Source: Pseudanabaena sp. UWO311 | Lineage (GTDB): Bacteria > Cyanobacteriota > Cyanobacteriia > Pseudanabaenales > Pseudanabaenaceae | Direction: 5' to 3' | Length of the DNA: 64,000 nt | Assembly: GCF_006937785.1 (NCBI RefSeq) | Contig: NZ_SJEE01000010.1 | Coordinates: 62,001-126,000, forward strand | In this document: positions 1-64,000 of the stretch, piece by piece | How the letters are laid out: every line of letters begins with the position of its first letter | Position numbering within the stretch: the stretch's first letter is position 1 | Program-made: the position numbers and the translations under genes | Notes under the pieces: model-generated | Database searches by the model: none | What the model saw: the letters and a program-made list of their open reading frames with translations, nothing else | Told to the model about the DNA's origin: nothing

Positions 1-493
1 GATCGTTTTTTCCTTGGAGTTCCCTAATTGTTTGATGGTATTCACGAGGATAAATGCAAGAACTTACTAGAAACAGATCCTTTTTAGTTTCATACTTATG
101 ACAAACCTCAAAAGATTGAGTTGCATTCTTGTGTTTTCACTCAGAAATCCTACTGGATCGGTTTTATTAGCAATAATTCCGCCAACTTTCGCTCCAATCA
201 TCAACACATAATCTGGGCGGTGCTGTTCAAAATATGCGTTAACTTGCTGGGGATCGTATACAGCCTGTTGAGAGTTGGTGGGATACGGATAAAGTGTTAC
301 CCACAGCCTGATTTCTAGAGGAGCAGCGTACTACACTGCTCCTCTAGAAATCAGGCTGTAAATCCAGTTCTTTTCGACTGGGTGTTAGCAACAGTTGTGA
401 TTGTTGAAATTTAAAATGACGAACGATTGCTGAGCCAACCATTCCCGTATTTCCTGTCACAAGAATAGAATTATTGCTGTAAATGAGTGTCAT
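1..493 (-). pseudogene. fcl: Broken GDP-L-fucose synthase (fcl/wcaG), 3' end outside window
   Basis: Read on the minus strand from the ATG at 493, the first ~46 codons encode a Rossmann start typical of GDP-L-fucose synthase (ILVTGNTGMVGSAIVRHF, then a SRKELDL segment). The frame then runs into a 56-bp palindrome (302-357) and stops. Beyond it the family resumes out of context: a stretch with FEQHRPDYVLMIGAKVGGI at about 150-220, then, in another frame after a lesion near 108-114, KKDLFLVSSCIYPRE. These match the AKVGGI and LLFLGSSCIYP motifs of the family. The gene therefore has at least two lesions and cannot make a full enzyme. It follows the acyltransferase by 16 bp, so it was the last visible gene of the fucose/polysaccharide operon. 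Fcl normally converts the product of Gmd to GDP-L-fucose. The family assignment is firm; the order of the lesions is unknown. Confidence 0.8.
302..357. repeat. Palindrome inside the fcl pseudogene
   Basis: Arms of about 23 nt (CAGCCTGATTTCTAGAGGAG and its complement) surround a loop of roughly 10 nt. It brings an in-frame TAG stop into fcl. A CAGGCTGT word recurs at the palindrome end and again about 40 bp further into fcl, so the inserted unit may be longer than the palindrome. Confidence 0.75.
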
Positions 494-509
494 TGTTTAA
501 AAAACTTTC

Positions 510-1697
510 CTATTTTTTAAGAGATTTACAAATATTAAAACCATATTTTTCTATTGTAAAAAATGTAATCGTAGAAACAATAATTGTTATGAATAAACAT
601 AGTATAAATTTAACAGTTAAGTTGTCAATGTGAGCTTTGTTAATTAATGCAATTATTGGAAAGTGTGATAAGTATATACATATACTGTAGCTAATCGTCC
701 CCAAATACAGCATTATTGGATTAACAAATAAAAATCTATATATTAATGTTTCAGAGTTTCCACAAGCAATTAAAATTAAAGTTGTGATAGAAACAGCAAT
801 ATACTCATTGTAAAACAAATTAACAATAGACGGAAAATACAAATATATTATGAAAGAACATAGTATTGTTATCAAAATTAGATCGCTTATAAAAAGATTG
901 GATGACATCTTTGCCATTATTTTATCTCTTATTTTAAAAGCGATAAATCCAAACACAAAAGAAAGTAAGTATGGCAATGGACTCCATTGAAGTATCAAAT
1001 CACTATTGCTATTTGATATTAACAAATTAGAGAAAATATATTTGACTGCAATATAATATATTACTGAGATCGGAATACCGAGAATTACAAAAATATTTTT
1101 TTTGAATATCCTTGCCAATAATGGGATACTCAAATACCAAAATACTTCTATTGGGATTGACCACTCAACTCCAATTATAGTATTTGCAATTCTATAGTCC
1201 AAATAACTTATAAACAGTAGATGCATAACTATATTATAAAAGTCTATAGACACATTAAATTCATGAAGCCAATATTTTGAATTTAAGTCAGTTACACATG
1301 TTAAGAAAATCCAGAAATAATAAAGTGGAATAATTCTAAATAGCCTTCTTTTTAGATAGATAATGAAATCAGAATTTTTGCTATATGATTTGGCTACACT
1401 GAACCCAGAAATAACGAAAAAAACGTATACTCCATTTTTGCAAAAGGATACAAAGTTGTAAGTTACACTACTAATTTCTGTTAATCCTGCACCACCTGAA
1501 TGTATAAACAATACAGCCAATGCTGCCAATGCACGAAATCCAGTTATGAAATCTGTATCTCCATATCTTCTGATACTGCTACTGATAACAGCATTTCTGC
1601 AACTATTTATAAGATTCATAAGATGATGATATGTATAAAATAAAAAATAACCTAAGTCTGTGATTATTATCGTTAATTCCTGCACCAGTTCTCCCAT
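510..1697 (-). CDS. Acyltransferase 3 family membrane protein (O-acetylase type)
   Basis: A membrane-bound O-acyltransferase of the OafA/YrhL (acyltransferase 3) family, which typically acetylates surface polysaccharide. The family signature R-x10-H is visible as R55...H66 (FRALAALAVLFIHSG), followed by YVFFVISGFSVAKSY and the RIIPLYYFWI segment. About ten hydrophobic segments span the rest. The ATG at 1697 overlaps the end of the upstream methyltransferase gene by 25 bp; an ATG at 1619 (residue 27) would give a more usual N-terminus, and neither has a clear ribosome binding site. Context in the export and fucosylation cluster supports a role in decorating the exported glycan. The exact acceptor and acyl group cannot be told. 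Confidence 0.85.
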   Translation of the reverse strand: MGELVQELTIIITDLGYFLFYTYHHLMNLINSCRNAVISSSIRRYGDTDFITGFRALAALAVLFIHSGGAGLTEISSVTYNFVSFCKNGVYVFFVISGFSVAKSYSKNSDFIIYLKRRLFRIIPLYYFWIFLTCVTDLNSKYWLHEFNVSIDFYNIVMHLLFISYLDYRIANTIIGVEWSIPIEVFWYLSIPLLARIFKKNIFVILGIPISVIYYIAVKYIFSNLLISNSNSDLILQWSPLPYLLSFVFGFIAFKIRDKIMAKMSSNLFISDLILITILCSFIIYLYFPSIVNLFYNEYIAVSITTLILIACGNSETLIYRFLFVNPIMLYLGTISYSICIYLSHFPIIALINKAHIDNLTVKFILCLFITIIVSTITFFTIEKYGFNICKSLKK

Positions 1698-2386
1698 ACA
1701 AAAGGATACTGATAAGTCAGCAAATGCGTCTTCTCTAGCTTTTTTTGAATATCAGACATTCTTTCTTCTGCATCAGGGAAGAAATCATGAAACTGGACTT
1801 GAATATTATCAATATTCTCAATAAATCCGCTATCTAATAAATGCAATAAAAGATCGTATTCTCCACCTTCAATATTGATTTTCATTAGGTCGATTTGACT
1901 AATATTATTTTCTTTAATAAAATCAATCGCTTTAACTAGATATATTTTTTCACTTGAAGTATTATCTTTAAATATAGAAGAACTATCGCCATCAACAGAA
2001 ATTTCTTCGGATTGAGTTATACTAGCCAATCCATGTTGATAAACATGGATTTTTTTATTTTTGGCAAACCTTTTTTTTATGTTATACGCAAATGTTTCTA
2101 CTGGCTCAAAAATATAGATTGAACAGCAGTACATTGAGAAAATATCACTAGACCATTGCCCTTCATATCCACCAATATCAAATACTATTGAATCATCGCT
2201 CAAGTCATATTCTAATCTTAAAGTCTTATCTCCATTATCTCGAAACCAAGGAGCGCATCTCTTGGCTTGAATATCTTCAAATGTCTCTATATAGACTGGC
2301 TCAGAGATTTCCTCAGGGATTTCTTTTTGATCTTTCCTAAGCTTATTTAATACTTTTCTCAAAACAGTCTTTATTTTAGAAATCAT
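1673..2386 (-). CDS. FkbM family methyltransferase
   Basis: A SAM-dependent methyltransferase of the FkbM family. Visible motifs are the SAM-binding FDIGGYEGQWS (residues 69-79), the acidic FEPV strand end (93-96) and the MKINIEGGEYDLL motif near 168-180 that is characteristic of FkbM proteins. At 237 residues it is of normal size, with a basic leader of about 25 residues. It sits 8 bp downstream of the fucosyltransferase and overlaps the acyltransferase gene, so it is probably co-transcribed. In polysaccharide clusters such enzymes O-methylate sugars, often fucose or rhamnose; that substrate is inferred from context. Confidence 0.85.
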   Translation of the reverse strand: MISKIKTVLRKVLNKLRKDQKEIPEEISEPVYIETFEDIQAKRCAPWFRDNGDKTLRLEYDLSDDSIVFDIGGYEGQWSSDIFSMYCCSIYIFEPVETFAYNIKKRFAKNKKIHVYQHGLASITQSEEISVDGDSSSIFKDNTSSEKIYLVKAIDFIKENNISQIDLMKINIEGGEYDLLLHLLDSGFIENIDNIQVQFHDFFPDAEERMSDIQKKLEKTHLLTYQYPFVWENWCRN

Positions 2387-2393
2387 AAAATCC

Positions 2394-3392
2394 CTAACTC
2401 TTAAATGATTTTAGCCAACCAAGTAGACCTTTATTGCCACTACTCTTAGAGTCAGTGAAATATGATTCAGGCTTAATTGTAATTGAAGATTTATATTGCC
2501 GATAATCAAAATCATTGCTGCAATAATTTGCCATAAAACTAAAGATATTATACTTGTCGAGTACTAGATTTTTGGAATCCTGAATGTGTTGAGTGCTTTT
2601 ATCATATACTTGATTAGAAATAGCTGATTCTATTAATATCAAGGACTTACCTATATCATTGATATCTATGGGTATAAATGATTGATTGGAAAAGTAGTTA
2701 CTTACATTTGGGCATCCATAATAGAATGGGAAAGATTCGCCTAGAAAGCAATCATACAGCTTCTCTGATATGCCATTATCACAAGCAGAATTCTCTAGGG
2801 AAATATGATATTTGTAAGGGGAAATAGTATCCCATTTGTCTGCAAAACTATTGATTCCACGCCCAAAAACATCAATATTTTCACCAAAGTGCTCTTTCAA
2901 TGCTTCTACAAACTTTAATCTCTGTTTATGACCATCTGTAAAGGCTTTGTTTGATGAAATCACAGATATTAATTTAGGCTTATTCAGTATTCTTTGACTT
3001 TTGAAGTCATCATACGTTTTATAGGCTTTAGTTATGGTATCGCTATTAGTATTATCAACTCCTATATGCCAAGGAAATAGAGATAGCACGTCAACAACTT
3101 TTGGGTGATTAATCTTTCTAGAATAAGTAAATACAGTATTAAATTGCCTAAGAAAATTTAAATTTATATTTGGACGTATTGATGGAAATTCAAGGGTAAT
3201 AATAAATATATTTTTGGAATTGCACGCAGTGGATTTTTTGTTTTCTACATCATCTAACACAAACCAATAATCACACTCTTGAGTATCATCATTAATAAAA
3301 AACTGACAGTCACCCCAAATCCCAGAATTATTTGGAGTCTGTCTAGCCAATGGCCATTTACCATATGGATGTGTAACTTTCACTTTAATCAT
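2394..3392 (-). CDS. Glycosyltransferase family 10 (alpha-1,3-fucosyltransferase-like)
   Basis: The C-terminal half carries the GT10 donor-binding signature: YKYHISLENSACDNGISEKL (about 194-212) followed by FYYGCPNV (223-230) and an IPIDI strand. These match the FxISLENS...EKL...P.YYG pattern of fucosyltransferases that use GDP-L-fucose. The protein is cytosolic with no membrane segment, and its 332 residues fit the family. It lies in an apparent operon with ABC exporter genes upstream and FkbM and acyltransferase genes downstream. Because fcl in this cluster is broken, its donor must come from another fcl copy, or the enzyme uses another GDP-deoxyhexose or is idle. Confidence 0.85.
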   Translation of the reverse strand: MIKVKVTHPYGKWPLARQTPNNSGIWGDCQFFINDDTQECDYWFVLDDVENKKSTACNSKNIFIITLEFPSIRPNINLNFLRQFNTVFTYSRKINHPKVVDVLSLFPWHIGVDNTNSDTITKAYKTYDDFKSQRILNKPKLISVISSNKAFTDGHKQRLKFVEALKEHFGENIDVFGRGINSFADKWDTISPYKYHISLENSACDNGISEKLYDCFLGESFPFYYGCPNVSNYFSNQSFIPIDINDIGKSLILIESAISNQVYDKSTQHIQDSKNLVLDKYNIFSFMANYCSNDFDYRQYKSSITIKPESYFTDSKSSGNKGLLGWLKSFKS

Positions 3393-3425
3393 TGATTTCT
3401 TGAATCCTAATTTAAGCTAACCATC

Positions 3426-4688
3426 TTATATAGCTGTCAACTGCCAGTTGGAATTTATGATGATTGATCCAAATGCCTGCTCATCAGTATGAGCGGTGTT
3501 ATATGTATAAGGGAATTTAACTACCATTAAGGCTCTTATCAAATCTCCAAAACTATAGTCTTTTATTCCATATCGGCTAGAATGCAACTCGATTATATAA
3601 CTTCCTGCGGCTATTAAATTGGGTGGTATTTGCCCCATGCATATATATCTACCCTTCTTAAGACTTTCAAAATCTGCTTTCCAGTCTGCAATCAGATGTC
3701 TGAATATACATTCACCAGTAATTGATCTTAGGAATATACCCATCCTAAAGAGCGTTAAGTCTTCCTCTATCTCAAAGCCTATTTTGATATCTATGGTCTT
3801 ACCACCATCATATTCCGATACATTTACACCTTTTTGTGTTAAAGAAAATTCATGAATAGTTACCTCATCACTACTGATAGGAAATTCTATTGACTGTATT
3901 CGCTCAATGATTGATTGTTCTGGTGTTTGACTACTACTTTCTAAATCATCTCCTACTGCGCTAACAAGGTAAGACTTGATGACTGTTTCTGCATCACCTG
4001 ACAAATTAATATGCCCCTTATTTAACCAAATAGCTTTATCACAAGACTTTGCAATAAATTCCATTGAGTGAGAAACAACTAAAATAGTGACATGATCCTC
4101 CCAAAATTTGTCTATACGCTTTTGACATTTATTTTTAAAACTTTCATCACCTACTGATAGAACTTCATCTAATATCAAAATATCTGGTTTTACATCTGTT
4201 GCTATCGCAAACCCCAAGCGAGCTACCATCCCTGAAGACAAGCCCTTAACAGGAACAAAACGATAGTCCTCTAAATCTGCAAAGTCCAGTATCGATTCGA
4301 TTCGCTCTTTCATCTCTTCTCGCGACAATCCCAGCAGTACTCCATACAAAAGAATATTATCAACCACGGAAATTTCTGGGTCAAAACCTGCACCTAGCTC
4401 AATTAGTGGTGCAATCTGACCGCGAACCCGAACAGTCCCAGTTGTTGGTTTCAGAATTCCTGATATGACCTTTAATAAGGTAGACTTTCCTGCTCCATTA
4501 CTGCCAATTATGCCAATTTTTTCTCCCTTTTCCACCACTAGGTCAATCTTGTCTAGAACTAATTTTTTAGCTGGTTGTTGATATTGCCCCTCAAACACAG
4601 ATAGCACAGTTTTCTTGAGATTATATGAAAACTCTTCTTGGGTTCTGCGCCACAAACAAACTTGATCTAATCGAATCGCTTCTTCCAT
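3426..4688 (-). CDS. Polysaccharide ABC exporter ATP-binding protein (Wzt type)
   Basis: ATPase subunit of a lipopolysaccharide O-antigen or capsule exporter. Walker A is GSNGAGKST (62-70), the ABC signature is LSSGMVARLGFAIA, and Walker B is DILILDEVLSVGDE. The ATPase domain ends near residue 240. The remaining ~180 residues form a beta-rich tail like the Wzt C-terminal carbohydrate-binding domain, which in studied systems recognises the cap of the exported O-antigen. It starts 3 bp after the permease gene ends. A length of 420 residues fits Wzt proteins with the extra domain. Substrate specificity cannot be read from sequence. Confidence 0.9.
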   Translation of the reverse strand: MEEAIRLDQVCLWRRTQEEFSYNLKKTVLSVFEGQYQQPAKKLVLDKIDLVVEKGEKIGIIGSNGAGKSTLLKVISGILKPTTGTVRVRGQIAPLIELGAGFDPEISVVDNILLYGVLLGLSREEMKERIESILDFADLEDYRFVPVKGLSSGMVARLGFAIATDVKPDILILDEVLSVGDESFKNKCQKRIDKFWEDHVTILVVSHSMEFIAKSCDKAIWLNKGHINLSGDAETVIKSYLVSAVGDDLESSSQTPEQSIIERIQSIEFPISSDEVTIHEFSLTQKGVNVSEYDGGKTIDIKIGFEIEEDLTLFRMGIFLRSITGECIFRHLIADWKADFESLKKGRYICMGQIPPNLIAAGSYIIELHSSRYGIKDYSFGDLIRALMVVKFPYTYNTAHTDEQAFGSIIINSNWQLTAI

Positions 4689-4691
4689 TAT

Positions 4692-5498
4692 CTATAGCAA
4701 GTCCATAAACTGCGATCGAGAACGGTGAAAATACGCCCAACCTAAAACAGCAAAGATTGTGCCACTTAATAAAGCACTAGCCACCATTGAAAAATCAACT
4801 GATTCCCCAGAAAGTGTTATCTGGCGGAGACTCTCAATAATCGGAGATAGCGGATTAACCATTAGAAAGGGTTTGACCTTGGGCGAAACAATAGCTGCAG
4901 GATAAAATATAGGCGTACCAATCCCCATTATGAACACTATAAGCTCGTAGAAATATGGCAGATCCCGAAAAAACACATAAAGAGCACTCACAAAAAATCC
5001 TACACCCACACAAAAAAACACCAGCGCAAGAAAGGGTAAGAGTATGGCAAAGGCATTAAGTAAATTTCGCGATCTGACTAGGGCTACTATCGCAAGTAAA
5101 GGATAAGCCCCCATCAAGAACTGAAACACATTTGCGGCGATCATTGAAATAGGGAATATGCTCACAGGCAAGCGAATTCTATTTAATAATGCACCATTAT
5201 TGACGACACTTGTCAAAGCTTGAGAAGTCGAAGACGAGAAAAAGCTGATTACAACTAACCCCGTAAATGCTGCCAAAATATAATTTAATATCGAATCATT
5301 ATAGTACTTGGCAAAAGTTGCTCCAAAAATAGCTGTGTATAAACTGGTCATAATCAATGGATTGAGCAATGACCAATAGATACCTAAAATTGACCCTCTA
5401 TAGCGAACTTTTAGATTGCGCCCTACCAAGACTTGTAATAATTCTAGGTAGTGCTTAACATCGGAGCTGATGTACTTATTTCTTAACAAAAGACCCAT
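4692..5498 (-). CDS. Polysaccharide ABC exporter permease (Wzm/TagG type)
   Basis: An ABC-2 type integral membrane protein of 268 residues with about six transmembrane segments. It starts with the amphipathic LLQVLVGRNLKVRYRGSILG segment typical of Wzm, TagG and KpsM permeases and contains the GIGTPIFYPAAIVSPK and NPLSPIIESLR motifs seen near the C-terminus of that family. It is the first gene of the block running from 5498 down to 510, immediately followed by the Wzt-type ATPase gene, so the two form the exporter that moves the lipid-linked glycan across the inner membrane. Confidence 0.9.
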   Translation of the reverse strand: MGLLLRNKYISSDVKHYLELLQVLVGRNLKVRYRGSILGIYWSLLNPLIMTSLYTAIFGATFAKYYNDSILNYILAAFTGLVVISFFSSSTSQALTSVVNNGALLNRIRLPVSIFPISMIAANVFQFLMGAYPLLAIVALVRSRNLLNAFAILLPFLALVFFCVGVGFFVSALYVFFRDLPYFYELIVFIMGIGTPIFYPAAIVSPKVKPFLMVNPLSPIIESLRQITLSGESVDFSMVASALLSGTIFAVLGWAYFHRSRSQFMDLL

Positions 5499-5542
5499 CA
5501 GGAGTCAATACCTCTTGATACAATCTATTTAGTTTGAGTTCA

Positions 5543-5746
5543 TTAATTATAACTTGATGTGCAATTAAAATCCTGAAACCCAAAATTTACGATTGGGGTA
5601 ATCGATTTCTTCAATTCTAGTCTAGGTAGCTTAAACCACCTAAAATCAATGCAATTAATATAGTTTAACGTGATTTCGGGATAAGGATTTGAGCTAATAT
5701 CACTCTCTAAAGTCGTTACTAAGTACTTGTGCAGAATTAATTTCAC
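5543..5746 (-). CDS. Small ORF of doubtful reality
   Basis: A 67-codon GTG-start frame in the 540-bp gap between the exporter permease and gmd. I recognise no family, and no convincing ribosome binding site precedes it. It could be a decayed gene fragment, because its codons (YPEITLNYINCIDFRWFK) read like protein rather than random sequence. Function unknown. Confidence 0.2.
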   Translation of the reverse strand: MKLILHKYLVTTLESDISSNPYPEITLNYINCIDFRWFKLPRLELKKSITPIVNFGFQDFNCTSSYN

Positions 5747-6038
5747 GTAGATGACTAAGTAGACTTTCCATCTTTTGCCACTAGGTACATAGGTGACTGT
5801 AGTTTAGTATTTTTCGCTTATCAATAAGGGTTTTAAAGTGAAAATCACAGTTTTTTGTGATTTAGCATGTTTCTAGCGAAGGAAGATTGTTTATAAATAT
5901 CCTGAACTCAACGCATGAGTTCAGGACTGTTATTTTAATTGCATGTCGTTGTATCAGTAGTGACTTTTTGACTACTTAAGAGTCATCGAGCAATTTTTCA
6001 TCGTCTGGTGATCGTGAAAACTTGCTTGTTTGCTAAAA
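5747..6038. other. Intergenic gap downstream of gmd
   Basis: No gene is visible. The gap holds a short AATCACA...TGTGATT hairpin near 5845-5865 and a better one at 5900-5926. It probably contains the promoter of the exporter operon that starts at 5498, but I cannot place -10/-35 boxes with confidence. Confidence 0.4.
5900..5926 (-). terminator. Hairpin downstream of gmd
   Basis: TCCTGAACTCA pairs with TGAGTTCAGGA around a 5-nt loop, about 110 bp beyond the gmd stop codon. It lacks a strong T-run on the minus strand, so termination is only likely. Confidence 0.45.
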
Positions 6039-7109
6039 CTACCAAGTCGGAGCCTGTCCAATATTTCGCAATGTGGCAATATCCAGAGAATGTGTACCTT
6101 TAGGATTAGGCAAGCCCAAAGCTTCTAGATCAGCGTCCACCATTATCTCAACCAAAGCCTTGAAAGTAACCTTAGGCTCCCAACCCAACTTTTGTTTAGC
6201 CTTAGAGCAATCGCCCAATAACAAATCCACCTCAGCAGGGCGGAAATAACGCGGATCAATCTCTACATAGTCATCCCATTTGAGATTGACATAGGCAAAA
6301 GCTTCCTCCAAAAATTCTCTTACTGAATGGGTCTCACCAGTGGAAATCACGTAGTCATCAGGTTTTTCCTGTTGCAACATTAACCACATCGCCTCAACAT
6401 AATCTTTGGCATATCCCCAATCGCGTTTGGAATCGAGATTTCCTAAATAGAGTTTTTTTTGCTGGTTAGCGACAATGCGGGCGATCGCTCTGGTAATCTT
6501 TCTGGTGACAAAGGTCTCACCTCGGCGCGGTGACTCATGATTAAACAAAATGCCATTGCAAGCAAATAGTCCGTAAGACTCTCGGTAATTAATTGTTTGC
6601 CAATGGGCATACACCTTGGCACAAGCATAGGGACTACGTGGATAAAAGGGAGTATCCTCATTTTGGGGTACAGCTTGCACTAAGCCGTACATCTCGGATG
6701 AGCCTGCCTGATAAAAACGGATTTCGCGATCATTGCGCTGTTGGTAATCTCGCAAAGCTTCTAATAAGCGTAAAGTTCCCATCCCCACTGCGTCAACAGT
6801 ATATTCAGGAGAGTCAAAGCTGACGCGCACATGCGACTGAGCACCAAGGTTAAATACTTCATGAGGTCGAACCGCTTCTAAAATCCGTCCCAAGGTTGTG
6901 CCGTCAGTGAGATCGCCATAGTGTAGAAACAACTTGGTCTCTGGTAGATGCGGATCTTGATACATATGATCTAGGCGATCTGTATTTATCGTTGAAGATC
7001 GCCGAATGATACCGTGGACTTCATATCCTTTTGCTAGTAGTAGTTCCGATAGATAAGATCCATCTTGACCTGTGATACCTGTAATTAAGGCGCGTTTAGA
7101 TTTACTCAT
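6039..7109 (-). CDS. gmd: GDP-mannose 4,6-dehydratase
   Basis: Converts GDP-D-mannose to GDP-4-keto-6-deoxymannose, the precursor of GDP-L-fucose and GDP-D-rhamnose. The NAD(P)-binding [10 protein letters not shown] motif (11-20), SSEMYG, the catalytic YxxxK in [12 protein letters not shown], and [16 protein letters not shown] all match Gmd closely. At 356 residues it is full length. It lies upstream of, and in the same orientation as, the exporter/fucosyltransferase block but is separated by 540 bp, so it probably has its own transcript. Normally fcl follows gmd directly; here the only visible fcl is a pseudogene about 5.5 kb away. Confidence 0.97.
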
Positions 7110-7232
7110 AGAGTGATATTTTTAGGAATTAAATGCTCCGCACATTCAAAATAGCCTGCCGAGCATATCATTATTGCTTAAAAAAAGAATAGTGCCAAAT
7201 AGCAGCCTTCTTCTTACGGTATTTCTTAAATT

Positions 7233-8051
7233 CTAAAGTATGACTTCAGGAATCTCAGAGATATTGCTAGATATATCAGTAGTTAATATATCGCCCCGAT
7301 CGCAACGATCGCTAAACTCACAATAATTACAATCAGGACTATTAATCGGTAATTTGGGGTAATTAATGGCTTGGTTAATTTCTGTCAAAATTTGCTTTAA
7401 CTGGATTTCAGTGCATACATACTCTGCCTGAGAGTAGGGAATAATTATTGATTCGGCTGTATTGGCAAACCAATAGGTCATTGATAACTGCTCAGGCGCA
7501 TAGTTAGTTGTTTTGGCTAACAGATATAAATAGAGGCGGGTTTGCCAATTGGTTTTTAATTTTTCAGCAGCGATCGCAATTTGATGGGTTTTCCAGTCGA
7601 GAATTTGCGCCTTGCGATCGCCCAAAATCAAAAAGTCGTAAATTGCAGTTAAGACAAAATACGCTTGACCATGATCGCTATTCTCACTATGATGCAGCGA
7701 CATTTCGATTGGCATTTCTAATGTGCGACGATGTTCACAAAGGCGATCGCCTTTGATCATTTCTGGTGGCTGATGCTCAAACGCATCTAGCCATGATCGT
7801 AACTTTGGATCACTACTCGCTAGTGAGGATACATCTAGCCCTAGCTCTTTTTGCTGCATTAGTAAGTGAAAATTTGACCCTAGTAGCAAATTTTTTTTGC
7901 GTTGTAAATCAGCTTCGGGTAAACTCAACTCCTCTAAAAAACTATATTGATATCTACGCCGACAAATTTCCCAAATATTGAGATGTCCTTGTGAAATTGA
8001 GGTAATTGGCGAAATAGCTGTCATTGCAGATTTGCGTTCTTGTAGTACCAT
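7233..8051 (-). CDS. PD-(D/E)XK nuclease family protein (RecB/Cas4-like)
   Basis: A 272-residue protein with the RecB-family nuclease layout: an N-terminal helix with C30 (IWEICRRRYQY), a central YDFLI acidic strand followed by the QILDWKTH motif (D-x-K), and a C-terminal CNYCEFSDRC cluster. One early cysteine plus CxxCx5C resembles the Fe-S cluster of Cas4 and AddB nucleases, so metal-cluster binding is likely by homology. No cas genes are near, so it is not called Cas4. An alternative ATG lies at 8024. It is divergent from the next gene with only a few dozen bases between them. Probable DNA repair or processing role; the precise function is unknown. Confidence 0.75.
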   Translation of the reverse strand: MVLQERKSAMTAISPITSISQGHLNIWEICRRRYQYSFLEELSLPEADLQRKKNLLLGSNFHLLMQQKELGLDVSSLASSDPKLRSWLDAFEHQPPEMIKGDRLCEHRRTLEMPIEMSLHHSENSDHGQAYFVLTAIYDFLILGDRKAQILDWKTHQIAIAAEKLKTNWQTRLYLYLLAKTTNYAPEQLSMTYWFANTAESIIIPYSQAEYVCTEIQLKQILTEINQAINYPKLPINSPDCNYCEFSDRCDRGDILTTDISSNISEIPEVIL

Positions 8052-8089
8052 ATCGTCAAACGATCGCCATCATCCATGAATACACCCAG

Positions 8090-11000
8090 ATGACTGCACC
8101 TGTCATTCCTAACTCTAATTCTTCGATGCGCCGATTTCTAAAAATCGTCAATCTGCGTCCAGACGAAGCTGAACGCACGTTTTTGATGTTTTTATTTTAC
8201 GGTGCAACATCAATTGGAGCGGTATGGCTTGAGTATTCTAGCTCTACTCTATTTCTCGAAGCCTATACAGCTGAGAAATTGACTTGGGTATATATTGCTA
8301 CAGCTTTTGTGGTAACTGCTTTTGGGGTTTTTTACTCATGGTTGCAAAAACTATTTCCTTTGCGCTGGGTGATGCTAGGCATTTCCTGCTTGCTTGCATT
8401 ACCACTGCCTCTTGCATGGATGGGGCTGATGCAAAAAGGTACGTTTGTATATATGGCGGCTGTATTTGGGATTCGCCTATGGGTTGAGGGCATTTATGTA
8501 CTTAGCAATATTAATAATGACATTGCGGCAAACCAGTTATTTAATATTCGGGAAATTAAGCGAGCTTTTCCCTTAATTAGTACAGGAATTATTGTTGCCG
8601 AAATCGTAGGTGGTTTTTCCTATCCATTTTTGGTAGCGTGGGGCGGCGGAGCAGCGAATATGACCCTCGCAACTTGCCTGATGTTAGCGATCGGTTCTTG
8701 CGTACTGTTTTATCTGAGTACCCGCTATAAACAAGCCTTTCCTAACTCTGTCTATAACAGTGAAGAAAATAGCGATATTTCTACCCGTACTCTCAAAGGT
8801 AATATTCGCAAGTATGTCTGGCTTTTATTTGGCTTCTTTATAGCTGCTCAAGTTTTATTTTTTATGATTGAGTTTCAGTATCAGTCCCAACTGGAAATTC
8901 ATCTAAAAACTGAAGAGGCGATCGGCAGCTTTCTAGGGATTTTTGGCGGGATAATGGGAGTCTTTAAGCTTGCCCTTCAGCTTTTTGGCTCTAGTCGAAT
9001 TATTGAACGAATTGGCGTATTTTTTGCAGTGCTGATGCCACCTATAGGCATCATCATTACAGGCACGATCGCAGGATTTGCACCGTTTGGTTTATTAACA
9101 GGCTTTGTGGTTCTGAAATTCTTTGATGAACTATTTCGGTTCACGATTGTAGCGGCGACTGCGCCCACACTCTTTCAGGCTGTACCAGATTTATTTCGCA
9201 GCCAGATCCAATCCTTTGTTAGAGGCATCGCCGATCCCTTGGCTACAGGTGGTGCGGGGGTTTTAATTTGGGTTGTCAGTGAAATTTTTAGGCGCAATAA
9301 TATCAGCACTGATATTTCAGCCCATTGGTTTGCGGGCGTTATTGTCCTTGTGGCTATTGTTTGGGTAGTGGTTATTTGGTTATTGCGGCGGGGGTATCTG
9401 GAGCTTTTGATCCAGAGTGTAGAGCGTGGGCAACTAAGCCTGCTAACTGTCGATACTCGTGAAGTGCGTCGGGCGGTATCGGAGTCGATGACCAGAGCCG
9501 AAACTCAAACTGAGCAATCGGTCTGTATTGACCTGTTGACACAAATTGTGCCGCAAGCTGTGGGCGAGACCCTTGCACCGATGTTGTCGCAGATGACACC
9601 AGATTTGCAAGCGCAAAGCATAGAAGCAATGCTAGAAAATCCAGAGCCTAGATATTTAACTTATATTCGTGAGGTGATGCAATCGCCTAATGCATCGCCG
9701 CAGGTGCAAGCTTTATGCTTACGCTACGTGTTGCTAGCTGATGAAAAAAACCGCGATATCGATGGATTAAGAAAATATCTAGGTCCAGAACAAAATCCAA
9801 TTATTCGTGGTACTGCGGTGGCTTTGATGATGAGGTTAGGTGCTTCGTCACAGGTTGCTGAGGCAACTAATACTTTGCGGCATATGATCACCAGTTCATC
9901 ACAACCTGAGCGAGTCCTAGGCTGTCGGGCTTTAGCCGAGGCAGCTTTTATGCAGTCCCTGCGCTTTTATGTGCCTCAATTATTGCAAGATCCATCGATT
10001 GAGGTGCGCTGTGCATTGCTAAGAGCGATCGCAGCCACCCGTGCTAACGAATATTTCCCCTCGATTATTCGCGGGTTACATTACAAAGCCACGCGCAAAG
10101 CCGCCTATGAGTCACTGGTAGCTCTTGGAGATGATGCAATTCCATCATTGCTAGAGCTATCCTTTAGCGATCGCAGCCCTGATAATGTGCGCATACAAGC
10201 TTGGGATATTTTGGGGGAAATCGGCTCTCAGGCATCAATTGCGGTACTTACCAATAACTTAACTAAATCTTGGGGTAAACATCGCCGTCAAATCTTACGT
10301 ACCCTGATTCGGATTCCTCAGGAGCAAGGTATTGAAGCGATTCTGGAACTGATGGGGCGTAGTGGTATTGAAAAAATGGTAATTCAAGAATTAGGAGTGA
10401 TGACGGAAGCTTGGGCAGGAGTTGTAGATATATCTATCGATCAAGTCTCAAGTACAGAAGCTACGCTATTAATTGATTCTTTAGAGCACGAAGCTATTAA
10501 TAGCCTAGAGCGAATTTTTCTGCTAATGAAATTACTGTATTCTGCGTCAGCAATTCAGGCTGCTGCTTTTAATATTTTGTCTGACTCCAAGAGCAGCCTG
10601 GCTCGTGGTATGGAGATTTTAGACAATACAGTTGACTTGAGTGTTAAGCAAATTATTTTGTCGGTGGTTGACAATCGCTCGATCGCGGACAAATTAAGTA
10701 TCCTTGCCAACATTCATACTTATGAGCCGATGCCACCATCCAGCCGCTTACAACAACTTGTAGATTTGCGCTATTGTTTATCAGATTGGACTTTAGCTTG
10801 CTGCTTTCATGTGGGGCGGACAGAGCATTGGAGATTGCCTGCGGATGCGATGTTGAAATGTCTAGAACATCCCACAGGTTTTGTCAGGGAGGCGGTGATC
10901 TCTTATTTACAAGTCGCTTCACCGCGATCGCTGATCAAGGTTTTGCCACATTTGCTCAAGGATCGCGATTCTTTAGTGCTTGCTCAGGCCAGGGCAATTT

Positions 11001-11128
11001 CCTATTACTTTCAAAATAATGGGAAAAACACCCTAAATCTAAGTGATAATTTGCAAGACAGTCAAGATTTAGATACTGAAATAAGAGCCAGAATGAGCGG
11101 CAAACCAAATAGGAATGGGGAGTCTTAG
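8090..11128 (+). CDS. Npt1/Npt2-type nucleotide-transporter-like protein with HEAT repeats
   Basis: Residues ~25-460 form a 12-helix membrane domain beginning with LRPDEAERTFLMFLFYGAT, resembling the ATP/ADP translocase-like branch of the major facilitator superfamily. Residues ~460-1000 are soluble and built of HEAT-like helical repeats (for example RALAEAAFMQSL...DPSIEVRCALLRAI). The start at 8090 is preferred because it gives a normal leader and avoids overlap with the divergent nuclease gene; an ATG at 8126 is also possible. It ends 3 bp before a cyclic-nucleotide-binding gene. In related cyanobacteria similar proteins combine transporter, HEAT and cNMP domains, so the two genes likely work as one unit. 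The transported substrate is unknown. Confidence 0.75.
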   Translation: MTAPVIPNSNSSMRRFLKIVNLRPDEAERTFLMFLFYGATSIGAVWLEYSSSTLFLEAYTAEKLTWVYIATAFVVTAFGVFYSWLQKLFPLRWVMLGISCLLALPLPLAWMGLMQKGTFVYMAAVFGIRLWVEGIYVLSNINNDIAANQLFNIREIKRAFPLISTGIIVAEIVGGFSYPFLVAWGGGAANMTLATCLMLAIGSCVLFYLSTRYKQAFPNSVYNSEENSDISTRTLKGNIRKYVWLLFGFFIAAQVLFFMIEFQYQSQLEIHLKTEEAIGSFLGIFGGIMGVFKLALQLFGSSRIIERIGVFFAVLMPPIGIIITGTIAGFAPFGLLTGFVVLKFFDELFRFTIVAATAPTLFQAVPDLFRSQIQSFVRGIADPLATGGAGVLIWVVSEIFRRNNISTDISAHWFAGVIVLVAIVWVVVIWLLRRGYLELLIQSVERGQLSLLTVDTREVRRAVSESMTRAETQTEQSVCIDLLTQIVPQAVGETLAPMLSQMTPDLQAQSIEAMLENPEPRYLTYIREVMQSPNASPQVQALCLRYVLLADEKNRDIDGLRKYLGPEQNPIIRGTAVALMMRLGASSQVAEATNTLRHMITSSSQPERVLGCRALAEAAFMQSLRFYVPQLLQDPSIEVRCALLRAIAATRANEYFPSIIRGLHYKATRKAAYESLVALGDDAIPSLLELSFSDRSPDNVRIQAWDILGEIGSQASIAVLTNNLTKSWGKHRRQILRTLIRIPQEQGIEAILELMGRSGIEKMVIQELGVMTEAWAGVVDISIDQVSSTEATLLIDSLEHEAINSLERIFLLMKLLYSASAIQAAAFNILSDSKSSLARGMEILDNTVDLSVKQIILSVVDNRSIADKLSILANIHTYEPMPPSSRLQQLVDLRYCLSDWTLACCFHVGRTEHWRLPADAMLKCLEHPTGFVREAVISYLQVASPRSLIKVLPHLLKDRDSLVLAQARAISYYFQNNGKNTLNLSDNLQDSQDLDTEIRARMSGKPNRNGES

Positions 11129-11131
11129 GCG

Positions 11132-11590
11132 ATGCTAACCAGTATTGATCGATTACTATTAGTGCGCGGAGTTCCGATTTTCAAAGAATTGCGGGATGAC
11201 TTTTTAGTGCGCCTTGCTTCGATCATGAATGAGGTTTCCTATCCATCTGGCAAAATGATCTTTTCACAAGGTCAGGAAGGGCGATCGCTTTATATTGTGG
11301 TTGCTGGTCGGGTCAGAGTGCATTTGGGGGATAAGGATCTTGCCATTTTAGATAAGGGTAGTTGCTTTGGTGAAATGTCTCTTTTTGATGCGGAACCGCG
11401 ATCGGCTTCGGTGACTGCAATTTCTGGTTGTGATTGTCTGGTGCTAACGCAGCAACAATTATATGAAGCGATCGATGAGACTCCCGATATTGCTGTAAAT
11501 ATTATTCGCTTGTTATCGCGCCGCATTCGCAGCCAAAATATAAAGCTCAATGAGTTAGAAGCTTCTGCTACCTTGCCAACCAAGAATTAG
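11132..11590 (+). CDS. Cyclic nucleotide-binding domain protein
   Basis: A 152-residue protein that is almost entirely one cNMP-binding beta-barrel (Crp/PKA type). The phosphate-binding cassette is visible as GEMSLFDAEPRSASV (family pattern FGExALLxxxPRAAxV), preceded by LYIVVAGRVRV. There is no helix-turn-helix domain, so it is not a transcription factor. It starts 3 bp after the transporter/HEAT gene stop, suggesting translational coupling and a regulatory role on that protein. Whether it binds cAMP or cGMP cannot be told. Confidence 0.85.
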   Translation: MLTSIDRLLLVRGVPIFKELRDDFLVRLASIMNEVSYPSGKMIFSQGQEGRSLYIVVAGRVRVHLGDKDLAILDKGSCFGEMSLFDAEPRSASVTAISGCDCLVLTQQQLYEAIDETPDIAVNIIRLLSRRIRSQNIKLNELEASATLPTKN

Positions 11591-11618
11591 TGGTGTTGGG
11601 CAAAGCCACTAATTCTTG
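11581..11618. terminator. Bidirectional terminator between convergent genes
   Basis: CAAGAATTAGTGG pairs perfectly with CCACTAATTCTTG around a 12-nt loop. It overlaps the stop codon of the cNMP-binding gene and ends 5 bp before the end of the convergent GT39 gene, so it can serve both. Confidence 0.7.
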
Positions 11619-11622
11619 ATAG

Positions 11623-13257
11623 CTATCCATACGGACGTGGATAGGGTTTTAACATTGGGGAAGCTCGATAAACAGGGAAAATTTGGACTGCTTGACCTCC
11701 TCGTTTGATCGGAATATCCGCAATTTTTTCTAAGGATTGAAAGTAACCTTTGTACTTTTCTAGCGGTTGGGGAAATCTCTCGTCCTTCATAAATTGTTCT
11801 GAAGTAACGTACAGAGAACTTTTGCCAATGAAATCTTCAGGTTTGCTCCAATAAGCAAACCCACGCAGATCTTCATCAAAACAAGTAACTTTTTTGCCCA
11901 ATGGCTGGATCGCCATCGCCACTTGACCCGCGACAAAGAAATTATTGCTAAACACAAAATCCGATTTTTGTAATTCAGCTTTTAGCATTGGCGAATCAAT
12001 AAAGGCTTGGCGCAACTGCTCAATATCGATCATTTGTGTAGAAGGATCATCCTTTGCTTCCCAAAAGCCACCCGCGATCGCAGCATTTCCACCCTTTTGA
12101 GCAATACCCAGATGTACATGGAGCAAGCCAATGAGCATAAGTGACAAAATTACCACGCCCGATCCCCAGAGCCAATTGTGAATAAATTTTGGGCGCTTTA
12201 ATTGCACTTGGGCTGCCCTCTCTCCGAGTAAAAGGGTTGCCCCAAAAAATCCTGGCATATGCCATGAGGGCAGAATTTGAATGAATCCACCCATAAAGGT
12301 AAACCCAAAGAAAATGGGCATCGATACACAAAGAATTAGTAATTGCTTGTTGCGAAGACGATCTTCGACGATCGCTAATTCATAATTCTGCTCAGGGTTA
12401 TTTTCATCTCTCTTACCTTGCCTTGCGGCAGCTTTAACTAATCCCCCCGCCGTGCGAAAACTCGTCCACCATAAAGGAATCCCAAACGTGGGGAACAAAT
12501 AGCCGAGCGCTAGAAGGATTGTTACCAACAATCGCTCTAGGTTATAGCCTTGTGACGGCACAGCCCGCGCACTCTGAAAGCGAAATGAGGCAAATTCATG
12601 CTGAGCATTCCACAGCAGCACAGGAGAAATCGCGATCGCAAATAGTGCGATCGCTGCCAATGTCCAGACTGAAAATAGGGCGCTTCGATGACGACTACTT
12701 AGCAAGCAAAATATTACCAGTCCTCCACCTAAGAGCAAGCCATGATACTTGCCTAAAAATGCTAAACCAACGCATAAACCGATTATGGCAAGGCGATAGG
12801 TCGGTTGATATTTGTCAGTCTGATCGGATGGAAAAAATTCTTCGGCAGCAACCCACAAACAAGCTGCCCAGAAAAACATCAAGGCATTATCAGGCAGAGT
12901 TAGAATCCCAAAGGCAATCTGAAAAATCGGAATTGTCGTCAAAATCGCCAGAGTTAAAGTCGCTGTGCGATCGCCAAATAGCTTTTTGCTAGACAGATAA
13001 GAGAAGATTAATGTCCCTGTATAAAGTAAAACACCACCAATCCTAATTGTAAAAGGTGTAACTGCACCCGTCAGCCAGATGCCAATTCCTGCTGTAAAAG
13101 CAACTAGTGGTGGATGATCGAAATAACTTAAGTTGAGATTTTGGGTGTAGAGGTAATAGTAAGCTTCGTCAAAGCCGATGTTGAGATAAATAGCGCATAC
13201 AGCCCTAAACAGGAAACCCCACAATAATATGGCGATCGCCCACTTATGAATTTTCAC
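11623..13257 (-). CDS. Glycosyltransferase family 39 / ArnT-like membrane protein
   Basis: A 544-residue polytopic membrane protein of the dolichyl-phosphate-mannose mannosyltransferase (PMT, GT39) superfamily. The first loop has the acidic motif FDEAYYYLYTQNLNLSYFDH followed by PPLV, matching the DE and DHPP signature of this family where the acidic residues are catalytic. About eleven hydrophobic segments follow, then a soluble C-terminal periplasmic region from about residue 420. Such enzymes transfer sugars from polyprenyl-phosphate carriers to proteins or lipids on the outer face of the inner membrane. The acceptor is unknown. It is transcribed alone and convergent with the cNMP-binding gene. 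Confidence 0.85.
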   Translation of the reverse strand: MKIHKWAIAILLWGFLFRAVCAIYLNIGFDEAYYYLYTQNLNLSYFDHPPLVAFTAGIGIWLTGAVTPFTIRIGGVLLYTGTLIFSYLSSKKLFGDRTATLTLAILTTIPIFQIAFGILTLPDNALMFFWAACLWVAAEEFFPSDQTDKYQPTYRLAIIGLCVGLAFLGKYHGLLLGGGLVIFCLLSSRHRSALFSVWTLAAIALFAIAISPVLLWNAQHEFASFRFQSARAVPSQGYNLERLLVTILLALGYLFPTFGIPLWWTSFRTAGGLVKAAARQGKRDENNPEQNYELAIVEDRLRNKQLLILCVSMPIFFGFTFMGGFIQILPSWHMPGFFGATLLLGERAAQVQLKRPKFIHNWLWGSGVVILSLMLIGLLHVHLGIAQKGGNAAIAGGFWEAKDDPSTQMIDIEQLRQAFIDSPMLKAELQKSDFVFSNNFFVAGQVAMAIQPLGKKVTCFDEDLRGFAYWSKPEDFIGKSSLYVTSEQFMKDERFPQPLEKYKGYFQSLEKIADIPIKRGGQAVQIFPVYRASPMLKPYPRPYG

Positions 13258-13280
13258 TCTAAATTCCTTTTTTTATTGTA

Positions 13281-13329
13281 CAAATAGATTTTAAAAGCCT
13301 TAATTTGCGAGGCTTTTAAAATCTATTTG
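13281..13329. repeat. Long hairpin in a divergent promoter gap
   Basis: CAAATAGATTTTAAAAGCC (13281-13299) pairs perfectly with GGCTTTTAAAATCTATTTG (13311-13329). It lies between two divergent genes, 24 bp upstream of the GT39 start codon, so it cannot be an ordinary terminator of either gene. It would sit in the GT39 leader. Confidence 0.7.
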
Positions 13330-13499
13330 GTTTAGACCATCAATATTATCGCAGTGCCAATCCTTTTCAGGGTTTAAAGCTTGCTTTCTCATAGCTATTT
13401 ACTAACGTCACCCTTACTTTTTTAGTTTTATGCATTAACCATCTTGACCATTGCTATAATTCAGCTTGATTACGCGAAATTTAGACGGAGTAGATCGAG

Positions 13500-13763
13500 A
13501 TGCCGAGAGAACCCAGAAAGCCTAATGAATACATCGTGCATTTAAAACTAGAAGGTGGACAGGAAGTCACAACAAAATTTACAACCATCGAAGAAGTCAA
13601 AACTTGGTACGCATCGCAATTTAAAGCCAAAGCAAGTGAAGATGATCTGATGCCTATTCCTGTTAGAGCCGAACTAAACGAAATTTTGCTAGTCCGTCCT
13701 AAGCGCGTTATTGCTATTCATGTGGAGCCAATTTACTCCTCTAGTGTCGAGATGTTTGCCTAA
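13500..13763 (+). CDS. Conserved small hypothetical protein
   Basis: An 87-residue soluble protein with a charged N-terminus (PREPRKPNEY) and an alternating hydrophobic pattern (YIVHLKLEGGQEVTTKFTT, then RVIAIHVEPIY) suggesting a small alpha/beta fold. I recognise no named domain. A GGAG ribosome site lies about 10 nt before the ATG and a TATAAT box at 13455-13460. It is followed by an EamA permease gene 54 bp later with a hairpin between them. It is probably real on codon pattern and spacing. Confidence 0.65.
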   Translation: MPREPRKPNEYIVHLKLEGGQEVTTKFTTIEEVKTWYASQFKAKASEDDLMPIPVRAELNEILLVRPKRVIAIHVEPIYSSSVEMFA

Positions 13764-13801
13764 AATTGTATAGGGGGGCATTGCGCCCCTATAACAATTT
13801 T
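13762..13801. terminator. Hairpin between two co-directional genes
   Basis: AAAATTGTATAGGGG pairs with CCCCTATAACAATTTT with one bulged A. It follows the stop codon of the small gene directly and precedes the AGGAG ribosome site of the permease gene, so it may attenuate rather than end transcription. Confidence 0.6.
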
Positions 13802-13817
13802 AGGAGACCAAATTTCA

Positions 13818-14756
13818 ATGCCCTCTTTGATACGTTTACATCAAGTTTCTGGGCGATCTCGTTTAGGTCTGGCGCTATCGTTACTAACGGTCTTACTATG
13901 GGGATTTTTGGCGATCGCCCTCAAGATCGTTCTCCAAGAGCTAGATCCTTTCACAGTTACTTGGTTTCGCTTTACTGTTTCAGGGGTTTTCCTAGGAGGA
14001 TACTTAGCGCTACGCCAACAGCTACCAACATGGCAGCAATTGCAGAAAATTTCTTTACCCTTATTTTTAGTAGCCGTTGGCGGACTGTCACTCAACTATA
14101 TTTTATTTTTAATCGGTGTAGGTAAGACCTCAGCCAATAATGCTCAAGTAATTACCCAAATCGCGCCTGTGATGATGGGATTAGCTTCATTGGTTGTATT
14201 TAAAGAGAAATACAACTATCGGCAATGGGGCGGTGTCGCACTTCTCGTTTGTGGATTGCTTCTGTTTTCCCATGACCAAGTGCGATCGCTAGTTACTAGT
14301 TTTGATACCTATATGTGGGGCAATATGCTTCTAGTTCTAGGGGCGATCGTTTGGGCATTTTATGGACTTGCCCAAAAGCAACTATTACTCAATCTACCTT
14401 CGACTTCGATATTGCTCTGTTTATATCTCAGTGCAGCAACTCTATTTGCTCCAATGGCACATCCGACCAGACTCTTCAATCTATCTGGATTACCCTTAGT
14501 TGCCCTTATCTTTTGCGCATTTAATACTTTGATTGCATATGGGGCATTTGCGGCGGCTCTTGAACATTGGGAAGCCTCGCGTGTCAGTGCGGTGATTACT
14601 CTTGCGCCTCTCGTTACCTTAGCTGCCTCAGCGATCTTGCCAAGTTTTGTACCGCAATTTTTAACGCCATCGCCTCTAAGTTTATTGGGCTATATGGGCG
14701 CGATCGCAGTAGTGTTTGGCTCAATGATCATTTCTCTGGGCAGCTCTAAAAATTAA
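13818..14756 (+). CDS. EamA/DMT family transporter
   Basis: A 312-residue permease of the drug/metabolite transporter superfamily with ten hydrophobic segments in two EamA repeats. The first repeat has the pattern ALKIVLQELDPFTVTWFRF and GKTSANNAQVI; the second starts near residue 165 (YMWGNMLLVLGAIVWAFYGL). The AGGAG site at 13802-13806 supports the ATG at 13818. It acts in the inner membrane; the substrate is not predictable from sequence. A strong hairpin follows its stop codon. Confidence 0.9.
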   Translation: MPSLIRLHQVSGRSRLGLALSLLTVLLWGFLAIALKIVLQELDPFTVTWFRFTVSGVFLGGYLALRQQLPTWQQLQKISLPLFLVAVGGLSLNYILFLIGVGKTSANNAQVITQIAPVMMGLASLVVFKEKYNYRQWGGVALLVCGLLLFSHDQVRSLVTSFDTYMWGNMLLVLGAIVWAFYGLAQKQLLLNLPSTSILLCLYLSAATLFAPMAHPTRLFNLSGLPLVALIFCAFNTLIAYGAFAAALEHWEASRVSAVITLAPLVTLAASAILPSFVPQFLTPSPLSLLGYMGAIAVVFGSMIISLGSSKN

Positions 14757-14782
14757 AGAGATGCTTTGCATCTCTTTAATTT
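14750..14782. terminator. Bidirectional terminator
   Basis: AAATTAAAGAGATGC pairs perfectly with GCATCTCTTTAATTT around a 3-nt loop, between the convergent permease and lipoprotein genes and touching both stop codons. Confidence 0.8.
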
Positions 14783-15395
14783 ACGGATTGATTTTAAAAG
14801 AGTTGAGGAAGCGATCAACATCAGTGTTCGAGAATTTGGTCGCAGGAGCTAATACAAACATTTGATAGAAACGACGATTTTCATTCAGGCAAATGCGACC
14901 TTTGAATAATGCATCAATAGCCTGTATTTTGCCAGAAGCTTCAAAATCACGACATGAAGCTGTCCCAAGCTTGGACTCCTTTGAGGTTGTGACCTTACCT
15001 TTCAAACCACCGACAATACCTTTCATGGCTTCGTTCAATCTTGGCTCGATCTCGGCATCAGGAAATTTTTCGGGGAAGTCAGCATAACTAGCAAAATAGG
15101 CTGAATCATTAAACTCAGAAATCGCCACATTCATCTTGACTGTAGCAACATCGGTTTTCTTGTCCTCAGATTTCTCTTCAGGCTTGTTGGGCATGAGCAC
15201 CGTAAATTTCCCAGCCTCAGAACTGTATTCATACCAAGAGCTTGTATTTGTTGCTATTGGTTTAGTCGGGCTTGTTGATTCACTGCTTGCTATTGGTTTG
15301 GTGGGACTTGTAGTCTCGCTACTTGGTGTAGATGGTGTGCAAGCGCTCACAGTCAATAAAACTAAGCCAACAGCAAAAGAAGCTGATCTTTTCAT
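14781..15395 (-). CDS. Predicted lipoprotein, unknown function
   Basis: From the ATG at 15395 the protein has a lipoprotein signal (MKRSASFAVGLVLLTVSAC) with the acylated cysteine at residue 19. A Thr/Ser/Pro-rich linker follows with the unit TSPTKPIA repeated twice, then a ~150-residue mature domain beginning WYEYSSEAGKFTVLMPNKPEE. The longer frame up to 15509 is rejected because it adds 38 residues in front of an obvious signal peptide. Similar cyanobacterial proteins have an N-terminal FxVxMPxxP motif, but I know no function for them. It is probably anchored in the outer or plasma membrane facing the periplasm. Confidence 0.75.
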   Translation of the reverse strand: MKRSASFAVGLVLLTVSACTPSTPSSETTSPTKPIASSESTSPTKPIATNTSSWYEYSSEAGKFTVLMPNKPEEKSEDKKTDVATVKMNVAISEFNDSAYFASYADFPEKFPDAEIEPRLNEAMKGIVGGLKGKVTTSKESKLGTASCRDFEASGKIQAIDALFKGRICLNENRRFYQMFVLAPATKFSNTDVDRFLNSFKINP

Positions 15396-15516
15396 ACTTA
15401 AACCAATGTTTAACTTTAGTAATACTGATGAAAGCATATGCTGACAGATTGCACAATAATACGATTTTACTGTATTCACATTTTTACAAATTGGAGCTAA
15501 AAATTTCAAGATATAC

Positions 15517-15560
15517 AGCTACTCACTTCCCAGCTAAGAATTGGTGGGAAGTGAGTAGCT
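15517..15560. repeat. Long hairpin upstream of the lipoprotein gene
   Basis: AGCTACTCACTTCCCA (15517-15532) pairs perfectly with TGGGAAGTGAGTAGCT (15545-15560) around a 12-nt loop. It lies between the start of the lipoprotein gene and the tRNA, so its role is unclear. Confidence 0.7.
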
Positions 15561-15686
15561 TTGTAACGTCTATTTTTTGGGTGGGAAGGAAGTATAAAAA
15601 AACTTTTTAAAAAGGTTGTGCGATCGCGGCACTTATACGCTATAGTTATTAACGCTGAAGTCATTGACAAAGCGAAATAGCTACAT

Positions 15687-15758
15687 TCCTCAGTAGCTCA
15701 GTGGTAGAGCAATCGGCTGTTAACCGATCGGTCGCAGGTTCGAATCCCGCCTGGGGAG
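15687..15758 (+). tRNA. tRNA-Asn (anticodon GUU)
   Basis: A complete 72-nt cloverleaf. The acceptor stem pairs TCCTCAG with CTGGGGA, the D arm is GTAGCTCAGTGGTAGAGC, the anticodon stem is ATCGG/CCGAT with loop CTGTTAA (anticodon GTT at 15719-15721), and the T arm is GCAGGTTCGAATCCCGC. No CCA is encoded. A strong terminator follows 6 bp later. Confidence 0.97.
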
Positions 15759-15764
15759 TTATTC

Positions 15765-15801
15765 AAAAAAAGAAGGTATGCATTGCATACCTTCTTTTTT
15801 T
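15765..15801 (+). terminator. Terminator of tRNA-Asn
   Basis: AAAAAAAGAAGGTATGC pairs with GCATACCTTCTTTTTTT around a 3-nt loop, ending in a T-run. It is a classic intrinsic terminator immediately after the tRNA. It also argues that the kinase gene starts at 15843, not at 15783 inside this hairpin. Confidence 0.9.
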
Positions 15802-15842
15802 ATGAAATCGCGCTAAAATTGTGCAACAAGCTGTATATATTT

Positions 15843-17192
15843 ATGCCGCAGTCACAAGAAATCTTCAAAGAGCGCTATCAATTGCAAAGTCAGTTAGGGC
15901 TTAACTTTGGACGGCAAACTTGGCTGGCTAAGGATTTAGCAACAAATGGGGAATTTGTTGTCGTCAAATTGCTCACTTTTGGCGGTGAAGTGCAGTGGGA
16001 AGACTTAAAGCTATTCGAGCGTGAAGCACAAGTCCTGAAGCAGTTGAATCATCCCCGTATTCCTAAATATCGCGATTATTTTACAATCGATGACCGATCA
16101 CTTTGGTTTGGGCTAGTCCAAGAACATATTCAAGGAGCCTCCCTCAAGGAATTATTAGTACAGGGACAAAAATTTACTGAGCTACAGGTAGAAGATATTG
16201 TCATTGATACTCTAGAGATTTTGATTTATTTACATGGATTGAATCCACCTGTGCTGCATCGCGATATCAAGCCGAGTAATTTGATCTGGAGCGATCGCCA
16301 AGAAGTTTATCTGGTCGATTTTGGCGCAGTACAAGATAAAGCGTCTGCCGAAGGAAAAACTTTTACAGTGGTTGGAACCTATGGCTATGCGCCGATGGAG
16401 CAGTATGGGGGCAGATCAGTACCTGCTTCAGATTTATATGGTTTGGGGGCAACTGCTATCCATTTACTTACAGGGATTTCGCCTGCGGAGTTACCCCAAG
16501 ATGATGATTTAAATATTCAATTTCGCGATCGCTCTGGTGCTAGTGATCAACTTTTAGATTGGGTGCAAAAAATGACGGCTCCATCCGTCAAGCGGCGGTT
16601 TACCTCAGCAAAAGAAGCGCTCGAAGCTCTGTATCAAGATCCAGAGCTAGTTACTAAACCAAAAGCCAACAGCCGTCAAATTAAAATTCCTAAACCATTT
16701 AATAGCAGAGTTGAAATTTGGCGATTTCCAACAAAGTTAGTAATCACCATTCCCAGTTCTCAATTTGGTGGGAAATTTGTTTCGGTGTTACTTGCCTTAT
16801 CGGCATTATTTGGAATGGGTCCATTAGCATTTTTTTCATCACAAGCAAATATTTTGACAGCAATCATGATGATTTTGGGTTTGATTTATGTTGCTTATTT
16901 TCAAGTCATTAAAAGCTTCACAACAATATTTTTCTCAATCGATCTGTCCGAACGTACTTGCAGACTTAGTAAAAAAACTTTTGGATGGCAACATTATGTT
17001 CAAAAGTTCGGAATATATCAACTTGAGTATATTTACACAAGTATGTCAAATAGAGCTAAAGGCTCAGTAGCTATTCAAATCCAAAACAACAGGTTTATGC
17101 TTGGTGATAACAAACTAACTGAGTTAGAAACTGCTTGGCTCACACAAGAAATTCAAGACTGGCTGCAAAATCATCAGTCAATTGATCCCTAA
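15843..17192 (+). CDS. Serine/threonine protein kinase with C-terminal membrane segments
   Basis: A Hanks-type kinase. The VVVKLL lysine, the E of FEREAQVLKQL, the catalytic HRDIKPSN loop, VDFG metal motif, GTYGYAPMEQY activation-segment end and ASDLYGLG motif are all intact, so it should be active. The catalytic domain occupies about residues 10-270. Two hydrophobic segments follow near 315-370 and a ~90-residue C-terminal soluble tail. The ATG at 15843 is chosen because upstream in-frame codons lie in the tRNA terminator. The last 15 bp overlap the convergent GGDEF/EAL gene. Targets are unknown. Confidence 0.9.
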   Translation: MPQSQEIFKERYQLQSQLGLNFGRQTWLAKDLATNGEFVVVKLLTFGGEVQWEDLKLFEREAQVLKQLNHPRIPKYRDYFTIDDRSLWFGLVQEHIQGASLKELLVQGQKFTELQVEDIVIDTLEILIYLHGLNPPVLHRDIKPSNLIWSDRQEVYLVDFGAVQDKASAEGKTFTVVGTYGYAPMEQYGGRSVPASDLYGLGATAIHLLTGISPAELPQDDDLNIQFRDRSGASDQLLDWVQKMTAPSVKRRFTSAKEALEALYQDPELVTKPKANSRQIKIPKPFNSRVEIWRFPTKLVITIPSSQFGGKFVSVLLALSALFGMGPLAFFSSQANILTAIMMILGLIYVAYFQVIKSFTTIFFSIDLSERTCRLSKKTFGWQHYVQKFGIYQLEYIYTSMSNRAKGSVAIQIQNNRFMLGDNKLTELETAWLTQEIQDWLQNHQSIDP

Positions 17193-19289
17193 AGTTGTTG
17201 ATTGAATCCATTGAGTTGCCTTTTCACTATCTAAAGGATGCGAAATAAAGTAGCCTTGTACTTCAATACTACTGCCACCTAATGCTTCAAAATAATCTAA
17301 TTCTTGAGATGTTTCCACACCCTCAATGACAATTCCCATACCAAGATTGTTAGCTAAGCGCAAAATTGACTGCACAATTCTTTGGCTTTTAATGTCAGTA
17401 GATACTCGATTTGTGAAACTGCGATCAATTTTTAAAACATCAATTGGTAAAGTTTGTAGGTAGCTAAAGGAAGAATAACCAGTTCCAAAGTCATCGATAT
17501 AAACCTGTACGCCAATTTCTCGAAGTTGCTCCAGTTTTTGCGAAGAAATTTCGATGTTATCCATTAACATTGTTTCGGTAATTTCTAACTTGATTAAACT
17601 AGGTAAAACTTGATGTTCTGTGATTATTGATTGAATTCTTTCAACAAATTCTGGTTGGATAACTTGGATTGTAGAAACATTAATTGCTAGGGTGATTTGT
17701 GGAATGTTAGGGAATTCTTGTTGCCATTGATGTAACTGTCTACAAGCTGTTTCTAAAACCCAATAACCGATCTGGACAATCTCTCCAGTTTCTTCAGCGA
17801 TCGCTAAAAACTCCATCGGAGAAATCAGACCTTGTAATGGATGCATCCAACGTAGCAAAACTTCAAATCCTGACAAATCATGTTGATGTAATGAAACTAT
17901 TGGTTGATAGACCAAATAAAATTCCTGACGGGTGATCGCATGGCGTAAGTCAGACTCTAGTTGCCAACGAACCTTTGCCCCTTGATTCATACTGGTCGTA
18001 AATAATGCTTGTTTCCCTCTGCCAAGGGTGCGAGAATTATGCATCGCAATATTGGCATCTCGTAAAATCTCGTTTGCAAAAATATATTCAAGATCACTAA
18101 TAGCTATACCAATACTAACAGAGGTAAGAATTTGATACTCATTAATAAGAAATGGCTCCCCAATACTTTCTAAGATTTGACCAGCTAATTGCGTGAGATG
18201 ACGCTCTATCTCAAAATTTTCTGTGCCGATATTCTCAACTAAGAGTACAAACTCATCACTATCAATTCTCGCAATAGTTATATTAGTGTCGCAGTACATA
18301 GCTATACGCTTACTAATTTCCTGCAGCAGTTGATTTCCAATTGCGATGCCAAAACTATCATTAATTGATTTGAAGCGATCGCAATCAATAAATAATACTG
18401 CAAAGTTACAATCAGGATCAGTTTGTAATTTGGTAAATGCTAGATCCAGTGATTCCATAAATGAATCTCGATTCGGAAGATCCGTCAATGAGTCATGGAG
18501 CTGGTTATAGTGTAGTCTGGCAATAATTTGATCTCTTTCAACTCTTATATCGTCAGATTGAACTAGCAATTGCATTTGATGAATCGCAATTGCTAGTTGA
18601 ATTCCCATCTTTTCTAGAAGTTCAATTTCCCAATTCCGCCAATCGTATGAAATATTATATTGATGTAATATTAATAGTCCCCATAATTTTTTGCCGCTAG
18701 GAATAGCAATAGCGATCGCTGAATGTATACCTAAAGGCAGTAGTGATGCAGAAATAACAGGATCAACTTCGTCAATCTCTACGTCATTAATGACTTGACT
18801 AATGGATGTTTGAAATTTTTCTAGCCATTGTAAATCAGTATAAATTGAAGGTAATACTTGCCCAAGAAGTGAGTATCTAGGGTCATTAACAATCTCGTAT
18901 TGAATTGATTGTATATCTTGTTCTGTGAATTGATAAACAATAACCTGATCACTGTGTAATAGTTGATGAATTTCTAAAGCAAAATTACCTAGTAATTCAT
19001 CAAGATTAATTGATTGTCTAAGACGAGCAAAAATTAATGCTATTAAAGTATATGTCTCATTTTCATCGTCAAGTTCTATACTTGGATTAGTTCGATTAAG
19101 TCTTTTAATTCTTTGTTTGAGAATATTTACTTCTCTTTCTGTATTATCAAAGCAACTAGCTAGAGTTTCCCCAAAAGACTTAATGCTTTGTAAATCATCT
19201 TGTTGTTGTTTCGTTAACGATTCGGATTCACTGATGCGATTTGCGCAGTCAAACAATGCTGATAATGTCTCAGTGAAAAGCTTTCTCAT
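17178..19289 (-). CDS. GAF-GGDEF-EAL cyclic-di-GMP protein
   Basis: A 703-residue soluble signalling protein. Residues ~85-245 form a GAF domain of the phytochrome-like type (LWGLLILHQYNISYDWRNWE) but without the bilin-binding cysteine. A GGDEF domain follows (~265-430) whose active-site motif reads DSDEF instead of GGDEF, so diguanylate cyclase activity is doubtful. The EAL domain (~445-695) keeps FEVLLRW, the KLEITET motif, DDFGTGYSS, DVLKIDRSF and VIEGVET, consistent with an active c-di-GMP phosphodiesterase. The likely net role is c-di-GMP breakdown tuned by a GAF ligand. It overlaps the convergent kinase gene by 15 bp. Confidence 0.9.
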   Translation of the reverse strand: MRKLFTETLSALFDCANRISESESLTKQQQDDLQSIKSFGETLASCFDNTEREVNILKQRIKRLNRTNPSIELDDENETYTLIALIFARLRQSINLDELLGNFALEIHQLLHSDQVIVYQFTEQDIQSIQYEIVNDPRYSLLGQVLPSIYTDLQWLEKFQTSISQVINDVEIDEVDPVISASLLPLGIHSAIAIAIPSGKKLWGLLILHQYNISYDWRNWEIELLEKMGIQLAIAIHQMQLLVQSDDIRVERDQIIARLHYNQLHDSLTDLPNRDSFMESLDLAFTKLQTDPDCNFAVLFIDCDRFKSINDSFGIAIGNQLLQEISKRIAMYCDTNITIARIDSDEFVLLVENIGTENFEIERHLTQLAGQILESIGEPFLINEYQILTSVSIGIAISDLEYIFANEILRDANIAMHNSRTLGRGKQALFTTSMNQGAKVRWQLESDLRHAITRQEFYLVYQPIVSLHQHDLSGFEVLLRWMHPLQGLISPMEFLAIAEETGEIVQIGYWVLETACRQLHQWQQEFPNIPQITLAINVSTIQVIQPEFVERIQSIITEHQVLPSLIKLEITETMLMDNIEISSQKLEQLREIGVQVYIDDFGTGYSSFSYLQTLPIDVLKIDRSFTNRVSTDIKSQRIVQSILRLANNLGMGIVIEGVETSQELDYFEALGGSSIEVQGYFISHPLDSEKATQWIQSTTLGIN

Positions 19290-19363
19290 GATTGTTTTAG
19301 AGTTTTCTTTGCAGATAATTCATAGAATTAAAGCATATATTTCTTGAAAATTGAGTAAAGAAT

Positions 19364-19433
19364 AAAAACTAAAATCAAAAAATGCAAACCGCCCGCTAAG
19401 CGGGCGGTTTGCATTTTTTTGATTTTAGTTTTT
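19364..19433. terminator. Very long hairpin, tag family, between two genes
   Basis: About 33 bp of arm on each side (ending in GCCCGC TAA GCGGGC) with a single A/T length difference. It lies between the GGDEF/EAL start and the ycf51 stop. The tag GCCTAGCTACTTA (19439-19451) sits just to its right and overlaps the ycf51 stop codon. It can terminate ycf51. Confidence 0.8.
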
Positions 19434-19440
19434 ACTTTGC

Positions 19441-19953
19441 CTAGCTACTTAATTCAGCAAATTTATCAGTAAAAATATCTACTTCTATATTGGGATCATT
19501 ACGCAAATTCAACGATCGCTTCACTCGCCCTAGATATAGAGGTTTAGATACGCCTTCGCGAGGATGCACTACAGTGCGGGCATAAATTGTCAGTTGCGAT
19601 TCGCCTTGAGCATTACGACCAGACGAAAAAAGATTGCTACTAGCTTGTTTTAAAGTTGCCTCAAGTTGTTCAGGTGTAATTGTCGGAGCGACAGCGATCG
19701 TGGCATTTGGACCGAAGCGATCGTAAACAAGCTTAAATGGGACGGAGCCTTCAATGGATGAGCGCGTAATTGGCTCAAAGCTAAGGGAGAAAAGCCCGAC
19801 AACCAAAACAACCGAAAACAAGGTTGCGCCAACCATTCGATAGCGCCAACTCCACTTAAATGTTATGGCTAGCCCTGTAATTAAGGCACAAACCAATACA
19901 AATATGCCCATTGCTTGTGCAAGTTGACCAAATAAAGCAGGCGTTAGCGACAT
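19441..19953 (-). CDS. ycf51: Ycf51 family protein (DUF2518)
   Basis: A 170-residue membrane-anchored protein typical of cyanobacteria. Two hydrophobic segments lie near residues 10-30 and 38-57 (FKWSWRYRMVGATLFSVVLV), then a soluble domain with VYDRFGPNATIAVAPTITPE, LEATLKQASSNLFSSGR and PLYLGRVKRSLNLR, all matching Ycf51/DUF2518 as I recall it. The function is unknown; it is conserved in cyanobacteria and some algal plastids. It stands alone, its stop codon lying in the tag sequence of a hairpin repeat. Confidence 0.85.
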   Translation of the reverse strand: MSLTPALFGQLAQAMGIFVLVCALITGLAITFKWSWRYRMVGATLFSVVLVVGLFSLSFEPITRSSIEGSVPFKLVYDRFGPNATIAVAPTITPEQLEATLKQASSNLFSSGRNAQGESQLTIYARTVVHPREGVSKPLYLGRVKRSLNLRNDPNIEVDIFTDKFAELSS

Positions 19954-20128
19954 AAATTAATTTATTGTGATTTTTTAAATAACTACTTAGATCATTTTAT
20001 AGTGGCTTGCACAGCAATTCTCATTATAAAAATTGATTTTGACGTTTTTAGTACTATTGGCAATGAAAACCCCAAAATCAATTTCATAAGTAAAATTACA
20101 GACATTTGCTTGAAAAAGGAATACAAAT

Positions 20129-20167
20129 AACTTTGGAAAGACTTGCTTGGCAAGTTTTTCTAAAGTT
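20129..20167 (+). promoter_or_regulatory. Imperfect hairpin in the leader of the carbonic anhydrase gene
   Basis: AACTTTGGAAAGACTTGC faces GCAAGTTTTTCTAAAGTT, 40 bp before the start codon. It could shape the mRNA leader or be a decayed repeat. No known riboswitch pattern is recognised. Confidence 0.35.
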
Positions 20168-20207
20168 ATATATTTAATTTAAATTTAAGAAAAGCACTAA
20201 AAATTGA

Positions 20208-20987
20208 ATGAACTTACTTAATAAGAATTATGTCAAGAATGTGATGCTGCTACTAGTGATCGCGATCGCGGTAACATTGCTAATATCGATACCCGTCCTA
20301 GCCGCAGTCGTCCCTCCACATTGGAGTTATGGAGGCACAGAAAATCCAACTCAATGGGGGAAACTCAGCAACGATTTTGCTCTTTGTGAATTAGGTAGAG
20401 ATCAATCCCCGATCAATATCAAAAATACCGTAGAAGATAGTCCCGCAAAAATTGATTTTGATTACAAACCATCTCCTTTAGTTGTTGTCAATAATGGTCA
20501 CACAATTCAGGTGAACTACGCTCAAGGTAGTACGGTTACGATCAATGGCAAAAAATATGCTTTGCTTCAGTTTCATTTTCATACTCCAAGTGAACATAAT
20601 ATTAATGACAAAGCTTCGGCAATGGAACTCCATCTAGTCCATCGCAATGAAGCTGGGGAACTTGCTGTAGTCGGAGTTATGCTCAATCAAGGGCTCGCAA
20701 ATCCTCTAATTGCCGAGATTTGGAAGCAGATTCCTGATGTTGGAGAAACGAATACTGTTAGCGATCGCTTGATTAATGTATCTAATTTATTACCGAGCAA
20801 AAAATCGTACTTTAGCTATATGGGTTCTCTCACGACCCCGCCATGCAGTGAAGGAGTTAGCTGGAACCTTTTTGTAGAGCCAATTACTGTTTCTAAAGAA
20901 CAAGTCGAAACATTCGCTAAAATTTATCAAGTTGATGCGCGTCCCCTTCAGCCGATCAACGGTAGAACTGTGCAATTACATCGTTAG
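20208..20987 (+). CDS. Alpha-type carbonic anhydrase, exported
   Basis: Reversible hydration of CO2 by a zinc enzyme outside the cytoplasm. Residues 1-~33 form a signal peptide (MLLLVIAIAVTLLISIPVLA). The mature part begins HWSYGG and keeps DQSPINI, the zinc ligands in QFHFHTPSEH (H123, H125) and LHLVH (H142), and the SLTTPPCSEGV segment whose cysteine can pair with C60. All are hallmarks of an active alpha-carbonic anhydrase (EcaA type in cyanobacteria). At 259 residues it is full length. It is transcribed alone, with a hairpin after the stop codon. Confidence 0.95.
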   Translation: MNLLNKNYVKNVMLLLVIAIAVTLLISIPVLAAVVPPHWSYGGTENPTQWGKLSNDFALCELGRDQSPINIKNTVEDSPAKIDFDYKPSPLVVVNNGHTIQVNYAQGSTVTINGKKYALLQFHFHTPSEHNINDKASAMELHLVHRNEAGELAVVGVMLNQGLANPLIAEIWKQIPDVGETNTVSDRLINVSNLLPSKKSYFSYMGSLTTPPCSEGVSWNLFVEPITVSKEQVETFAKIYQVDARPLQPINGRTVQLHR

Positions 20988-21000
20988 GGTGATGCAATTT

Positions 21001-21041
21001 AATTTTTATGAGGCGCGGCTTTGCCGTGCCTCATAAAAATT
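21001..21041. terminator. Terminator-like hairpin after carbonic anhydrase
   Basis: AATTTTTATGAGGCGCGG pairs with CCGTGCCTCATAAAAATT (one G-T pair) just after the carbonic anhydrase stop codon. Confidence 0.7.
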
Positions 21042-21140
21042 GGTTTCAAAAAGCAGCAGCAGCATGATATGCCGCTTCTTCTTCTTTTTGGGTTAGGATC
21101 GAGGTTATTGAAGCTTGGTTATTTTTAAGACTCTAAATCA

Positions 21141-21893
21141 ATGAACGCAAATCAATGGCAATGGCGAGACGGCGTACTAACTTGCGATTTACTAGCTGAC
21201 TGGCAGCATGGATTTTTTACGCGATCGCACGCTCCTAACTCACCGACTGAATTGCATAATCATCTCGTAGCATCGGGCAAGGCCTATCGTGCCAAACAAG
21301 TACATGGAAATCGCTTAATTCATGCCGAAGAAATCGAAGTTTCCCAAAATGAGAACTTACCTGAAGCAGATGGAGTTTGGGCTACGAGAGACGGAAATAA
21401 TCGGTCTGTATGGGTCTGTACTGCTGACTGTGTGCCTGTGTTAATTGGCGATCGCAAGTTAGGCGCAGTTGCAGCTGTCCATGCTGGTTGGCGTGGTACG
21501 GCTGCGGGGATAGTGACTAAGGCGATCTCAATATTATGCGATCAAGGCAGTGAGCTAAAAGATTTGCGAGTGGCGCTTGGACCAGCAATTTCGGGATCTG
21601 CTTATCAAGTGTCTCAGGATGTGGCGAAACAGGTAATAGCAACGATTAATCAAACAGTTGGATTGCAGCCTGATGAGCATCCAGAACGAGTCAAACTCGA
21701 TTTGCGTCAAGTGCAATTGCAGCAACTCCAAGAATTAGGCATGTTAGTTGAAAATGTGGCGATCGCACCTTACTGCACGCTACAACATGAGGAAATATTC
21801 TTTTCTTATCGACGTTATTTTCTGAATAACCCTCATCCACACCCCAGAGCGCCACAAGTGCAATGGTCAGGAATTGCGATCGCTAAATCATAG
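21141..21893 (+). CDS. pgeF: PgeF family protein (YfiH/DUF152, multicopper-like purine nucleosidase)
   Basis: A 250-residue protein of the DUF152/YfiH family, annotated as polyphenol oxidase or laccase-domain protein. Family members characterised in E. coli edit peptidoglycan precursors (PgeF), and others cleave purine nucleosides. The metal-site motifs are present: KQVHGN, TADCVPVLI and VHAGWRGTAAG, followed by LGPAISGSAYQV and PYCTLQHEEIFFSYRR. Its last 11 bp overlap the convergent low-complexity-tail gene. The family call is firm; the physiological substrate is not decided. Confidence 0.9.
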   Translation: MNANQWQWRDGVLTCDLLADWQHGFFTRSHAPNSPTELHNHLVASGKAYRAKQVHGNRLIHAEEIEVSQNENLPEADGVWATRDGNNRSVWVCTADCVPVLIGDRKLGAVAAVHAGWRGTAAGIVTKAISILCDQGSELKDLRVALGPAISGSAYQVSQDVAKQVIATINQTVGLQPDEHPERVKLDLRQVQLQQLQELGMLVENVAIAPYCTLQHEEIFFSYRRYFLNNPHPHPRAPQVQWSGIAIAKS

Positions 21894-24645
21894 GGTCAGG
21901 ATGTTCGGGTTTCCCATCTAGCAGGGCCTCAAGGTCAGCAAATTCGTCAATCTCAGGGGCAATCTCAGGGGCAGTCTCTGAGATGTTTTCTATAGTTTGA
22001 TCAGTAGCGGCTTTGTTAGCTTTGTCAGCAATATTCAGAGCTTCTATTCTTGCAAAAAACTTGTCAACGAGAAGTTCTTGAACCCAATATTCAGGATTTT
22101 TGGGTGATTGCTCATTGCGAGAAATCTCTTCAGTAACGTCCGCAGGAATTTGAGCTTCTAAATCGGGTAGATTTTTCGAAACAGCTTCTACGCTTTCTTT
22201 AGCGATCGCGATCGATTCTATAGCTGGATCAAAAACTATTGATGGATCAACTTGTTCAGGGCTAGCTTGATCTAAAAATTCTTCGTTTTTCGGTTCTTCG
22301 TTATTATCTTCTAGATATTCTCTTAGAATATTTTCTACATAAGCATTAAAGGCAATAAGCTCATCTAGTTCATCGTCAAAATCTGGAGTTTTGATTTCTG
22401 TCGCTTCTATATCTTGCTCAATGATAGGTGCAGCGATCGCTTCAAGATTTATCTCTTCATCTATTTCTTGAATCATCTCTGTCGCTGAGGTGGGATCTGG
22501 TAATTCCAGAGCCGACTCAATTTCGATTATAGGATCAGAGATCGCATCTTGTTCTACTGCTTGTATATACTCATTAGGCTCTACAGCATCTGAACTTGAG
22601 ACAATATCGCGTTTTATAGGCTTACCAAACCCTTGTTTTTTCTGTGCGATTCCAGTTTTACGTGACTTCTTTAAAAAATCAAGACTCCGTTTTCCATCAT
22701 TAGTTAGGATTGTATTTGAAATCTCCTCAGCTTCAGAACCTTCAGTAGTCTCAAGAGACTCTAATTCTTCACAGTCTTCAGTAAATTGATTCTCTAGAAT
22801 ATCGTTAGAAAGATATAAGTTCCCCTCAGTTTTCTCATTCTCTTCGATTCGTGACTCTGGATTCACCTCTAGACCCTCTAAAAATGTCAGTTCAGGCTCT
22901 TCAGGTGTCTCAAAAGCCTCTAACTCCTCATATTCTTCAATAATCTCTTCATTCAGATTAGACTCATCTTCTGTAGAATCTAAAACTTCAATATTAGACT
23001 TTTCGTCTTCAACTAACTCAAATGGATTTAATTCTTCATTCTCTTGAACAATTTCTTGATTTAAAATTGTCTCAATTTGCGGCGCTTCAATAAATTGTTC
23101 GATTTCAGTCTCAGAGATTGTCTCTGTTAAAGACTCTCCATCCTCTTCAATCAACTGTTCATCTAAGCTAACATCAGCAACATCTAAAACAGTTGTGCTC
23201 TCAGGCTCTGAGATAGGATCAGTAATATCAAAAAATTGCTTGTTCTCAATCTCCTCAACAATCTCAGCTGGTTCAAATTCCTCAGTCTGATACAGTTCTT
23301 CATCTAAACTTGTCTCAGTTTGGTTTTCTTCGGTAAACTGCTCAGAATCAGTCTCAGAAATCGTCTCAGTTATAGATTCCTCAGCAACGATCACACTTAT
23401 CTCTAATTCTTCAACAAACTCATTGTCTAGACTAACATCAGCAACCTCTGTGTTAGTCTCAGATTCAAGCTCTGGCTCTGAAGAAGTATCTGCAATATCT
23501 AAAGCCTCAATTTCTGGAGATGCAAGAAATTTAATAGGCTCTAATTCTTCAGGTTCTTGAATGATCTCTTCCTGTGGAATTGTTTCATTTTCTAGCTCTG
23601 AAAGAATTTCTTTAGATTCCAACGAGTCAAAAGATTCTACAACTTCAGAATCTTCAACAAATTCAAGAGGCTCTGCAATCGGATCTTCAGTTATATCTGC
23701 GATCGCCTCAGGCTCAGACACCTTATCTTCAGTAAGAGCATTGATTTCTGGCTCAGAATCTTCAACAAATTCAAGAGGCTCTGCAATCACTTCTTCTGCG
23801 ATGTCAGCGATCGCACCAGGCTCAGATACTGTGTCTTCAACAAGAGCATTTATGTCTGAGACTGCCTCAGTCTCGACTTCTGCAACAAAATTACTAGGCT
23901 CTATTGCTTCAGCATCAGGAAATTCTTGAGATTCTTTTACATCTGGAGACAGATCAGCAATCTCTACCTTGGGCGATTCATCTGATACTGGAGTGATCAC
24001 CGCATCTTCCTCAAAAAACTTTAAGATCTGACGTGATTGCCAACCAATATTGGTAAAACTATTTTTAATTTTTTCAGGTGCAAATGGTTGCAATCCTCGG
24101 AAATCTGTCTCGGCGGTTAACTTAATCCGCAAAGCGGAAATTCCAGCTTGCAGCAAAATATTACTTAATAAAAAACAAATCTCCGCCCATAAAATTCCGA
24201 ACAAGCGCAACCCAGCGGGAAATGGCGCGATCTCCTGAGCCAATGGGGCGGATATATAAATCTTGCAAAATACAGCGCTCATGACTATCGCTACAGCCGT
24301 AGCAATCCATCCCGTAACATACCAACCATTACTATGCTGCTTAACCAGAGTAAGGATCTGGCGCTCTTGATCGCTTAGACTCTCACTTGGCTTCGCCACA
24401 AACCATAAACTAAATGGCGAGAGTGGCTGTTGCCACTGTATCCAAGCCACCAATGCGATCGCAGGAAATCCCAATAGAAAGATCTCAAACCACTCAGGAA
24501 AAACAGGATCACCAACCGCTAAGCCAGCCATACTTAGCACCAATAACCAAGGCACAATAGCAAGTAAAGCGATATTTCCCCAGATAAAAGGATTATTGCC
24601 TAGAGAGATATTGCTAGTTGGATTTGGGGGAAGTGGTGATGTCAT
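21883..24645 (-). CDS. Low-complexity tail membrane protein
   Basis: Residues 1-~210 form a conserved four-helix membrane domain (FIWGNIALLAIVPWLLVLSM, then LAVGDPVFPEWFEIFLL and two more segments). The remaining ~700 residues are highly acidic and repetitive, rich in E, S, I, D and A, with a 36-residue tandem duplication around 23651-23866 (EDSEPEINALTEDKVSEPEA-like units). The membrane domain matches the cyanobacterial family named for its low-complexity tail. Function unknown; the tail probably is disordered and highly variable between strains. It starts 61 bp downstream of potD and may be co-transcribed. The gene overlaps pgeF by 11 bp at its 3' end. Confidence 0.8.
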   Translation of the reverse strand: MTSPLPPNPTSNISLGNNPFIWGNIALLAIVPWLLVLSMAGLAVGDPVFPEWFEIFLLGFPAIALVAWIQWQQPLSPFSLWFVAKPSESLSDQERQILTLVKQHSNGWYVTGWIATAVAIVMSAVFCKIYISAPLAQEIAPFPAGLRLFGILWAEICFLLSNILLQAGISALRIKLTAETDFRGLQPFAPEKIKNSFTNIGWQSRQILKFFEEDAVITPVSDESPKVEIADLSPDVKESQEFPDAEAIEPSNFVAEVETEAVSDINALVEDTVSEPGAIADIAEEVIAEPLEFVEDSEPEINALTEDKVSEPEAIADITEDPIAEPLEFVEDSEVVESFDSLESKEILSELENETIPQEEIIQEPEELEPIKFLASPEIEALDIADTSSEPELESETNTEVADVSLDNEFVEELEISVIVAEESITETISETDSEQFTEENQTETSLDEELYQTEEFEPAEIVEEIENKQFFDITDPISEPESTTVLDVADVSLDEQLIEEDGESLTETISETEIEQFIEAPQIETILNQEIVQENEELNPFELVEDEKSNIEVLDSTEDESNLNEEIIEEYEELEAFETPEEPELTFLEGLEVNPESRIEENEKTEGNLYLSNDILENQFTEDCEELESLETTEGSEAEEISNTILTNDGKRSLDFLKKSRKTGIAQKKQGFGKPIKRDIVSSSDAVEPNEYIQAVEQDAISDPIIEIESALELPDPTSATEMIQEIDEEINLEAIAAPIIEQDIEATEIKTPDFDDELDELIAFNAYVENILREYLEDNNEEPKNEEFLDQASPEQVDPSIVFDPAIESIAIAKESVEAVSKNLPDLEAQIPADVTEEISRNEQSPKNPEYWVQELLVDKFFARIEALNIADKANKAATDQTIENISETAPEIAPEIDEFADLEALLDGKPEHPDPMI
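23651..23866 (-). repeat. 108-bp tandem duplication inside the acidic tail
   Basis: The word TCTTCAACAAATTCAAGAGG starts at 23651 and again at 23759, 108 bp (36 codons) apart, and the surrounding sequence is similar in both units. The frame is kept. Confidence 0.75.
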
Positions 24646-24706
24646 ATAAGTCTTTGGGAATGATTGCGAGAGCTTTAGAAGGCGAAACCTTCATAACTAG
24701 GATTTT

Positions 24707-25855
24707 TTATCCTAAACCTGTGGTTAAGCGTGTCCAGAAACCTTCATATACTTGGAGGATTTCGGCATCGAGCTTGGCAATGCGATCGCTTTTGGCAATA
24801 ATTGCTTCCGATGGTTCCAGAGCCTTAATCGCTTTTAGATCATCAGGGATCATCGATTTCGCCAATTTATTAGTTGTCCCAAAACTATTCGCATCACTAA
24901 TTTTAGCGGCAACTTCAGGCCTCATTACATAATTTATCCATGCATGAGCACCTTCGATATTTGACGCACCTCTAGGTATTGCCATGGTATCTGTCCAGAT
25001 CGATGTACCGTTATTGGGTAGTACATATTTGATGTTTGGGTCTTGCCTTGCCAAACTGATCGCATCTCCAGAAAATGCCATGCATATCATTAGATCGCCT
25101 GAAGCAAGAGGATCTCGCCATGCATCAGTGGTGAAGTTGGCGATCGCAGGTGTCAATTCCTGCAATTTTTGGAAAGCTTTCTCAATCTTTGGAATTTCTT
25201 TGGTGTTGTAAGAATACCCCAGAGTATGCAGCGCCATACCGAGCACTTCACGCGGATCATTAACTAGGGTAATTCGCAGCTTTTCTTTGTTATCCCATAG
25301 GTAACGCCAATCGAGAGGCTCTTCCCCAATAATTGACTTAACCGCCTCGACGTTGTAGGCAAACCCAGTTGTCCCCAAACTTACAGGGATGCTGAATATC
25401 GCGCCACGATCATGGGGTAGATCTAAATAATTGGCGGCAATATTTTTGATATTTGGTAATAATTTTTTATTCAGCGGTGCTAGCAGTTTTAAATCACGCA
25501 TCTGCGTCACCATATAGTCACTTGGATAAATAATGCTATAGCCAGATCTTCCACCCGAAGCCTCTAGCTTTGCCAACATGACTTCATTAGAGTCATAGGT
25601 ATCACCAACAACTTTAATTCCCGTTTCTTTTGTGAAATTATCTAAAACTTCTTGGTTATTAACGTAGGTAGCCCAACCATAGATATATAAAGTGCTTTTG
25701 TCTTGAGTAACTGGTCGCTCTACTTCATCTCTGCCAGTCTTTGTTTCTTGGGGACTCTTCTCAAAAATGCCACATGCCGCCAGAGTTGATGCGCTAGCCA
25801 TCGCCGATGTGACATAGGCAGTTTGTCTAAGAAATTTGCGCCGAGAGATATGCAT
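24707..25855 (-). CDS. potD: Spermidine/putrescine-type ABC substrate-binding lipoprotein
   Basis: Periplasmic binding protein of the PotD/PotF family. The N-terminus has a twin-arginine motif (SRRKFLRQTAY) and a lipobox (STLAAC), suggesting Tat export and lipid anchoring. The body has the family features LYIYGWATYVNNQEVLDNF, SGYSIIYPSDYMVTQM, PVSLGTTGFAYN and GAHAWINYVMRPEVAAKI. At 382 residues it is full length. It follows potA by 19 bp, so the two are one operon. No PotB or PotC permease gene is adjacent. The ligand may be a polyamine, by family only. Confidence 0.9.
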   Translation of the reverse strand: MHISRRKFLRQTAYVTSAMASASTLAACGIFEKSPQETKTGRDEVERPVTQDKSTLYIYGWATYVNNQEVLDNFTKETGIKVVGDTYDSNEVMLAKLEASGGRSGYSIIYPSDYMVTQMRDLKLLAPLNKKLLPNIKNIAANYLDLPHDRGAIFSIPVSLGTTGFAYNVEAVKSIIGEEPLDWRYLWDNKEKLRITLVNDPREVLGMALHTLGYSYNTKEIPKIEKAFQKLQELTPAIANFTTDAWRDPLASGDLMICMAFSGDAISLARQDPNIKYVLPNNGTSIWTDTMAIPRGASNIEGAHAWINYVMRPEVAAKISDANSFGTTNKLAKSMIPDDLKAIKALEPSEAIIAKSDRIAKLDAEILQVYEGFWTRLTTGLG

Positions 25856-25874
25856 AATTGAAATTTAGGAGAAT

Positions 25875-27026
25875 TTAGGTCGCAACTGTAGTTTTGGGAA
25901 GAGCCACACAATCTTCAGGCATCCATGAAACATATACCTGACTATCAAAGGGAGGTGTCTTCTCGCCTTGGTGATTAGAACGTACTAGCATGACTCTGAC
26001 AGGTGGTACATTTTCGCTAGCATGAATATCTACCACGAACTGCGAGTGATCGCCCAGATACAGGACATTATTGAGAATACCGCGATAGGTATTGTAGGGC
26101 TGATTCGGATATTCGGTGGAGAGCTTAATTTTTTCTGGACGCACACTAACTACCGCTTCAGGAATCGGGAGCCAATGTCTGGGCTTAGCCGCAACGATCG
26201 CTAAACCAGTAGAAGATCTCAACTCCACAAACGCACCATCTTGCTCAATCACCCGACATTCAAATAAGTTTGTTTCGCCTACAAAGTCTGCTACAAAAGC
26301 CGAAGATGGGCGATCATAAACTTCAGACGGTGTGCCGATTTGCTCAATGCGCCCTTGATTCATTACGGCAATTCTTGAAGAGATCGCCAGAGCCTCACTT
26401 TGATCGTGGGTAACCATAATGAAGGAAATACCAAGCTCATACTGTAGGTTGGACAATTCTACTTGTAGCTCTTTGCGAAGTTTAAAATCAAGGGCTGCTA
26501 GTGGCTCATCTAGCAAAATTACTTTAGGACGGTTAACAAGGGCGCGAGCGAGAGCAACTCGTTGCTGCTGACCGCCAGATATTTGGTTAGGATAGCGATC
26601 GCTCATGTGGTCAAGCCGTACTAGCTTGAGGGCATCCTTTGCCCGTTGCTGAATTTCTGGCTTGGCAACTCCTTTCACTGATAAGCCAAAGGCAACATTA
26701 TCAAAAATAGTCATATGCCCGAAAAGAGCATAGCTTTGGAAAACTGTATTTACTGGTCGCTGATAGGCTGGGATATAGGTCATGGGATTGCCTTGAATTA
26801 GCACCTCACCTGCTGATGGCTCCTCGAAACCTGCAATCAATCTTAGTAAAGTTGTTTTACCGCAACCAGATGGACCCAAGATGCTAAAAAGCTCACCTCT
26901 CTGCACTTGCAGATCGACACCTTGGACAACGGTATTTGTCCCGAACATTTTAAATACTCGCTGTAGCTCTACATCGGGAACTGTGCCCGTTGTGGCGATC
27001 TGTTTAGCAGTGGTTGACTGTGCCAT
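25875..27026 (-). CDS. potA: Spermidine/putrescine-type ABC transporter ATP-binding protein
   Basis: Walker A GPSGCGKTTLLR, Q-loop VFQSYALF, signature QISGGQQQRVALARAL, Walker B VILLDEPLAALD and the switch histidine in MVTHDQSEAL are all present. The C-terminal ~130 residues form the TOBE domain typical of PotA/MalK ATPases (VRPEKIKLS). It is the first gene of the potA-potD pair. It should energise an importer whose permeases must be encoded elsewhere. Confidence 0.92.
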   Translation of the reverse strand: MAQSTTAKQIATTGTVPDVELQRVFKMFGTNTVVQGVDLQVQRGELFSILGPSGCGKTTLLRLIAGFEEPSAGEVLIQGNPMTYIPAYQRPVNTVFQSYALFGHMTIFDNVAFGLSVKGVAKPEIQQRAKDALKLVRLDHMSDRYPNQISGGQQQRVALARALVNRPKVILLDEPLAALDFKLRKELQVELSNLQYELGISFIMVTHDQSEALAISSRIAVMNQGRIEQIGTPSEVYDRPSSAFVADFVGETNLFECRVIEQDGAFVELRSSTGLAIVAAKPRHWLPIPEAVVSVRPEKIKLSTEYPNQPYNTYRGILNNVLYLGDHSQFVVDIHASENVPPVRVMLVRSNHQGEKTPPFDSQVYVSWMPEDCVALPKTTVAT

Positions 27027-27115
27027 GTTGTGATGCTCAAACGTCTACTAATCTTTTGAAATCAGAAACTTTAGTTTTTCTATACCTGCGCCGCAGCAAA
27101 ACCAAAATTAGGTCA

Positions 27116-28720
27116 TTAAGTCTCTCGCATTTTAGCGCGTTGTAGCTGATAAATTAGCTGCAATGTCAGCGCAATTATTACAGAAATTTGCCCAGCGAAT
27201 GCCAAAATAATATCGGAAATTTGGATGTTTGAGACAACTAGCCAAGGATATCCAAAAAATAGCCATAAACTAGCATAGCGATCAGGGCTAATCGATAGGC
27301 TTAGCATGATCAAAACGGGTAAAAAAATTAACGCAGAAATTATCCCTGTTACCCATGCGGAAGGGTTTCTTGTCTTTAGAAATAAAACTAGTTGGGCAAT
27401 GAGCGCAACTAAAAGTATCGAGATTGCAAAGGACGCTAATACAATTATGGCTCTGCCGCGCATACTGGAATCACCCCATGAGTTTACCCAGATCAAAATT
27501 GGCACTTGGGTAAATACAAGGTTGAGGACGATCGCGATTGGTGCAGGGCTTTTGTCTGACCAAATTAGATCGCGCAGAATATATCTAAAGCCCGATGGAT
27601 GTTCTTCGGTGGTCGATAATGCGCCAAATCTCACCCAGTCCAATAGAGCCTGCCTTTGTGGAGTTAAAGCCGCAATCGTAGCTAAAAACAAGAACAAATT
27701 AGCAATATAAATCATCAGTAACAAAATTAATTGTATTTCCAAAGAGTTTGTAGATCTTGCAGGGGTCAAGCTCGACTGCATACAAAAGCCCAACATCAAG
27801 ATCTGCAAATATGTAGTTACGACATAGCTTTGACCTTTACTGACTAAAGTGGAATTGGGATTATGAAAGCGCCTTTCTAAAATGCGCCAGATCGCCAAAC
27901 TCAAAATCACTAAGTTCACAATTGTAAAAATATGTGAAGTCCAAATATTTGATGTAATCGATAAGTACCACCATTCCGCTTGAATAGGATTGAGCCTGCC
28001 ACCCACCAAGACTTTGCTATACGAACTCCATGTGGTGAAGATATTCCACCACATGAAAGCAGGGGCAAACCAAATAAAAGTAATAAATGAAAACAACAAA
28101 GCGCCTGCGGATACCTGACCGCCAAACTTTGCTTGCCAGCCACTTAGTAAAGCTAATAGTAGCGAGGCACTAAATAATAGAAAGGCAGTGCCGATCATCA
28201 ATATATAAAAACTGCATAAAAAAGCGATCGGGACACCTGCGCCGATCGCAGCTGTCAGGTGATAAGGGATCGATAGCCCTATACAGATGTAAGCCAGTAA
28301 TGGCACACCCATAATCTTTCCCATGAGAATATTGATACTTGATCGCGGGCTAATGCGAATAAAGTTGAGAGTGCCTTTATAGTCTTCTAGCGAGAGATCG
28401 GCAACTAGGCTGTAGACACCAGCTAAGAACAAAATAAATGGTTCAGTCCAAGTAATAAACCGAAATTGCTCTAACCACCAAACTTGCCAAGAGGCAGCGC
28501 AGCCAAACCCTCGTATTTGGGCATAGCAGTCTTCATTGGGTATGCGTTGGCTGTAAAACAAAAGTAGCAAGATCTGGAATAGCAAAGATAATCCGATCGC
28601 GACGATGAGATTACGCAATTTAAGCTTGCCGCGAATCTCCCGCAATAGTTGCGGATTCCAATTACCTATACGATCAAGCCAAGTTATTGATTGAGGGGAA
28701 TCCGACGGAGAATTATTCAT
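27116..28720 (-). CDS. ABC-2 type permease-like membrane protein
   Basis: A 534-residue polytopic protein with about twelve hydrophobic segments. The N-terminus (WNPQLLREIRGKLKLRNLI) and the following loop DLSLEDYKGTLNFIRISPRS resemble the start of cyanobacterial ABC-2 permease-like proteins in which a soluble stretch (KGTLNFIRLSP) follows the second helix. No ATPase gene is adjacent apart from potA, which is of an unrelated type. It is probably the membrane half of an export system. Function unknown. Confidence 0.65.
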   Translation of the reverse strand: MNNSPSDSPQSITWLDRIGNWNPQLLREIRGKLKLRNLIVAIGLSLLFQILLLLFYSQRIPNEDCYAQIRGFGCAASWQVWWLEQFRFITWTEPFILFLAGVYSLVADLSLEDYKGTLNFIRISPRSSINILMGKIMGVPLLAYICIGLSIPYHLTAAIGAGVPIAFLCSFYILMIGTAFLLFSASLLLALLSGWQAKFGGQVSAGALLFSFITFIWFAPAFMWWNIFTTWSSYSKVLVGGRLNPIQAEWWYLSITSNIWTSHIFTIVNLVILSLAIWRILERRFHNPNSTLVSKGQSYVVTTYLQILMLGFCMQSSLTPARSTNSLEIQLILLLMIYIANLFLFLATIAALTPQRQALLDWVRFGALSTTEEHPSGFRYILRDLIWSDKSPAPIAIVLNLVFTQVPILIWVNSWGDSSMRGRAIIVLASFAISILLVALIAQLVLFLKTRNPSAWVTGIISALIFLPVLIMLSLSISPDRYASLWLFFGYPWLVVSNIQISDIILAFAGQISVIIALTLQLIYQLQRAKMRET

Positions 28721-28748
28721 AAGTTATTCTAGGGGATTTCTAGTAGAT

Positions 28749-28797
28749 ACAATAAGCCCTGTTCATCCCGTTTAGCTTGGGGAATAGGGCTTATTGT
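28749..28797 (-). terminator. Terminator of the ndbB-like gene
   Basis: ACAATAAGCCCT (28749-28760) pairs with AGGGCTTATTGT (28786-28797), with an inner partial pairing. It begins at the stop codon of the oxidoreductase gene. Confidence 0.65.
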
Positions 28798-29990
28798 TAA
28801 TTTACAGATTTTCTAAACATCTCGATTAAGGGTTTGGTCAACCAGTGTGTACCGAGCTTCCATTGATGCTGTACGGTGGGCATCCTTAGTAAATAGGCTA
28901 GTCGTCTCATCACATGGGCTGGCAATCCATCAATACTGAACTTACCAAAAATCGAGGCTGTTGCTCCGTCAATCCCTAAGCTAATAAATTCGCCGAGGGG
29001 AATATAGCTAAAGGGAACCAGTGCTTTTTGATTAAGGCTAGCCCAAACATTCCAAGCACAATACTGGGACTGCTGGAAGGCAACCTGTGCGGTTGCAGGG
29101 ACAATACTAGAATTAGAGTCAAAACAACTTGCTAAGTCACCGATCGCAAATACATCGGCATATCCCTTAACTTGCAAGGTTGTCTCTGTGGCGATCGCCC
29201 CTTGCCGACTATGTTCAACTGGTAAATTTTGGAGCATTTTAGAGAAGGTGCTACCGACTGTCCATAGGATGATGTCAACGGGTAAGGTATCACTTCCATC
29301 GTTGTAGTCAAGAGTAACTTCGCCATCATTAACTTGCGAGACTCTAGTATTTAAATCAGTCCAGACCCCGCGTTTTGAGAGGGCAAGTTCAGCAATCTGG
29401 CGATTTGTTTCCGTGGAGGTGCTTAAAATTTTGTCATTGCGATCGACTAGGCGAACTCGACCGCGATCCTTGAGGCGATCGGCGATTTTGCAGGCAAGCT
29501 CTACGCCGCTGCTGCCCCCACCTGCGATACAAACTCGAATCTTGTCACGATTGGATGCTTCTAATAGTTCTAATTTACTATTAAGGCGATAGAAGTCATT
29601 CAGATTGCGAAATGGAATTGCATATTCCAAAGCTCCATCGACGAGATTCATCGGCGTTTCACCACCGATCGCTAATATAAGGCGATCGTAAGCCAATATA
29701 GTCCTCTGTCCAATATTTACTTCTACTTGTTTTGACTCAAAATCAATATTGGTAATTAAACCTTGAACAAACTGAATACCAGTATCAGCTAGTAATTCAG
29801 CAAAAGTTGGTGCAATCTCCCATTCTTGCATTTCTCCTGCAACTAGCTCGTAGAGAAATGGCGTGAATAAGAAGCGATCACTTTTATCAATCAGGATAAT
29901 TTCAGGCATGACCGCCCAAGGTAGACGCGAGAGATTAAGCGCAGTATACAAACCGCCAAAACCACCACCAAGGATACAAATTCGTGTCAT
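28797..29990 (-). CDS. ndbB: Type II NAD(P)H dehydrogenase, NdbB-like
   Basis: An FAD-dependent pyridine nucleotide oxidoreductase. The FAD motif GGGFGGLYTA is at the N-terminus (start at ATG 29990), the NAD(P)H motif is IAGGGSSGVELA, and the second FAD motif is FAIGDLAS. The overall pattern, including FLFTPFLYELVAGEMQEWEI, ILWTVGSTFSKML, TAQVAFQQSQYCAWNVWA and a C-terminal WLTKPL, matches Synechocystis NdbB (Slr1743), reported as a demethylphylloquinone reductase for vitamin K1 synthesis. It is a peripheral membrane enzyme transferring electrons from NAD(P)H to a quinone. The NdbB subgroup is recalled from memory, not aligned by tool. Confidence 0.85.
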   Translation of the reverse strand: MTRICILGGGFGGLYTALNLSRLPWAVMPEIILIDKSDRFLFTPFLYELVAGEMQEWEIAPTFAELLADTGIQFVQGLITNIDFESKQVEVNIGQRTILAYDRLILAIGGETPMNLVDGALEYAIPFRNLNDFYRLNSKLELLEASNRDKIRVCIAGGGSSGVELACKIADRLKDRGRVRLVDRNDKILSTSTETNRQIAELALSKRGVWTDLNTRVSQVNDGEVTLDYNDGSDTLPVDIILWTVGSTFSKMLQNLPVEHSRQGAIATETTLQVKGYADVFAIGDLASCFDSNSSIVPATAQVAFQQSQYCAWNVWASLNQKALVPFSYIPLGEFISLGIDGATASIFGKFSIDGLPAHVMRRLAYLLRMPTVQHQWKLGTHWLTKPLIEMFRKSVN

Positions 29991-30045
29991 GTGAAAATCC
30001 AATTCGTTTTTTCCATCTTATCGCAAAGGTTAGAAAACCAGAGCT

Positions 30046-30084
30046 AAAAACTGTACCGCCCGCTAAGCGGGCGGTACAGTTTTT
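30046..30084. repeat. Perfect hairpin, tag family
   Basis: AAAAACTGTACCGCCCGC pairs perfectly with its complement around TAA. The family tag (30094-30117, minus strand) follows it. It lies upstream of the ndbB-like gene, so it is not a terminator of that gene. Confidence 0.8.
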
Positions 30085-30130
30085 GGTTTTTTATAATTAT
30101 TTGTGCCTAGCTACTTAGGAATGAAAATTT

Positions 30131-30189
30131 AATAAACCCCAAAATTGGTTCGGCGGGCTACGCCCGCCGAACCAATTTTGGGGTTTATT
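30131..30189. repeat. 28-bp-arm perfect hairpin
   Basis: Arms of 28 nt starting AATAAACCCCAAAATTGG with core CGGCGGGC TAC GCCCGCCG. It lies 42 bp from the preceding hairpin in the divergent gap between the ndbB-like gene and the histidine kinase gene. Confidence 0.85.
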
Positions 30190-30302
30190 TGCACATGTTA
30201 TTTAATCTTTATTCCTTATTAACTTTTGGTTAACCCTAGGTTATCTAATTTCTCTTGCAAACATTATATCGCCGTCCGATAATATCAAGTTATTACATAT
30301 AT

Positions 30303-32297
30303 ATGTTTGGGGGCTGTGTGGTCAAATCTGTATTGCTAGCTCAATTATCAGCAGAGCAATCTCTGATGTGGCACAATGCTTTGTCATCACATCACTTAGA
30401 AGTATGGGCTGCTTCTGAAACTGAAGATTTACTTAAACTCCTCGATCAAAAACGCCAGTCAAAACAAAGCTTACCGCAACTGATTATTTCTGATATCGGC
30501 ATCCGATATGGTGGTGGTACTTCGTTACTTGCAACTGAGTTATGCAAATGGTGCGCCGATTACGCCCCTGATTTAAAAGTTTTATTGGTTAACCCTCGCC
30601 AAATTCAAATCAAGGAAGTAGAGAAACGTTGGGCAATCCGTCGCGGTGCGATCGATTTATTACCAAAGATATCTCTAGAAAATTTAAATAGCGCCTTTGG
30701 AATCGCTGCCCAAGCTTTAGCGATAGAGATTAAACCAGAAGCACTAAACTCTGCGATTAGCAATCTCAAGTTGCAGCAGTATCAACCAGACAAAGGCGCA
30801 GCTAAGGGGAAGAATATCAGGCAAACAGCCACTCAAGAATTAGCTCGCAAGATGGCTATGATTCCCTTAATGGTGATGGCAAGTGAGCCTGTAAATGATA
30901 CAAACAATGACATATTACCTAAAAGTACAAAGCGTCAATTAGCACTAGACTCTACGGTTGCTGAGTTGAATTTGTCCAATGCCAAAGTTGATTTATCACA
31001 AACAGGGGAATTTACTCGTCAGCTTTTTAAAGATAATCCTCTTTTGCCTGCACTCATTGTTTTCGAGCAAGATAAATATGTGGGTATGTTGTCTCGCCGC
31101 AGGTTTTTAGAATGCCTGAGTCGCCCCTATGCTCTTGAGTTGTTCACCAAAAGACCATTGAGAGTTCTCTTTGAACAAGTTCCTGTAGAGACTTTGGAAT
31201 TACATGGCAATACCTCGATTGTGATGGCATCTCAAATGGCTTTGGGAAGAGCTAATGATGAAATTTATGAGCCAGTAATTGTTCGTTTGGATGCGGATAA
31301 TTACTCGGTGCTTGACGTTCACGATCTACTACAAGAGCAGTCTAACATTCATGAACTAGCCACCAAGCTACTGCGTGAGCAGACGCAAACGACTATGTTC
31401 CAAACTGAGAAAATGGCAAGTCTAGGGCAAATCGTTGCTGAGGTGTCTCACGATATTCGCAATCCTGTGTCGGCGATTTATGGGAATACAGAATGTCTCT
31501 TGACTTACATCGAAGGAGTCATGAAGATTTTGAGAGCCTATGAGAAAGAATATGGTATTTCATCAACCACAATTAGTGAAACCCTTGAAGAGGTTGATTG
31601 GGATTTTGTGCGTTCTGATTTACCTCAAGTTGTGAAGAGTATCCAATCGGGTGCAAGGTATCTACGCCGACTAGTTGACACATTACAATCTCTATCCCAT
31701 ATGGATGATCATGCTAATCCAGAGCCGATTAGTTTGGTTGACTGTGTAGAGAGTAGCTTAACGATTCTCAGTGGTCGAGTTAGAAATGTCCAAATTGTTA
31801 AAAATTACATTGAATTGCCAAAAATTAATGGCTATAGCGATCGCCTAATTCAAGTGTTTATGAATCTGATCAGTAATGCGCTGGATGCGCTGGTGGATAT
31901 GAAATCGCACCCTGATCTAATCATTCAACATGAACATCTTCTTCTTAAGGAAGATCGTGGTAATGAGCGCAGTAATGTCCAGACTGATATGGCAATTGCG
32001 TGGCAGCCTTTGGTAATGATCACATCAGCGATCGCTGAAATTGATAATCGCAATTGGGTATCGGTGAAGATTGCGGATAACGGAATGGGAATTCCCAAAG
32101 AAATCCAAAATCGTATTTTCGATAATTTCTTTACTACTAAAGGGCAAGGACACGGAACTGGTTTGGGTTTAGCAATTTGCCATCAAATCATCACCCAACA
32201 GCATCAAGGCAAAATTGTATTGCGATCGCCTTATCTAAATAATAATGGCGATGTCACGATTGGGACTGAGTTTGAAGTGTTGTTACCGATTGGTTAG
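30303..32297 (+). CDS. Sensor histidine kinase with N-terminal receiver-like domain
   Basis: Residues ~1-140 resemble a response-regulator receiver fold (SVLLAQLSAEQSLMWHNAL; LPQLIISDIGI; LKVLLVNP) but the phosphorylation pattern is weak, so it may be a pseudo-receiver. A middle region (~230-370) contains a CBS-like sensory segment (LPALIVFEQDKYVGMLSRRR). The kinase core follows: H-box EVSHDIRNPVSAIYG, N-box NLISNALDAL, DNGMGIP, FDNFFTTK and GHGTGLGLAICHQ, all intact. There is no membrane helix, so it is cytoplasmic. The start is uncertain: ATG 30303 is used here; GTG 30318 follows a GGGGG site and is also plausible. No partner regulator gene is adjacent. Confidence 0.85.
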   Translation: MFGGCVVKSVLLAQLSAEQSLMWHNALSSHHLEVWAASETEDLLKLLDQKRQSKQSLPQLIISDIGIRYGGGTSLLATELCKWCADYAPDLKVLLVNPRQIQIKEVEKRWAIRRGAIDLLPKISLENLNSAFGIAAQALAIEIKPEALNSAISNLKLQQYQPDKGAAKGKNIRQTATQELARKMAMIPLMVMASEPVNDTNNDILPKSTKRQLALDSTVAELNLSNAKVDLSQTGEFTRQLFKDNPLLPALIVFEQDKYVGMLSRRRFLECLSRPYALELFTKRPLRVLFEQVPVETLELHGNTSIVMASQMALGRANDEIYEPVIVRLDADNYSVLDVHDLLQEQSNIHELATKLLREQTQTTMFQTEKMASLGQIVAEVSHDIRNPVSAIYGNTECLLTYIEGVMKILRAYEKEYGISSTTISETLEEVDWDFVRSDLPQVVKSIQSGARYLRRLVDTLQSLSHMDDHANPEPISLVDCVESSLTILSGRVRNVQIVKNYIELPKINGYSDRLIQVFMNLISNALDALVDMKSHPDLIIQHEHLLLKEDRGNERSNVQTDMAIAWQPLVMITSAIAEIDNRNWVSVKIADNGMGIPKEIQNRIFDNFFTTKGQGHGTGLGLAICHQIITQQHQGKIVLRSPYLNNNGDVTIGTEFEVLLPIG

Positions 32298-32308
32298 GCG
32301 CAAAGCGC

Positions 32309-32336
32309 TTAGTTATGCTGTTGAGCAATGCTAAGC
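32309..32336 (+). terminator. Weak hairpin after the histidine kinase gene
   Basis: CTTAGTTATGCTGT faces GCAATGCTAAG imperfectly, 12 bp after the stop codon. Low stability. Confidence 0.35.
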
Positions 32337-32359
32337 TATAGAAGACTTATTCAGATCAA

Positions 32360-32583
32360 CCAAGAACTCAAGTTCTTGGCTAAAAGCTAAAGTCGGTTGA
32401 AACCGACTAAAGAATGCGTCTAGCTGTAGGGTGTGTTAGCGTCAGCGTAACGCACTCAATAATCGCAATGGTGCGTTACGCTATCGCTAACACACCCTAA
32501 AATGGCAATTTTTGGTTTCCCCGACTGCTAGTTAACCCGTTTCAACGGGTTTGAGCTTTTAGCCCGCACTTGAGTGCAGGGCT
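32360..32583. repeat. Four-hairpin repeat element, copy 1, interrupted
   Basis: Ordered hairpins: CCAAGAACTCAAGTTCTTGG (32360-32379), AGTCGGTTGAAACCGACT (32391-32408), AACCCGTTTCAACGGGTT (32534-32551) and AGCCCGCACTTGAG with its partner (32561-32583). The same four occur in the same order at 59988-60095 on the other strand, where the middle pair is 7 nt apart; here 125 nt separate them, including another palindromic repeat. Confidence 0.85.
32428..32498. repeat. Palindromic repeat nested in the four-hairpin element
   Basis: Outer arms AGGGTGTGTTAGC (32428-32440) and GCTAACACACCCT (32486-32498), inner arms AGCGTAACGCAC (32444-32455) and GTGCGTTACGCT (32471-32482). Sequences of this GTGCGTTACGCT type are, from memory, widespread in cyanobacterial intergenic DNA. 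It sits exactly in the extra spacer of copy 1. Confidence 0.85.
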
Positions 32584-32632
32584 ATTGTGTAAGTTCCACT
32601 ATAGCTAAAGTGCTGCTCGTTGCCATAAACCT

Positions 32633-33829
32633 ATGTTTACTGAAGTTCAAATCGAGAACTATAAGTCCATCCAAAGTCTCAAGATCGGTTTGGGTCGGGT
32701 TAATGTGTTTATTGGTGAAAATGGCTGTGGGAAAAGCAATATTTTAGAAGCGATCGCATTAGCTGGCGCGGCGGCTGGCAACAAATTAGATAATGAGTTT
32801 TTGGCTCCTAGAGGGATTAGAGTTACTGAGCCAGAATTTATGCGATCGGCTTTTGACAAAGAGAGTATTTCAAAAGAGATCAAAGTAAATTTAAAAAGAG
32901 ACGAGAAAATTTTACTTAAATATGTAATTCAGCATGATAACCAAGATTATTCTAATTGGAATAACCTTGAAAGACTTGAACAATATGAACAAGTACCAGA
33001 CATATTGAAAGAGCCTGTTAGGGAATTATTTATGGATTTCTTGTTTCAATATACAAAAAAAATAATCGAGATTTCACCAGAAGTTAGTCTTTTGAATTCG
33101 TTTTCACCAAAAGAAATTAGCTTATCTTCAGATGAAAATATAAATCAACTAATGACTAATCTAGTATACGGATTAGATTTAAAAAATTTTTTAATTTATT
33201 CTCCTGAAAATTCTTCGTTGAGGATTTTTGAGCAGGAAGGACAAATCCAACCATTGGGAATTAGTGGTCAAGGATTATTTAAGTTAATCAAAGTGTTAAA
33301 CAACAGTTCAGATAAAATAAACGAAATCAAACAAAGGCTTGAACTTATAGATTGGTTTGATGATTTTAAATTACCTAGTTCTGATTTAGAAAGAGTTATT
33401 CAAATTAAAGATCGGTACTTAGATGATGATTTGCCTTACTTTAATCAAAGAAGTTCCAACGAAGGATTTTTATTTTTGATGTTCTATTTTGCTTTATTTG
33501 TCAGCGATAATACGCCAGAGTTTTTTGCAATTGATAACATCGAAAATGCTCTGAATCCTAAATTATGCACTAGATTAATTAAAGAATTAGTAGAACTAGC
33601 AAAAAAATATGACAAGCAAGTTATATTTACTACTCATAATCCAGCAGTTCTAGACGGTCTAGATTTAAATGATGATGACCAAAGGCTTTTTGTTATTTAT
33701 CGGAACATTGATGGACATACCAAAGCACGGCGAATCTCCGCACCAGAACCATTAGAAGATGATGATCCTGTACAATTATCGGAAGCTTTTATAAATGGTT
33801 ATCTTGGAGGATTACCAAAAAACTTTTAA
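32633..33829 (+). CDS. AAA family ATPase (OLD/RecF-like), first gene of a two-gene module
   Basis: A 398-residue SMC-like ATPase. The N-terminus FTEVQIENYKSIQSL leads into Walker A GENGCGKSNI (about residues 27-36). A signature-like SSNEGFLFLMFYFALF segment, a Walker B region FFAIDNIENALNPKL (DN where most relatives have DE) and an H-loop TTHNPAVLDGL are seen in the C-terminal half. The middle is variable and AT-rich. It is followed after 1 bp by a TOPRIM-like gene. Such pairs resemble ATPase-nuclease defence systems (OLD, Gabija, PARIS types), but no specific system can be named. It lies next to the repeat element at 32360-32583. Confidence 0.75.
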   Translation: MFTEVQIENYKSIQSLKIGLGRVNVFIGENGCGKSNILEAIALAGAAAGNKLDNEFLAPRGIRVTEPEFMRSAFDKESISKEIKVNLKRDEKILLKYVIQHDNQDYSNWNNLERLEQYEQVPDILKEPVRELFMDFLFQYTKKIIEISPEVSLLNSFSPKEISLSSDENINQLMTNLVYGLDLKNFLIYSPENSSLRIFEQEGQIQPLGISGQGLFKLIKVLNNSSDKINEIKQRLELIDWFDDFKLPSSDLERVIQIKDRYLDDDLPYFNQRSSNEGFLFLMFYFALFVSDNTPEFFAIDNIENALNPKLCTRLIKELVELAKKYDKQVIFTTHNPAVLDGLDLNDDDQRLFVIYRNIDGHTKARRISAPEPLEDDDPVQLSEAFINGYLGGLPKNF

Positions 33830-33830
33830 T

Positions 33831-34457
33831 ATGAATACTTTTGGTGGAATTGTAGAAGGTAAAACTGATTTTCCTATTATTAATAGTGTATTGATAGGAT
33901 ATTTTAACAAACGTGATATTGATATTGCTTGGGTTCAGCCTCAAAATTTTAGATCTCAGGCTAATTACGATAAAGTATTCAAAAGTTGTAAGACAGCAAA
34001 ATTAAGACAGTATCTTCAATTTAATAAATATCTTATTATTCACTTAGATACCGACGTTTCGGAAACTTTTGGAATACCTCATCATGAAAATGGCGAATTA
34101 CTTATACCTGAAAAATTGGTTGAGAAAGTAGTAGCTAAATTTAGATTGGAGATGGGCGAAGATTTCTATAGTCAGTATTCAGATAGAATTATTTTCGCGA
34201 TCGCAGTGCATTCGATAGAGTGTTGGTTATTTCCAATATTGGCATCTGATGATAAAAATTCGCAGACTGAAAATTGCTTTCAAATCTTGAAGCAAACCGT
34301 TGCAAACTTCAGGAAAAACTATGAATATTATCAAGAAATCACAAAGAAGTATCACAATTCCGATGATTTTTTAAGGCTCTATCCTAAAAATCCCAGCCTG
34401 AAAATTTTTATTGAAGAACTTGCAAAGCGAAATATTGAAATTACTGAAGAATCATGA
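33831..34457 (+). CDS. TOPRIM-like/DUF4276-like protein, partner of the ATPase
   Basis: A 208-residue acidic protein. Features that recall TOPRIM-fold nucleases are an N-terminal GGIVEGKTDFPIINSVL (conserved Glu), a strand ending in LIIHLDTDVSETFG (D-x-D) and a later VHSIECWLFPI motif like the HELEALLF of DUF4276 proteins. The ATG at 33831 follows the ATPase stop by 1 bp, with a GGAGG at 33806-33810, so translation is likely coupled; the ATG at 33795 inside the ATPase gene would add 12 residues before the conserved start. Proposed as the effector of the pair, by inference only. Confidence 0.6.
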   Translation: MNTFGGIVEGKTDFPIINSVLIGYFNKRDIDIAWVQPQNFRSQANYDKVFKSCKTAKLRQYLQFNKYLIIHLDTDVSETFGIPHHENGELLIPEKLVEKVVAKFRLEMGEDFYSQYSDRIIFAIAVHSIECWLFPILASDDKNSQTENCFQILKQTVANFRKNYEYYQEITKKYHNSDDFLRLYPKNPSLKIFIEELAKRNIEITEES

Positions 34458-34468
34458 TTTAAAGATTA

Positions 34469-34762
34469 TTATTCAGTCAGTTCATTAACAACAGATCCTG
34501 CTTGTGAAAACAGCGAAGAAACTGCATCTACTAGCTGTCCAATTGTGGCAATAACAATTTGTCCAAAATCTACTAGGCTTTGCCAAATATCCACCCCAAC
34601 ATAAACCTTTAAGTAAATTGCTACTAATACAAGTGATATCGCCGCGATCGCAAATTTTCCAACTAACTTAGCCAAAAGCTCTAAAATTGCCGAAGTTGCC
34701 CAGATCGCTGCACCAAGTGCGATCGCCCCAAGAATCAAGCTAAGAGTTTGGTTGGTTTCCAT
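34469..34762 (-). CDS. Small hypothetical membrane protein
   Basis: A 97-residue protein with two or three hydrophobic segments (LILGAIALGAAIWATSAILE; FAIAAISLVLVAIYL) and an amphipathic C-terminus (IWQSLVDFGQIVIATIGQLV). I recognise no family. It starts METNQ with an ATG and ends 11 bp from the convergent TOPRIM-like gene. It could be an independent gene or, less likely, linked to the neighbouring ATPase module. Confidence 0.6.
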   Translation of the reverse strand: METNQTLSLILGAIALGAAIWATSAILELLAKLVGKFAIAAISLVLVAIYLKVYVGVDIWQSLVDFGQIVIATIGQLVDAVSSLFSQAGSVVNELTE

Positions 34763-34995
34763 GTAAAAAAATGATCTCCAGTTTAAACAAGTATAGCGTT
34801 CTTGAATTTATCTTAAACATAGGCAAAAAAGCCGTACCTAAAGAAACAAAAAAATAAATCAGCGATTCTATTTCCATGTAAAAATTTGTATAGATATTGA
34901 ATCTTTAGTAAGCATAAATAGAATTACATCCCTGCTATGTCGATATAATTATGTCGCTGAAATTGGCAAAACATAACAAGTTTAAGGTGAAAATC

Positions 34996-35346
34996 ATGCA
35001 ATTCTTCTGGACAATCGATCAAATTCCTGAGCTACAAGGTCTATCAAAAGAACAGACAAAAGAGGCTTGGCAATTTTGCTACAAGAAATATGCTTTCAAG
35101 CATTGGCAAAGTTGGGTAAGCCTTTTTGCGTTAGGAATTCTTGTTGCTGTCGGTTCAAGATTTGGAATAATTGGTTCAGCAATTGGTGGTGGTTTGGGAG
35201 GTGGGATTTTTGGTCTAACCGCCACAAATGTACTTCGTCCACATTTACAAGATTATGTGAGTACTCACTTCAAAAATACTAGTTCTTCAACAGACTCATC
35301 TCCTGATAATCCATCAAATCTCGATCAATCAAATATTGACTTCTAG
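34996..35346 (+). CDS. Hypothetical membrane protein with glycine zipper
   Basis: From the ATG at 34996 (AAGGTG ribosome site 8 nt before) the product is 116 residues. An N-terminal soluble part (FFWTIDQIPELQGLSKEQ) is followed by two hydrophobic segments, the second rich in glycine (IGSAIGGGLGGGIFGL), then a Ser/Asp-rich tail. The ATG at 34951 would add 15 residues without a ribosome site. No family recognised. A strong hairpin follows the stop codon. Confidence 0.6.
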   Translation: MQFFWTIDQIPELQGLSKEQTKEAWQFCYKKYAFKHWQSWVSLFALGILVAVGSRFGIIGSAIGGGLGGGIFGLTATNVLRPHLQDYVSTHFKNTSSSTDSSPDNPSNLDQSNIDF

Positions 35347-35350
35347 TTAG

Positions 35351-35411
35351 CTTTGCAAGTAAGGGTTTGTTTTCCCACCTTTTTGGGGAAAACAAACCCT
35401 TACTTGCAAAG
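35351..35411. terminator. 26-bp-arm perfect hairpin between convergent genes
   Basis: CTTTGCAAGTAAGGGTTTGT plus six more bases pairs perfectly with the right arm (35386-35411). It shares the word GGGTTTGTTTTCCC with the hairpin at 53988-54034. It lies between the glycine-zipper gene and the flavodiiron gene, which converge. Confidence 0.8.
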
Positions 35412-35469
35412 TAGAATCGCAAAGTTTCTTCCAGAGAAAAGAAAGAATGTGCATAGAGCTCTTTTTCTT

Positions 35470-37176
35470 TTAATAATTACTAGCCGTTTTGCGGTGGTGA
35501 ATTGCCGTTAGACCATTAGACTGTAACAGTTTCCCATTTTCAACAACCGCATAAACAAGCCAGTGATCACCACATTCCATTCTTTGCATCACACAGCATT
35601 CTAAGTATGCCAATCCATCAGGTAAAATTAGCCCTCCTTCTGTTTCTTCCACTTTCACATCAGTAAAGCGATCTTCTCCAGGAGCAAACTTTTTCATAAA
35701 ATGTTTGCGGAGTTGTTTTCCTTGTTCAAGAATATTCAAGACAAAGCGATCGCCTTCAAATAAATAGGTCTCGATGGCACGATCTTTCGCAACTGCGATC
35801 GTTAGTCCTGGAGGATTAAATGATGCTTGTGATACCCAAGATGCTAGCATCGCCGTCGAGATTTCGCCGCGTTTGACTGTTAGTACACATATAGAACCAA
35901 CAATTCGTCCTACCGCTTGCTCCACAGTACTCCCAGGATTAAGGGTCGTCCGAACTTTTTTGGATTGCTTTAGAGCTTGTGCAAAATCAGTTCCCGTCTC
36001 TTCACAAATTTGTAAAGTTGCCTCGGTGGGCGTGAACTTAATCCGAATCGGCTCAAAGGCAAGAGTATAGCCAGCATCCTTCAGCTTTCCAGAAATAATA
36101 TCCACAGCTTCACCACTCCATCCATAGGAGCCAAATACACCTGCTTGATAGCTCTTTGTCGCTGTAGACAAAACTATGCCCAGAGCTGTTTGCACCTGTG
36201 TTGGCAAATGTCCACCCAAAGTTGGCGAACCAATCAAGAAACCAGAGGATTTCTCGATCGCTATTTTGATTTCTTCTGGCTCTGCATTCTCACAATTAAT
36301 TAACTCGACAGAAACACCTGCCTTGGTGATGCCTCTTGCCAAAGCATTAGCGATCGTAGTCGTATTACCATATGCCGAAGCAAACAGCAACGCTACGGAG
36401 ATGTTTTGCTGCTTTTGAGCTTCACTCCATTGACGGTAGAGATTTACCAGTTCGTGCAAACCATTCTTCAACATTGGCCCATGTCCAGGAGCATAAAACA
36501 CGGCAGGCATAACGGTTAACTTTTCGAGAGCAGCCTCAACTTGGCGGACTTGGTTTGCCATCGTGCTGTCAAAATAATAACGACGATCGCCTAATAGATG
36601 GCTCCAACCCTCGTCAAAGACCTGATCGCCACAGATATGCGCACCAAAAAATTTATCGGTGTATAAAACTCGAGTTTTTGAGTCATATGTGCAGAGCTCG
36701 TCAGGATGGCGCGGTGTAGAAGTGGGAATAAATTTGAGAAGGTGACCTTTACCAAGATCAAGGGTTTCTTCACCCCGTACAACTTGAATTTTGACTTTTT
36801 CGCCTAGGCTTTGACGTAGTGCGATCGCCCCTGGATTAGTACAAATAAAGGTGATGCGACTATTAATTTCTAGCAATGCCTTTAATGTCTCAATGCGGTT
36901 CTGGTTAACATGACCAAGAATCACATAGCTAATATCGCCAATATTAATGCGCTTACGTAATTCTGCTAGATAAATTGCGGTGAAAGTCTCGCCAGGGGGA
37001 TCGATCAGCGCTAAAAAATTGCCTTGAATTAAGAAAGAGTTTGCAGTAGTTCCTTTTTCGAGAGCATATTCAATTTCAAACCGCAGGCGATTCCAACTAC
37101 GCGATCGCAGGGCAAAGGTTTCATCAGCAATATAAATTGCTTGGACATCGCGGGGCTTAGTATTAATCACGATCAC
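35470..37176 (-). CDS. Flavodiiron protein (diflavin flavoprotein), Flv1/Flv2-like
   Basis: Three domains typical of cyanobacterial flavodiiron proteins: metallo-beta-lactamase-like (1-~250), flavodoxin-like (~255-400; SVALLFASAYGNTTTIANAL) and flavin reductase (~425-568; GRIVGSICVLTVKRGE). In the diiron site, the usual HxExDH is replaced by H89-V-N-Q-N-R94, while the later aspartate (LYTDKFFGAH) and the histidine of APGHGPM remain. Loss of ligands is known for Flv1 and Flv2, which pair with Flv3 or Flv4 in Mehler-like oxygen reduction. No partner flv gene is adjacent. The 568-residue length is normal. Confidence 0.85.
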   Translation of the reverse strand: MIVINTKPRDVQAIYIADETFALRSRSWNRLRFEIEYALEKGTTANSFLIQGNFLALIDPPGETFTAIYLAELRKRINIGDISYVILGHVNQNRIETLKALLEINSRITFICTNPGAIALRQSLGEKVKIQVVRGEETLDLGKGHLLKFIPTSTPRHPDELCTYDSKTRVLYTDKFFGAHICGDQVFDEGWSHLLGDRRYYFDSTMANQVRQVEAALEKLTVMPAVFYAPGHGPMLKNGLHELVNLYRQWSEAQKQQNISVALLFASAYGNTTTIANALARGITKAGVSVELINCENAEPEEIKIAIEKSSGFLIGSPTLGGHLPTQVQTALGIVLSTATKSYQAGVFGSYGWSGEAVDIISGKLKDAGYTLAFEPIRIKFTPTEATLQICEETGTDFAQALKQSKKVRTTLNPGSTVEQAVGRIVGSICVLTVKRGEISTAMLASWVSQASFNPPGLTIAVAKDRAIETYLFEGDRFVLNILEQGKQLRKHFMKKFAPGEDRFTDVKVEETEGGLILPDGLAYLECCVMQRMECGDHWLVYAVVENGKLLQSNGLTAIHHRKTASNY

Positions 37177-37514
37177 ATTCTCCCAAATTCTAGACGGCTG
37201 TTTTTAGTTTACTGACTGTTGGGAGCTAGCAATCATTACAATACCCGATTACTTAAATAAAACTTATTGATACTTATAATATAGCGATCTCGTCTAATCC
37301 AATCACATCACATCTAGACAACTCTACAATAACTGATCTCAATGCATATGAATCGATTCTTTTGGCTGAAGTCTAGATTTATAGTACCGCAAATTAACCA
37401 TTCAGATTCTGCAAGGCGATATCGCTATATTGAGACAGATATCATCTCAGTGTTTCCATGCTTACTCATCACAGAGCTTGCTGTAATTAATTGATTAATC
37501 AATTGTTGCAAGAA
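37177..37514. other. Intergenic gap upstream of the flavodiiron gene
   Basis: No gene, tRNA or long hairpin is seen. The left part should hold the flavodiiron gene promoter. A short palindrome ATTGATTAATCAAT lies near 37489-37503, beside the stop codon of the protease gene. Confidence 0.5.
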
Positions 37515-38951
37515 TTATGTAAGTTTTTGTAGCTGTAAGTTAGCTTTTTCGAGTAACTCTTGAACTTGGAATGAATACTTGTTTTGAGGAGTTTGACATA
37601 GTTCAACGAATCGAACAAAATCCTCTTTTGCCGCAGAATTTAATCCTTTTGCCAAGTAGACCAGTCCGCGATTGTAGTACGCATAGTAATGGCTTGAATC
37701 TATGCTTAATGACTTATTGATATCAATCAGAGCCAATTCAAAATCACCCTTAAGGTAAAATGCATATCCACGATTGTTATAAGAAAAAGCAAGAATCATA
37801 GGACTGTCTGTTGATAGTTGGATACCTGTAGTGAGAACTGAGATCGCTTGTTGGTAATTACCCTGTTCTGCGAGAGTAAGACCACGATCATTGTATACAA
37901 CATATTTGTTCGGTGACAATTTAAGGGCTGTAGAAAAATCATTAGCAGACTTGGCAAATTTCCCTAACTTTGAATAACTGTTTCCGTTAAAGAGATATAG
38001 CGACCAGTCGCTTCGGTCAAGTTTGATTGCTTTCTGGATAGCAGCTATGCTTTGTTCATATTGACCAAGTAAATGTAAAACAAGCCCCATTTGCTTCCAT
38101 CCTTCAAAGAAATTTGGGTTTTGTTCAACAGAATCTTCGTAGGCTTTCAGCGCTTTATGGAACTCACCTGCTGCGAAAAATTTATAACCATTCTGAAAAT
38201 GTCGTAAGTGGGCATTAAATATGTAGTGATGAAAGTAAAAGCCTACTGTCATTACTAATATCAATATGCCAAAAATTGCTTTGCTATTACTTCCTGAAAA
38301 TATCTCCGCCCCATTTCCAACTGCTCGTAATGTTACTCCCAATGCCACAGTTCCTTTCAGAGATGCATCAACGATACTTTTGCTAAAATTGGGAACAAGT
38401 ATTAAGAGACTTAGTAAGAATATAAAACCAAAGTTAAAACCGAGACTTCTTATGTATGTTCTCTGAGATGGGGCAAGCCAAGGTTCGATGATGCCGAATC
38501 CATCTAGAGATGGTATTGGGAGTAGATTGAGGATGGCAGCATAAAACTGCAAAAAAATTGAGAAGCCTAATGCATTTAAAACTATTGGTGTTAAGGGCGC
38601 ATAACGATAAATTATGGCAAACAAAAGAGCCGAGATAATATTGGCAATTGGTCCAGCTAGGGAAACTGCCGATCGCATCAATCGACTAGGAATGCTTGCT
38701 TGCTCGATATATACAGCCCCGCCAGTTAAAGGTATTCCACCGATTAATAGCACCACAAGCGGTAAAAGGATACTAGTAACAGGATGAATGTAGACAAGGG
38801 GATTGAAGGATAAGTATCCCTTTTGTTTTACAGAGATATCTCCCCCAAAATAAGCAACGATTGAGTGCGCCCATTCGTGTAAACAGACTGAAAAAATCCA
38901 ACTGCAAAAAATTATTACGTTAGGAGTAAAAAAGCTGAAGCTAAAGTTCAT
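37515..38951 (-). CDS. Site-2 protease (M50) fused to TPR repeats
   Basis: Residues 1-~245 form an intramembrane metalloprotease with zinc motif H25-E-W-A-H29 and second motif N142-LLPIPSLD150-G, both intact, on several membrane helices. Residues ~255-478 contain about six tetratricopeptide repeats (for example AFSYNNRGYAFYLKGDFELA and YYNRGLVYLAKG). The TPR part presumably recruits substrates or partners to the protease. S2P enzymes cut membrane-anchored regulators; the target here is unknown. Confidence 0.9.
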   Translation of the reverse strand: MNFSFSFFTPNVIIFCSWIFSVCLHEWAHSIVAYFGGDISVKQKGYLSFNPLVYIHPVTSILLPLVVLLIGGIPLTGGAVYIEQASIPSRLMRSAVSLAGPIANIISALLFAIIYRYAPLTPIVLNALGFSIFLQFYAAILNLLPIPSLDGFGIIEPWLAPSQRTYIRSLGFNFGFIFLLSLLILVPNFSKSIVDASLKGTVALGVTLRAVGNGAEIFSGSNSKAIFGILILVMTVGFYFHHYIFNAHLRHFQNGYKFFAAGEFHKALKAYEDSVEQNPNFFEGWKQMGLVLHLLGQYEQSIAAIQKAIKLDRSDWSLYLFNGNSYSKLGKFAKSANDFSTALKLSPNKYVVYNDRGLTLAEQGNYQQAISVLTTGIQLSTDSPMILAFSYNNRGYAFYLKGDFELALIDINKSLSIDSSHYYAYYNRGLVYLAKGLNSAAKEDFVRFVELCQTPQNKYSFQVQELLEKANLQLQKLT

Positions 38952-38969
38952 TATTTATTGCGTATTCAG

Positions 38970-38990
38970 TTAGAGCGCTTTGCGCCCTAA
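38970..38990 (-). terminator. Short hairpin between MlaE-like and protease genes
   Basis: TTAGAGCGC and GCGCCCTAA pair with one mismatch around TTT, between the end of the MlaE-like gene (39009) and the start of the protease gene (38951), both on the minus strand. Confidence 0.45.
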
Positions 38991-39008
38991 ATTTTTTATG
39001 GATTGTTA

Positions 39009-39788
39009 CTATGAACCAGTCAGGGATGAGCCGATACCTTGAAAGAATACCCATGACAGGAAGAAATTACTGATAAAGATAGCTAGTAAGGCGGTAACAA
39101 CTGCGGTGGTAGTTGACTCGCCCACACCCTTTGCACCACCTGTGGTGGTCAATCCCCAAGTTGTCCCGATCGCAGCAATTAACACTCCAAAGATACTAGA
39201 TTTGATCAGGGCTGCGATTAAATCCCAAGGCTTGAGTAAATTTTGCACAGAATTGAGAAACATGTTGTAGGGAATGGCGTACATGGCTTGAGATAAAAAT
39301 AAGCCTCCAGCCATACCAGTTAAAAAGCCTAAAATTGTGAGGACAGGCAACATTAATAAACAGGCGATCGCACGAGGGGTTGCTAGATAATCCACAGGAT
39401 TTGTTCGCAACATATAGAGCGCATCGATTTGCTCAGTTACTTGCATTGTGCCAATTTCTGCCGCAAATGCTGAACCAATGCGTCCTGCAATGATTACTGC
39501 TGTCAGTACAGGAATTAACTCACGGGCTAAAGCGATCGCCAAAATCCCCCCGATCGCCTGTTGTGCGCCGAAGTTAATAAATTCTCGCGCTACTTGGATT
39601 GTAAATACAGCTCCAACAAAGGAAGCCGTAATCAAAGTAATCAGCAGAGACTCGGTTCCAACAATTGACATTTGCTCGATCGTGTTACGCCAATGGAAGC
39701 GGCGATAGATCAAAACATGGGTGATGATTTGTCCGATCAGTAAACAACTTTGCCCCAGCTTAATTAGCCAACTGCCAAAATTTCCCAT
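39009..39788 (-). CDS. MlaE family ABC transporter permease
   Basis: A 259-residue permease with five hydrophobic segments and the family motifs LITLITASFVGAVFTIQVARE, LARELIPVLTAVIIAGRIGSA and GTMQVTEQIDAL. MlaE-type permeases with an ATPase and an MCE-domain lipid-binding protein move phospholipids between membranes; in cyanobacteria and chloroplasts the related TGD1 system is known. The ATPase and MCE genes are not adjacent here, as is common in cyanobacteria. Confidence 0.9.
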   Translation of the reverse strand: MGNFGSWLIKLGQSCLLIGQIITHVLIYRRFHWRNTIEQMSIVGTESLLITLITASFVGAVFTIQVAREFINFGAQQAIGGILAIALARELIPVLTAVIIAGRIGSAFAAEIGTMQVTEQIDALYMLRTNPVDYLATPRAIACLLMLPVLTILGFLTGMAGGLFLSQAMYAIPYNMFLNSVQNLLKPWDLIAALIKSSIFGVLIAAIGTTWGLTTTGGAKGVGESTTTAVVTALLAIFISNFFLSWVFFQGIGSSLTGS

Positions 39789-39892
39789 GTTTTCAATTTC
39801 CTACATCACCACTAACAAGCGGCGAATATTTTTGGTTGTTTTTATCTTAGCCTTCGTAATTATAGCTACAGTCACTTGTCTTAAGACAAATC

Positions 39893-39947
39893 AAAGCCCA
39901 AGAATTGATTGGCGGTGCTCTGCGCCACCAATCAATTCTTGGGCTTT
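39893..39947. repeat. Long hairpin upstream of the MlaE-like gene
   Basis: AAAGCCCAAGAATTGATTGG pairs perfectly with CCAATCAATTCTTGGGCTTT around an imperfect GC-rich tip. It lies in a gap of ~390 bp that contains only repeats. Confidence 0.8.
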
Positions 39948-39993
39948 ATGTCCTAATTCATTTGGTGACAGTTTATATAGCTGACACCAAATG

Positions 39994-40013
39994 TAAGTAC
40001 CTCGGCGTAATAA
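39994..40013 (+). repeat. Tag of the tag-hairpin family
   Basis: TAAGTACCTCGGCGTAATAA, a diverged copy of TAAGTAGCTAGGC-TAATTAA, pointing towards the hairpin at 40047. Confidence 0.55.
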
Positions 40014-40046
40014 AAAATATAGCAATTTCCGATCAAATAAAAAAAC

Positions 40047-40099
40047 ACAAGAAAATTTTTGAAAGCATTGCTTTGCAATGCTTTCAAAAATTTTCTTGT
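40047..40099. repeat. TTGAAAG-type hairpin, copy 1
   Basis: 25-nt arms pair perfectly around TTT, with core TTTTTGAAAGCATTGC. The leader word CAGCGCTTTGCGCTCAAA (40105-40122, minus strand) flanks it as in copy 2. Confidence 0.85.
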
Positions 40100-40123
40100 T
40101 CGGGTTTGAGCGCAAAGCGCTGT

Positions 40124-40178
40124 AAAACCCTAAAAGAAAAATCGCCCGCGTAGCGGGCGATTTTTCTTTTAGGGTTTT
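40124..40178. repeat. 26-bp-arm perfect hairpin
   Basis: AAAACCCTAAAAGAAAAATC followed by GCCCGC, loop GTA, then the exact complement. It overlaps the stop codon region of the hypothetical gene ending at 40177 and can terminate it. Confidence 0.85.
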
Positions 40179-40662
40179 ATCTAGGGAAAAGATGAAGAGT
40201 CCAATTGCAGGGCTGTCTCAGTTCGCCAAAACGACCACTTACCAAATACCACAGAGTCAGACGAGTAGGAAAAAATCCAATTACTAAAAAGGAGTCTTCA
40301 GGGGCTATCTCGCCATATTTAAGTCCATCGGTGGGAGTGACATCCCAAGGGGTATCGGTATCCTTAACCAATAGCTGAGAACGATGATAGATCTCTTTGT
40401 ACTGCAAAGGTAAAGCAAAGATGGAGTAAACATGGTGCTCCCCACGCCAAGGTTCAGCAACAACTTTGATAGGGTGAAACTTCAAACTCTTGGATTTACT
40501 TAAGTTGTCTGACATGGTTGGACATAGAGCAGGGTTAGCATCAGAAGAATTTGTTTGCGATGGGTCTTGTAGAGACCACACAATCATTGTGACAATACTT
40601 CCTATTGTTAAAGCTATAAAAGCAATGAATAGGAGTTTCTTTTGAGCAGTAGATTTTTTCAT
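40177..40662 (-). CDS. Hypothetical membrane-anchored protein
   Basis: A 161-residue protein with one N-terminal membrane helix (LLFIAFIALTIGSIVTMIVW) and a periplasmic domain with several tryptophans (AEPWRGEHHVYSIFALPLQY, FPTRLTLWYLVSGRFGELR). Two cysteines (CPTMSD, QPCNW) could form a disulfide. I recognise no family. Its ATG overlaps the stop codon of the upstream DacB-type gene by one base, so it is co-translated with it and may act in cell-wall metabolism; that is an inference from position. Confidence 0.65.
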   Translation of the reverse strand: MKKSTAQKKLLFIAFIALTIGSIVTMIVWSLQDPSQTNSSDANPALCPTMSDNLSKSKSLKFHPIKVVAEPWRGEHHVYSIFALPLQYKEIYHRSQLLVKDTDTPWDVTPTDGLKYGEIAPEDSFLVIGFFPTRLTLWYLVSGRFGELRQPCNWTLHLFPR

Positions 40663-42122
40663 TAACAGGGTTCAAGGCGAGTTAATAATAAAGCTATCTC
40701 ATCAATATATTTCTGCAAATCCCTTGACGGAAGATTACTGTTATTAATGATGATACTGAAAATGACTTCACGATGATTTTGAGGATTAGCATATCCTGAC
40801 AATGCGATCGCACCCGTTAATGTTCCTGTCTTGGCTTGAATTAACCCTTGTGCCGAAGTATTTTTAAATCGATTAGTCAATGTGCCATCGACATTGGAGA
40901 TAGCCAAAGATTTGCGAAAGTTCTGATCGTTAGCCACACTTTGCAAAAGTTGAACGATCGCTCTGGGAGTTGTTAAATTGCGACGGGATAGTCCAGAACC
41001 GTCGGCTAGTAAGGTATAGGCTGGAGGAGTATTGATAGATTGTAAATACTTGTTAATCGTGATCATGCCAACTAGTAAATTGTCATCGGGCATATTTTCT
41101 TTAAGACGATCTCCTAAAGCTCTTAGTAGTAATTCTGCGTAGAGGTTATTACTGTCCTTGTTGGTGGTAATGATTAATTGAGAGAGTGGCAGTGAGTAGG
41201 CGATCGCTAAATCTTGGTTAGGTGGAAGCCTTTTGGAAGTATTAGTAGAAATATTACGAGAAACCGAAATGCCTTGGGCAGCTAGTTCCTGACGCAATAA
41301 ATCCAAAAAATTAGCCTCTGGATCGGGAATAGCCACGCCACCTAGTTCTGGCTCTGACTTTTCAGGAATTACCCCAGAGATGATTAGGACTTTTTGACCA
41401 TAGGGGCGAACGACTTTTAAGCTGTACTTTGAATCAGAAGTACCTGTAATTGCTTGATTCTGTACTCGCCAATCCCTAGCTAATTCAGGCGTTTCCCATG
41501 TAAAAATTGCAGGGTTACCATTTGTGTCAGGGCTAATAGTCCAGTTGATCGCATTTTCATTAATCGTGAAGGGAGATGCGATCGCTGCATAGTATTCCTG
41601 TAAGTCCGACCATTCCCAACTACCTGCAACTTCCGCACCCTTGCGAGATGTCAATGTCCAAATTCCACCATTGATCCGCTTTACGCCCTTATTCTTAAGT
41701 TGTGTTACGAGCGATTTTAAACCGTTTGCCGAGCGAAAACTAGGATCGCCTGAGCCAACAAGCCATAGTCCATTTTCTAATTCACCCTTGCTATTGGGCA
41801 AATTGTGTGACATTAAACGAGTGGCAAAACGATAGTCTGCTCCTAATGTTTTTAGCGCGATCGCAGTTATAAATAATTTGGCATTAGATGATGGAATAAA
41901 GTAGCGATCGCCGTCAAGATTGGCTAATACTTGTGGATTAGTCTCATTAGTTTGCACAAATACACCAACTCGCGATGGTTGCAATTTAGGCGACTGAGCA
42001 ACTCTTTCTACCTCTTTTTGTAACTGCGCAGGACAGACATGATCGTTATGTGCTTGAGCAGGAAAAGCCGTAATTAAAGAAATCACAACTAGAACGATCT
42101 TAGTAAATATTGTGGTTCTCAA
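40662..42122 (-). CDS. dacB: D-alanyl-D-alanine carboxypeptidase/endopeptidase (PBP4, S13)
   Basis: A periplasmic low-molecular-weight penicillin-binding protein. A signal peptide ends after PAQA (residue 24). The three active-site motifs are S79-N-A-K82 (IPSSNAKLF), the SNN of DSNNLYAEL and KTGTL. The S13-type inserted domain lies between the first two. It trims or cleaves peptidoglycan cross-links. Length 486 is normal for the family. It is first in a pair with the small membrane protein gene. Confidence 0.92.
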   Translation of the reverse strand: MRTTIFTKIVLVVISLITAFPAQAHNDHVCPAQLQKEVERVAQSPKLQPSRVGVFVQTNETNPQVLANLDGDRYFIPSSNAKLFITAIALKTLGADYRFATRLMSHNLPNSKGELENGLWLVGSGDPSFRSANGLKSLVTQLKNKGVKRINGGIWTLTSRKGAEVAGSWEWSDLQEYYAAIASPFTINENAINWTISPDTNGNPAIFTWETPELARDWRVQNQAITGTSDSKYSLKVVRPYGQKVLIISGVIPEKSEPELGGVAIPDPEANFLDLLRQELAAQGISVSRNISTNTSKRLPPNQDLAIAYSLPLSQLIITTNKDSNNLYAELLLRALGDRLKENMPDDNLLVGMITINKYLQSINTPPAYTLLADGSGLSRRNLTTPRAIVQLLQSVANDQNFRKSLAISNVDGTLTNRFKNTSAQGLIQAKTGTLTGAIALSGYANPQNHREVIFSIIINNSNLPSRDLQKYIDEIALLLTRLEPC

Positions 42123-42219
42123 TGGACAAACTGACTAGAACAAGATTGGCAACAGATTAGCATAAAAAACAAGAAAAAACAGTGTAAAGCAACGCCAATC
42201 AAATGTTCAGAATAATTTA

Positions 42220-42876
42220 TCAACCTAAAATCCATAGATAAATACTATATTCACGATTACCAACTTTAATTTTTTCAGTTTGATTAGGTGGTAAATCTCC
42301 TAAATCATATTCACAGGAAATAATTCTTGTTCCTGCTTTTAATTTAGGTAAAATTTCGGAGCGTACACGAAGGTTTGCTTGTGGTAGAAGATATAGCGTA
42401 ATTACGGTTGCATCACGTAAATCTGTTTTAAAAAAGTCTTGTTTAATGAATTGAATGCGATCGCGAATTTCTGGTGTTTTGGCGATCGCTAATTTTGACT
42501 CTCGATCAGATTCTCTAATTAATTCAGGATCTATCTCAATGCCGATGGCTCTTGCGCCAAACTTTTGGGCAGCAGCAATTACGATTCTGCCATCGCCACT
42601 GCCAAGGTCATAAACAACATCAGCTTTGTCTACCTTTGCCAACTCAAGCATTTTTAGCACTACTTCTGGCGGCGTTTGTAAATATGGAGCATCGGGAATG
42701 CGCTCTGGCTCTATGTCTTTAGCCGCTATGGGCGGGGGAGATGGCAATGGTTTACTCTCTAATTGATTGCTTGACGACGGCGGGTTATGAATAAAAGGAG
42801 AATTGCAAGCAAACAAGGTTGATGATGTGACGAAAGCAATCAAAGTAAACCTAAATAACCTAAATAAAATTGCCAT
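42220..42876 (-). CDS. SAM-dependent methyltransferase-fold protein with lipoprotein-like signal
   Basis: Residues 1-24 look like a lipoprotein signal (FRFTLIAFVTSSTLFAC), followed by a Pro/Ser-rich linker to about residue 60. The remainder is a class I methyltransferase: VVYDLGSGDGRIVIAAAQKF (motif I), GIEIDPEL (acidic end of strand 2) and FKTDLRDATVITLYLLPQ (motif IV). Resembles Mg-protoporphyrin/histone-type small methyltransferases by fold only. An exported SAM enzyme would be unusual, see findings. Its ATG is 2 bp after the GH3 gene, so the two are one operon. Confidence 0.75.
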   Translation of the reverse strand: MAILFRLFRFTLIAFVTSSTLFACNSPFIHNPPSSSNQLESKPLPSPPPIAAKDIEPERIPDAPYLQTPPEVVLKMLELAKVDKADVVYDLGSGDGRIVIAAAQKFGARAIGIEIDPELIRESDRESKLAIAKTPEIRDRIQFIKQDFFKTDLRDATVITLYLLPQANLRVRSEILPKLKAGTRIISCEYDLGDLPPNQTEKIKVGNREYSIYLWILG

Positions 42877-42878
42877 AT

Positions 42879-44450
42879 TTAGATTTGACCAAATCCTAGC
42901 TTTTGTAAAACTGCCTCCTGCGCCTCTGGTTGCTGACTATAGGCAAAGCCCCAAGGCATTTGAATTGGTAATAAAGGCAACAATTGATCTAAGGCGTAGG
43001 GACTTCCATAGAGAACGACAGCTTGCAATTTATTTTCTAAAATCAATTCGGCAATTAAATTTTTAGTCTTTTCATGTAGGTTGGTGTTGCCTCGGAAGGG
43101 ATTACCTCGACTAAAGATTTGGATAAAGATTTGCGAAAATTGGGCACATTTTAGATTGGATAAGGTTAATCCATCTGCCACAATACGCTGATAGCCATTG
43201 TTCTTTGGCAATAATACAGCGGGCGATCGCGCATTAAGGAACTCTTCACAGGTCAGTGGATCGTCAACAATAATCAAATTTAAATAATTTGCTGCTAGAT
43301 GATCTTTGACATTGTCAGGTTGTAGATTTGAGAGCGCGGAATAAACATTAATGGACTTTGTGGCGATTGACCTAGCAATTCCAAGATTCAGAGGATTACC
43401 TAATTTTTTTAGATTAGGAGGAATACCGCATACTTTCTGTTTTGCCTTCCAAATTCTTTGGACTGAATCTCGTATTTGATCTCGATTTATTTCTTTGGAT
43501 TCTACTGCTGCGCAGACTGCATGAATTGTAGCGATTGGATCGACGGGCATCAGTAAAATATCCACACCAGCTTTTACTGCCTGCACAGCGATCGCTTCAG
43601 GGCTACCCAAATTTGCAATGCCTGACATGATCAGTGCATCTGTGGTAATAATCCCATCAAAGCCTAATTCGGTTCTCAAAATCCCTGTCAGAATATGATG
43701 CGACAAGGTAGCGATATTTTTGCGATCTAACGCTGGCACTAAAATATGCGCACTCATAATCGCATCAACACCCGCCGAAATTGCATTGACAAAAGGCGGA
43801 AACTCAACATTCTCAAATCTTTGGCGATCGTGAAGTAGTGTTGGTGTTTGTAAATGAGAATCCACCGATGTATCCCCATGTCCTGGGAAATGTTTGGCGG
43901 TGGTCAGTACAGGATATTGCTTTGCACCCGCAATAAATCCCCTTGTTGCTCCCATCACTTCACCAGCAGTAATCCCGAAAGCTCGCACATTAATTACAGG
44001 ATTTTCAGGATTATTATTGACATCAACAATCGGTGCAAGTAACCAATTGATGCCGATCGCTAAAGCTTCCTCCGCCGTGATTTTTCCCATCGCCTCAGCA
44101 TATTTCATGGACACTGCTTGCAATGCCATCGGTGGCGGGAACCATGTTGCACCGCTAAAGCGTTGTCCAACTCCTTCTTCAATATCTGCGGCTATCAACA
44201 AAGGGACTTTTGCCCATGATTGAATTTGCTGCGTTTTCAGGGCAACCTCTGGTGCACTACCCCCAAGCAAAATTACACCGCCAACCCCATATTCACCGAT
44301 CAAAGTTTGCAATTTCGCACTGGGTAATTCCCACTGCGGATACTCGATTTGGTGATCATAAAGCATCCCGCAAGCGCGAACCACCACCATTTGAGAAACT
44401 TGCTCAATGAGGCTAAGGCTATCAATATCAGGCAAGTTGATTGGCGACAT
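42879..44450 (-). CDS. Glycoside hydrolase family 3 (beta-N-acetylglucosaminidase, NagZ-like)
   Basis: Residues ~10-340 form the GH3 TIM barrel with the NagZ signature KHFPGHGDTSVDSHLQTPTL, the upstream RAFG motif (NVRAFGITAGEVM) and the catalytic aspartate region IITTDALIMSGI. A ~180-residue C-terminal domain follows, longer than E. coli NagZ, as in many cyanobacteria. It removes terminal GlcNAc from peptidoglycan fragments during cell-wall recycling. No signal peptide is visible, so it acts in the cytoplasm. Confidence 0.88.
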   Translation of the reverse strand: MSPINLPDIDSLSLIEQVSQMVVVRACGMLYDHQIEYPQWELPSAKLQTLIGEYGVGGVILLGGSAPEVALKTQQIQSWAKVPLLIAADIEEGVGQRFSGATWFPPPMALQAVSMKYAEAMGKITAEEALAIGINWLLAPIVDVNNNPENPVINVRAFGITAGEVMGATRGFIAGAKQYPVLTTAKHFPGHGDTSVDSHLQTPTLLHDRQRFENVEFPPFVNAISAGVDAIMSAHILVPALDRKNIATLSHHILTGILRTELGFDGIITTDALIMSGIANLGSPEAIAVQAVKAGVDILLMPVDPIATIHAVCAAVESKEINRDQIRDSVQRIWKAKQKVCGIPPNLKKLGNPLNLGIARSIATKSINVYSALSNLQPDNVKDHLAANYLNLIIVDDPLTCEEFLNARSPAVLLPKNNGYQRIVADGLTLSNLKCAQFSQIFIQIFSRGNPFRGNTNLHEKTKNLIAELILENKLQAVVLYGSPYALDQLLPLLPIQMPWGFAYSQQPEAQEAVLQKLGFGQI

Positions 44451-44474
44451 AATTAACTACAAACTATCATGGGT

Positions 44475-44507
44475 AGTAATGTGCGGCGCGAAGCGCCGCA
44501 CATTACT
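44475..44507. terminator. Hairpin between GerMN and GH3 genes
   Basis: AGTAATGTGCGGCGC pairs perfectly with GCGCCGCACATTACT around GAA, overlapping the stop codon of the GerMN gene. Confidence 0.8.
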
Positions 44508-45120
44508 AAAAATCTAGTGCAAAATCTTTGCGGGTCATTGGTTGTGGGACTTCTAACCCCTCACCGCCGATAAGTTTTAACGGTTTACCTTCAACGGACA
44601 AAAAGACTTTTGCATCGGGTTCTAAAGTCGTTGCTGTGTATAAAACTTGAATAATCCGACCCTGCATGGATGCCGAGCCACCGCCGCTAGTAAAAGCTTT
44701 AGATAAATTAATCCGAATTTCCTTGCTTTTTGTCGTTGCGCTTAATACTTTCGTATTTGCGGGAATGGCACTGTAAAGTTGCGATTCAGGAGGTTTTTCA
44801 GTAATCAGCATGTTGATTACTGACGCGATCGCTTCATCATTGCTTTTGGCTTTAATGGCGATCGGTACTGCGATCAGTTTATTTTTACTAGACTCGATCC
44901 AATAAATTGCCAACTGACTATCCACGGCTCTGGTTGCAGGTGGTGGTGATTGGGTTACTTGGTTGATACTAGCTGGTACTGATGATTGGGGATTAGGCTG
45001 ATTATTAAAAGTGCCATGCACAAGCACCGCCGCACCAGAACCGCCGACAACCGCCGCCGCTACTAGCCCAAACCAAGTACTTTTGCTTAAAACTGGAATT
45101 TTCATAATTTCGCTCTTCAT
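44506..45120 (-). CDS. GerMN domain protein
   Basis: A 204-residue protein with an N-terminal membrane anchor (TWFGLVAAAVVGGSGAAVLV), a Pro/Gln-rich linker, and a C-terminal GerMN domain (~65-190; LAIYWIESSKNKLIAVPI, AIASVINMLITEKP, KEIRINLSKAF). GerMN is found in spore germination proteins and in many envelope proteins of non-spore formers; in cyanobacteria its role is unknown. An ATG at 45105 is an alternative start. Confidence 0.8.
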   Translation of the reverse strand: MKSEIMKIPVLSKSTWFGLVAAAVVGGSGAAVLVHGTFNNQPNPQSSVPASINQVTQSPPPATRAVDSQLAIYWIESSKNKLIAVPIAIKAKSNDEAIASVINMLITEKPPESQLYSAIPANTKVLSATTKSKEIRINLSKAFTSGGGSASMQGRIIQVLYTATTLEPDAKVFLSVEGKPLKLIGGEGLEVPQPMTRKDFALDF

Positions 45121-45256
45121 CGTTGATTAAGTTTGCATAACACTATTGACGCAAACAAACACGAATTAGCTCCTTAATCTATTTTATAGCAGCTTAAAGT
45201 GCAAAAAGATGTCAGTCAGAAGTCCTATTAATACTTACTGTCGAGAATAGTCTTGT

Positions 45257-45318
45257 AGGGGCGGGTTTTGCAGACGCACCCTGCTTTTAGCAAAGAATTG
45301 TCAACTAAACCCGCCCCT
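45257..45318. repeat. GGGGCGGGTTT inverted repeat
   Basis: AGGGGCGGGTTT (45257-45268) and AAACCCGCCCCT (45307-45318) flank 38 nt. From memory this inverted repeat is common in cyanobacterial genomes. It lies between coaD and the GerMN gene. Confidence 0.7.
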
Positions 45319-45355
45319 TCAAATCAGATCACCTGCTGAACGTAGCAATGAAAAA

Positions 45356-45847
45356 TTAGGGCTGCTGGAATTTTTGTCTTAGGGCGATCGCAACTTCAGT
45401 TGTGACTAAATGCCCGATCTCTCCACCAAAACGGGCAATTTCACGAACCACACTACTGCTCAAAAAACTATACTCATTGGAAGTCGATAGGAAAACCGTC
45501 TCGATGTTGTTTGCCAAAGTTTTATTGGTATGTGCCATCTGTAGTTCCAATTCAAAATCTGAAACAGCTCTTAATCCTCGAATTAAAACCTGTGCTTGCT
45601 TGAGGTGTGCATAGGTGACAGTTAGCCCTGTAAAGGTGTCAACATCAACATTATCTAAATGTTGAGTTGCTTGACGAATTTGGATCATTCTTTCCTCCAT
45701 CGTAAATAGAGGATTTTTATTAGGATTACGTAAAACAGCGACGATCACGCGATCAAATAGATGACTACCGCGCTTAATAATATCGAGATGCCCAAAAGTA
45801 ATGGGATCGAAGCTACCAGGATAAATGGCAATCAATGCATTCACCAA
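45356..45847 (-). CDS. coaD: Phosphopantetheine adenylyltransferase
   Basis: Fourth step of coenzyme A synthesis, transferring AMP to 4'-phosphopantetheine. Motifs [16 protein letters not shown] (nucleotidyl transferase T/HxGH), [19 protein letters not shown] and [15 protein letters not shown] match CoaD. There is no ATG at the N-terminus: the frame offers TTG (45847), GTG (45844) or TTG (45835), the last giving a product starting MIAIYPGSF as in most CoaD proteins. Full length at about 160 residues. Confidence 0.95.
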
Positions 45848-45910
45848 CTATCTACAGACTGTGATTATATATCGCAAAGCACTGTCTGTCAGCGCTTTGC
45901 GCTCAAATCC

Positions 45911-45969
45911 AAACGAAAGAAGTTTTTGAAAGTGTTGCAAAGCAACACTTTCAAAAACTTCTTTCGTTT
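45911..45969. repeat. TTGAAAG-type hairpin, copy 2
   Basis: 28-nt arms pair perfectly around AAA, with core TTTTTGAAAGTGTTGC. Preceded by CAGCGCTTTGCGCTCAAA at 45890-45907. It lies between ycf21 and coaD, both on the minus strand. Confidence 0.85.
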
Positions 45970-45990
45970 GATTGATAAAGGCTTCTATTT

Positions 45991-46635
45991 TTACAGGCTG
46001 CTGGAACCAAGATATTTACCGATCGCGGGCGAATAGATTTCATAAATCATGGTGATAGGTTCGCCTCCATGCCACAACAAATAATGTCTGCCCCAATAAG
46101 TGTCAATTTCAGGATAGCCAAAAGCTTCAGCTAAATTGGGAGAATGTCCATTATAAATACCTTTAAGATCTCGATAAAGCTCTGTGTACTTTTGGTTAAG
46201 GCTGACCCAAATTGGCAGTGAAGGATCTTTGAGATATTTTTGCATCGTTGCCTCAGACCACCAAGAGGTTGCATGGGAGAATATCTCGCCCGTTTGCTGT
46301 GATCGCAAAAAGATCTGACGGCGAATTCGAGGTGCTGCGATCGCGGTAATGTCTGATGGCGCATTGTCATCACTATCTCCGATTGGAGTCATGGCAACTA
46401 CATCCACAGAAATTTCTGATTGAGTCAATAGCTGTAAATGGCGAGTTGGTGCGCCATCGCCCATTAAGAACATCTGCCAATTTGGAGATAGCAAGTTAAA
46501 CGGCAAACCTTTGCGAATGTCGGCTTCGCTGCCTTGCCACATCGGTTCTTCGATGCGATTCCATGCTGAGATGATTCTCCTATCAAGAGACAAATTTGTA
46601 GGAGTGGATGTGCTTAGAGGAGATGATAATTTCAT
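45991..46635 (-). CDS. Chorismate lyase-like protein (Ycf21/DUF98)
   Basis: A 214-residue protein resembling the cyanobacterial chorismate pyruvate-lyase (Synechocystis Sll1797, Ycf21) that makes 4-hydroxybenzoate for plastoquinone. Visible features are WQMFLMGDGAPTRHLQLLTQ, RIRRQIFLRSQQTGEIFSHA and GRHYLLWHGGEPITMIYEIY, the last like the REALFFRGGEPLLVVEVFLP end of UbiC-type lyases. It stands between repeat hairpins on both sides. Family call from memory of Ycf21. Confidence 0.75.
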   Translation of the reverse strand: MKLSSPLSTSTPTNLSLDRRIISAWNRIEEPMWQGSEADIRKGLPFNLLSPNWQMFLMGDGAPTRHLQLLTQSEISVDVVAMTPIGDSDDNAPSDITAIAAPRIRRQIFLRSQQTGEIFSHATSWWSEATMQKYLKDPSLPIWVSLNQKYTELYRDLKGIYNGHSPNLAEAFGYPEIDTYWGRHYLLWHGGEPITMIYEIYSPAIGKYLGSSSL

Positions 46636-46679
46636 ACAGGATTTATCTTAACAATCCGTAACATATTGTTTATTGTAGT

Positions 46680-46722
46680 GCAAACAAAAAGAAACTCACT
46701 TAGTGAGTTTCTTTTTGTTTGC
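46680..46722. terminator. 20-bp-arm perfect hairpin
   Basis: GCAAACAAAAAGAAACTCAC pairs exactly with GTGAGTTTCTTTTTGTTTGC around TTA, between the YaaW-like gene end and the ycf21 start. Confidence 0.8.
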
Positions 46723-46763
46723 AATCACCAACAGAGCATTGCAGCGCAACTCTTCATTGACAA

Positions 46764-47603
46764 TCAAGACATTCTCAGTAATCTTATTTGGGCAACAATG
46801 AAAATTGCAGGAATAATTCGTCCGTAATTAGTGGCGATCGCCCTCCAACCTAAATCAGCAAAAAACAAGCCCCAGAGCGCAGGCGTAATCACCGAAAACA
46901 CAGTCCGCGCCGCCGTATATTGAGTAGCTGCTGCCGCCATTCCCCGTTTCGCAAGATAGGTAGAGACATAAGCATTTAGACGAGAAGCGATCGCAGTCCC
47001 GCCAGCTTTAAGTACCTCATAACCAACTTGATACGATGCAAAATGCCACGCCATCTGTCTTGCGATCGCAGTTAGTACCGCCGAACGAATTACAGTACTA
47101 ACTGCGATCGCGCTGCCGCCTTTGACTAATAAACTCATAGGATTGCGCTGCGCATCAAGGGGCAAGGACTTTTGCAAATCTGACTCAGTGAGCGCTGCTT
47201 GCATCGAATCATCAATGCTGGAACGTTCTTGAGGTGACAGTTTTTTCCATGAATTGCTAATTAAATTCAGAAATAATTCTGATTCGATATCTTCGATGGT
47301 TTGATTTTTAGAATATTTGATATTTAGGTGTTGGCATACCCGTTCTAGGACTTCTCGATAGCTGACATTACCAGTTTTGCGCCGCAAAACCGTCAGTCCA
47401 TCGGCGGCTAGAAATTTGAAACGCTTTGCGATCGCCTCGATCTGTTCATCGCGATTCCAGCTTTGTAATTCTTTAACTGGCGGAGTCGCAAAATAATCAA
47501 GGGGATTGAACTTGCGCCGAAAAAGGATATCCGCAATTTGGCATAACTCTTCATCGGTTGCCAACGCTAGTACATTGCTTAACTCGTCCATTGCCCCATC
47601 CAT
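46764..47603 (-). CDS. YaaW-like (UPF0174) protein
   Basis: A 279-residue protein whose layout resembles E. coli YaaW: an N-terminal DELSNVLALATDEELCQIAD segment, a central ESELFLNLISNSWKKLSPQER, and a glycine/alanine-rich hydrophobic C-terminal half (GGSAIAVSTVIRSAVLTAIA, RTVFSVITPALWGLFFADLG). Function of the family is unknown. An ATG 4 codons in (47591) is an equally good start. Confidence 0.6.
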   Translation of the reverse strand: MDGAMDELSNVLALATDEELCQIADILFRRKFNPLDYFATPPVKELQSWNRDEQIEAIAKRFKFLAADGLTVLRRKTGNVSYREVLERVCQHLNIKYSKNQTIEDIESELFLNLISNSWKKLSPQERSSIDDSMQAALTESDLQKSLPLDAQRNPMSLLVKGGSAIAVSTVIRSAVLTAIARQMAWHFASYQVGYEVLKAGGTAIASRLNAYVSTYLAKRGMAAAATQYTAARTVFSVITPALWGLFFADLGWRAIATNYGRIIPAIFIVAQIRLLRMS

Positions 47604-47699
47604 TGATTTTGTAACGAACAGTATCTCAAGCTTACTTAAGCTTAAAAGATTCTAGTACTAATTACTTAAAAGGAAAAATTATTCAGAATTTTCCTTGTT

Positions 47700-48398
47700 C
47701 TAAGTCTGTTGGCTTTGCAGTTGTTCGATTTCACGGATAACTCTGGCTTGGCTGGATATTAGGTGATTGCTAAGAGCTGTGAAAGCCGCTTCATAATCAC
47801 GTTGTACGATCGCTTCATAAATTTGACGATGCTCCGAGCGGATCTCTAAAACCTTGAGATTTTGTTGCACTGTCTGCATCCGCAATAATGCCATCTTGTC
47901 GAATAGCTGCTCTAATAAAAGTGCTAGCCAAGGATTACCAGAACATTCAACGATCGCGCGATGAAATTGATAATCGATATGTAGTAACTGGTAGCTTGTC
48001 AGTTGATTTGGTTGCTGGGCGATCGCTTTTTCTGCTTGTTGAATCGCCAATTCAATTTTTGCTAACTGCTCATCAGTGGCATTTTTACAGGCTTCTAATA
48101 CTGATTCTTGCTCTAGTACCAAGCGACAACGATAGAGATGTTTAGCATCAGCGATGGAGAAGCTAACCACTCGCAGATTGCCGTTTTCATCAGTTATAAC
48201 AAGCTGCTCTTGTTGTAACTGCTGTAGAGCTTCACGAATCGGCGTGCGGCTAACTTGCAATTTCTCGGCAATTTGGGTCTCTACCAAACGAGAGCCAGCT
48301 AAAAGTTCCCCTGACAAAATCGCTGAGCGCAAAACCTGATAGGTTTGCTCACGCAAGGATAGAGGACGCTGAATAGGACGAGGTGATGAGAGCAACAA
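47700..48398 (-). CDS. GntR family transcriptional regulator (FCD/FadR type)
   Basis: Residues ~12-75 form the winged helix (LREQTYQVLRSAILSGELLA, RLVETQIAEKLQVSRTPIRE) and residues ~85-220 an FCD effector domain (RCRLVLEQESVLEACKNA, HRAIVECSGNPWLALLLEQL, SEHRQIYEAIVQRD) with metal-type His residues. The start is a TTG at 48398, since an in-frame stop precedes it and an AGGAG site lies 9 nt upstream. It is divergent from an M20 amidohydrolase gene and probably controls it. Confidence 0.88.
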   Translation of the reverse strand: MLLSSPRPIQRPLSLREQTYQVLRSAILSGELLAGSRLVETQIAEKLQVSRTPIREALQQLQQEQLVITDENGNLRVVSFSIADAKHLYRCRLVLEQESVLEACKNATDEQLAKIELAIQQAEKAIAQQPNQLTSYQLLHIDYQFHRAIVECSGNPWLALLLEQLFDKMALLRMQTVQQNLKVLEIRSEHRQIYEAIVQRDYEAAFTALSNHLISSQARVIREIEQLQSQQT

Positions 48399-48437
48399 TC
48401 AGAAATCTCCTAAAGTCTGCATGAACAATTTATAGCA

Positions 48438-48499
48438 AATTACGAATTACGAATTACGAATTATGTAGCTGCATACTTCGTAATTCGTAATTCGTAATT
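48438..48499. repeat. Heptamer repeats forming an inverted repeat
   Basis: Three tandem TACGAAT-type heptamers on the left (48438-48460) face three TTCGTAA heptamers on the right (48477-48499), giving a 23-bp-arm hairpin. This looks like cyanobacterial short tandemly repeated repetitive (STRR) DNA. It lies in the divergent gap beside the GntR gene. Confidence 0.75.
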
Positions 48500-48518
48500 C
48501 AAAAAAATCACAAATTCA

Positions 48519-48541
48519 TTGTATACAGTATATTGTATTCA
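48519..48541. promoter_or_regulatory. Possible GntR operator
   Basis: The palindrome TTGTATACA (48519-48527) is followed by a second half-match TTGTATTCA (48533-48541) in the gap between the divergent GntR and amidohydrolase genes, 39 bp before the latter's ATG. FadR/GntR proteins often bind TTGTATACAA-type sites. Prediction only. Confidence 0.45.
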
Positions 48542-48579
48542 TAATCTACTTAACATATCTTCAAGGAATAATCTGAGTC

Positions 48580-49821
48580 ATGGTAGCGATACTCCCAAAA
48601 TTAGCGATCAATTGCGATCGCCTTGATCGCAGTCTTGCTGAACTTGCAACAATTGGCAAGCTGCCAAACGGTGGAGTATGTAGGCTCGCTTTTTCTGAAG
48701 AAGATAGGCAAGCTCGGAAATTAATAAAAACTTGGATGCTAGAAGCAGGCATGTCTGTACGAAGTGACGCTGTTGGCAATATCATCGGTACTTATGCAGG
48801 AACAGAATCAGGAACAGCAGCTTTGGCGACAGGTTCGCACATTGACACAGTACCAGTTGGAGGGAGGTTCGATGGCTGTCTCGGCGTTTTGGCGGGAATC
48901 GAAGTGGCGAAGGTATTTCAAGAAAGCCAGATACGGCTGCGTCATCCCTTTGAAGTAATAGTTTTTTCCGATGAAGAAAATAGTGTGATTGGCTGTAAAG
49001 CGATCGCAGGCAACGCTCCCACCGATTCAGAACGTTACCGCCGTAAAGATGGCACATCGATTCAAGATTGTTTAAAAAATGTTGGTGGTGATTGGGATCA
49101 GCTCCATACGGCTAAACGCGATCACCATGAAATTGCGGCGTTTATCGAACTCCATGTTGAGCAGGGCGGTGTACTTGAAGCATTAGATAAACAAATCGGC
49201 GTAGTTACAGGTATCGTCGGTCAATATCGCTTTATGGTAACAATTATTGGTCGTCCCAACCATGCTGGGACAACGCCGATGAATATGCGAAAAGATGCTC
49301 TCGTAGCAGCTTCTCAACTGGTATTAGCAATCAATCGCCTTGGGGTGGAAACGAAGGGCGAACAAGTAGCGACTGTAGGACATATGACTGTTTCGCCTAA
49401 CGCGACTAATGTTGTGCCAGCCCGTGTAAATATGAGCATCGATTTGCGCGACCTCTCCGAAGAGAATTTACAATATTTAATCTCGCAGATTGAGAAAGAA
49501 TGTGAGGCGATCGCCCAAAATACAGGTACAGAATTTACCATTGAGCAGAAGTTGCATGTGCTGCCAACTCCCGCCAAACCCGAACTAATGGAAGCGATCG
49601 CGAAGGTTTGTGAAGAACTCAAACTCAGTTATGACTACTTACCTAGTCGCGCAGGGCATGACGCTCAAGAGATTGGACGTTTTACGGGTATGGGCATGAT
49701 TTTTGTGCCAAGTCTTAATGGGATTAGTCATTCGCAGGATGAGTATACTTCGCCTGAGCAATGCGCTCAGGGAGCAAATGTTTTGTTACATACGCTTTTA
49801 GCGATCGATAAAACTCTATAA
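48580..49821 (+). CDS. M20 family amidohydrolase (hydantoinase/carbamoylase or allantoate type)
   Basis: A 413-residue zinc-dependent hydrolase. Metal-ligand motifs are TGSHIDTVPVGGRFDG, FSDEENSVIGCKAIAG, ELHVEQGGVLEA and the late PSRAGHDAQEIG, followed by NGISHSQDEYTSPEQCAQGA, all matching the N-carbamoyl-L-amino-acid hydrolase/allantoate amidohydrolase group. It likely releases ammonia from a carbamoyl or ureido compound; which one cannot be told. Divergent GntR regulator suggests substrate-induced control. Confidence 0.9.
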   Translation: MVAILPKLAINCDRLDRSLAELATIGKLPNGGVCRLAFSEEDRQARKLIKTWMLEAGMSVRSDAVGNIIGTYAGTESGTAALATGSHIDTVPVGGRFDGCLGVLAGIEVAKVFQESQIRLRHPFEVIVFSDEENSVIGCKAIAGNAPTDSERYRRKDGTSIQDCLKNVGGDWDQLHTAKRDHHEIAAFIELHVEQGGVLEALDKQIGVVTGIVGQYRFMVTIIGRPNHAGTTPMNMRKDALVAASQLVLAINRLGVETKGEQVATVGHMTVSPNATNVVPARVNMSIDLRDLSEENLQYLISQIEKECEAIAQNTGTEFTIEQKLHVLPTPAKPELMEAIAKVCEELKLSYDYLPSRAGHDAQEIGRFTGMGMIFVPSLNGISHSQDEYTSPEQCAQGANVLLHTLLAIDKTL

Positions 49822-49825
49822 AAAC

Positions 49826-49908
49826 TAAACTCCAAAAAGGGCAAAGCGCCTGCTTAGCAGGCGCTTTGCCCAAAAGATGAGAAGCGCCGCTTCTCATCTT
49901 TTGGAGTT
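49826..49908. terminator. Composite three-way hairpin between convergent genes
   Basis: Two perfect hairpins lie side by side: GGGCAAAGCGCCTGC / GCAGGCGCTTTGCCC (49839-49871) and AAAAGATGAGAAGCG / CGCTTCTCATCTTTT (49872-49902). Outer AAACTCCAAAA and TTTTGGAGTT arms can close both into a cruciform. It serves the ends of the amidohydrolase and GH133 genes. Confidence 0.8.
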
Positions 49909-51903
49909 CTCGATGAATATCCAAGTTTGTAGAACCTCGGCAACAGTCCAAGCTTGAGCAATACAACCACGCGATCGCATCGGGGCATCACCATCAAAGA
50001 TCTCACTCAAACTGCCTAAACCTCCAGCTTGCATATGATGAGACATTGGCTGGAGTATTGCATGAGCCTGTTCGGGATTTTGATAGACGCGCAGATGGCT
50101 CCGTATAAATGCGCCTAGCAGCCAGCCCCATACGGTTCCTTGATGATAAACGCTATCTCGTTGATATGAGTCACCGCCATAATGTCCGCAATAGTCTGGA
50201 TGATCGGGAGATAGCGATCGCAATCCGTAGGAAGTGAGTAGCGATCGCCCACATGCCTCAACAATACTTTTTTGTTGAACTTCAGTTAATAGGGGCGAAA
50301 TAGGCAGAGATACGGCAAAGATTTGATTGGGGCGTAGAGTATCATCGTGACATGCTGTGCCGTCTGAATTTAAGACATCATAGCAATAGCCAGTTGATGG
50401 ATTCCAAAACTGTTGAAATCCAATTCTGGCTTGATCTGCGAGTTTCTCATAACGATCATGGGGTTTGCCAATCTTCTGAGCGATCGCGGACATAGTCTCT
50501 AAAGCACAATACCAAAGCACATTAATTTCTATGGGCTTGCCAATGCGAGGCGTGACGACCCAGTCACCAATCTTGGCATCCATCCAAGTTAGTTGCACTC
50601 CTGACTCACCTGCATAGAGCAAGCCGTCACTATCGAGATGGATGTTGTAGCGAGTACCTTGGCAATGCCAATCGATAACTTCTTCTAGAGCAGGAAAGAG
50701 ATGCTCTAATAGTTGATCGTCTCCAGTTGCCTCATGGTAGGCACGGATTGCCTCAAAGTACCAAAGTGTGGCATCGACCGTATTGTATTCTGGCTTCTCA
50801 CCGACATCAGGAAAGCGATTAGGAAGCATTCCGCGATCGAGATATTGAGCAAAGGTAAGTAGAATGGAACGCGCTATTTCTGGACGACCCGTTGCTAACG
50901 TTAACCCTGACAGACTAATCATCGTATCTCTTCCCCAGTCAGAAAACCAGTGATATCCAGCAATAATCGTTTTGCCATTATCTAGCTCAGGACGATCCAC
51001 AATAAACTGATCAGCGGCTAGCACTAACTGCTTGATCCAATCTGGCGCTGACTGAGTTGAGATTTTGGAGAAATAGTTTAAGGAATAAAAAGAGTGCCAA
51101 GTCTCTAAAAGCTTTGTTTCGCGATCGCGCGCCAGTTGTAAAGCAACTTTGCTATCTAAGGAAGCACTCGCATCAGTGCTAGCAAGAATAGTTAAAGCTT
51201 CTCCTACTTCCAGTTTTACATCAAAAGTAACAACATGAAGATGATCTTCGCGATCGCTTAATCCACGCTCTCGTTCTATCGCGAGGTAAAATCCTTTATA
51301 CCAATCATGTGCAAGCGTTAAATCACCGCGATCGCTAAATAAATAGAATGGAGTTGCAGTCGGAAAAGCCCTAATACAGACTCCTTTCTCAATACGATCA
51401 ACTTGCATCTGCCAATTGTCACCGATGGTATTGCCGTGGTAATCACGATAGTTAACTAATGCTTGAATTGAGAGCATCATTGGAGAACTACCACGCTCTA
51501 GAGTGTATTGAATATAGGTAGTATTTTGTCCATGTTGCATCCATATCCGCTTTTGGAGTAGCGCATCAGCACAAGCAAAGCTCCATTTTGGTATGTTTCC
51601 TTCTAATGCGAAACCTTCAATATTTTGATAACCAGTTGGTTCCACAGATCCATCTGACCAACGATTAGTATGAAGAGGATAATGCTGACCTCTATATTTT
51701 ATAGTTTCATCTAATTTGGAGACCAAGAGAGATCGCTCTAATGGTGGTTTGAGTGCGCCTACCAATAAGCCATGATAACGGCGGGTCAGCATCCCCGAGA
51801 TCGTTCCAGAGGCATAGCCACCAATACCATTAGTCACTAGCCATTCATATTCTTCTGACTTAGTGCGATCGCCACAAATCTCTCTTCCAAAATTGATGCT
51901 CAT
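49894..51903 (-). CDS. Glycogen debranching enzyme (amylo-alpha-1,6-glucosidase, GH133)
   Basis: A 669-residue cytoplasmic enzyme. The N-terminal domain (~15-260) begins EWLVTNGIGGYASGTISG and has TRRYHGLLVGAL. The C-terminal (alpha/alpha)6 catalytic domain has GYHWFSDWGRDTMISLSGL, RGMLPNRFPDVGEKPEYNTV and YQRDSVYHQGTVWGWLLGAF with the acidic catalytic residues of the family. Removes alpha-1,6 branches in glycogen breakdown. Confidence 0.93.
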   Translation of the reverse strand: MSINFGREICGDRTKSEEYEWLVTNGIGGYASGTISGMLTRRYHGLLVGALKPPLERSLLVSKLDETIKYRGQHYPLHTNRWSDGSVEPTGYQNIEGFALEGNIPKWSFACADALLQKRIWMQHGQNTTYIQYTLERGSSPMMLSIQALVNYRDYHGNTIGDNWQMQVDRIEKGVCIRAFPTATPFYLFSDRGDLTLAHDWYKGFYLAIERERGLSDREDHLHVVTFDVKLEVGEALTILASTDASASLDSKVALQLARDRETKLLETWHSFYSLNYFSKISTQSAPDWIKQLVLAADQFIVDRPELDNGKTIIAGYHWFSDWGRDTMISLSGLTLATGRPEIARSILLTFAQYLDRGMLPNRFPDVGEKPEYNTVDATLWYFEAIRAYHEATGDDQLLEHLFPALEEVIDWHCQGTRYNIHLDSDGLLYAGESGVQLTWMDAKIGDWVVTPRIGKPIEINVLWYCALETMSAIAQKIGKPHDRYEKLADQARIGFQQFWNPSTGYCYDVLNSDGTACHDDTLRPNQIFAVSLPISPLLTEVQQKSIVEACGRSLLTSYGLRSLSPDHPDYCGHYGGDSYQRDSVYHQGTVWGWLLGAFIRSHLRVYQNPEQAHAILQPMSHHMQAGGLGSLSEIFDGDAPMRSRGCIAQAWTVAEVLQTWIFIENSKR

Positions 51904-51940
51904 TTTATTTATGTATTCTGCATGGATCTCAATTCATACC

Positions 51941-51974
51941 AATTCACAAAAGTGTGACGACACTTCTGTGAATT
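51941..51974. repeat. Hairpin upstream of GH133 gene
   Basis: AATTCACAAAAGTGT pairs with ACACTTCTGTGAATT (one G-T pair) around GACG, 38 bp upstream of the GH133 start. Confidence 0.65.
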
Positions 51975-51980
51975 AAAAAA

Positions 51981-52037
51981 TAAACCCAGTAAGGGTTTTA
52001 AAAACACTTAATGGCTAAGCCTTTTAGTGTTTGGGTA
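51981..52037. repeat. Imperfect hairpin in a divergent gap
   Basis: AAACACTTAATGGCT faces AAGCCTTTTAGTGTTT, with outer TAAACCCA/TTTGGGTA pairing. The gap to 52233 otherwise holds only presumed promoters. Confidence 0.55.
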
Positions 52038-52233
52038 TCACCCTAACAGATTTAGTTAATCGATACCTGTACTTGCGATAAAAGATTGCTTAAACGTTTT
52101 GGGTGTTTTTATAGGGTTATCCTCAGCAAAAAATTATTTAGAGATTGTCTTAAAACATGGGTTTAAATATTCAGCAGAGATATAATTATTTCCTCTTCAT
52201 GGCTCAACTCTAATATCAATATATAGATATACA

Positions 52234-53262
52234 ATGGCTCAAGAATTTCCTGAAATTCCTAATTCCCAAGATCGCGCAGTTGGTAGGTGGTTCCTCGCGA
52301 TCGCTACTCTTATATTTGGTGCATCTAATGCGATTGCCAGTAAATTGCACGATCTTGGTGATACACATCTAATTGATGGCAGAAATCCGATTTCCTTTTG
52401 CAATAGTCTATTTGTTGGAAATATCTGCGAATTAGGTGTCTTAATCTTCTTGTACCATCGAGAATGGAACATGAAACAGTTAAAAAACATCAACTTAAAA
52501 AGTTGGTTTTTCTTAACTGTTGTCACGCTCCTAAGCGGTGCATTGGCTCCAGCATTGATCTTTACGGCTCTAGACAGAACTGCAATTAACAATGTGATTT
52601 TAGTTGGTAGAATTGAGCCAGCTCTAATTTTAGCGTTATCAGTTTTAATTCTTAAAGCCAAAGCAAATACTTGGGATATAGCGGGTGCGATCGCAACTTT
52701 TATTGGTGTGGCTTTGATTATGCTACTTCAGTCAAGTAGTAGCTTAGTGTTTGCGAGTGGAGAGATTTTAACTGTCATTGCCGCAATTGCATTAGCGATC
52801 GCTTCTACTCTTAGTGATGTTCAACTGGTTAATATTCCTCTCGGTTTTTTCAGGGTTTTCAGGACATTGATCGGGACTTTAATCTTTGGTGCGATCGTAA
52901 TTGTGCTATTTGGTTTTGAGCATTTTATCGATGTTTTTTCACCTTTTTTATGGCAATGGATGCTGATTTATAGTGTTGTGATTGTTGTTGGCGGGCAGTT
53001 ATGCTGGATCGTTGGCTTAAAGAAATCAAAATCTATTGATGTCACGTTAGCTAGCGCTTTTAGTACAATTGCGGGAATCTTATGCTCCTACTTTATTGTT
53101 GGTCAGGCTCCCAATATTGCTCAATATGTTGGCGGTGGATTCATCCTTTTGGGAATCATGCTTGGGGATGTGGGTGCATGGGTGCAGAATAAAAAAGCGA
53201 AGGGACAACAAACTCATTCTGCGATCGCTATTGATATGGAAGCGGGTTTCAAAGGTGTATAG
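52234..53262 (+). CDS. EamA/DMT family transporter
   Basis: A 342-residue permease with ten hydrophobic segments. The first half has ALAPALIFTALDRTAINNVI and the second ASTLSDVQLVNIPLGFFRVF and a late KKSKSIDVTLASAFSTIAGI, giving the two-repeat EamA pattern. Both ends carry short hydrophilic tails. The substrate is unknown. It is transcribed alone and convergent with ruvC. Confidence 0.85.
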   Translation: MAQEFPEIPNSQDRAVGRWFLAIATLIFGASNAIASKLHDLGDTHLIDGRNPISFCNSLFVGNICELGVLIFLYHREWNMKQLKNINLKSWFFLTVVTLLSGALAPALIFTALDRTAINNVILVGRIEPALILALSVLILKAKANTWDIAGAIATFIGVALIMLLQSSSSLVFASGEILTVIAAIALAIASTLSDVQLVNIPLGFFRVFRTLIGTLIFGAIVIVLFGFEHFIDVFSPFLWQWMLIYSVVIVVGGQLCWIVGLKKSKSIDVTLASAFSTIAGILCSYFIVGQAPNIAQYVGGGFILLGIMLGDVGAWVQNKKAKGQQTHSAIAIDMEAGFKGV

Positions 53263-53296
53263 ACTAAATTCTTCGAGTAATTTTTGATATTTAGTA

Positions 53297-53764
53297 TCAA
53301 GCGATTAACCAGCAAGTGAGTGCCGCCGCGATCGCATCCGCAGCATCATCAGGACGTGGAATCGTATCGAGACTGAGTTCTCGTTTCACGGCTTCCTGTA
53401 CATCACTTTTGTCTGCATTACCGTGCCCCGTAAGCGCTTGCTTGATTTGCGGAGGTGAAAACTCAATCGGTTCGATATTGTGTTGGTTGAGAACTAATAC
53501 AATTACGCCCCTAGCCTGAGCCACATTAACTAAGTTTCCCATCCGATAAAAAAATAGCTTCTCCATTCCCACCACTTGTGGTTGAAACTGCTCAATTAGA
53601 GTATGCATATCCTCATAAATAGTCTTGAGGCGATCGCCGATTGGTGTGTGCTTGGGTGTGACGATTGTGCCAAATTCTAATAGTTTTGGTGTAGCAGGTT
53701 TTTCAACCTCAATTAAACCAAACCCAACTATTGCTAATCCTGGGTCAATTCCTAAAATTTTCAT
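53297..53764 (-). CDS. ruvC: Holliday junction resolvase RuvC
   Basis: Endonuclease that resolves Holliday junctions in recombination and repair. From the ATG at 53764 it starts [19 protein letters not shown] with the catalytic Asp, then [21 protein letters not shown] (Glu), [14 protein letters not shown] and the C-terminal [13 protein letters not shown] (two Asp). All four acidic residues are present. Upstream in-frame codons to 53788 are not conserved and are left out. Confidence 0.95.
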
Positions 53765-53835
53765 ACAGATAATCTTACCAGAATTCAAATCCTGATATAT
53801 CGCAATTGCTAGGCTTTGAACTCAAACTCGAACCA

Positions 53836-53882
53836 AAAAGATTTTTGAAAGTGTTGCAACGCAACACTTTCAAAAATCTTTT
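53836..53882. repeat. TTGAAAG-type hairpin, copy 3
   Basis: 22-nt perfect arms around AAC, core TTTTTGAAAGTGTTGC. Preceded by a degenerate form of the family leader (CTTTGAACTCAAACTCG, about 53813-53830). It lies upstream of ruvC. Confidence 0.85.
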
Positions 53883-53987
53883 GTCATAATTTCCGAGAAA
53901 ATTACGACAAAAGTATAGTAATAACAGCAATTTTCGATAAAAAAATAAACTTTGCCGTAATTTATAGCGTTTATTCAGTCTAGTGAA

Positions 53988-54034
53988 GTACGGGTTTGTT
54001 TCCCCGCCTTCGGCGGGGAAACAAACCTTTGTAC
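53988..54034. repeat. GTTTGTTTCCCC-type hairpin
   Basis: GGTTTGTTTCCCCGCC pairs exactly with GGCGGGGAAACAAACC around TTC (54009-54011), with outer GTAC/GTAC. It shares GGTTTGTTT-CCC with the hairpin at 35351-35411. Confidence 0.8.
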
Positions 54035-54250
54035 CTCGCTTGCTTGAAAAGCGCTATACTGTCCAACCCATCACAAGTAAAAACACAAAATCTATTGCAG
54101 GGCTTCTCGAATGTAACTATTTGAAAAAATTTTTTAAAGTGCAAAGAAATCTTTTTTTGATGGGTACAATTTACAAGGGCATGGGAATAGTCGATTCATT
54201 CAAATGAAGCATCTAATTGTTAAAAAACTTCCCCTCAAATTGGAGAACAA

Positions 54251-54607
54251 ATGAAAAAATATCTAGGATTTATAGCAGCAGCTTTTCTTTTAATTGAAGG
54301 CGTTGGTGCTGGGTCTGCGATCGCAGGAGGCAAATATGGTGCTGTCGCTACTGGACCTGGTGGGGCTTATGGTTGGGCTTATAACTTTGATAATGGAGAA
54401 GATGCAAAAGCTTATGCACTTTCTGCATGTGAGGGAAGTTGTACAGAAGTAGTTACATTTAGCAATGGTTGTGCTGCTGTCGCTAAAGGTGGTGGCTATT
54501 TTGGTTGGGCTGCTGCTGGTGACGAAGCAACTGCTAAAAACAATGCCCTTGGTTACTGTGGTGATAGTAGCTGCGCTATCCAAGTGTGGGCTTGTACTGA
54601 TCATTAG
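54251..54607 (+). CDS. Exported DUF4189 protein, copy A
   Basis: A 118-residue secreted protein. Residues 1-~26 are a signal peptide (KKYLGFIAAAFLLIEGVGAG). The mature part YGAVATGPGGAYGWAYNF, then NGCAAVAKGGGYFGWAA and a C-terminal CAIQVWACTDH, matches DUF4189, a small cysteine-rich fold of unknown function. Six cysteines could form disulfides in the periplasm. GGAG lies 7 nt before the ATG. It is a tandem paralogue of copy B with a nearly identical leader and signal-peptide DNA but a diverged mature region. Confidence 0.85.
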   Translation: MKKYLGFIAAAFLLIEGVGAGSAIAGGKYGAVATGPGGAYGWAYNFDNGEDAKAYALSACEGSCTEVVTFSNGCAAVAKGGGYFGWAAAGDEATAKNNALGYCGDSSCAIQVWACTDH

Positions 54608-54620
54608 TTTTTGACTAAGA

Positions 54621-54713
54621 CATGCCTCCAAAAATAACGTTGGCTCATTGACAAACTAGGATGTATATCCGCAAAACGAGGTCAAAAGAATTAAATCACC
54701 TCGTTTTTGAAGC
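54621..54713 (+). pseudogene. Decayed gyrB 5' fragment
   Basis: Bases 54661-54710 match gyrB 55501-55550 at 43 of 50 positions without gaps (ATGTATATC..., ending ATCACCTCGTTTTTGA). Weaker matches to the gyrB start (CATGCCT at 54621, GCTCATT-ACA-AACT at 54643-54656) suggest the fragment began at the gyrB start codon with later deletions. It probably arose when a unit of DUF4189 gene plus the start of gyrB was duplicated in tandem. Confidence 0.75.
54673..54707 (+). terminator. Terminator-like hairpin built from the gyrB fragment
   Basis: AAAACGAGGT pairs with ACCTCGTTTT around a 15-nt loop, followed by T and GA. The gyrB original (CAACGGGGCC opposite ACCTCGTTTT) does not pair like this; the differences at 54676, 54681 and 54684 create the stem. 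Confidence 0.55.
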
Positions 54714-54781
54714 GTTAGGATCTTTTGGATTTTAATTTTATTTAAGCTTGGCTAATTACCTAATCTCAAATTGGAGAACAA

Positions 54782-55138
54782 ATGAAAAAATATCTAGGAT
54801 TTATAGCAGCAGCTTTTCTTTTGATTGAAGGCGTTGGTGCTGGAGCTGCGTTTGCTGGAGACAAATATGGCGCAGTAGCGACTGGTGCTAATGGTGCTTA
54901 TGGCTATGCTTACAACTATGATAGTCGAGCAGAAGCAGAATATGCGGCGCTTGCCAATTGCGGTAGTAGCTGTGATGTCCAAGTTTGGTTTGCTAATGCT
55001 TGTGGTGCTGTCGCCAAAGGCGGCGGCTACTTAGGCTGGGCTTGGAATGTTGACAAAGACTTAGCTCAAGCCAATGCTCTAGCGAGTTGCGGTAATGGCA
55101 GTTGCGAGATCGCTGTTTGGGCTTGTACTGATCGCTAA
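54782..55138 (+). CDS. Exported DUF4189 protein, copy B
   Basis: A 118-residue paralogue of copy A with the same signal peptide except at its end. The mature part YGAVATGANGAYGYAYNYDS, CGSSCDVQVWFANACGAVAK and CEIAVWACTDR keeps the cysteine and tryptophan framework but differs at many positions. The untranslated leader CTCAAATTGGAGAACAA is identical in both. A strong terminator follows, separating it from gyrB. Function unknown; the duplication suggests dosage or divergence of an envelope role. Confidence 0.85.
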   Translation: MKKYLGFIAAAFLLIEGVGAGAAFAGDKYGAVATGANGAYGYAYNYDSRAEAEYAALANCGSSCDVQVWFANACGAVAKGGGYLGWAWNVDKDLAQANALASCGNGSCEIAVWACTDR

Positions 55139-55156
55139 AGTAAAGTCTTTAATTCC

Positions 55157-55197
55157 AAAAAAATAGAGGAGGTGCAAAGCACCTCCTCTATTTTTTT
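55157..55197 (+). terminator. Terminator after DUF4189 copy B
   Basis: AAAAAAATAGAGGAGGTGC pairs exactly with GCACCTCCTCTATTTTTTT around AAA, ending in a T-run. Confidence 0.9.
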
Positions 55198-55272
55198 GCT
55201 TTTTTGTATTTGCATAAGGCATGTAAATACTTAATCTGAGATGGTTTTGATATATCTGTAAGGCTTTTAAGC

Positions 55273-55311
55273 TATAATGGCAGAGTGTTTTTGAGTCTTT
55301 GCTCAAAACAC
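55273..55311 (+). promoter_or_regulatory. gyrB promoter -10 box and leader hairpin
   Basis: TATAAT at 55273-55278 is a good -10 box; a TTGATA at 55247-55252 is 20 bp away, too far for a normal -35. A stem GTGTTTTTGAG/CTCAAAACAC (55285-55311) would lie at the very 5' end of the mRNA. Confidence 0.45.
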
Positions 55312-55395
55312 ATCCTAAAAACACTATCAAGAGCGTCTACAAAGTTTTTCTTAACATCAAAGAATTTTCTTGAAAACCTCTTACAAACGACATAA

Positions 55396-57351
<1,956 letters not shown>

Positions 57352-57397
57352 ACAAAAATGTACCCGTGGGCGATGTAGCAATTCACCGCCCAGAATA

Positions 57398-57428
57398 AAA
57401 AAAAACGACGCATTGCGCCGTTTTTTTT
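57398..57428. terminator. Bidirectional terminator between gyrB and cobG
   Basis: AAAAAAAACGACGC faces GCGCCGTTTTTTTT with one mismatch, with T-runs on both strands, between two convergent genes. Confidence 0.8.
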
Positions 57429-58878
57429 AGAGTTGCTGATTGACAAATTCACGGAAAGTTTGTGTAGAATTTTGTCGCTGATTTTGATAAGTCTTTAATA
57501 GCTGGTCAATTAGATTGGCAACATCTTTAGCAGCGTATTCTGAATATAATTCCTTGCCAAAATCAGTATCTCCATCACCAACATAAACCCTATAAACTTC
57601 GGGATGATTAGAGTCTCTTGCTTGTATTCCCACCAAAGCTATATCACTGGGATGATGCTGGGCACAAGACTTATCACATCCTGAAAAATGAATATTGATT
57701 GGCTGATCGAGTTTGATGCAGTTTTCTAAATAGGCTGCAACTTGCTTAGCGTCTGATTGTGTATCAGTATGTGCCGACTTACATCCATGATAGCCAGAAC
57801 AAGCTGCGATCGCAGCATAGGGATGGATCGCAGAAATATCTAAGCCCAAGCCATTAATTTCTCGCGCAACCTGTTCAACTTGCGCCTCCGCAATATCCGT
57901 AATCAGAACATTTTGCCAAGGGGTTAACCTTAACGCACCACCACCATATTGTCTCGCCAAATCCCCTAATCCTTGAAACTGGAGTGCAGTCAATCTTCCT
58001 AATGGAATGACCACCCCAATATAAGCTAGTCCCAATTGACGTTGACTGTGAATACCCAAATGATGATAAGCAATTCTTGTTCTACTCTCCTGTGAGAGAA
58101 GCTCTAAGGATGAGCGTCTTAATGAATAACCAAGCTTCGCTTCAACAAGTTGCAAATAACGATCTACACCCCAAGCGCCGATCATTTCTCTTAATCGGGG
58201 AGGTCTGGCACAATGATTTGTAGTATTTAATTTCTGCTCCGTATATTCACGATAGACTTCTGCTAAAGTAGCAAGAACTTCTAAAGTTTGTTGCGGATAA
58301 ACTAATCGACCTACTGCCGATGGAGCATCACCGTGATCTCTACCCAGACGCAGCTCAAAATAAATCTCGTGATCAAACTCAACAGCTACAAAACAAATGT
58401 CATTAGGGCGATCGCTTAGGCTAATCGTTTCGCCACCATCAAAGCAAACACTGAATTTATTAGATAGAATCTCTAATTCAGGATGATTTGCTAAATAGAA
58501 ATTCCATTGTTTAACAAAGGGAATTGTATTGATTAAGGCATGAGGATCAATCCCAGCAGTGGGACTCGCCATAATGTTGCGTAACCCGTCAGTACTTGCC
58601 GCACTAGAAGCTAATCCATAATCCTGAAGATCGAGAAGAGTATCAGAACTTAAAGCTTGACTAGTGCGAATTTGCAAATTAGCACGGTTAGTAATTTGAA
58701 CCTCGCTGTTACCAAATTGATTAGTAATATTGGCAACCACCTCACATTGCGTAGAGGTAATTAAGCCCGATGGTAAGCGCATACGGGAGAGGATGCCATC
58801 TTGTGCTGAAGTGGCATTAAATAGACTTGGACAAATAGCTGTAGTAGATTGCAATTGAGAAAATTCCAAAAAAATCAT
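57427..58878 (-). CDS. cobG: Precorrin-3B synthase-like protein
   Basis: A sulfite/nitrite-reductase-fold enzyme of the CobG type: ring-contraction preparation in aerobic cobalamin synthesis, using a siroheme/4Fe-4S centre. N-terminal half begins CPSLFNATSAQDGILSRMRL, central LGRDHGDAPSAVGRL, and the cluster cysteines appear as AACSGYHGCKSAHTDTQSDA and HFSGCDKSCAQHHPSD (Cx5C...Cx3C). Starts at ATG 58878 (a TTG at 58896 lies inside a hairpin). It follows cobW on the same strand. The specificity, CobG rather than another siroheme reductase, is supported by motifs and by the cobW neighbour. Confidence 0.85.
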   Translation of the reverse strand: MIFLEFSQLQSTTAICPSLFNATSAQDGILSRMRLPSGLITSTQCEVVANITNQFGNSEVQITNRANLQIRTSQALSSDTLLDLQDYGLASSAASTDGLRNIMASPTAGIDPHALINTIPFVKQWNFYLANHPELEILSNKFSVCFDGGETISLSDRPNDICFVAVEFDHEIYFELRLGRDHGDAPSAVGRLVYPQQTLEVLATLAEVYREYTEQKLNTTNHCARPPRLREMIGAWGVDRYLQLVEAKLGYSLRRSSLELLSQESRTRIAYHHLGIHSQRQLGLAYIGVVIPLGRLTALQFQGLGDLARQYGGGALRLTPWQNVLITDIAEAQVEQVAREINGLGLDISAIHPYAAIAACSGYHGCKSAHTDTQSDAKQVAAYLENCIKLDQPINIHFSGCDKSCAQHHPSDIALVGIQARDSNHPEVYRVYVGDGDTDFGKELYSEYAAKDVANLIDQLLKTYQNQRQNSTQTFREFVNQQL

Positions 58879-58879
58879 C

Positions 58880-58912
58880 ACATTGAGAAGGCGCAACGCG
58901 CCTTCTCAATGT
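58880..58912. repeat. Hairpin between cobW and cobG
   Basis: ACATTGAGAAGGCGC pairs exactly with GCGCCTTCTCAATGT around AAC. It fills the gap between the cobW stop and the cobG start, so it could attenuate or stabilise mRNA segments. Confidence 0.75.
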
Positions 58913-59953
58913 CTATAAACTTAGCGCCGCTTCAATTTGCGATCGCTCTAAGGCTTGACCAATAAATACCAAACGGGTTTGGCGAGGTTCACCACTTGCC
59001 CATAAGCGATCATAGGAAGTCTCAAGGCGATCGCCTACGCCTTGTAACACCATGCGCATCGGTTTATTCGGCACATTCACAAAACCCTTAATGCGATAGA
59101 TTTCCTGATCAGCGATCACTTGTTTGAGCGAGGTAAGTAGCTGAGTTGGCTCAAAAGCGCGATCTGTCACGATATTAATCGAATTAATATCATCATCATG
59201 CTCATGCTCTTCTTCCGTATCATGATGACTAGGACGCGCATCGAGATCATCCTCAACCGCCGCATTAAAGCCCAATAGAATCTCTGAGCTAATCTTGCCT
59301 TCATCACAAGCAACAACCTTCACACCATCGCGCAATTCTTGCTTTAACCAAGACTGAACTTTGGCTTTAGCTTCAGCATCAACTAGATCGGTCTTAGTTA
59401 GCACCACCAAATCTGCACAAGCCAACTGATCTTCAAATAGCTCCTCAATCGGAGTTTCATGATCGAGATTGGGATCTTCCTGACGTTGAGCATTCAAAGC
59501 ATCAATATCAGTTACTAATCTGCCACTAGCCACAGCTTCGCAATCTACGACTGCGATCACGCCATCAACAGTTGCCCCATTGCGAATTTCTTGCCAACGG
59601 AAGGCTTGAATTAAGGGCTTTGGCAGAGCCAATCCAGATGTTTCAATCAGAATGCAGTCAATGCGATCGCGGATTTTAAGTAACTCTTGCATGGTTGGCA
59701 AAAATTCTTCCTGCACGGTGCAGCAAAGACAGCCATTCGTCAATTCCACAATGTTTGGGGTGATTTCTTTGCCATCTTCATCGCACACACGACAAGAACG
59801 CAGTAAATCACCATCAATACCAATCTCACCAAATTCATTTACAAGTACAGCAATCCGCCGACCTTGATTATTTTGTAACTGTTCCCGAATCAGGGTGGTC
59901 TTGCCACTGCCTAGGAAGCCAGTAATCACAGTTACAGGTATTTTCGCTGCCAT
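58913..59953 (-). CDS. cobW: CobW-like GTPase (COG0523 metallochaperone)
   Basis: A P-loop GTPase of the CobW/COG0523 family. The N-terminus has GFLGSGKTTLIREQL (Walker A), the metal-binding GCLCCTVQEEF (CxCC), ETSGLALPKPLIQAF and VLTKTDLVDAE (guanine specificity). A histidine/acid-rich stretch (HHDTEEEHEHDDD, about 241-253) can bind metal. The C-terminal domain has RIKGFVNVPNKPMRMVLQGV. By neighbourhood (cobG next, a cobalamin-riboswitch transporter upstream) it probably delivers cobalt for cobalamin synthesis. Zinc chaperone relatives exist, so cobalt is an inference. Confidence 0.9.
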   Translation of the reverse strand: MAAKIPVTVITGFLGSGKTTLIREQLQNNQGRRIAVLVNEFGEIGIDGDLLRSCRVCDEDGKEITPNIVELTNGCLCCTVQEEFLPTMQELLKIRDRIDCILIETSGLALPKPLIQAFRWQEIRNGATVDGVIAVVDCEAVASGRLVTDIDALNAQRQEDPNLDHETPIEELFEDQLACADLVVLTKTDLVDAEAKAKVQSWLKQELRDGVKVVACDEGKISSEILLGFNAAVEDDLDARPSHHDTEEEHEHDDDINSINIVTDRAFEPTQLLTSLKQVIADQEIYRIKGFVNVPNKPMRMVLQGVGDRLETSYDRLWASGEPRQTRLVFIGQALERSQIEAALSL

Positions 59954-59987
59954 AATCTTCTCTAAAAAACTTAATCAATGCATTCAA

Positions 59988-60095
59988 AGCCCTGTACTCA
60001 AGTACGGGCTAAGAGCTAAAACCCGTTGAAACGGGTTGAGTTTTAGTCGGTTTCAACCGACTTTCGCTTTTAGCCAAGAACTCAAGTTCTTGGCT
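59988..60095. repeat. Four-hairpin repeat element, copy 2, uninterrupted
   Basis: AGCCCTGTACTCAAGTACGG-type hairpin (59988-60010), AACCCGTTGAAACGGGTT (60020-60037), AGTCGGTTTCAACCGACT (60045-60062) and AGCCAAGAACTCAAGTTCTT hairpin (60072-60095), followed by a T-run. This is copy 1 at 32360-32583 on the opposite strand without the nested insertion. It lies between the HupE/UreJ gene and cobW. Confidence 0.85.
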
Positions 60096-60119
60096 TTTTT
60101 TGCATAAGACAAGAAGTAT

Positions 60120-60794
60120 CTAACCCTTAGGTGCTGGCAGAATTAGAGATGAAATATTGGAAGCTAGAAATGCTGCTCCAATTCCACAAATTACCAATCC
60201 AGCCGATCGCAAGTTAGGAGCAACTTGAGCAAAATCACCCTTCATCACTTTTTGACCAACAAAAAATGCTGCGCCTGAAATCACTAACTGAATTACAGTA
60301 AATCCACACAAATAAGCAACTAAAGCTGTGGTTTGTGCACCAAAAATCGCTTCGCCGTATGCGTAGCCGTGAAATAAACCTGCGACTATGGATAGCCCAA
60401 CCATCATCAAAACGTTAGGGCTATTCTTAAGTGCCATCAAAACCCCAAACAACAAAATTGATGCAGATACGACCAATTCCACTACTGGTAAGGTTAAACC
60501 TAATAAATGAATTCCTGTACCGAGCATTGCCGATAAAACGAAGGAAATTGGAATCAGAATGCCTTGGGGCTTAATTGCAGCAAATAAACCAACTGCAACA
60601 ATAAATGCAAGGTGATCGAATCCAATCACGGGGTGGGCTAAGCCCGATAGAAAACCTTCAAAAAAGTTGCTGGGCATTTTGCCGCCCATGGCGTGGTGTG
60701 CTGAGGCGGGACTAGCCACAACCAAAAGACTAAAACCGATCATAATCACGATCGCCTTAGACTGGACTGACGCAACAAGCTTAGATAAATTCAT
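60120..60794 (-). CDS. HupE/UreJ family transporter (probable cobalt/nickel)
   Basis: From the ATG at 60794 the product is 224 residues with a cleavable signal (IVIMIGFSLLVVASPASAHH) and about six membrane helices. The HupE/UreJ signature is visible as GFLSGLAHPVIGFDHLAFIV with conserved histidine and aspartate, and a second GLFHGYAYGEAIFG. The family transports nickel or cobalt; the cobalamin riboswitch directly upstream points to cobalt. The longer frame to 60857 overlaps the riboswitch and is rejected. Confidence 0.88.
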   Translation of the reverse strand: MNLSKLVASVQSKAIVIMIGFSLLVVASPASAHHAMGGKMPSNFFEGFLSGLAHPVIGFDHLAFIVAVGLFAAIKPQGILIPISFVLSAMLGTGIHLLGLTLPVVELVVSASILLFGVLMALKNSPNVLMMVGLSIVAGLFHGYAYGEAIFGAQTTALVAYLCGFTVIQLVISGAAFFVGQKVMKGDFAQVAPNLRSAGLVICGIGAAFLASNISSLILPAPKG

Positions 60795-60829
60795 ATTCTG
60801 TAACTCGCAGATATAGACAATGAAACTAG

Positions 60830-60945
60830 TTCTAGCGGGCATCCTGACTTTAAGCATCTTATGATTTGACTGCTTTTACAGTTGCGGTACAGCGTTGGAC
60901 TTTCACCAAACTTTCCCCATTTTTCAAACCAAGCAAATATAAATG
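60830..60945 (-). promoter_or_regulatory. Cobalamin riboswitch
   Basis: On the minus strand the leader contains GGTGAAAGTCCAACGCTGTA, then CCGCAACTGTAA, and ends with the B12 box AGTCAGGATGCCCGC (60835-60849). These are the conserved blocks of the cobalamin riboswitch, in the right order and spacing. It ends about 40 nt before the HupE/UreJ start codon. Cobalamin binding should repress expression of the transporter. Outer boundaries are approximate. Confidence 0.9.
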
Positions 60946-61074
60946 ATTTACTTGATTTCACCTTTTTAACGACTGATCCCCGTTAAAACTAGAACAACTT
61001 TCTGACTCTACAATAATTCGTAGTGCTTTGTTAACAAATACTCATAGATTTACAAAGCAGCAATTCTCATGATG

Positions 61075-61149
61075 AAGCCGATTGATTCCAGCGCTAAGAC
61101 GCTGGAATCAATCGGCTTTTGAGAGCAAGCCTATAGCTTGCTCTCAAAA
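61075..61149. repeat. Two adjoining hairpins upstream of the riboswitch gene
   Basis: AAGCCGATTGATTCCAGCG pairs with its complement (61100-61118); TTTTGAGAGCAAGC (61117-61130) pairs with GCTTGCTCTCAAAA (61136-61149). Preceded by GCAGCAATTCTCATGATG (61057-61074), a word nearly repeated at 61888-61904 and 20011-20024. Confidence 0.75.
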
Positions 61150-61178
61150 ATCGATTTTTATGAGCCGAGTATGGATTG

Positions 61179-61277
61179 TAAGTAACTGGGCGTAATTAAA
61201 ACTAAAACCCGAAAAGATAAATCGCCTGCTGCGCTGGCAGTTTATCTTTTCGGGTTTTAAGATTTCTTAGCTACTTA
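61179..61277. repeat. Tag-hairpin element with tags on both sides
   Basis: A forward tag TAAGTAACTGGGCGTAATTA begins at 61179 and a reverse one (TAAGTAGCTAAG read on the minus strand) at 61277-61266. Between them lies a hairpin with arms AAAACCCGAAAAGATAAA / TTTATCTTTTCGGGTTTT (61204-61258). Confidence 0.75.
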
Positions 61278-61365
61278 ACTTCAAACTATATTCAGTATTT
61301 TGCAATTTTCATAATTTAGAAAAGCTGTTTCTAAAATTGGAATAAAACAGCTTTAACTTTTTATC

Positions 61366-61716
61366 TTATGAATCGTACTGATTCCTCTCAGGTTGGCTTT
61401 CAGAGGCTAAAAAGACAATTAGAACAATAGCACCTACAAAAGGAACGAATGCAATTAATAGCCACCAACCACTACGACCTGTATCGTGAAGTCTTCTAAT
61501 ACCTGCTGCAACAGCGGGCACTAAAATAGCTAGAGAATAAAGACCACCAAGTAAACCAAATCCTGATCCTGGAAGAGTTAAACGTAGTACTCCATCAATA
61601 ATGCCTAGCACAAGAGTAATCAGAAAATTGAATAAAACAAAGTACCAATACTCATTTCTCTTTGACCTGCCATCGAAATCTTTATACTTTTTTAAAGCCA
61701 GTAAATACCATTCCAT
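61366..61716 (-). CDS. DUF805 membrane protein
   Basis: A 116-residue membrane protein with the DUF805 pattern: an N-terminal YKDFDGRSKRNEYWYFVLFN, four hydrophobic segments, and the signature AVAAGIRRLHDTGRSGWWLL between helices 3 and 4. The C-terminus is a short polar tail (SESQPERNQYDS). The function of DUF805 proteins is unknown. It is transcribed alone. Confidence 0.9.
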   Translation of the reverse strand: MEWYLLALKKYKDFDGRSKRNEYWYFVLFNFLITLVLGIIDGVLRLTLPGSGFGLLGGLYSLAILVPAVAAGIRRLHDTGRSGWWLLIAFVPFVGAIVLIVFLASESQPERNQYDS

Positions 61717-61945
61717 GTGTTATCTCCCTATAAATCCTTATAAATATTTGTGGTTTTATAAGTTTTCGACTATAGCAGTTTTCTGTCAATTAAACGTCTG
61801 TGTTTCAGCGTAAGAAATCCATCTCAAAATATTAGAATATTAGAAGATGTAGATTAAAAAATAGTGAAAGCAAGTAATCTTTTTTATCAGTAATTCTCAT
61901 GATGTAAATCAGTTTTGAAGCAATTCCGCCGACAGCATACTTGCA

Positions 61946-61987
61946 TCAAAAACGAATTTAGGGGCTAGCCCCTAAATTCGTTTTTGA
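61946..61987. repeat. 42-bp perfect palindrome without loop
   Basis: TCAAAAACGAATTTAGGGGC followed by TA and its exact complement; the centre is GGGGCTAGCCCC. It is longer than any protein-binding operator I would expect and belongs to the hairpin-rich gap 61717-62154. Confidence 0.85.
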
Positions 61988-61990
61988 CAC

Positions 61991-62061
61991 TAAGTGGATG
62001 GACATAATTAATTCCAAACCCAATTCCTAATTGTTGTGCCCCTGCGGACGCAACAATTAGG
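61991..62061 (+). repeat. Tag-hairpin element
   Basis: A diverged tag TAAGTGGATGGACATAATTA (61991-62010) is followed by CCAAACCC and the hairpin CCTAATTGTTG / CAACAATTAGG (62026-62061). Confidence 0.65.
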
Positions 62062-62154
62062 GACTTAAAATTGCTGAGTATTGGTTCTGGTTTAGTTTGA
62101 TAAATAGGAGATGAGCTAGAATATATTACAAAACTACACATTCGCAGGAGTTTT

Positions 62155-62583
62155 ATGGATACCATCGACTTAGAAAAGCTTTTTCAAAAAGGCTACTACG
62201 TCACACTAGGCGCAACTTCATCACTGCTTGAGGTAATCCAAGATCCCGCCAAGCGCGAAGAAAATTTCAGAAGGTTAGGGCGCAGTTTTGACGAAATTAC
62301 TCAAGAGCTTGCTGAAAAGGGTGTAACTACGGAAGCTGAGGCTCGTAGCTATGTTGATAAATTTATTGCACAGCAGGTAAATGGTACTGGCAATACCACT
62401 AATTCTGAATCGGCAGGTTTAACCACTGTAACAACGACTGCTAAGACTGTCGATGACAATGCTCCTGATGGCACAGAGAAATCTGATAAATCGGTTAAAG
62501 CAAGTATGCGTGATGAGATTCAGGAACTCACCCAACAGCTAGCAAGTTTGCGATCGCAACTTGAGCAATTACGCTCAAACTAG
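62155..62583 (+). CDS. Conserved hypothetical protein with C-terminal coiled coil
   Basis: A 142-residue soluble protein. The N-terminal ~75 residues are helical (IDLEKLFQKGYYVTLGATSS, LLEVIQDPAKREENFRRLGR), recalling phasin-like proteins of cyanobacteria; a Thr/Asn-rich linker follows; the C-terminus is a heptad-patterned coiled coil (IQELTQQLASLRSQLEQLRS). AGGAG lies 6 nt before the ATG. Function unknown. Confidence 0.75.
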   Translation: MDTIDLEKLFQKGYYVTLGATSSLLEVIQDPAKREENFRRLGRSFDEITQELAEKGVTTEAEARSYVDKFIAQQVNGTGNTTNSESAGLTTVTTTAKTVDDNAPDGTEKSDKSVKASMRDEIQELTQQLASLRSQLEQLRSN

Positions 62584-62615
62584 AAAAGAAGAGGCGCTGC
62601 GCCTCTTCTTTTCTA
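62581..62615 (+). terminator. Terminator after the coiled-coil gene
   Basis: TAGAAAAGAAGAGGCG pairs exactly with CGCCTCTTCTTTTCTA around CTG, beginning at the stop codon. Confidence 0.85.
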
Positions 62616-62666
62616 AGAATTCAGCAATGGTATTGTAGTAATATCCTAGGAGGCTCGGAATCGGTA

Positions 62667-63275
62667 ATGGCATATAGCGATTTTGATCTAAAAAAGGTTA
62701 AACAGAATCTTGGAGTCAATTTAATCGAAAGAGAGAATCTTTTCTCTTCTGTTCAATGTTTTAGTATTAGTGCATATCTTAAAGAAACTCTAGCAGAGAA
62801 TATCCCTCTTGCTCGTGCCATTAATACTGAAAAAGCCCGATCAGAGTTGATTATTGCTAACATTTTAGTTGAATTAAGAAAAATTCTAGAGCATAAAATA
62901 AGTTTGTTTTCTGGCATTGAATTTACTGTTGACAAGGAAAAAGGACTAAATGGATTTTGTGATTTCATCATTAGTGCATCCACAGAACAGCTAATGTTAA
63001 GCAGTCCAATTGTTGCTGTTGTAGAAGCAAAAAATGAAAATATTATTGGCGGATTAGGGCAATGTATTGCGGAAATGGTTGCATCAAAAATTTTTAATGA
63101 ACAAGAGAATGATGAAAGCGTAAAAAGGGTTTATGGAGTCGTCACGACAGGAACAACATGGAAATTTCTAAAAATGGATGGAAGTAATGTGTACATCGAT
63201 TTAGATGATTACTCAATTGAAAATCCTGATAAAATTATCGGTATTTTATTGGCAATGGTGTCTCAAAATGCATAG
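62667..63275 (+). CDS. ExK nuclease-like hypothetical protein
   Basis: A 202-residue protein common in cyanobacteria. The segment LNGFCDFIISAS (acidic residue) followed by IVAVVEAKNENIIGGLGQC (E-x-K) and VYGVVTTGTTWKFLKM matches a PD-(D/E)XK nuclease core. An AGGAGG site lies 14 nt before the ATG. Despite the fold there is no partner methylase or toxin nearby; the biological role is unknown. The stop codon abuts a tag-hairpin repeat. Confidence 0.7.
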   Translation: MAYSDFDLKKVKQNLGVNLIERENLFSSVQCFSISAYLKETLAENIPLARAINTEKARSELIIANILVELRKILEHKISLFSGIEFTVDKEKGLNGFCDFIISASTEQLMLSSPIVAVVEAKNENIIGGLGQCIAEMVASKIFNEQENDESVKRVYGVVTTGTTWKFLKMDGSNVYIDLDDYSIENPDKIIGILLAMVSQNA

Positions 63276-63352
63276 TAAGTAGCTAGGCATAATTAATTAC
63301 ATATTCAAACCCGTAAAGTTGCGCCCCGCAGGGGCGCAACTTTACGGGTTTG
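63276..63352 (+). repeat. Tag-hairpin element directly after a stop codon
   Basis: Tag TAAGTAGCTAGGCATAATTA starts the base after the stop codon, followed by hairpin CAAACCCGTAAAGTTGCGCC-type arms (63306-63327 and 63331-63352) around GCA. It can also act as terminator. Confidence 0.85.
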
Positions 63353-63411
63353 GGTAATTTATTTTGCACAAGTACTTATTACAATTTAGGAACAATGATA
63401 TTTTGATGTCC

Positions 63412-64000
63412 TTACTCCACAGCTCGATCGCGTTGGTATGCCCAATAGGCAAGAAAGGCAAAAGCACAACTAGTCCACAGCAGCCAAATCACATGTAGCC
63501 AGAAATAGCCATCGTTGGGCAGTCCTGCTGACCACAACACCAGTTGTCCATAGTGATAGAAAGGAGAATATGCGATCGCATCTTGAACAACTTGAGAAAC
63601 TGGCAAAGGCAAACCACAGGTAAATAGGGCGATTGGAATTGCTAAGCCAGCTATAGAATCCACGCTTTTGGGATTGACTAGATAGCCTAAAGCTAAGCCA
63701 AACATTGTAAATGGAATACTACCGAGCAACAAACTGGTAAATTCTAGCGATCGCACTGCCAAGGACTGATCGATGCCAAGTTTCCAAGCCCCTAGCCCCA
63801 AGATCAGCAGTAGACTAGTCGCCGAGATCACCAACGACATCAGCACCATTGCTGACAGATATGTAAAGGGATGTAAGGGCGTAACACGCAGTAGTTTTAG
63901 CCATCCTTCGGCTCTCTCAACTGCAACCCGCTTACCCGTGCGTTCAAAGGCAATTGTCAGTAAACTCAGCCCCGCAAAGAAAATTGTCCCTAACATGCCT
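63412..64000 (-). CDS. ABC-2 type transporter permease, 5' end outside window
   Basis: The C-terminal ~196 residues of a permease with about five hydrophobic segments. GWLKLLRVTPLHPFTYLSAM (the segment after the second helix of ABC-2 permeases), IPFTMFGLALGYLVNPKSVD and LFTCGLPLPVSQ are typical of the DrrB/YadH-like drug or lipid exporters. The frame stays open to the window end. The partner ATPase gene would lie upstream, outside the window. Confidence 0.8.
   Translation of the reverse strand, partial: GMLGTIFFAGLSLLTIAFERTGKRVAVERAEGWLKLLRVTPLHPFTYLSAMVLMSLVISATSLLLILGLGAWKLGIDQSLAVRSLEFTSLLLGSIPFTMFGLALGYLVNPKSVDSIAGLAIPIALFTCGLPLPVSQVVQDAIAYSPFYHYGQLVLWSAGLPNDGYFWLHVIWLLWTSCAFAFLAYWAYQRDRAVE

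Follow-up and report, generated by a model that had tools for sequence, protein, structure and literature searches.

The DNA analysed here, a stretch of 64,000 nucleotides from Pseudanabaena sp. UWO311 (the window), carries between two tandem DUF4189 genes a short piece that resembles part of the nearby gyrB and folds into a hairpin. The locus raises the question of how a piece of coding sequence came to form this hairpin and whether the hairpin serves as a transcription terminator between the two paralogues. The best explanation, to which about even chances are given, is that a patch of gyrB was copied in, that its stem was completed by a template switch and that the hairpin is mainly a by-product and not a strong terminator.

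Gene order and identity of the gyrB patch

The gene order in the genome of the window (G000) was ruvC on the reverse strand, duf1, the patch, duf2, a strong terminator-like hairpin and gyrB. Both genes flanking the patch, duf1 (54251-54607, forward strand) and duf2 (54782-55138, forward strand), matched PF13827 (DUF4189) with E-values of 3.1e-15 and 1.5e-19, which bears out the first-pass annotation in its placing of the fragment between two tandem DUF4189 genes. The hairpin after duf2 (55156-55198, forward strand) provided a local yardstick, and gyrB, the source of the patch, extended from its ATG at 55417 to 57351 on the forward strand. The first bases of duf1 and duf2, together with their ribosome-binding sites (54234-54310 and 54765-54841), were nearly identical within G000. 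Both starts had the variant ATTTATAGCAG, which was absent from the compared copies of G016 (duf1), G018 and G019, and this shared variant suggests a recent gene conversion between the paralogues. No paper was found in the search for literature linking DUF4189 with cyanobacteria.

Positions 54661-54710 and 55501-55550 were identical at 43 of 50 positions in an ungapped alignment with an offset of 840 bp, as had already been read directly off the sequence, and a repeat finder widened the match to 54651-54712 and 55491-55552 (84% of 62, ungapped). The patch of 54651-54712 lay on the forward strand, corresponded to approximately codons 26-45 of gyrB and showed its strongest match from 54659. BLAST of the patch over its own genome returned gyrB with an E-value of 3.4e-12 and no second gyrB-like copy besides gyrB itself. 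In a comparison of all 36 intergenic pieces against the 53 modelled genes of the window (E 1e-3), only the piece with the relic gave a match of more than 18 bases. The homology to gyrB was significant but came without gyrB function, covered only about 20 codons, and all six changes from gyrB fell at non-synonymous places. The fragment had been called dead, and judged by its sequence it is a dead piece of gyrB with real homology. It is a small relic of an ordinary kind, mildly interesting as a case of stem birth. A search of Rfam at a permissive threshold produced 16 matches, none over the patch and none at the gathering score of its own family, and a promoter scan showed no promoter at the patch. 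Among the matches listed in the literature on terminators, pseudogenes and exaptation, nothing was to the point as far as their available text goes.

In G016 (locus L033), at about -563 to -290 from the gyrB ATG, the patch was joined in frame to a truncated duf2, forming an open frame of 91 aa without a signal peptide, and this fusion is probably a broken gene. The patch could nevertheless be read as a small gene, with a 24-codon open frame in G000 that is fused to duf2 in G016 and that stays open in all three genomes carrying the patch. Set against this are an AGG that abuts the ATG and leaves no Shine-Dalgarno spacing, the six changes from gyrB at residue-changing places, the missing signal peptide of the fusion and the fact that one join in three is in frame by chance, and a small gene is very improbable here.

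The stem and its differences from gyrB

The patch formed a perfect 10-bp stem in which the left arm (54673-54682) paired with the right arm (54698-54707), both read on the forward strand, around a loop of 15 bases (54683-54697). Three substitutions, all in the left arm, completed AAAACGAGGT / ACCTCGTTTT: C to A at 54674, G to A at 54679 and C to T at 54682. The first-pass annotation was right that three differences make a 10-bp stem, but it had placed them at 54676, 54681 and 54684, and the true positions are two bases lower. The right arm and the T-run (54704-54708, forward strand) are unaltered gyrB codons (CTC GTT TTT GAA), so neither was newly made. The T-run had been described as following the stem; it is present, but it is native to gyrB and four of its five T are paired inside the stem. 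The statement that gyrB cannot form the stem holds for the perfect stem, as the longest unbroken Watson-Crick run in gyrB is 5 bp. It does not hold otherwise, as eight of the ten positions pair in the same register in gyrB of G000, G016, G018 and G019, seven as Watson-Crick pairs and one as G-U.

The G000 patch differed from the gyrB of G016 at six of 52 positions and from its own gyrB at seven, one of them a place where G000's own gyrB deviates. Five of the six changes, including the three stem-completing ones, were identical in all three carriers, while the sixth, at 54670, was C in G000 and G018 and T in G016. G or C was replaced by A or T in five of the six, again including the three that completed the stem. 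None of the 25 gyrB genes had the stem-completing changes in gyrB itself, and as these changes lie at non-synonymous gyrB places, they followed the release from coding constraint. The carriers differed mutually at three places in the 52 bases, two of them unpaired (in G016) and one turning a G-C pair into G-U (in G018), and the stem was not broken by any of them; G000 and G016 had it whole, and in G018 the one G-U kept the pairing. Comparison of the patch with its flank and with the four-fold sites of gyrB gave few differences, with G000 and G018 close and the G000/G016 block possibly exchanged; the gyrB four-fold rates for G019 were left out, its alignment being spoiled by an indel.

Distribution of the patch among relatives

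The search covered 58 genomes, 26 of them in the genus Pseudanabaena, and scored at most 14 first-look candidates per relative, so that a divergent copy at another place in a genome may have gone undetected. Three of the 26 genus genomes (G000, G016 and G018) had the patch together with its flank. The surroundings of gyrB were covered for 25 of the 26 (G015, which gave no match in the genome search, was left out), and in the other 22 of these the patch sequence matched only gyrB itself within the stretches around gyrB. DUF4189 genes preceded gyrB in 14 of the 25 genomes and formed a tandem pair in nine, with less than 1.4 kb of upstream sequence available for this count in G006, G012 and G014. 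The order was duf1-patch-duf2-gyrB in the three carriers, with the first part of duf2 lost in G016, and duf2-duf1-gyrB without the patch in G002, G020 and G021.

In the gyrB tree, G000 and G018 were sisters (100/100) and G016 grouped with G009 (88/84), which has no DUF4189 gene before gyrB. The carriers are thus not a clean clade by gyrB, and their distribution requires either a loss in G009 or an exchange of the block. Between ruvC and approximately position +300 of gyrB (53300-55720 of the window), G000 and G016 were mostly 90-99% alike in steps of 100 bases, with 80-93% over the rest of gyrB, and this similarity may reflect an exchange between lineages. The first 300 bases of gyrB were also alike in G009 and G019. 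In G018, ruvC was not found within 4.3 kb upstream of gyrB.

As a separate observation, gyrB was interrupted after approximately residue 441 in five of the 20 loci examined (G002, G006, G007, G017 and G022; loci L044, L048, L051, L043 and L041) by inserts that begin with CF(D/E)GDTLVAL. The insert of G022 matched the Pfam intein splicing domain with an E-value of 3.2e-12, with an HNH endonuclease below the cut-off, and the insert of G006 was short.

Origin of the patch

The first-pass annotation had proposed that a unit of a DUF4189 gene and the gyrB start was duplicated. The DUF4189 tree was built from 22 full-length rows (the truncated duf2 of G016 was left out) and had one long branch in G012. 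In this tree, duf1 of G000, G016 and G018 formed a clade (100/100) with genes of G002, G020 and G021, the last three without the relic, and duf2 of G000 and G018 grouped with that of G019 (100/99), likewise without it. Since duf1 and duf2 fall in separate clades that each reach relic-free genomes, the pair predates the patch and did not arise through it, and duplication of such a unit as the origin of the DUF4189 pair is rejected on the gene tree. The spacer between duf1 and the patch (54608-54650, forward strand) showed no detectable gyrB homology and was of no help to the proposal. It was taken as 54605-54659 with its G016 counterpart and compared, in 12 comparisons, with the gyrB upstream sequence of G000, G016 and G019 and with the duf1-gyrB stretch of G002, G020 and G021; no homology to gyrB upstream sequence was above chance, and 144-326 of 500 shuffles scored as high. 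A gyrB of the G002 type was not favoured as the source either, because the patch has the third bases of its own lineage where G002 differs (GGC, ACG, GGG and CTC codons).

A larger rearrangement, in which the DUF genes also traded places, may have left the patch as its scar, or the patch may be a short templated insertion. The rearrangement would have begun with a tandem duplication of duf2, duf1 and the gyrB start, after which each DUF gene would have lost one of its copies and the gyrB promoter would have disappeared. It would explain why G002, G020 and G021 have duf2-duf1-gyrB and the present genome duf1-relic-duf2-gyrB; beside the swapped order, it is favoured by ruvC adjoining the block in G000, G016, G002 and G021, although ruvC was not found in the upstream DNA covered for G018 and G020. 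However, it requires several deletions, the upstream sequence of gyrB leaves no trace beside the patch, and a direct short templated insertion takes fewer steps, which together make the scar a possible but doubtful account. It concerns only where the patch came from and is compatible with any reading of the hairpin.

Formation of the stem

The patch is homologous to gyrB, is shared by the three carriers and agrees with the gyrB of its own lineage. In the preferred explanation, approximately 55-60 bases of the 5' coding part of gyrB would have been copied between duf1 and duf2, and we infer for the timing and mode that this happened in the ancestor of the three Pseudanabaena genomes or within a block exchanged among them. 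With the coding constraint gone, the six positions would have changed relative to the gyrB of G016, and the imperfect inverted repeat of gyrB, with its eight of ten positions pairing, would have been the starting point for the stem. During replication, a strand would have changed templates, so that the left arm became a copy of the right arm's complement, most likely giving the perfect 10-bp stem in one event, after which the hairpin would have been mainly a mutational by-product.

The pattern of changes agrees with that of a quasipalindrome correction. An imperfect inverted repeat pre-exists in gyrB, the left arm contains all three changes that the carriers share within the arms, each of them complementary to the right arm, and the position that already paired as G-U was converted too. 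A template switch fits because all changes are in one arm and each is complementary to the other, the G-U position included. For E. coli, PMC7202029 documents template switches by which quasipalindromes become perfect, and PMC8794818 proposes such switches as a source of RNA stems; its section on new stems treats mammalian microRNA and rRNA genes and not bacteria. In the window, perfect stems of at least 10 bp with loops of 3-20 had 36 centres in 8,303 intergenic bases, against a mean of 0.26 and at most 2 in 50 random sequences, and coding sequence had six in 55,697 bases. Loops of 3 bases were found in 16 of the 36 intergenic stems; the patch stem is one of the 36 and has a longer loop than 30 of them. 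The patch may have been subject to the same process that makes or keeps such intergenic stems elsewhere in this genome.

The same stem could also have been completed by chance through independent neutral substitutions. The predominance of G or C to A or T, which extends to all three stem-completing changes, is the direction expected of drift, and the feature was singled out from 64 kb of examined sequence. Simulated independent substitutions under four spectra, on the other hand, gave a 10-bp stem in only 77, 143, 143 or 246 of 200,000 trials (approximately 0.04-0.12%), and a stem in the observed register in 14 to 118 of 200,000. Smaller simulations gave a 10-bp stem in 1 and 0 of 6,000 trials, and shuffles of the patch in 3 of 6,000. 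As the feature was chosen after the fact, these frequencies are a guide and not a strict probability. Nevertheless, they place the perfect stem beyond what drift readily gives; drift alone is an awkward account of it, and completion by chance is unlikely. The template switch has its own difficulties. Selection for a hairpin predicts an identical final stem, pressure from GC to AT also favours the left-arm changes, weak selection would likewise leave no stem-breaking difference among the carriers, and selection could also be what makes perfect intergenic stems abundant. Alignment of related strains, which had been suggested for tracing the duplication and the order of the stem-forming changes, spoke against the duplication through the gene tree. 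For the order, it gave no intermediate or sister copy with part of the three changes among the three carriers of the 26 genus genomes, which are too few for the question of one event.

With the source gyrB known, the patch gives a before-and-after view of a perfect stem appearing in bacterial intergenic DNA. If further carriers always show the three changes together, it would be a clear example from nature of a hairpin made by template switching.

Terminator properties of the hairpin

Hairpins were scored with a formula that we take to be of the d'Aubenton-Carafa type, with simple ORFs of at least 90 codons as gene models. The patch hairpin scored -29 and ranked 322 of the 1129 T-run hairpin positions scanned in the window, where the hairpin after duf2 scored +56. 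Its score was also -29 in G016 and was -42 in G018, and the hairpins after duf2 in the carriers and G019 ranged from +31 to +56. A total of 73 positions in the coding sequence of the window scored at least as high as the patch (48 on the same strand, 25 on the opposite). Such positions, overlaps counted, occurred at 15.2 per kb and strand between genes compared to 0.86 and 0.45 within genes. The relic hairpin was the best-scoring T-run hairpin less than 200 nt after duf1 in all three carriers.

For intrinsic ends of Synechococcus elongatus, the available part of PMC13289151 describes at least 4 U in the last 8 nt and a 30-nt fold below -10 kcal/mol near the end. With the end of the T-run taken as the 3' end, 6, 6 and 7 of 8 positions were U in G000, G016 and G018, and native gyrB also had 6. 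The minimum 30-nt fold stayed above -10 kcal/mol, with -7.6, -7.6 and -5.5 kcal/mol in G000, G016 and G018 and -5.3 in native gyrB, while the hairpin after duf2 reached -22.2, -19.6 and -15.1 in G000, G018 and G019. With its loop of 15, the patch is not a G+C-rich short-loop stem; no forward-strand terminator site with a loop of 3-8 was found at the patch, and the reverse strand had a weak site at 54714-54697 with six pairs. The whole stem had approximately -10.6 kcal/mol in G000 and -8.8 in G018. Compared to shuffles, the G000 fold had a z-score of -2.86 for a 53-nt piece (2 of 200 as low) and of -0.71 for an 81-nt piece.

The 23 DUF4189 genes before gyrB were compared by their best score within 200 nt. 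All 14 that adjoin gyrB scored positive, and all nine upstream members of tandem pairs scored negative, six of them without the relic. Four of these six had stems of -15 to -18 kcal/mol, which are stronger than that of the relic, with poorer T-runs. As all nine upstream genes are negative, tandem pairs seem as a rule to have weak termination between their genes, and the patch did not have to take on the role of a terminator.

The first-pass annotation had suggested that a coding piece was reshaped into a terminator, by which selection would have made a scrap of gyrB into a hairpin serving to end or protect the duf1 transcript. Drift would rarely give such a stem, the stem has stayed paired in all three carriers (through the G-U in G018) and is the top T-run hairpin within 200 nt after duf1 in each, its U content agrees with the published value, and scores like its own are many times denser between genes than within. 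Many cyanobacterial 3' ends, moreover, have no canonical features according to the available part of PMC13289151. Yet the scores of -29 and -42 fall far short of the +31 to +56 after duf2 and are equalled at 73 coding positions, the 30-nt folds of -7.6 and -5.5 lie close to the -5.3 of native gyrB and miss the cut of -10, and the negative scores of all nine upstream DUF4189 genes, most of them without a relic, make a strong terminator seem unneeded there. Of the suggested terminator, the density typical of intergenic hairpins stands, and the score, the rank, the fold and the G-U of G018 make it weak at best; reshaping by selection is unlikely.

By these scores, the relic hairpin does not appear to be a strong terminator, and its effect may be a slight pause of transcription or a minor RNA 3' end. 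It is probably a mutational by-product, a copying accident and not a purpose-built stop signal, although the patch falls among hairpins of the intergenic type because equal scores are far denser between genes. In a combined reading, one template switch would have made the gyrB scrap a hairpin with influence on the 3' end or the stability of the neighbouring transcript. A regulatory RNA element would then have arisen recently from coding sequence, with its source still present; this reading is quite improbable. If the hairpin does end transcripts, it would be a terminator made from coding sequence.

Comparison with known systems

The relic resembles intrinsic (Rho-independent) terminators in its stem, its A-rich 5' side, the T-run after it and its position after a gene. 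It differs from them in its long loop, its six-pair core, a short T-run that lies mostly inside the stem, its low scores and the G-U pair in G018. With bacterial gene remnants (pseudogene fragments) it shares the character of a short intergenic fragment, non-functional and derived from a neighbouring gene, but it is very short and stands alone, and no gyrB sequence was detected on its flanks. Compared to the template-switch mutations of quasipalindromes in E. coli (PMC7202029) and those proposed for RNA stems (PMC8794818), the present case likewise has an imperfect inverted repeat that became perfect by clustered changes in one arm, each reproducing the complement of the other arm, but it is read from a single fixed outcome, in a gene relic whose hairpin loop has 15 bases, and not from an observed event.
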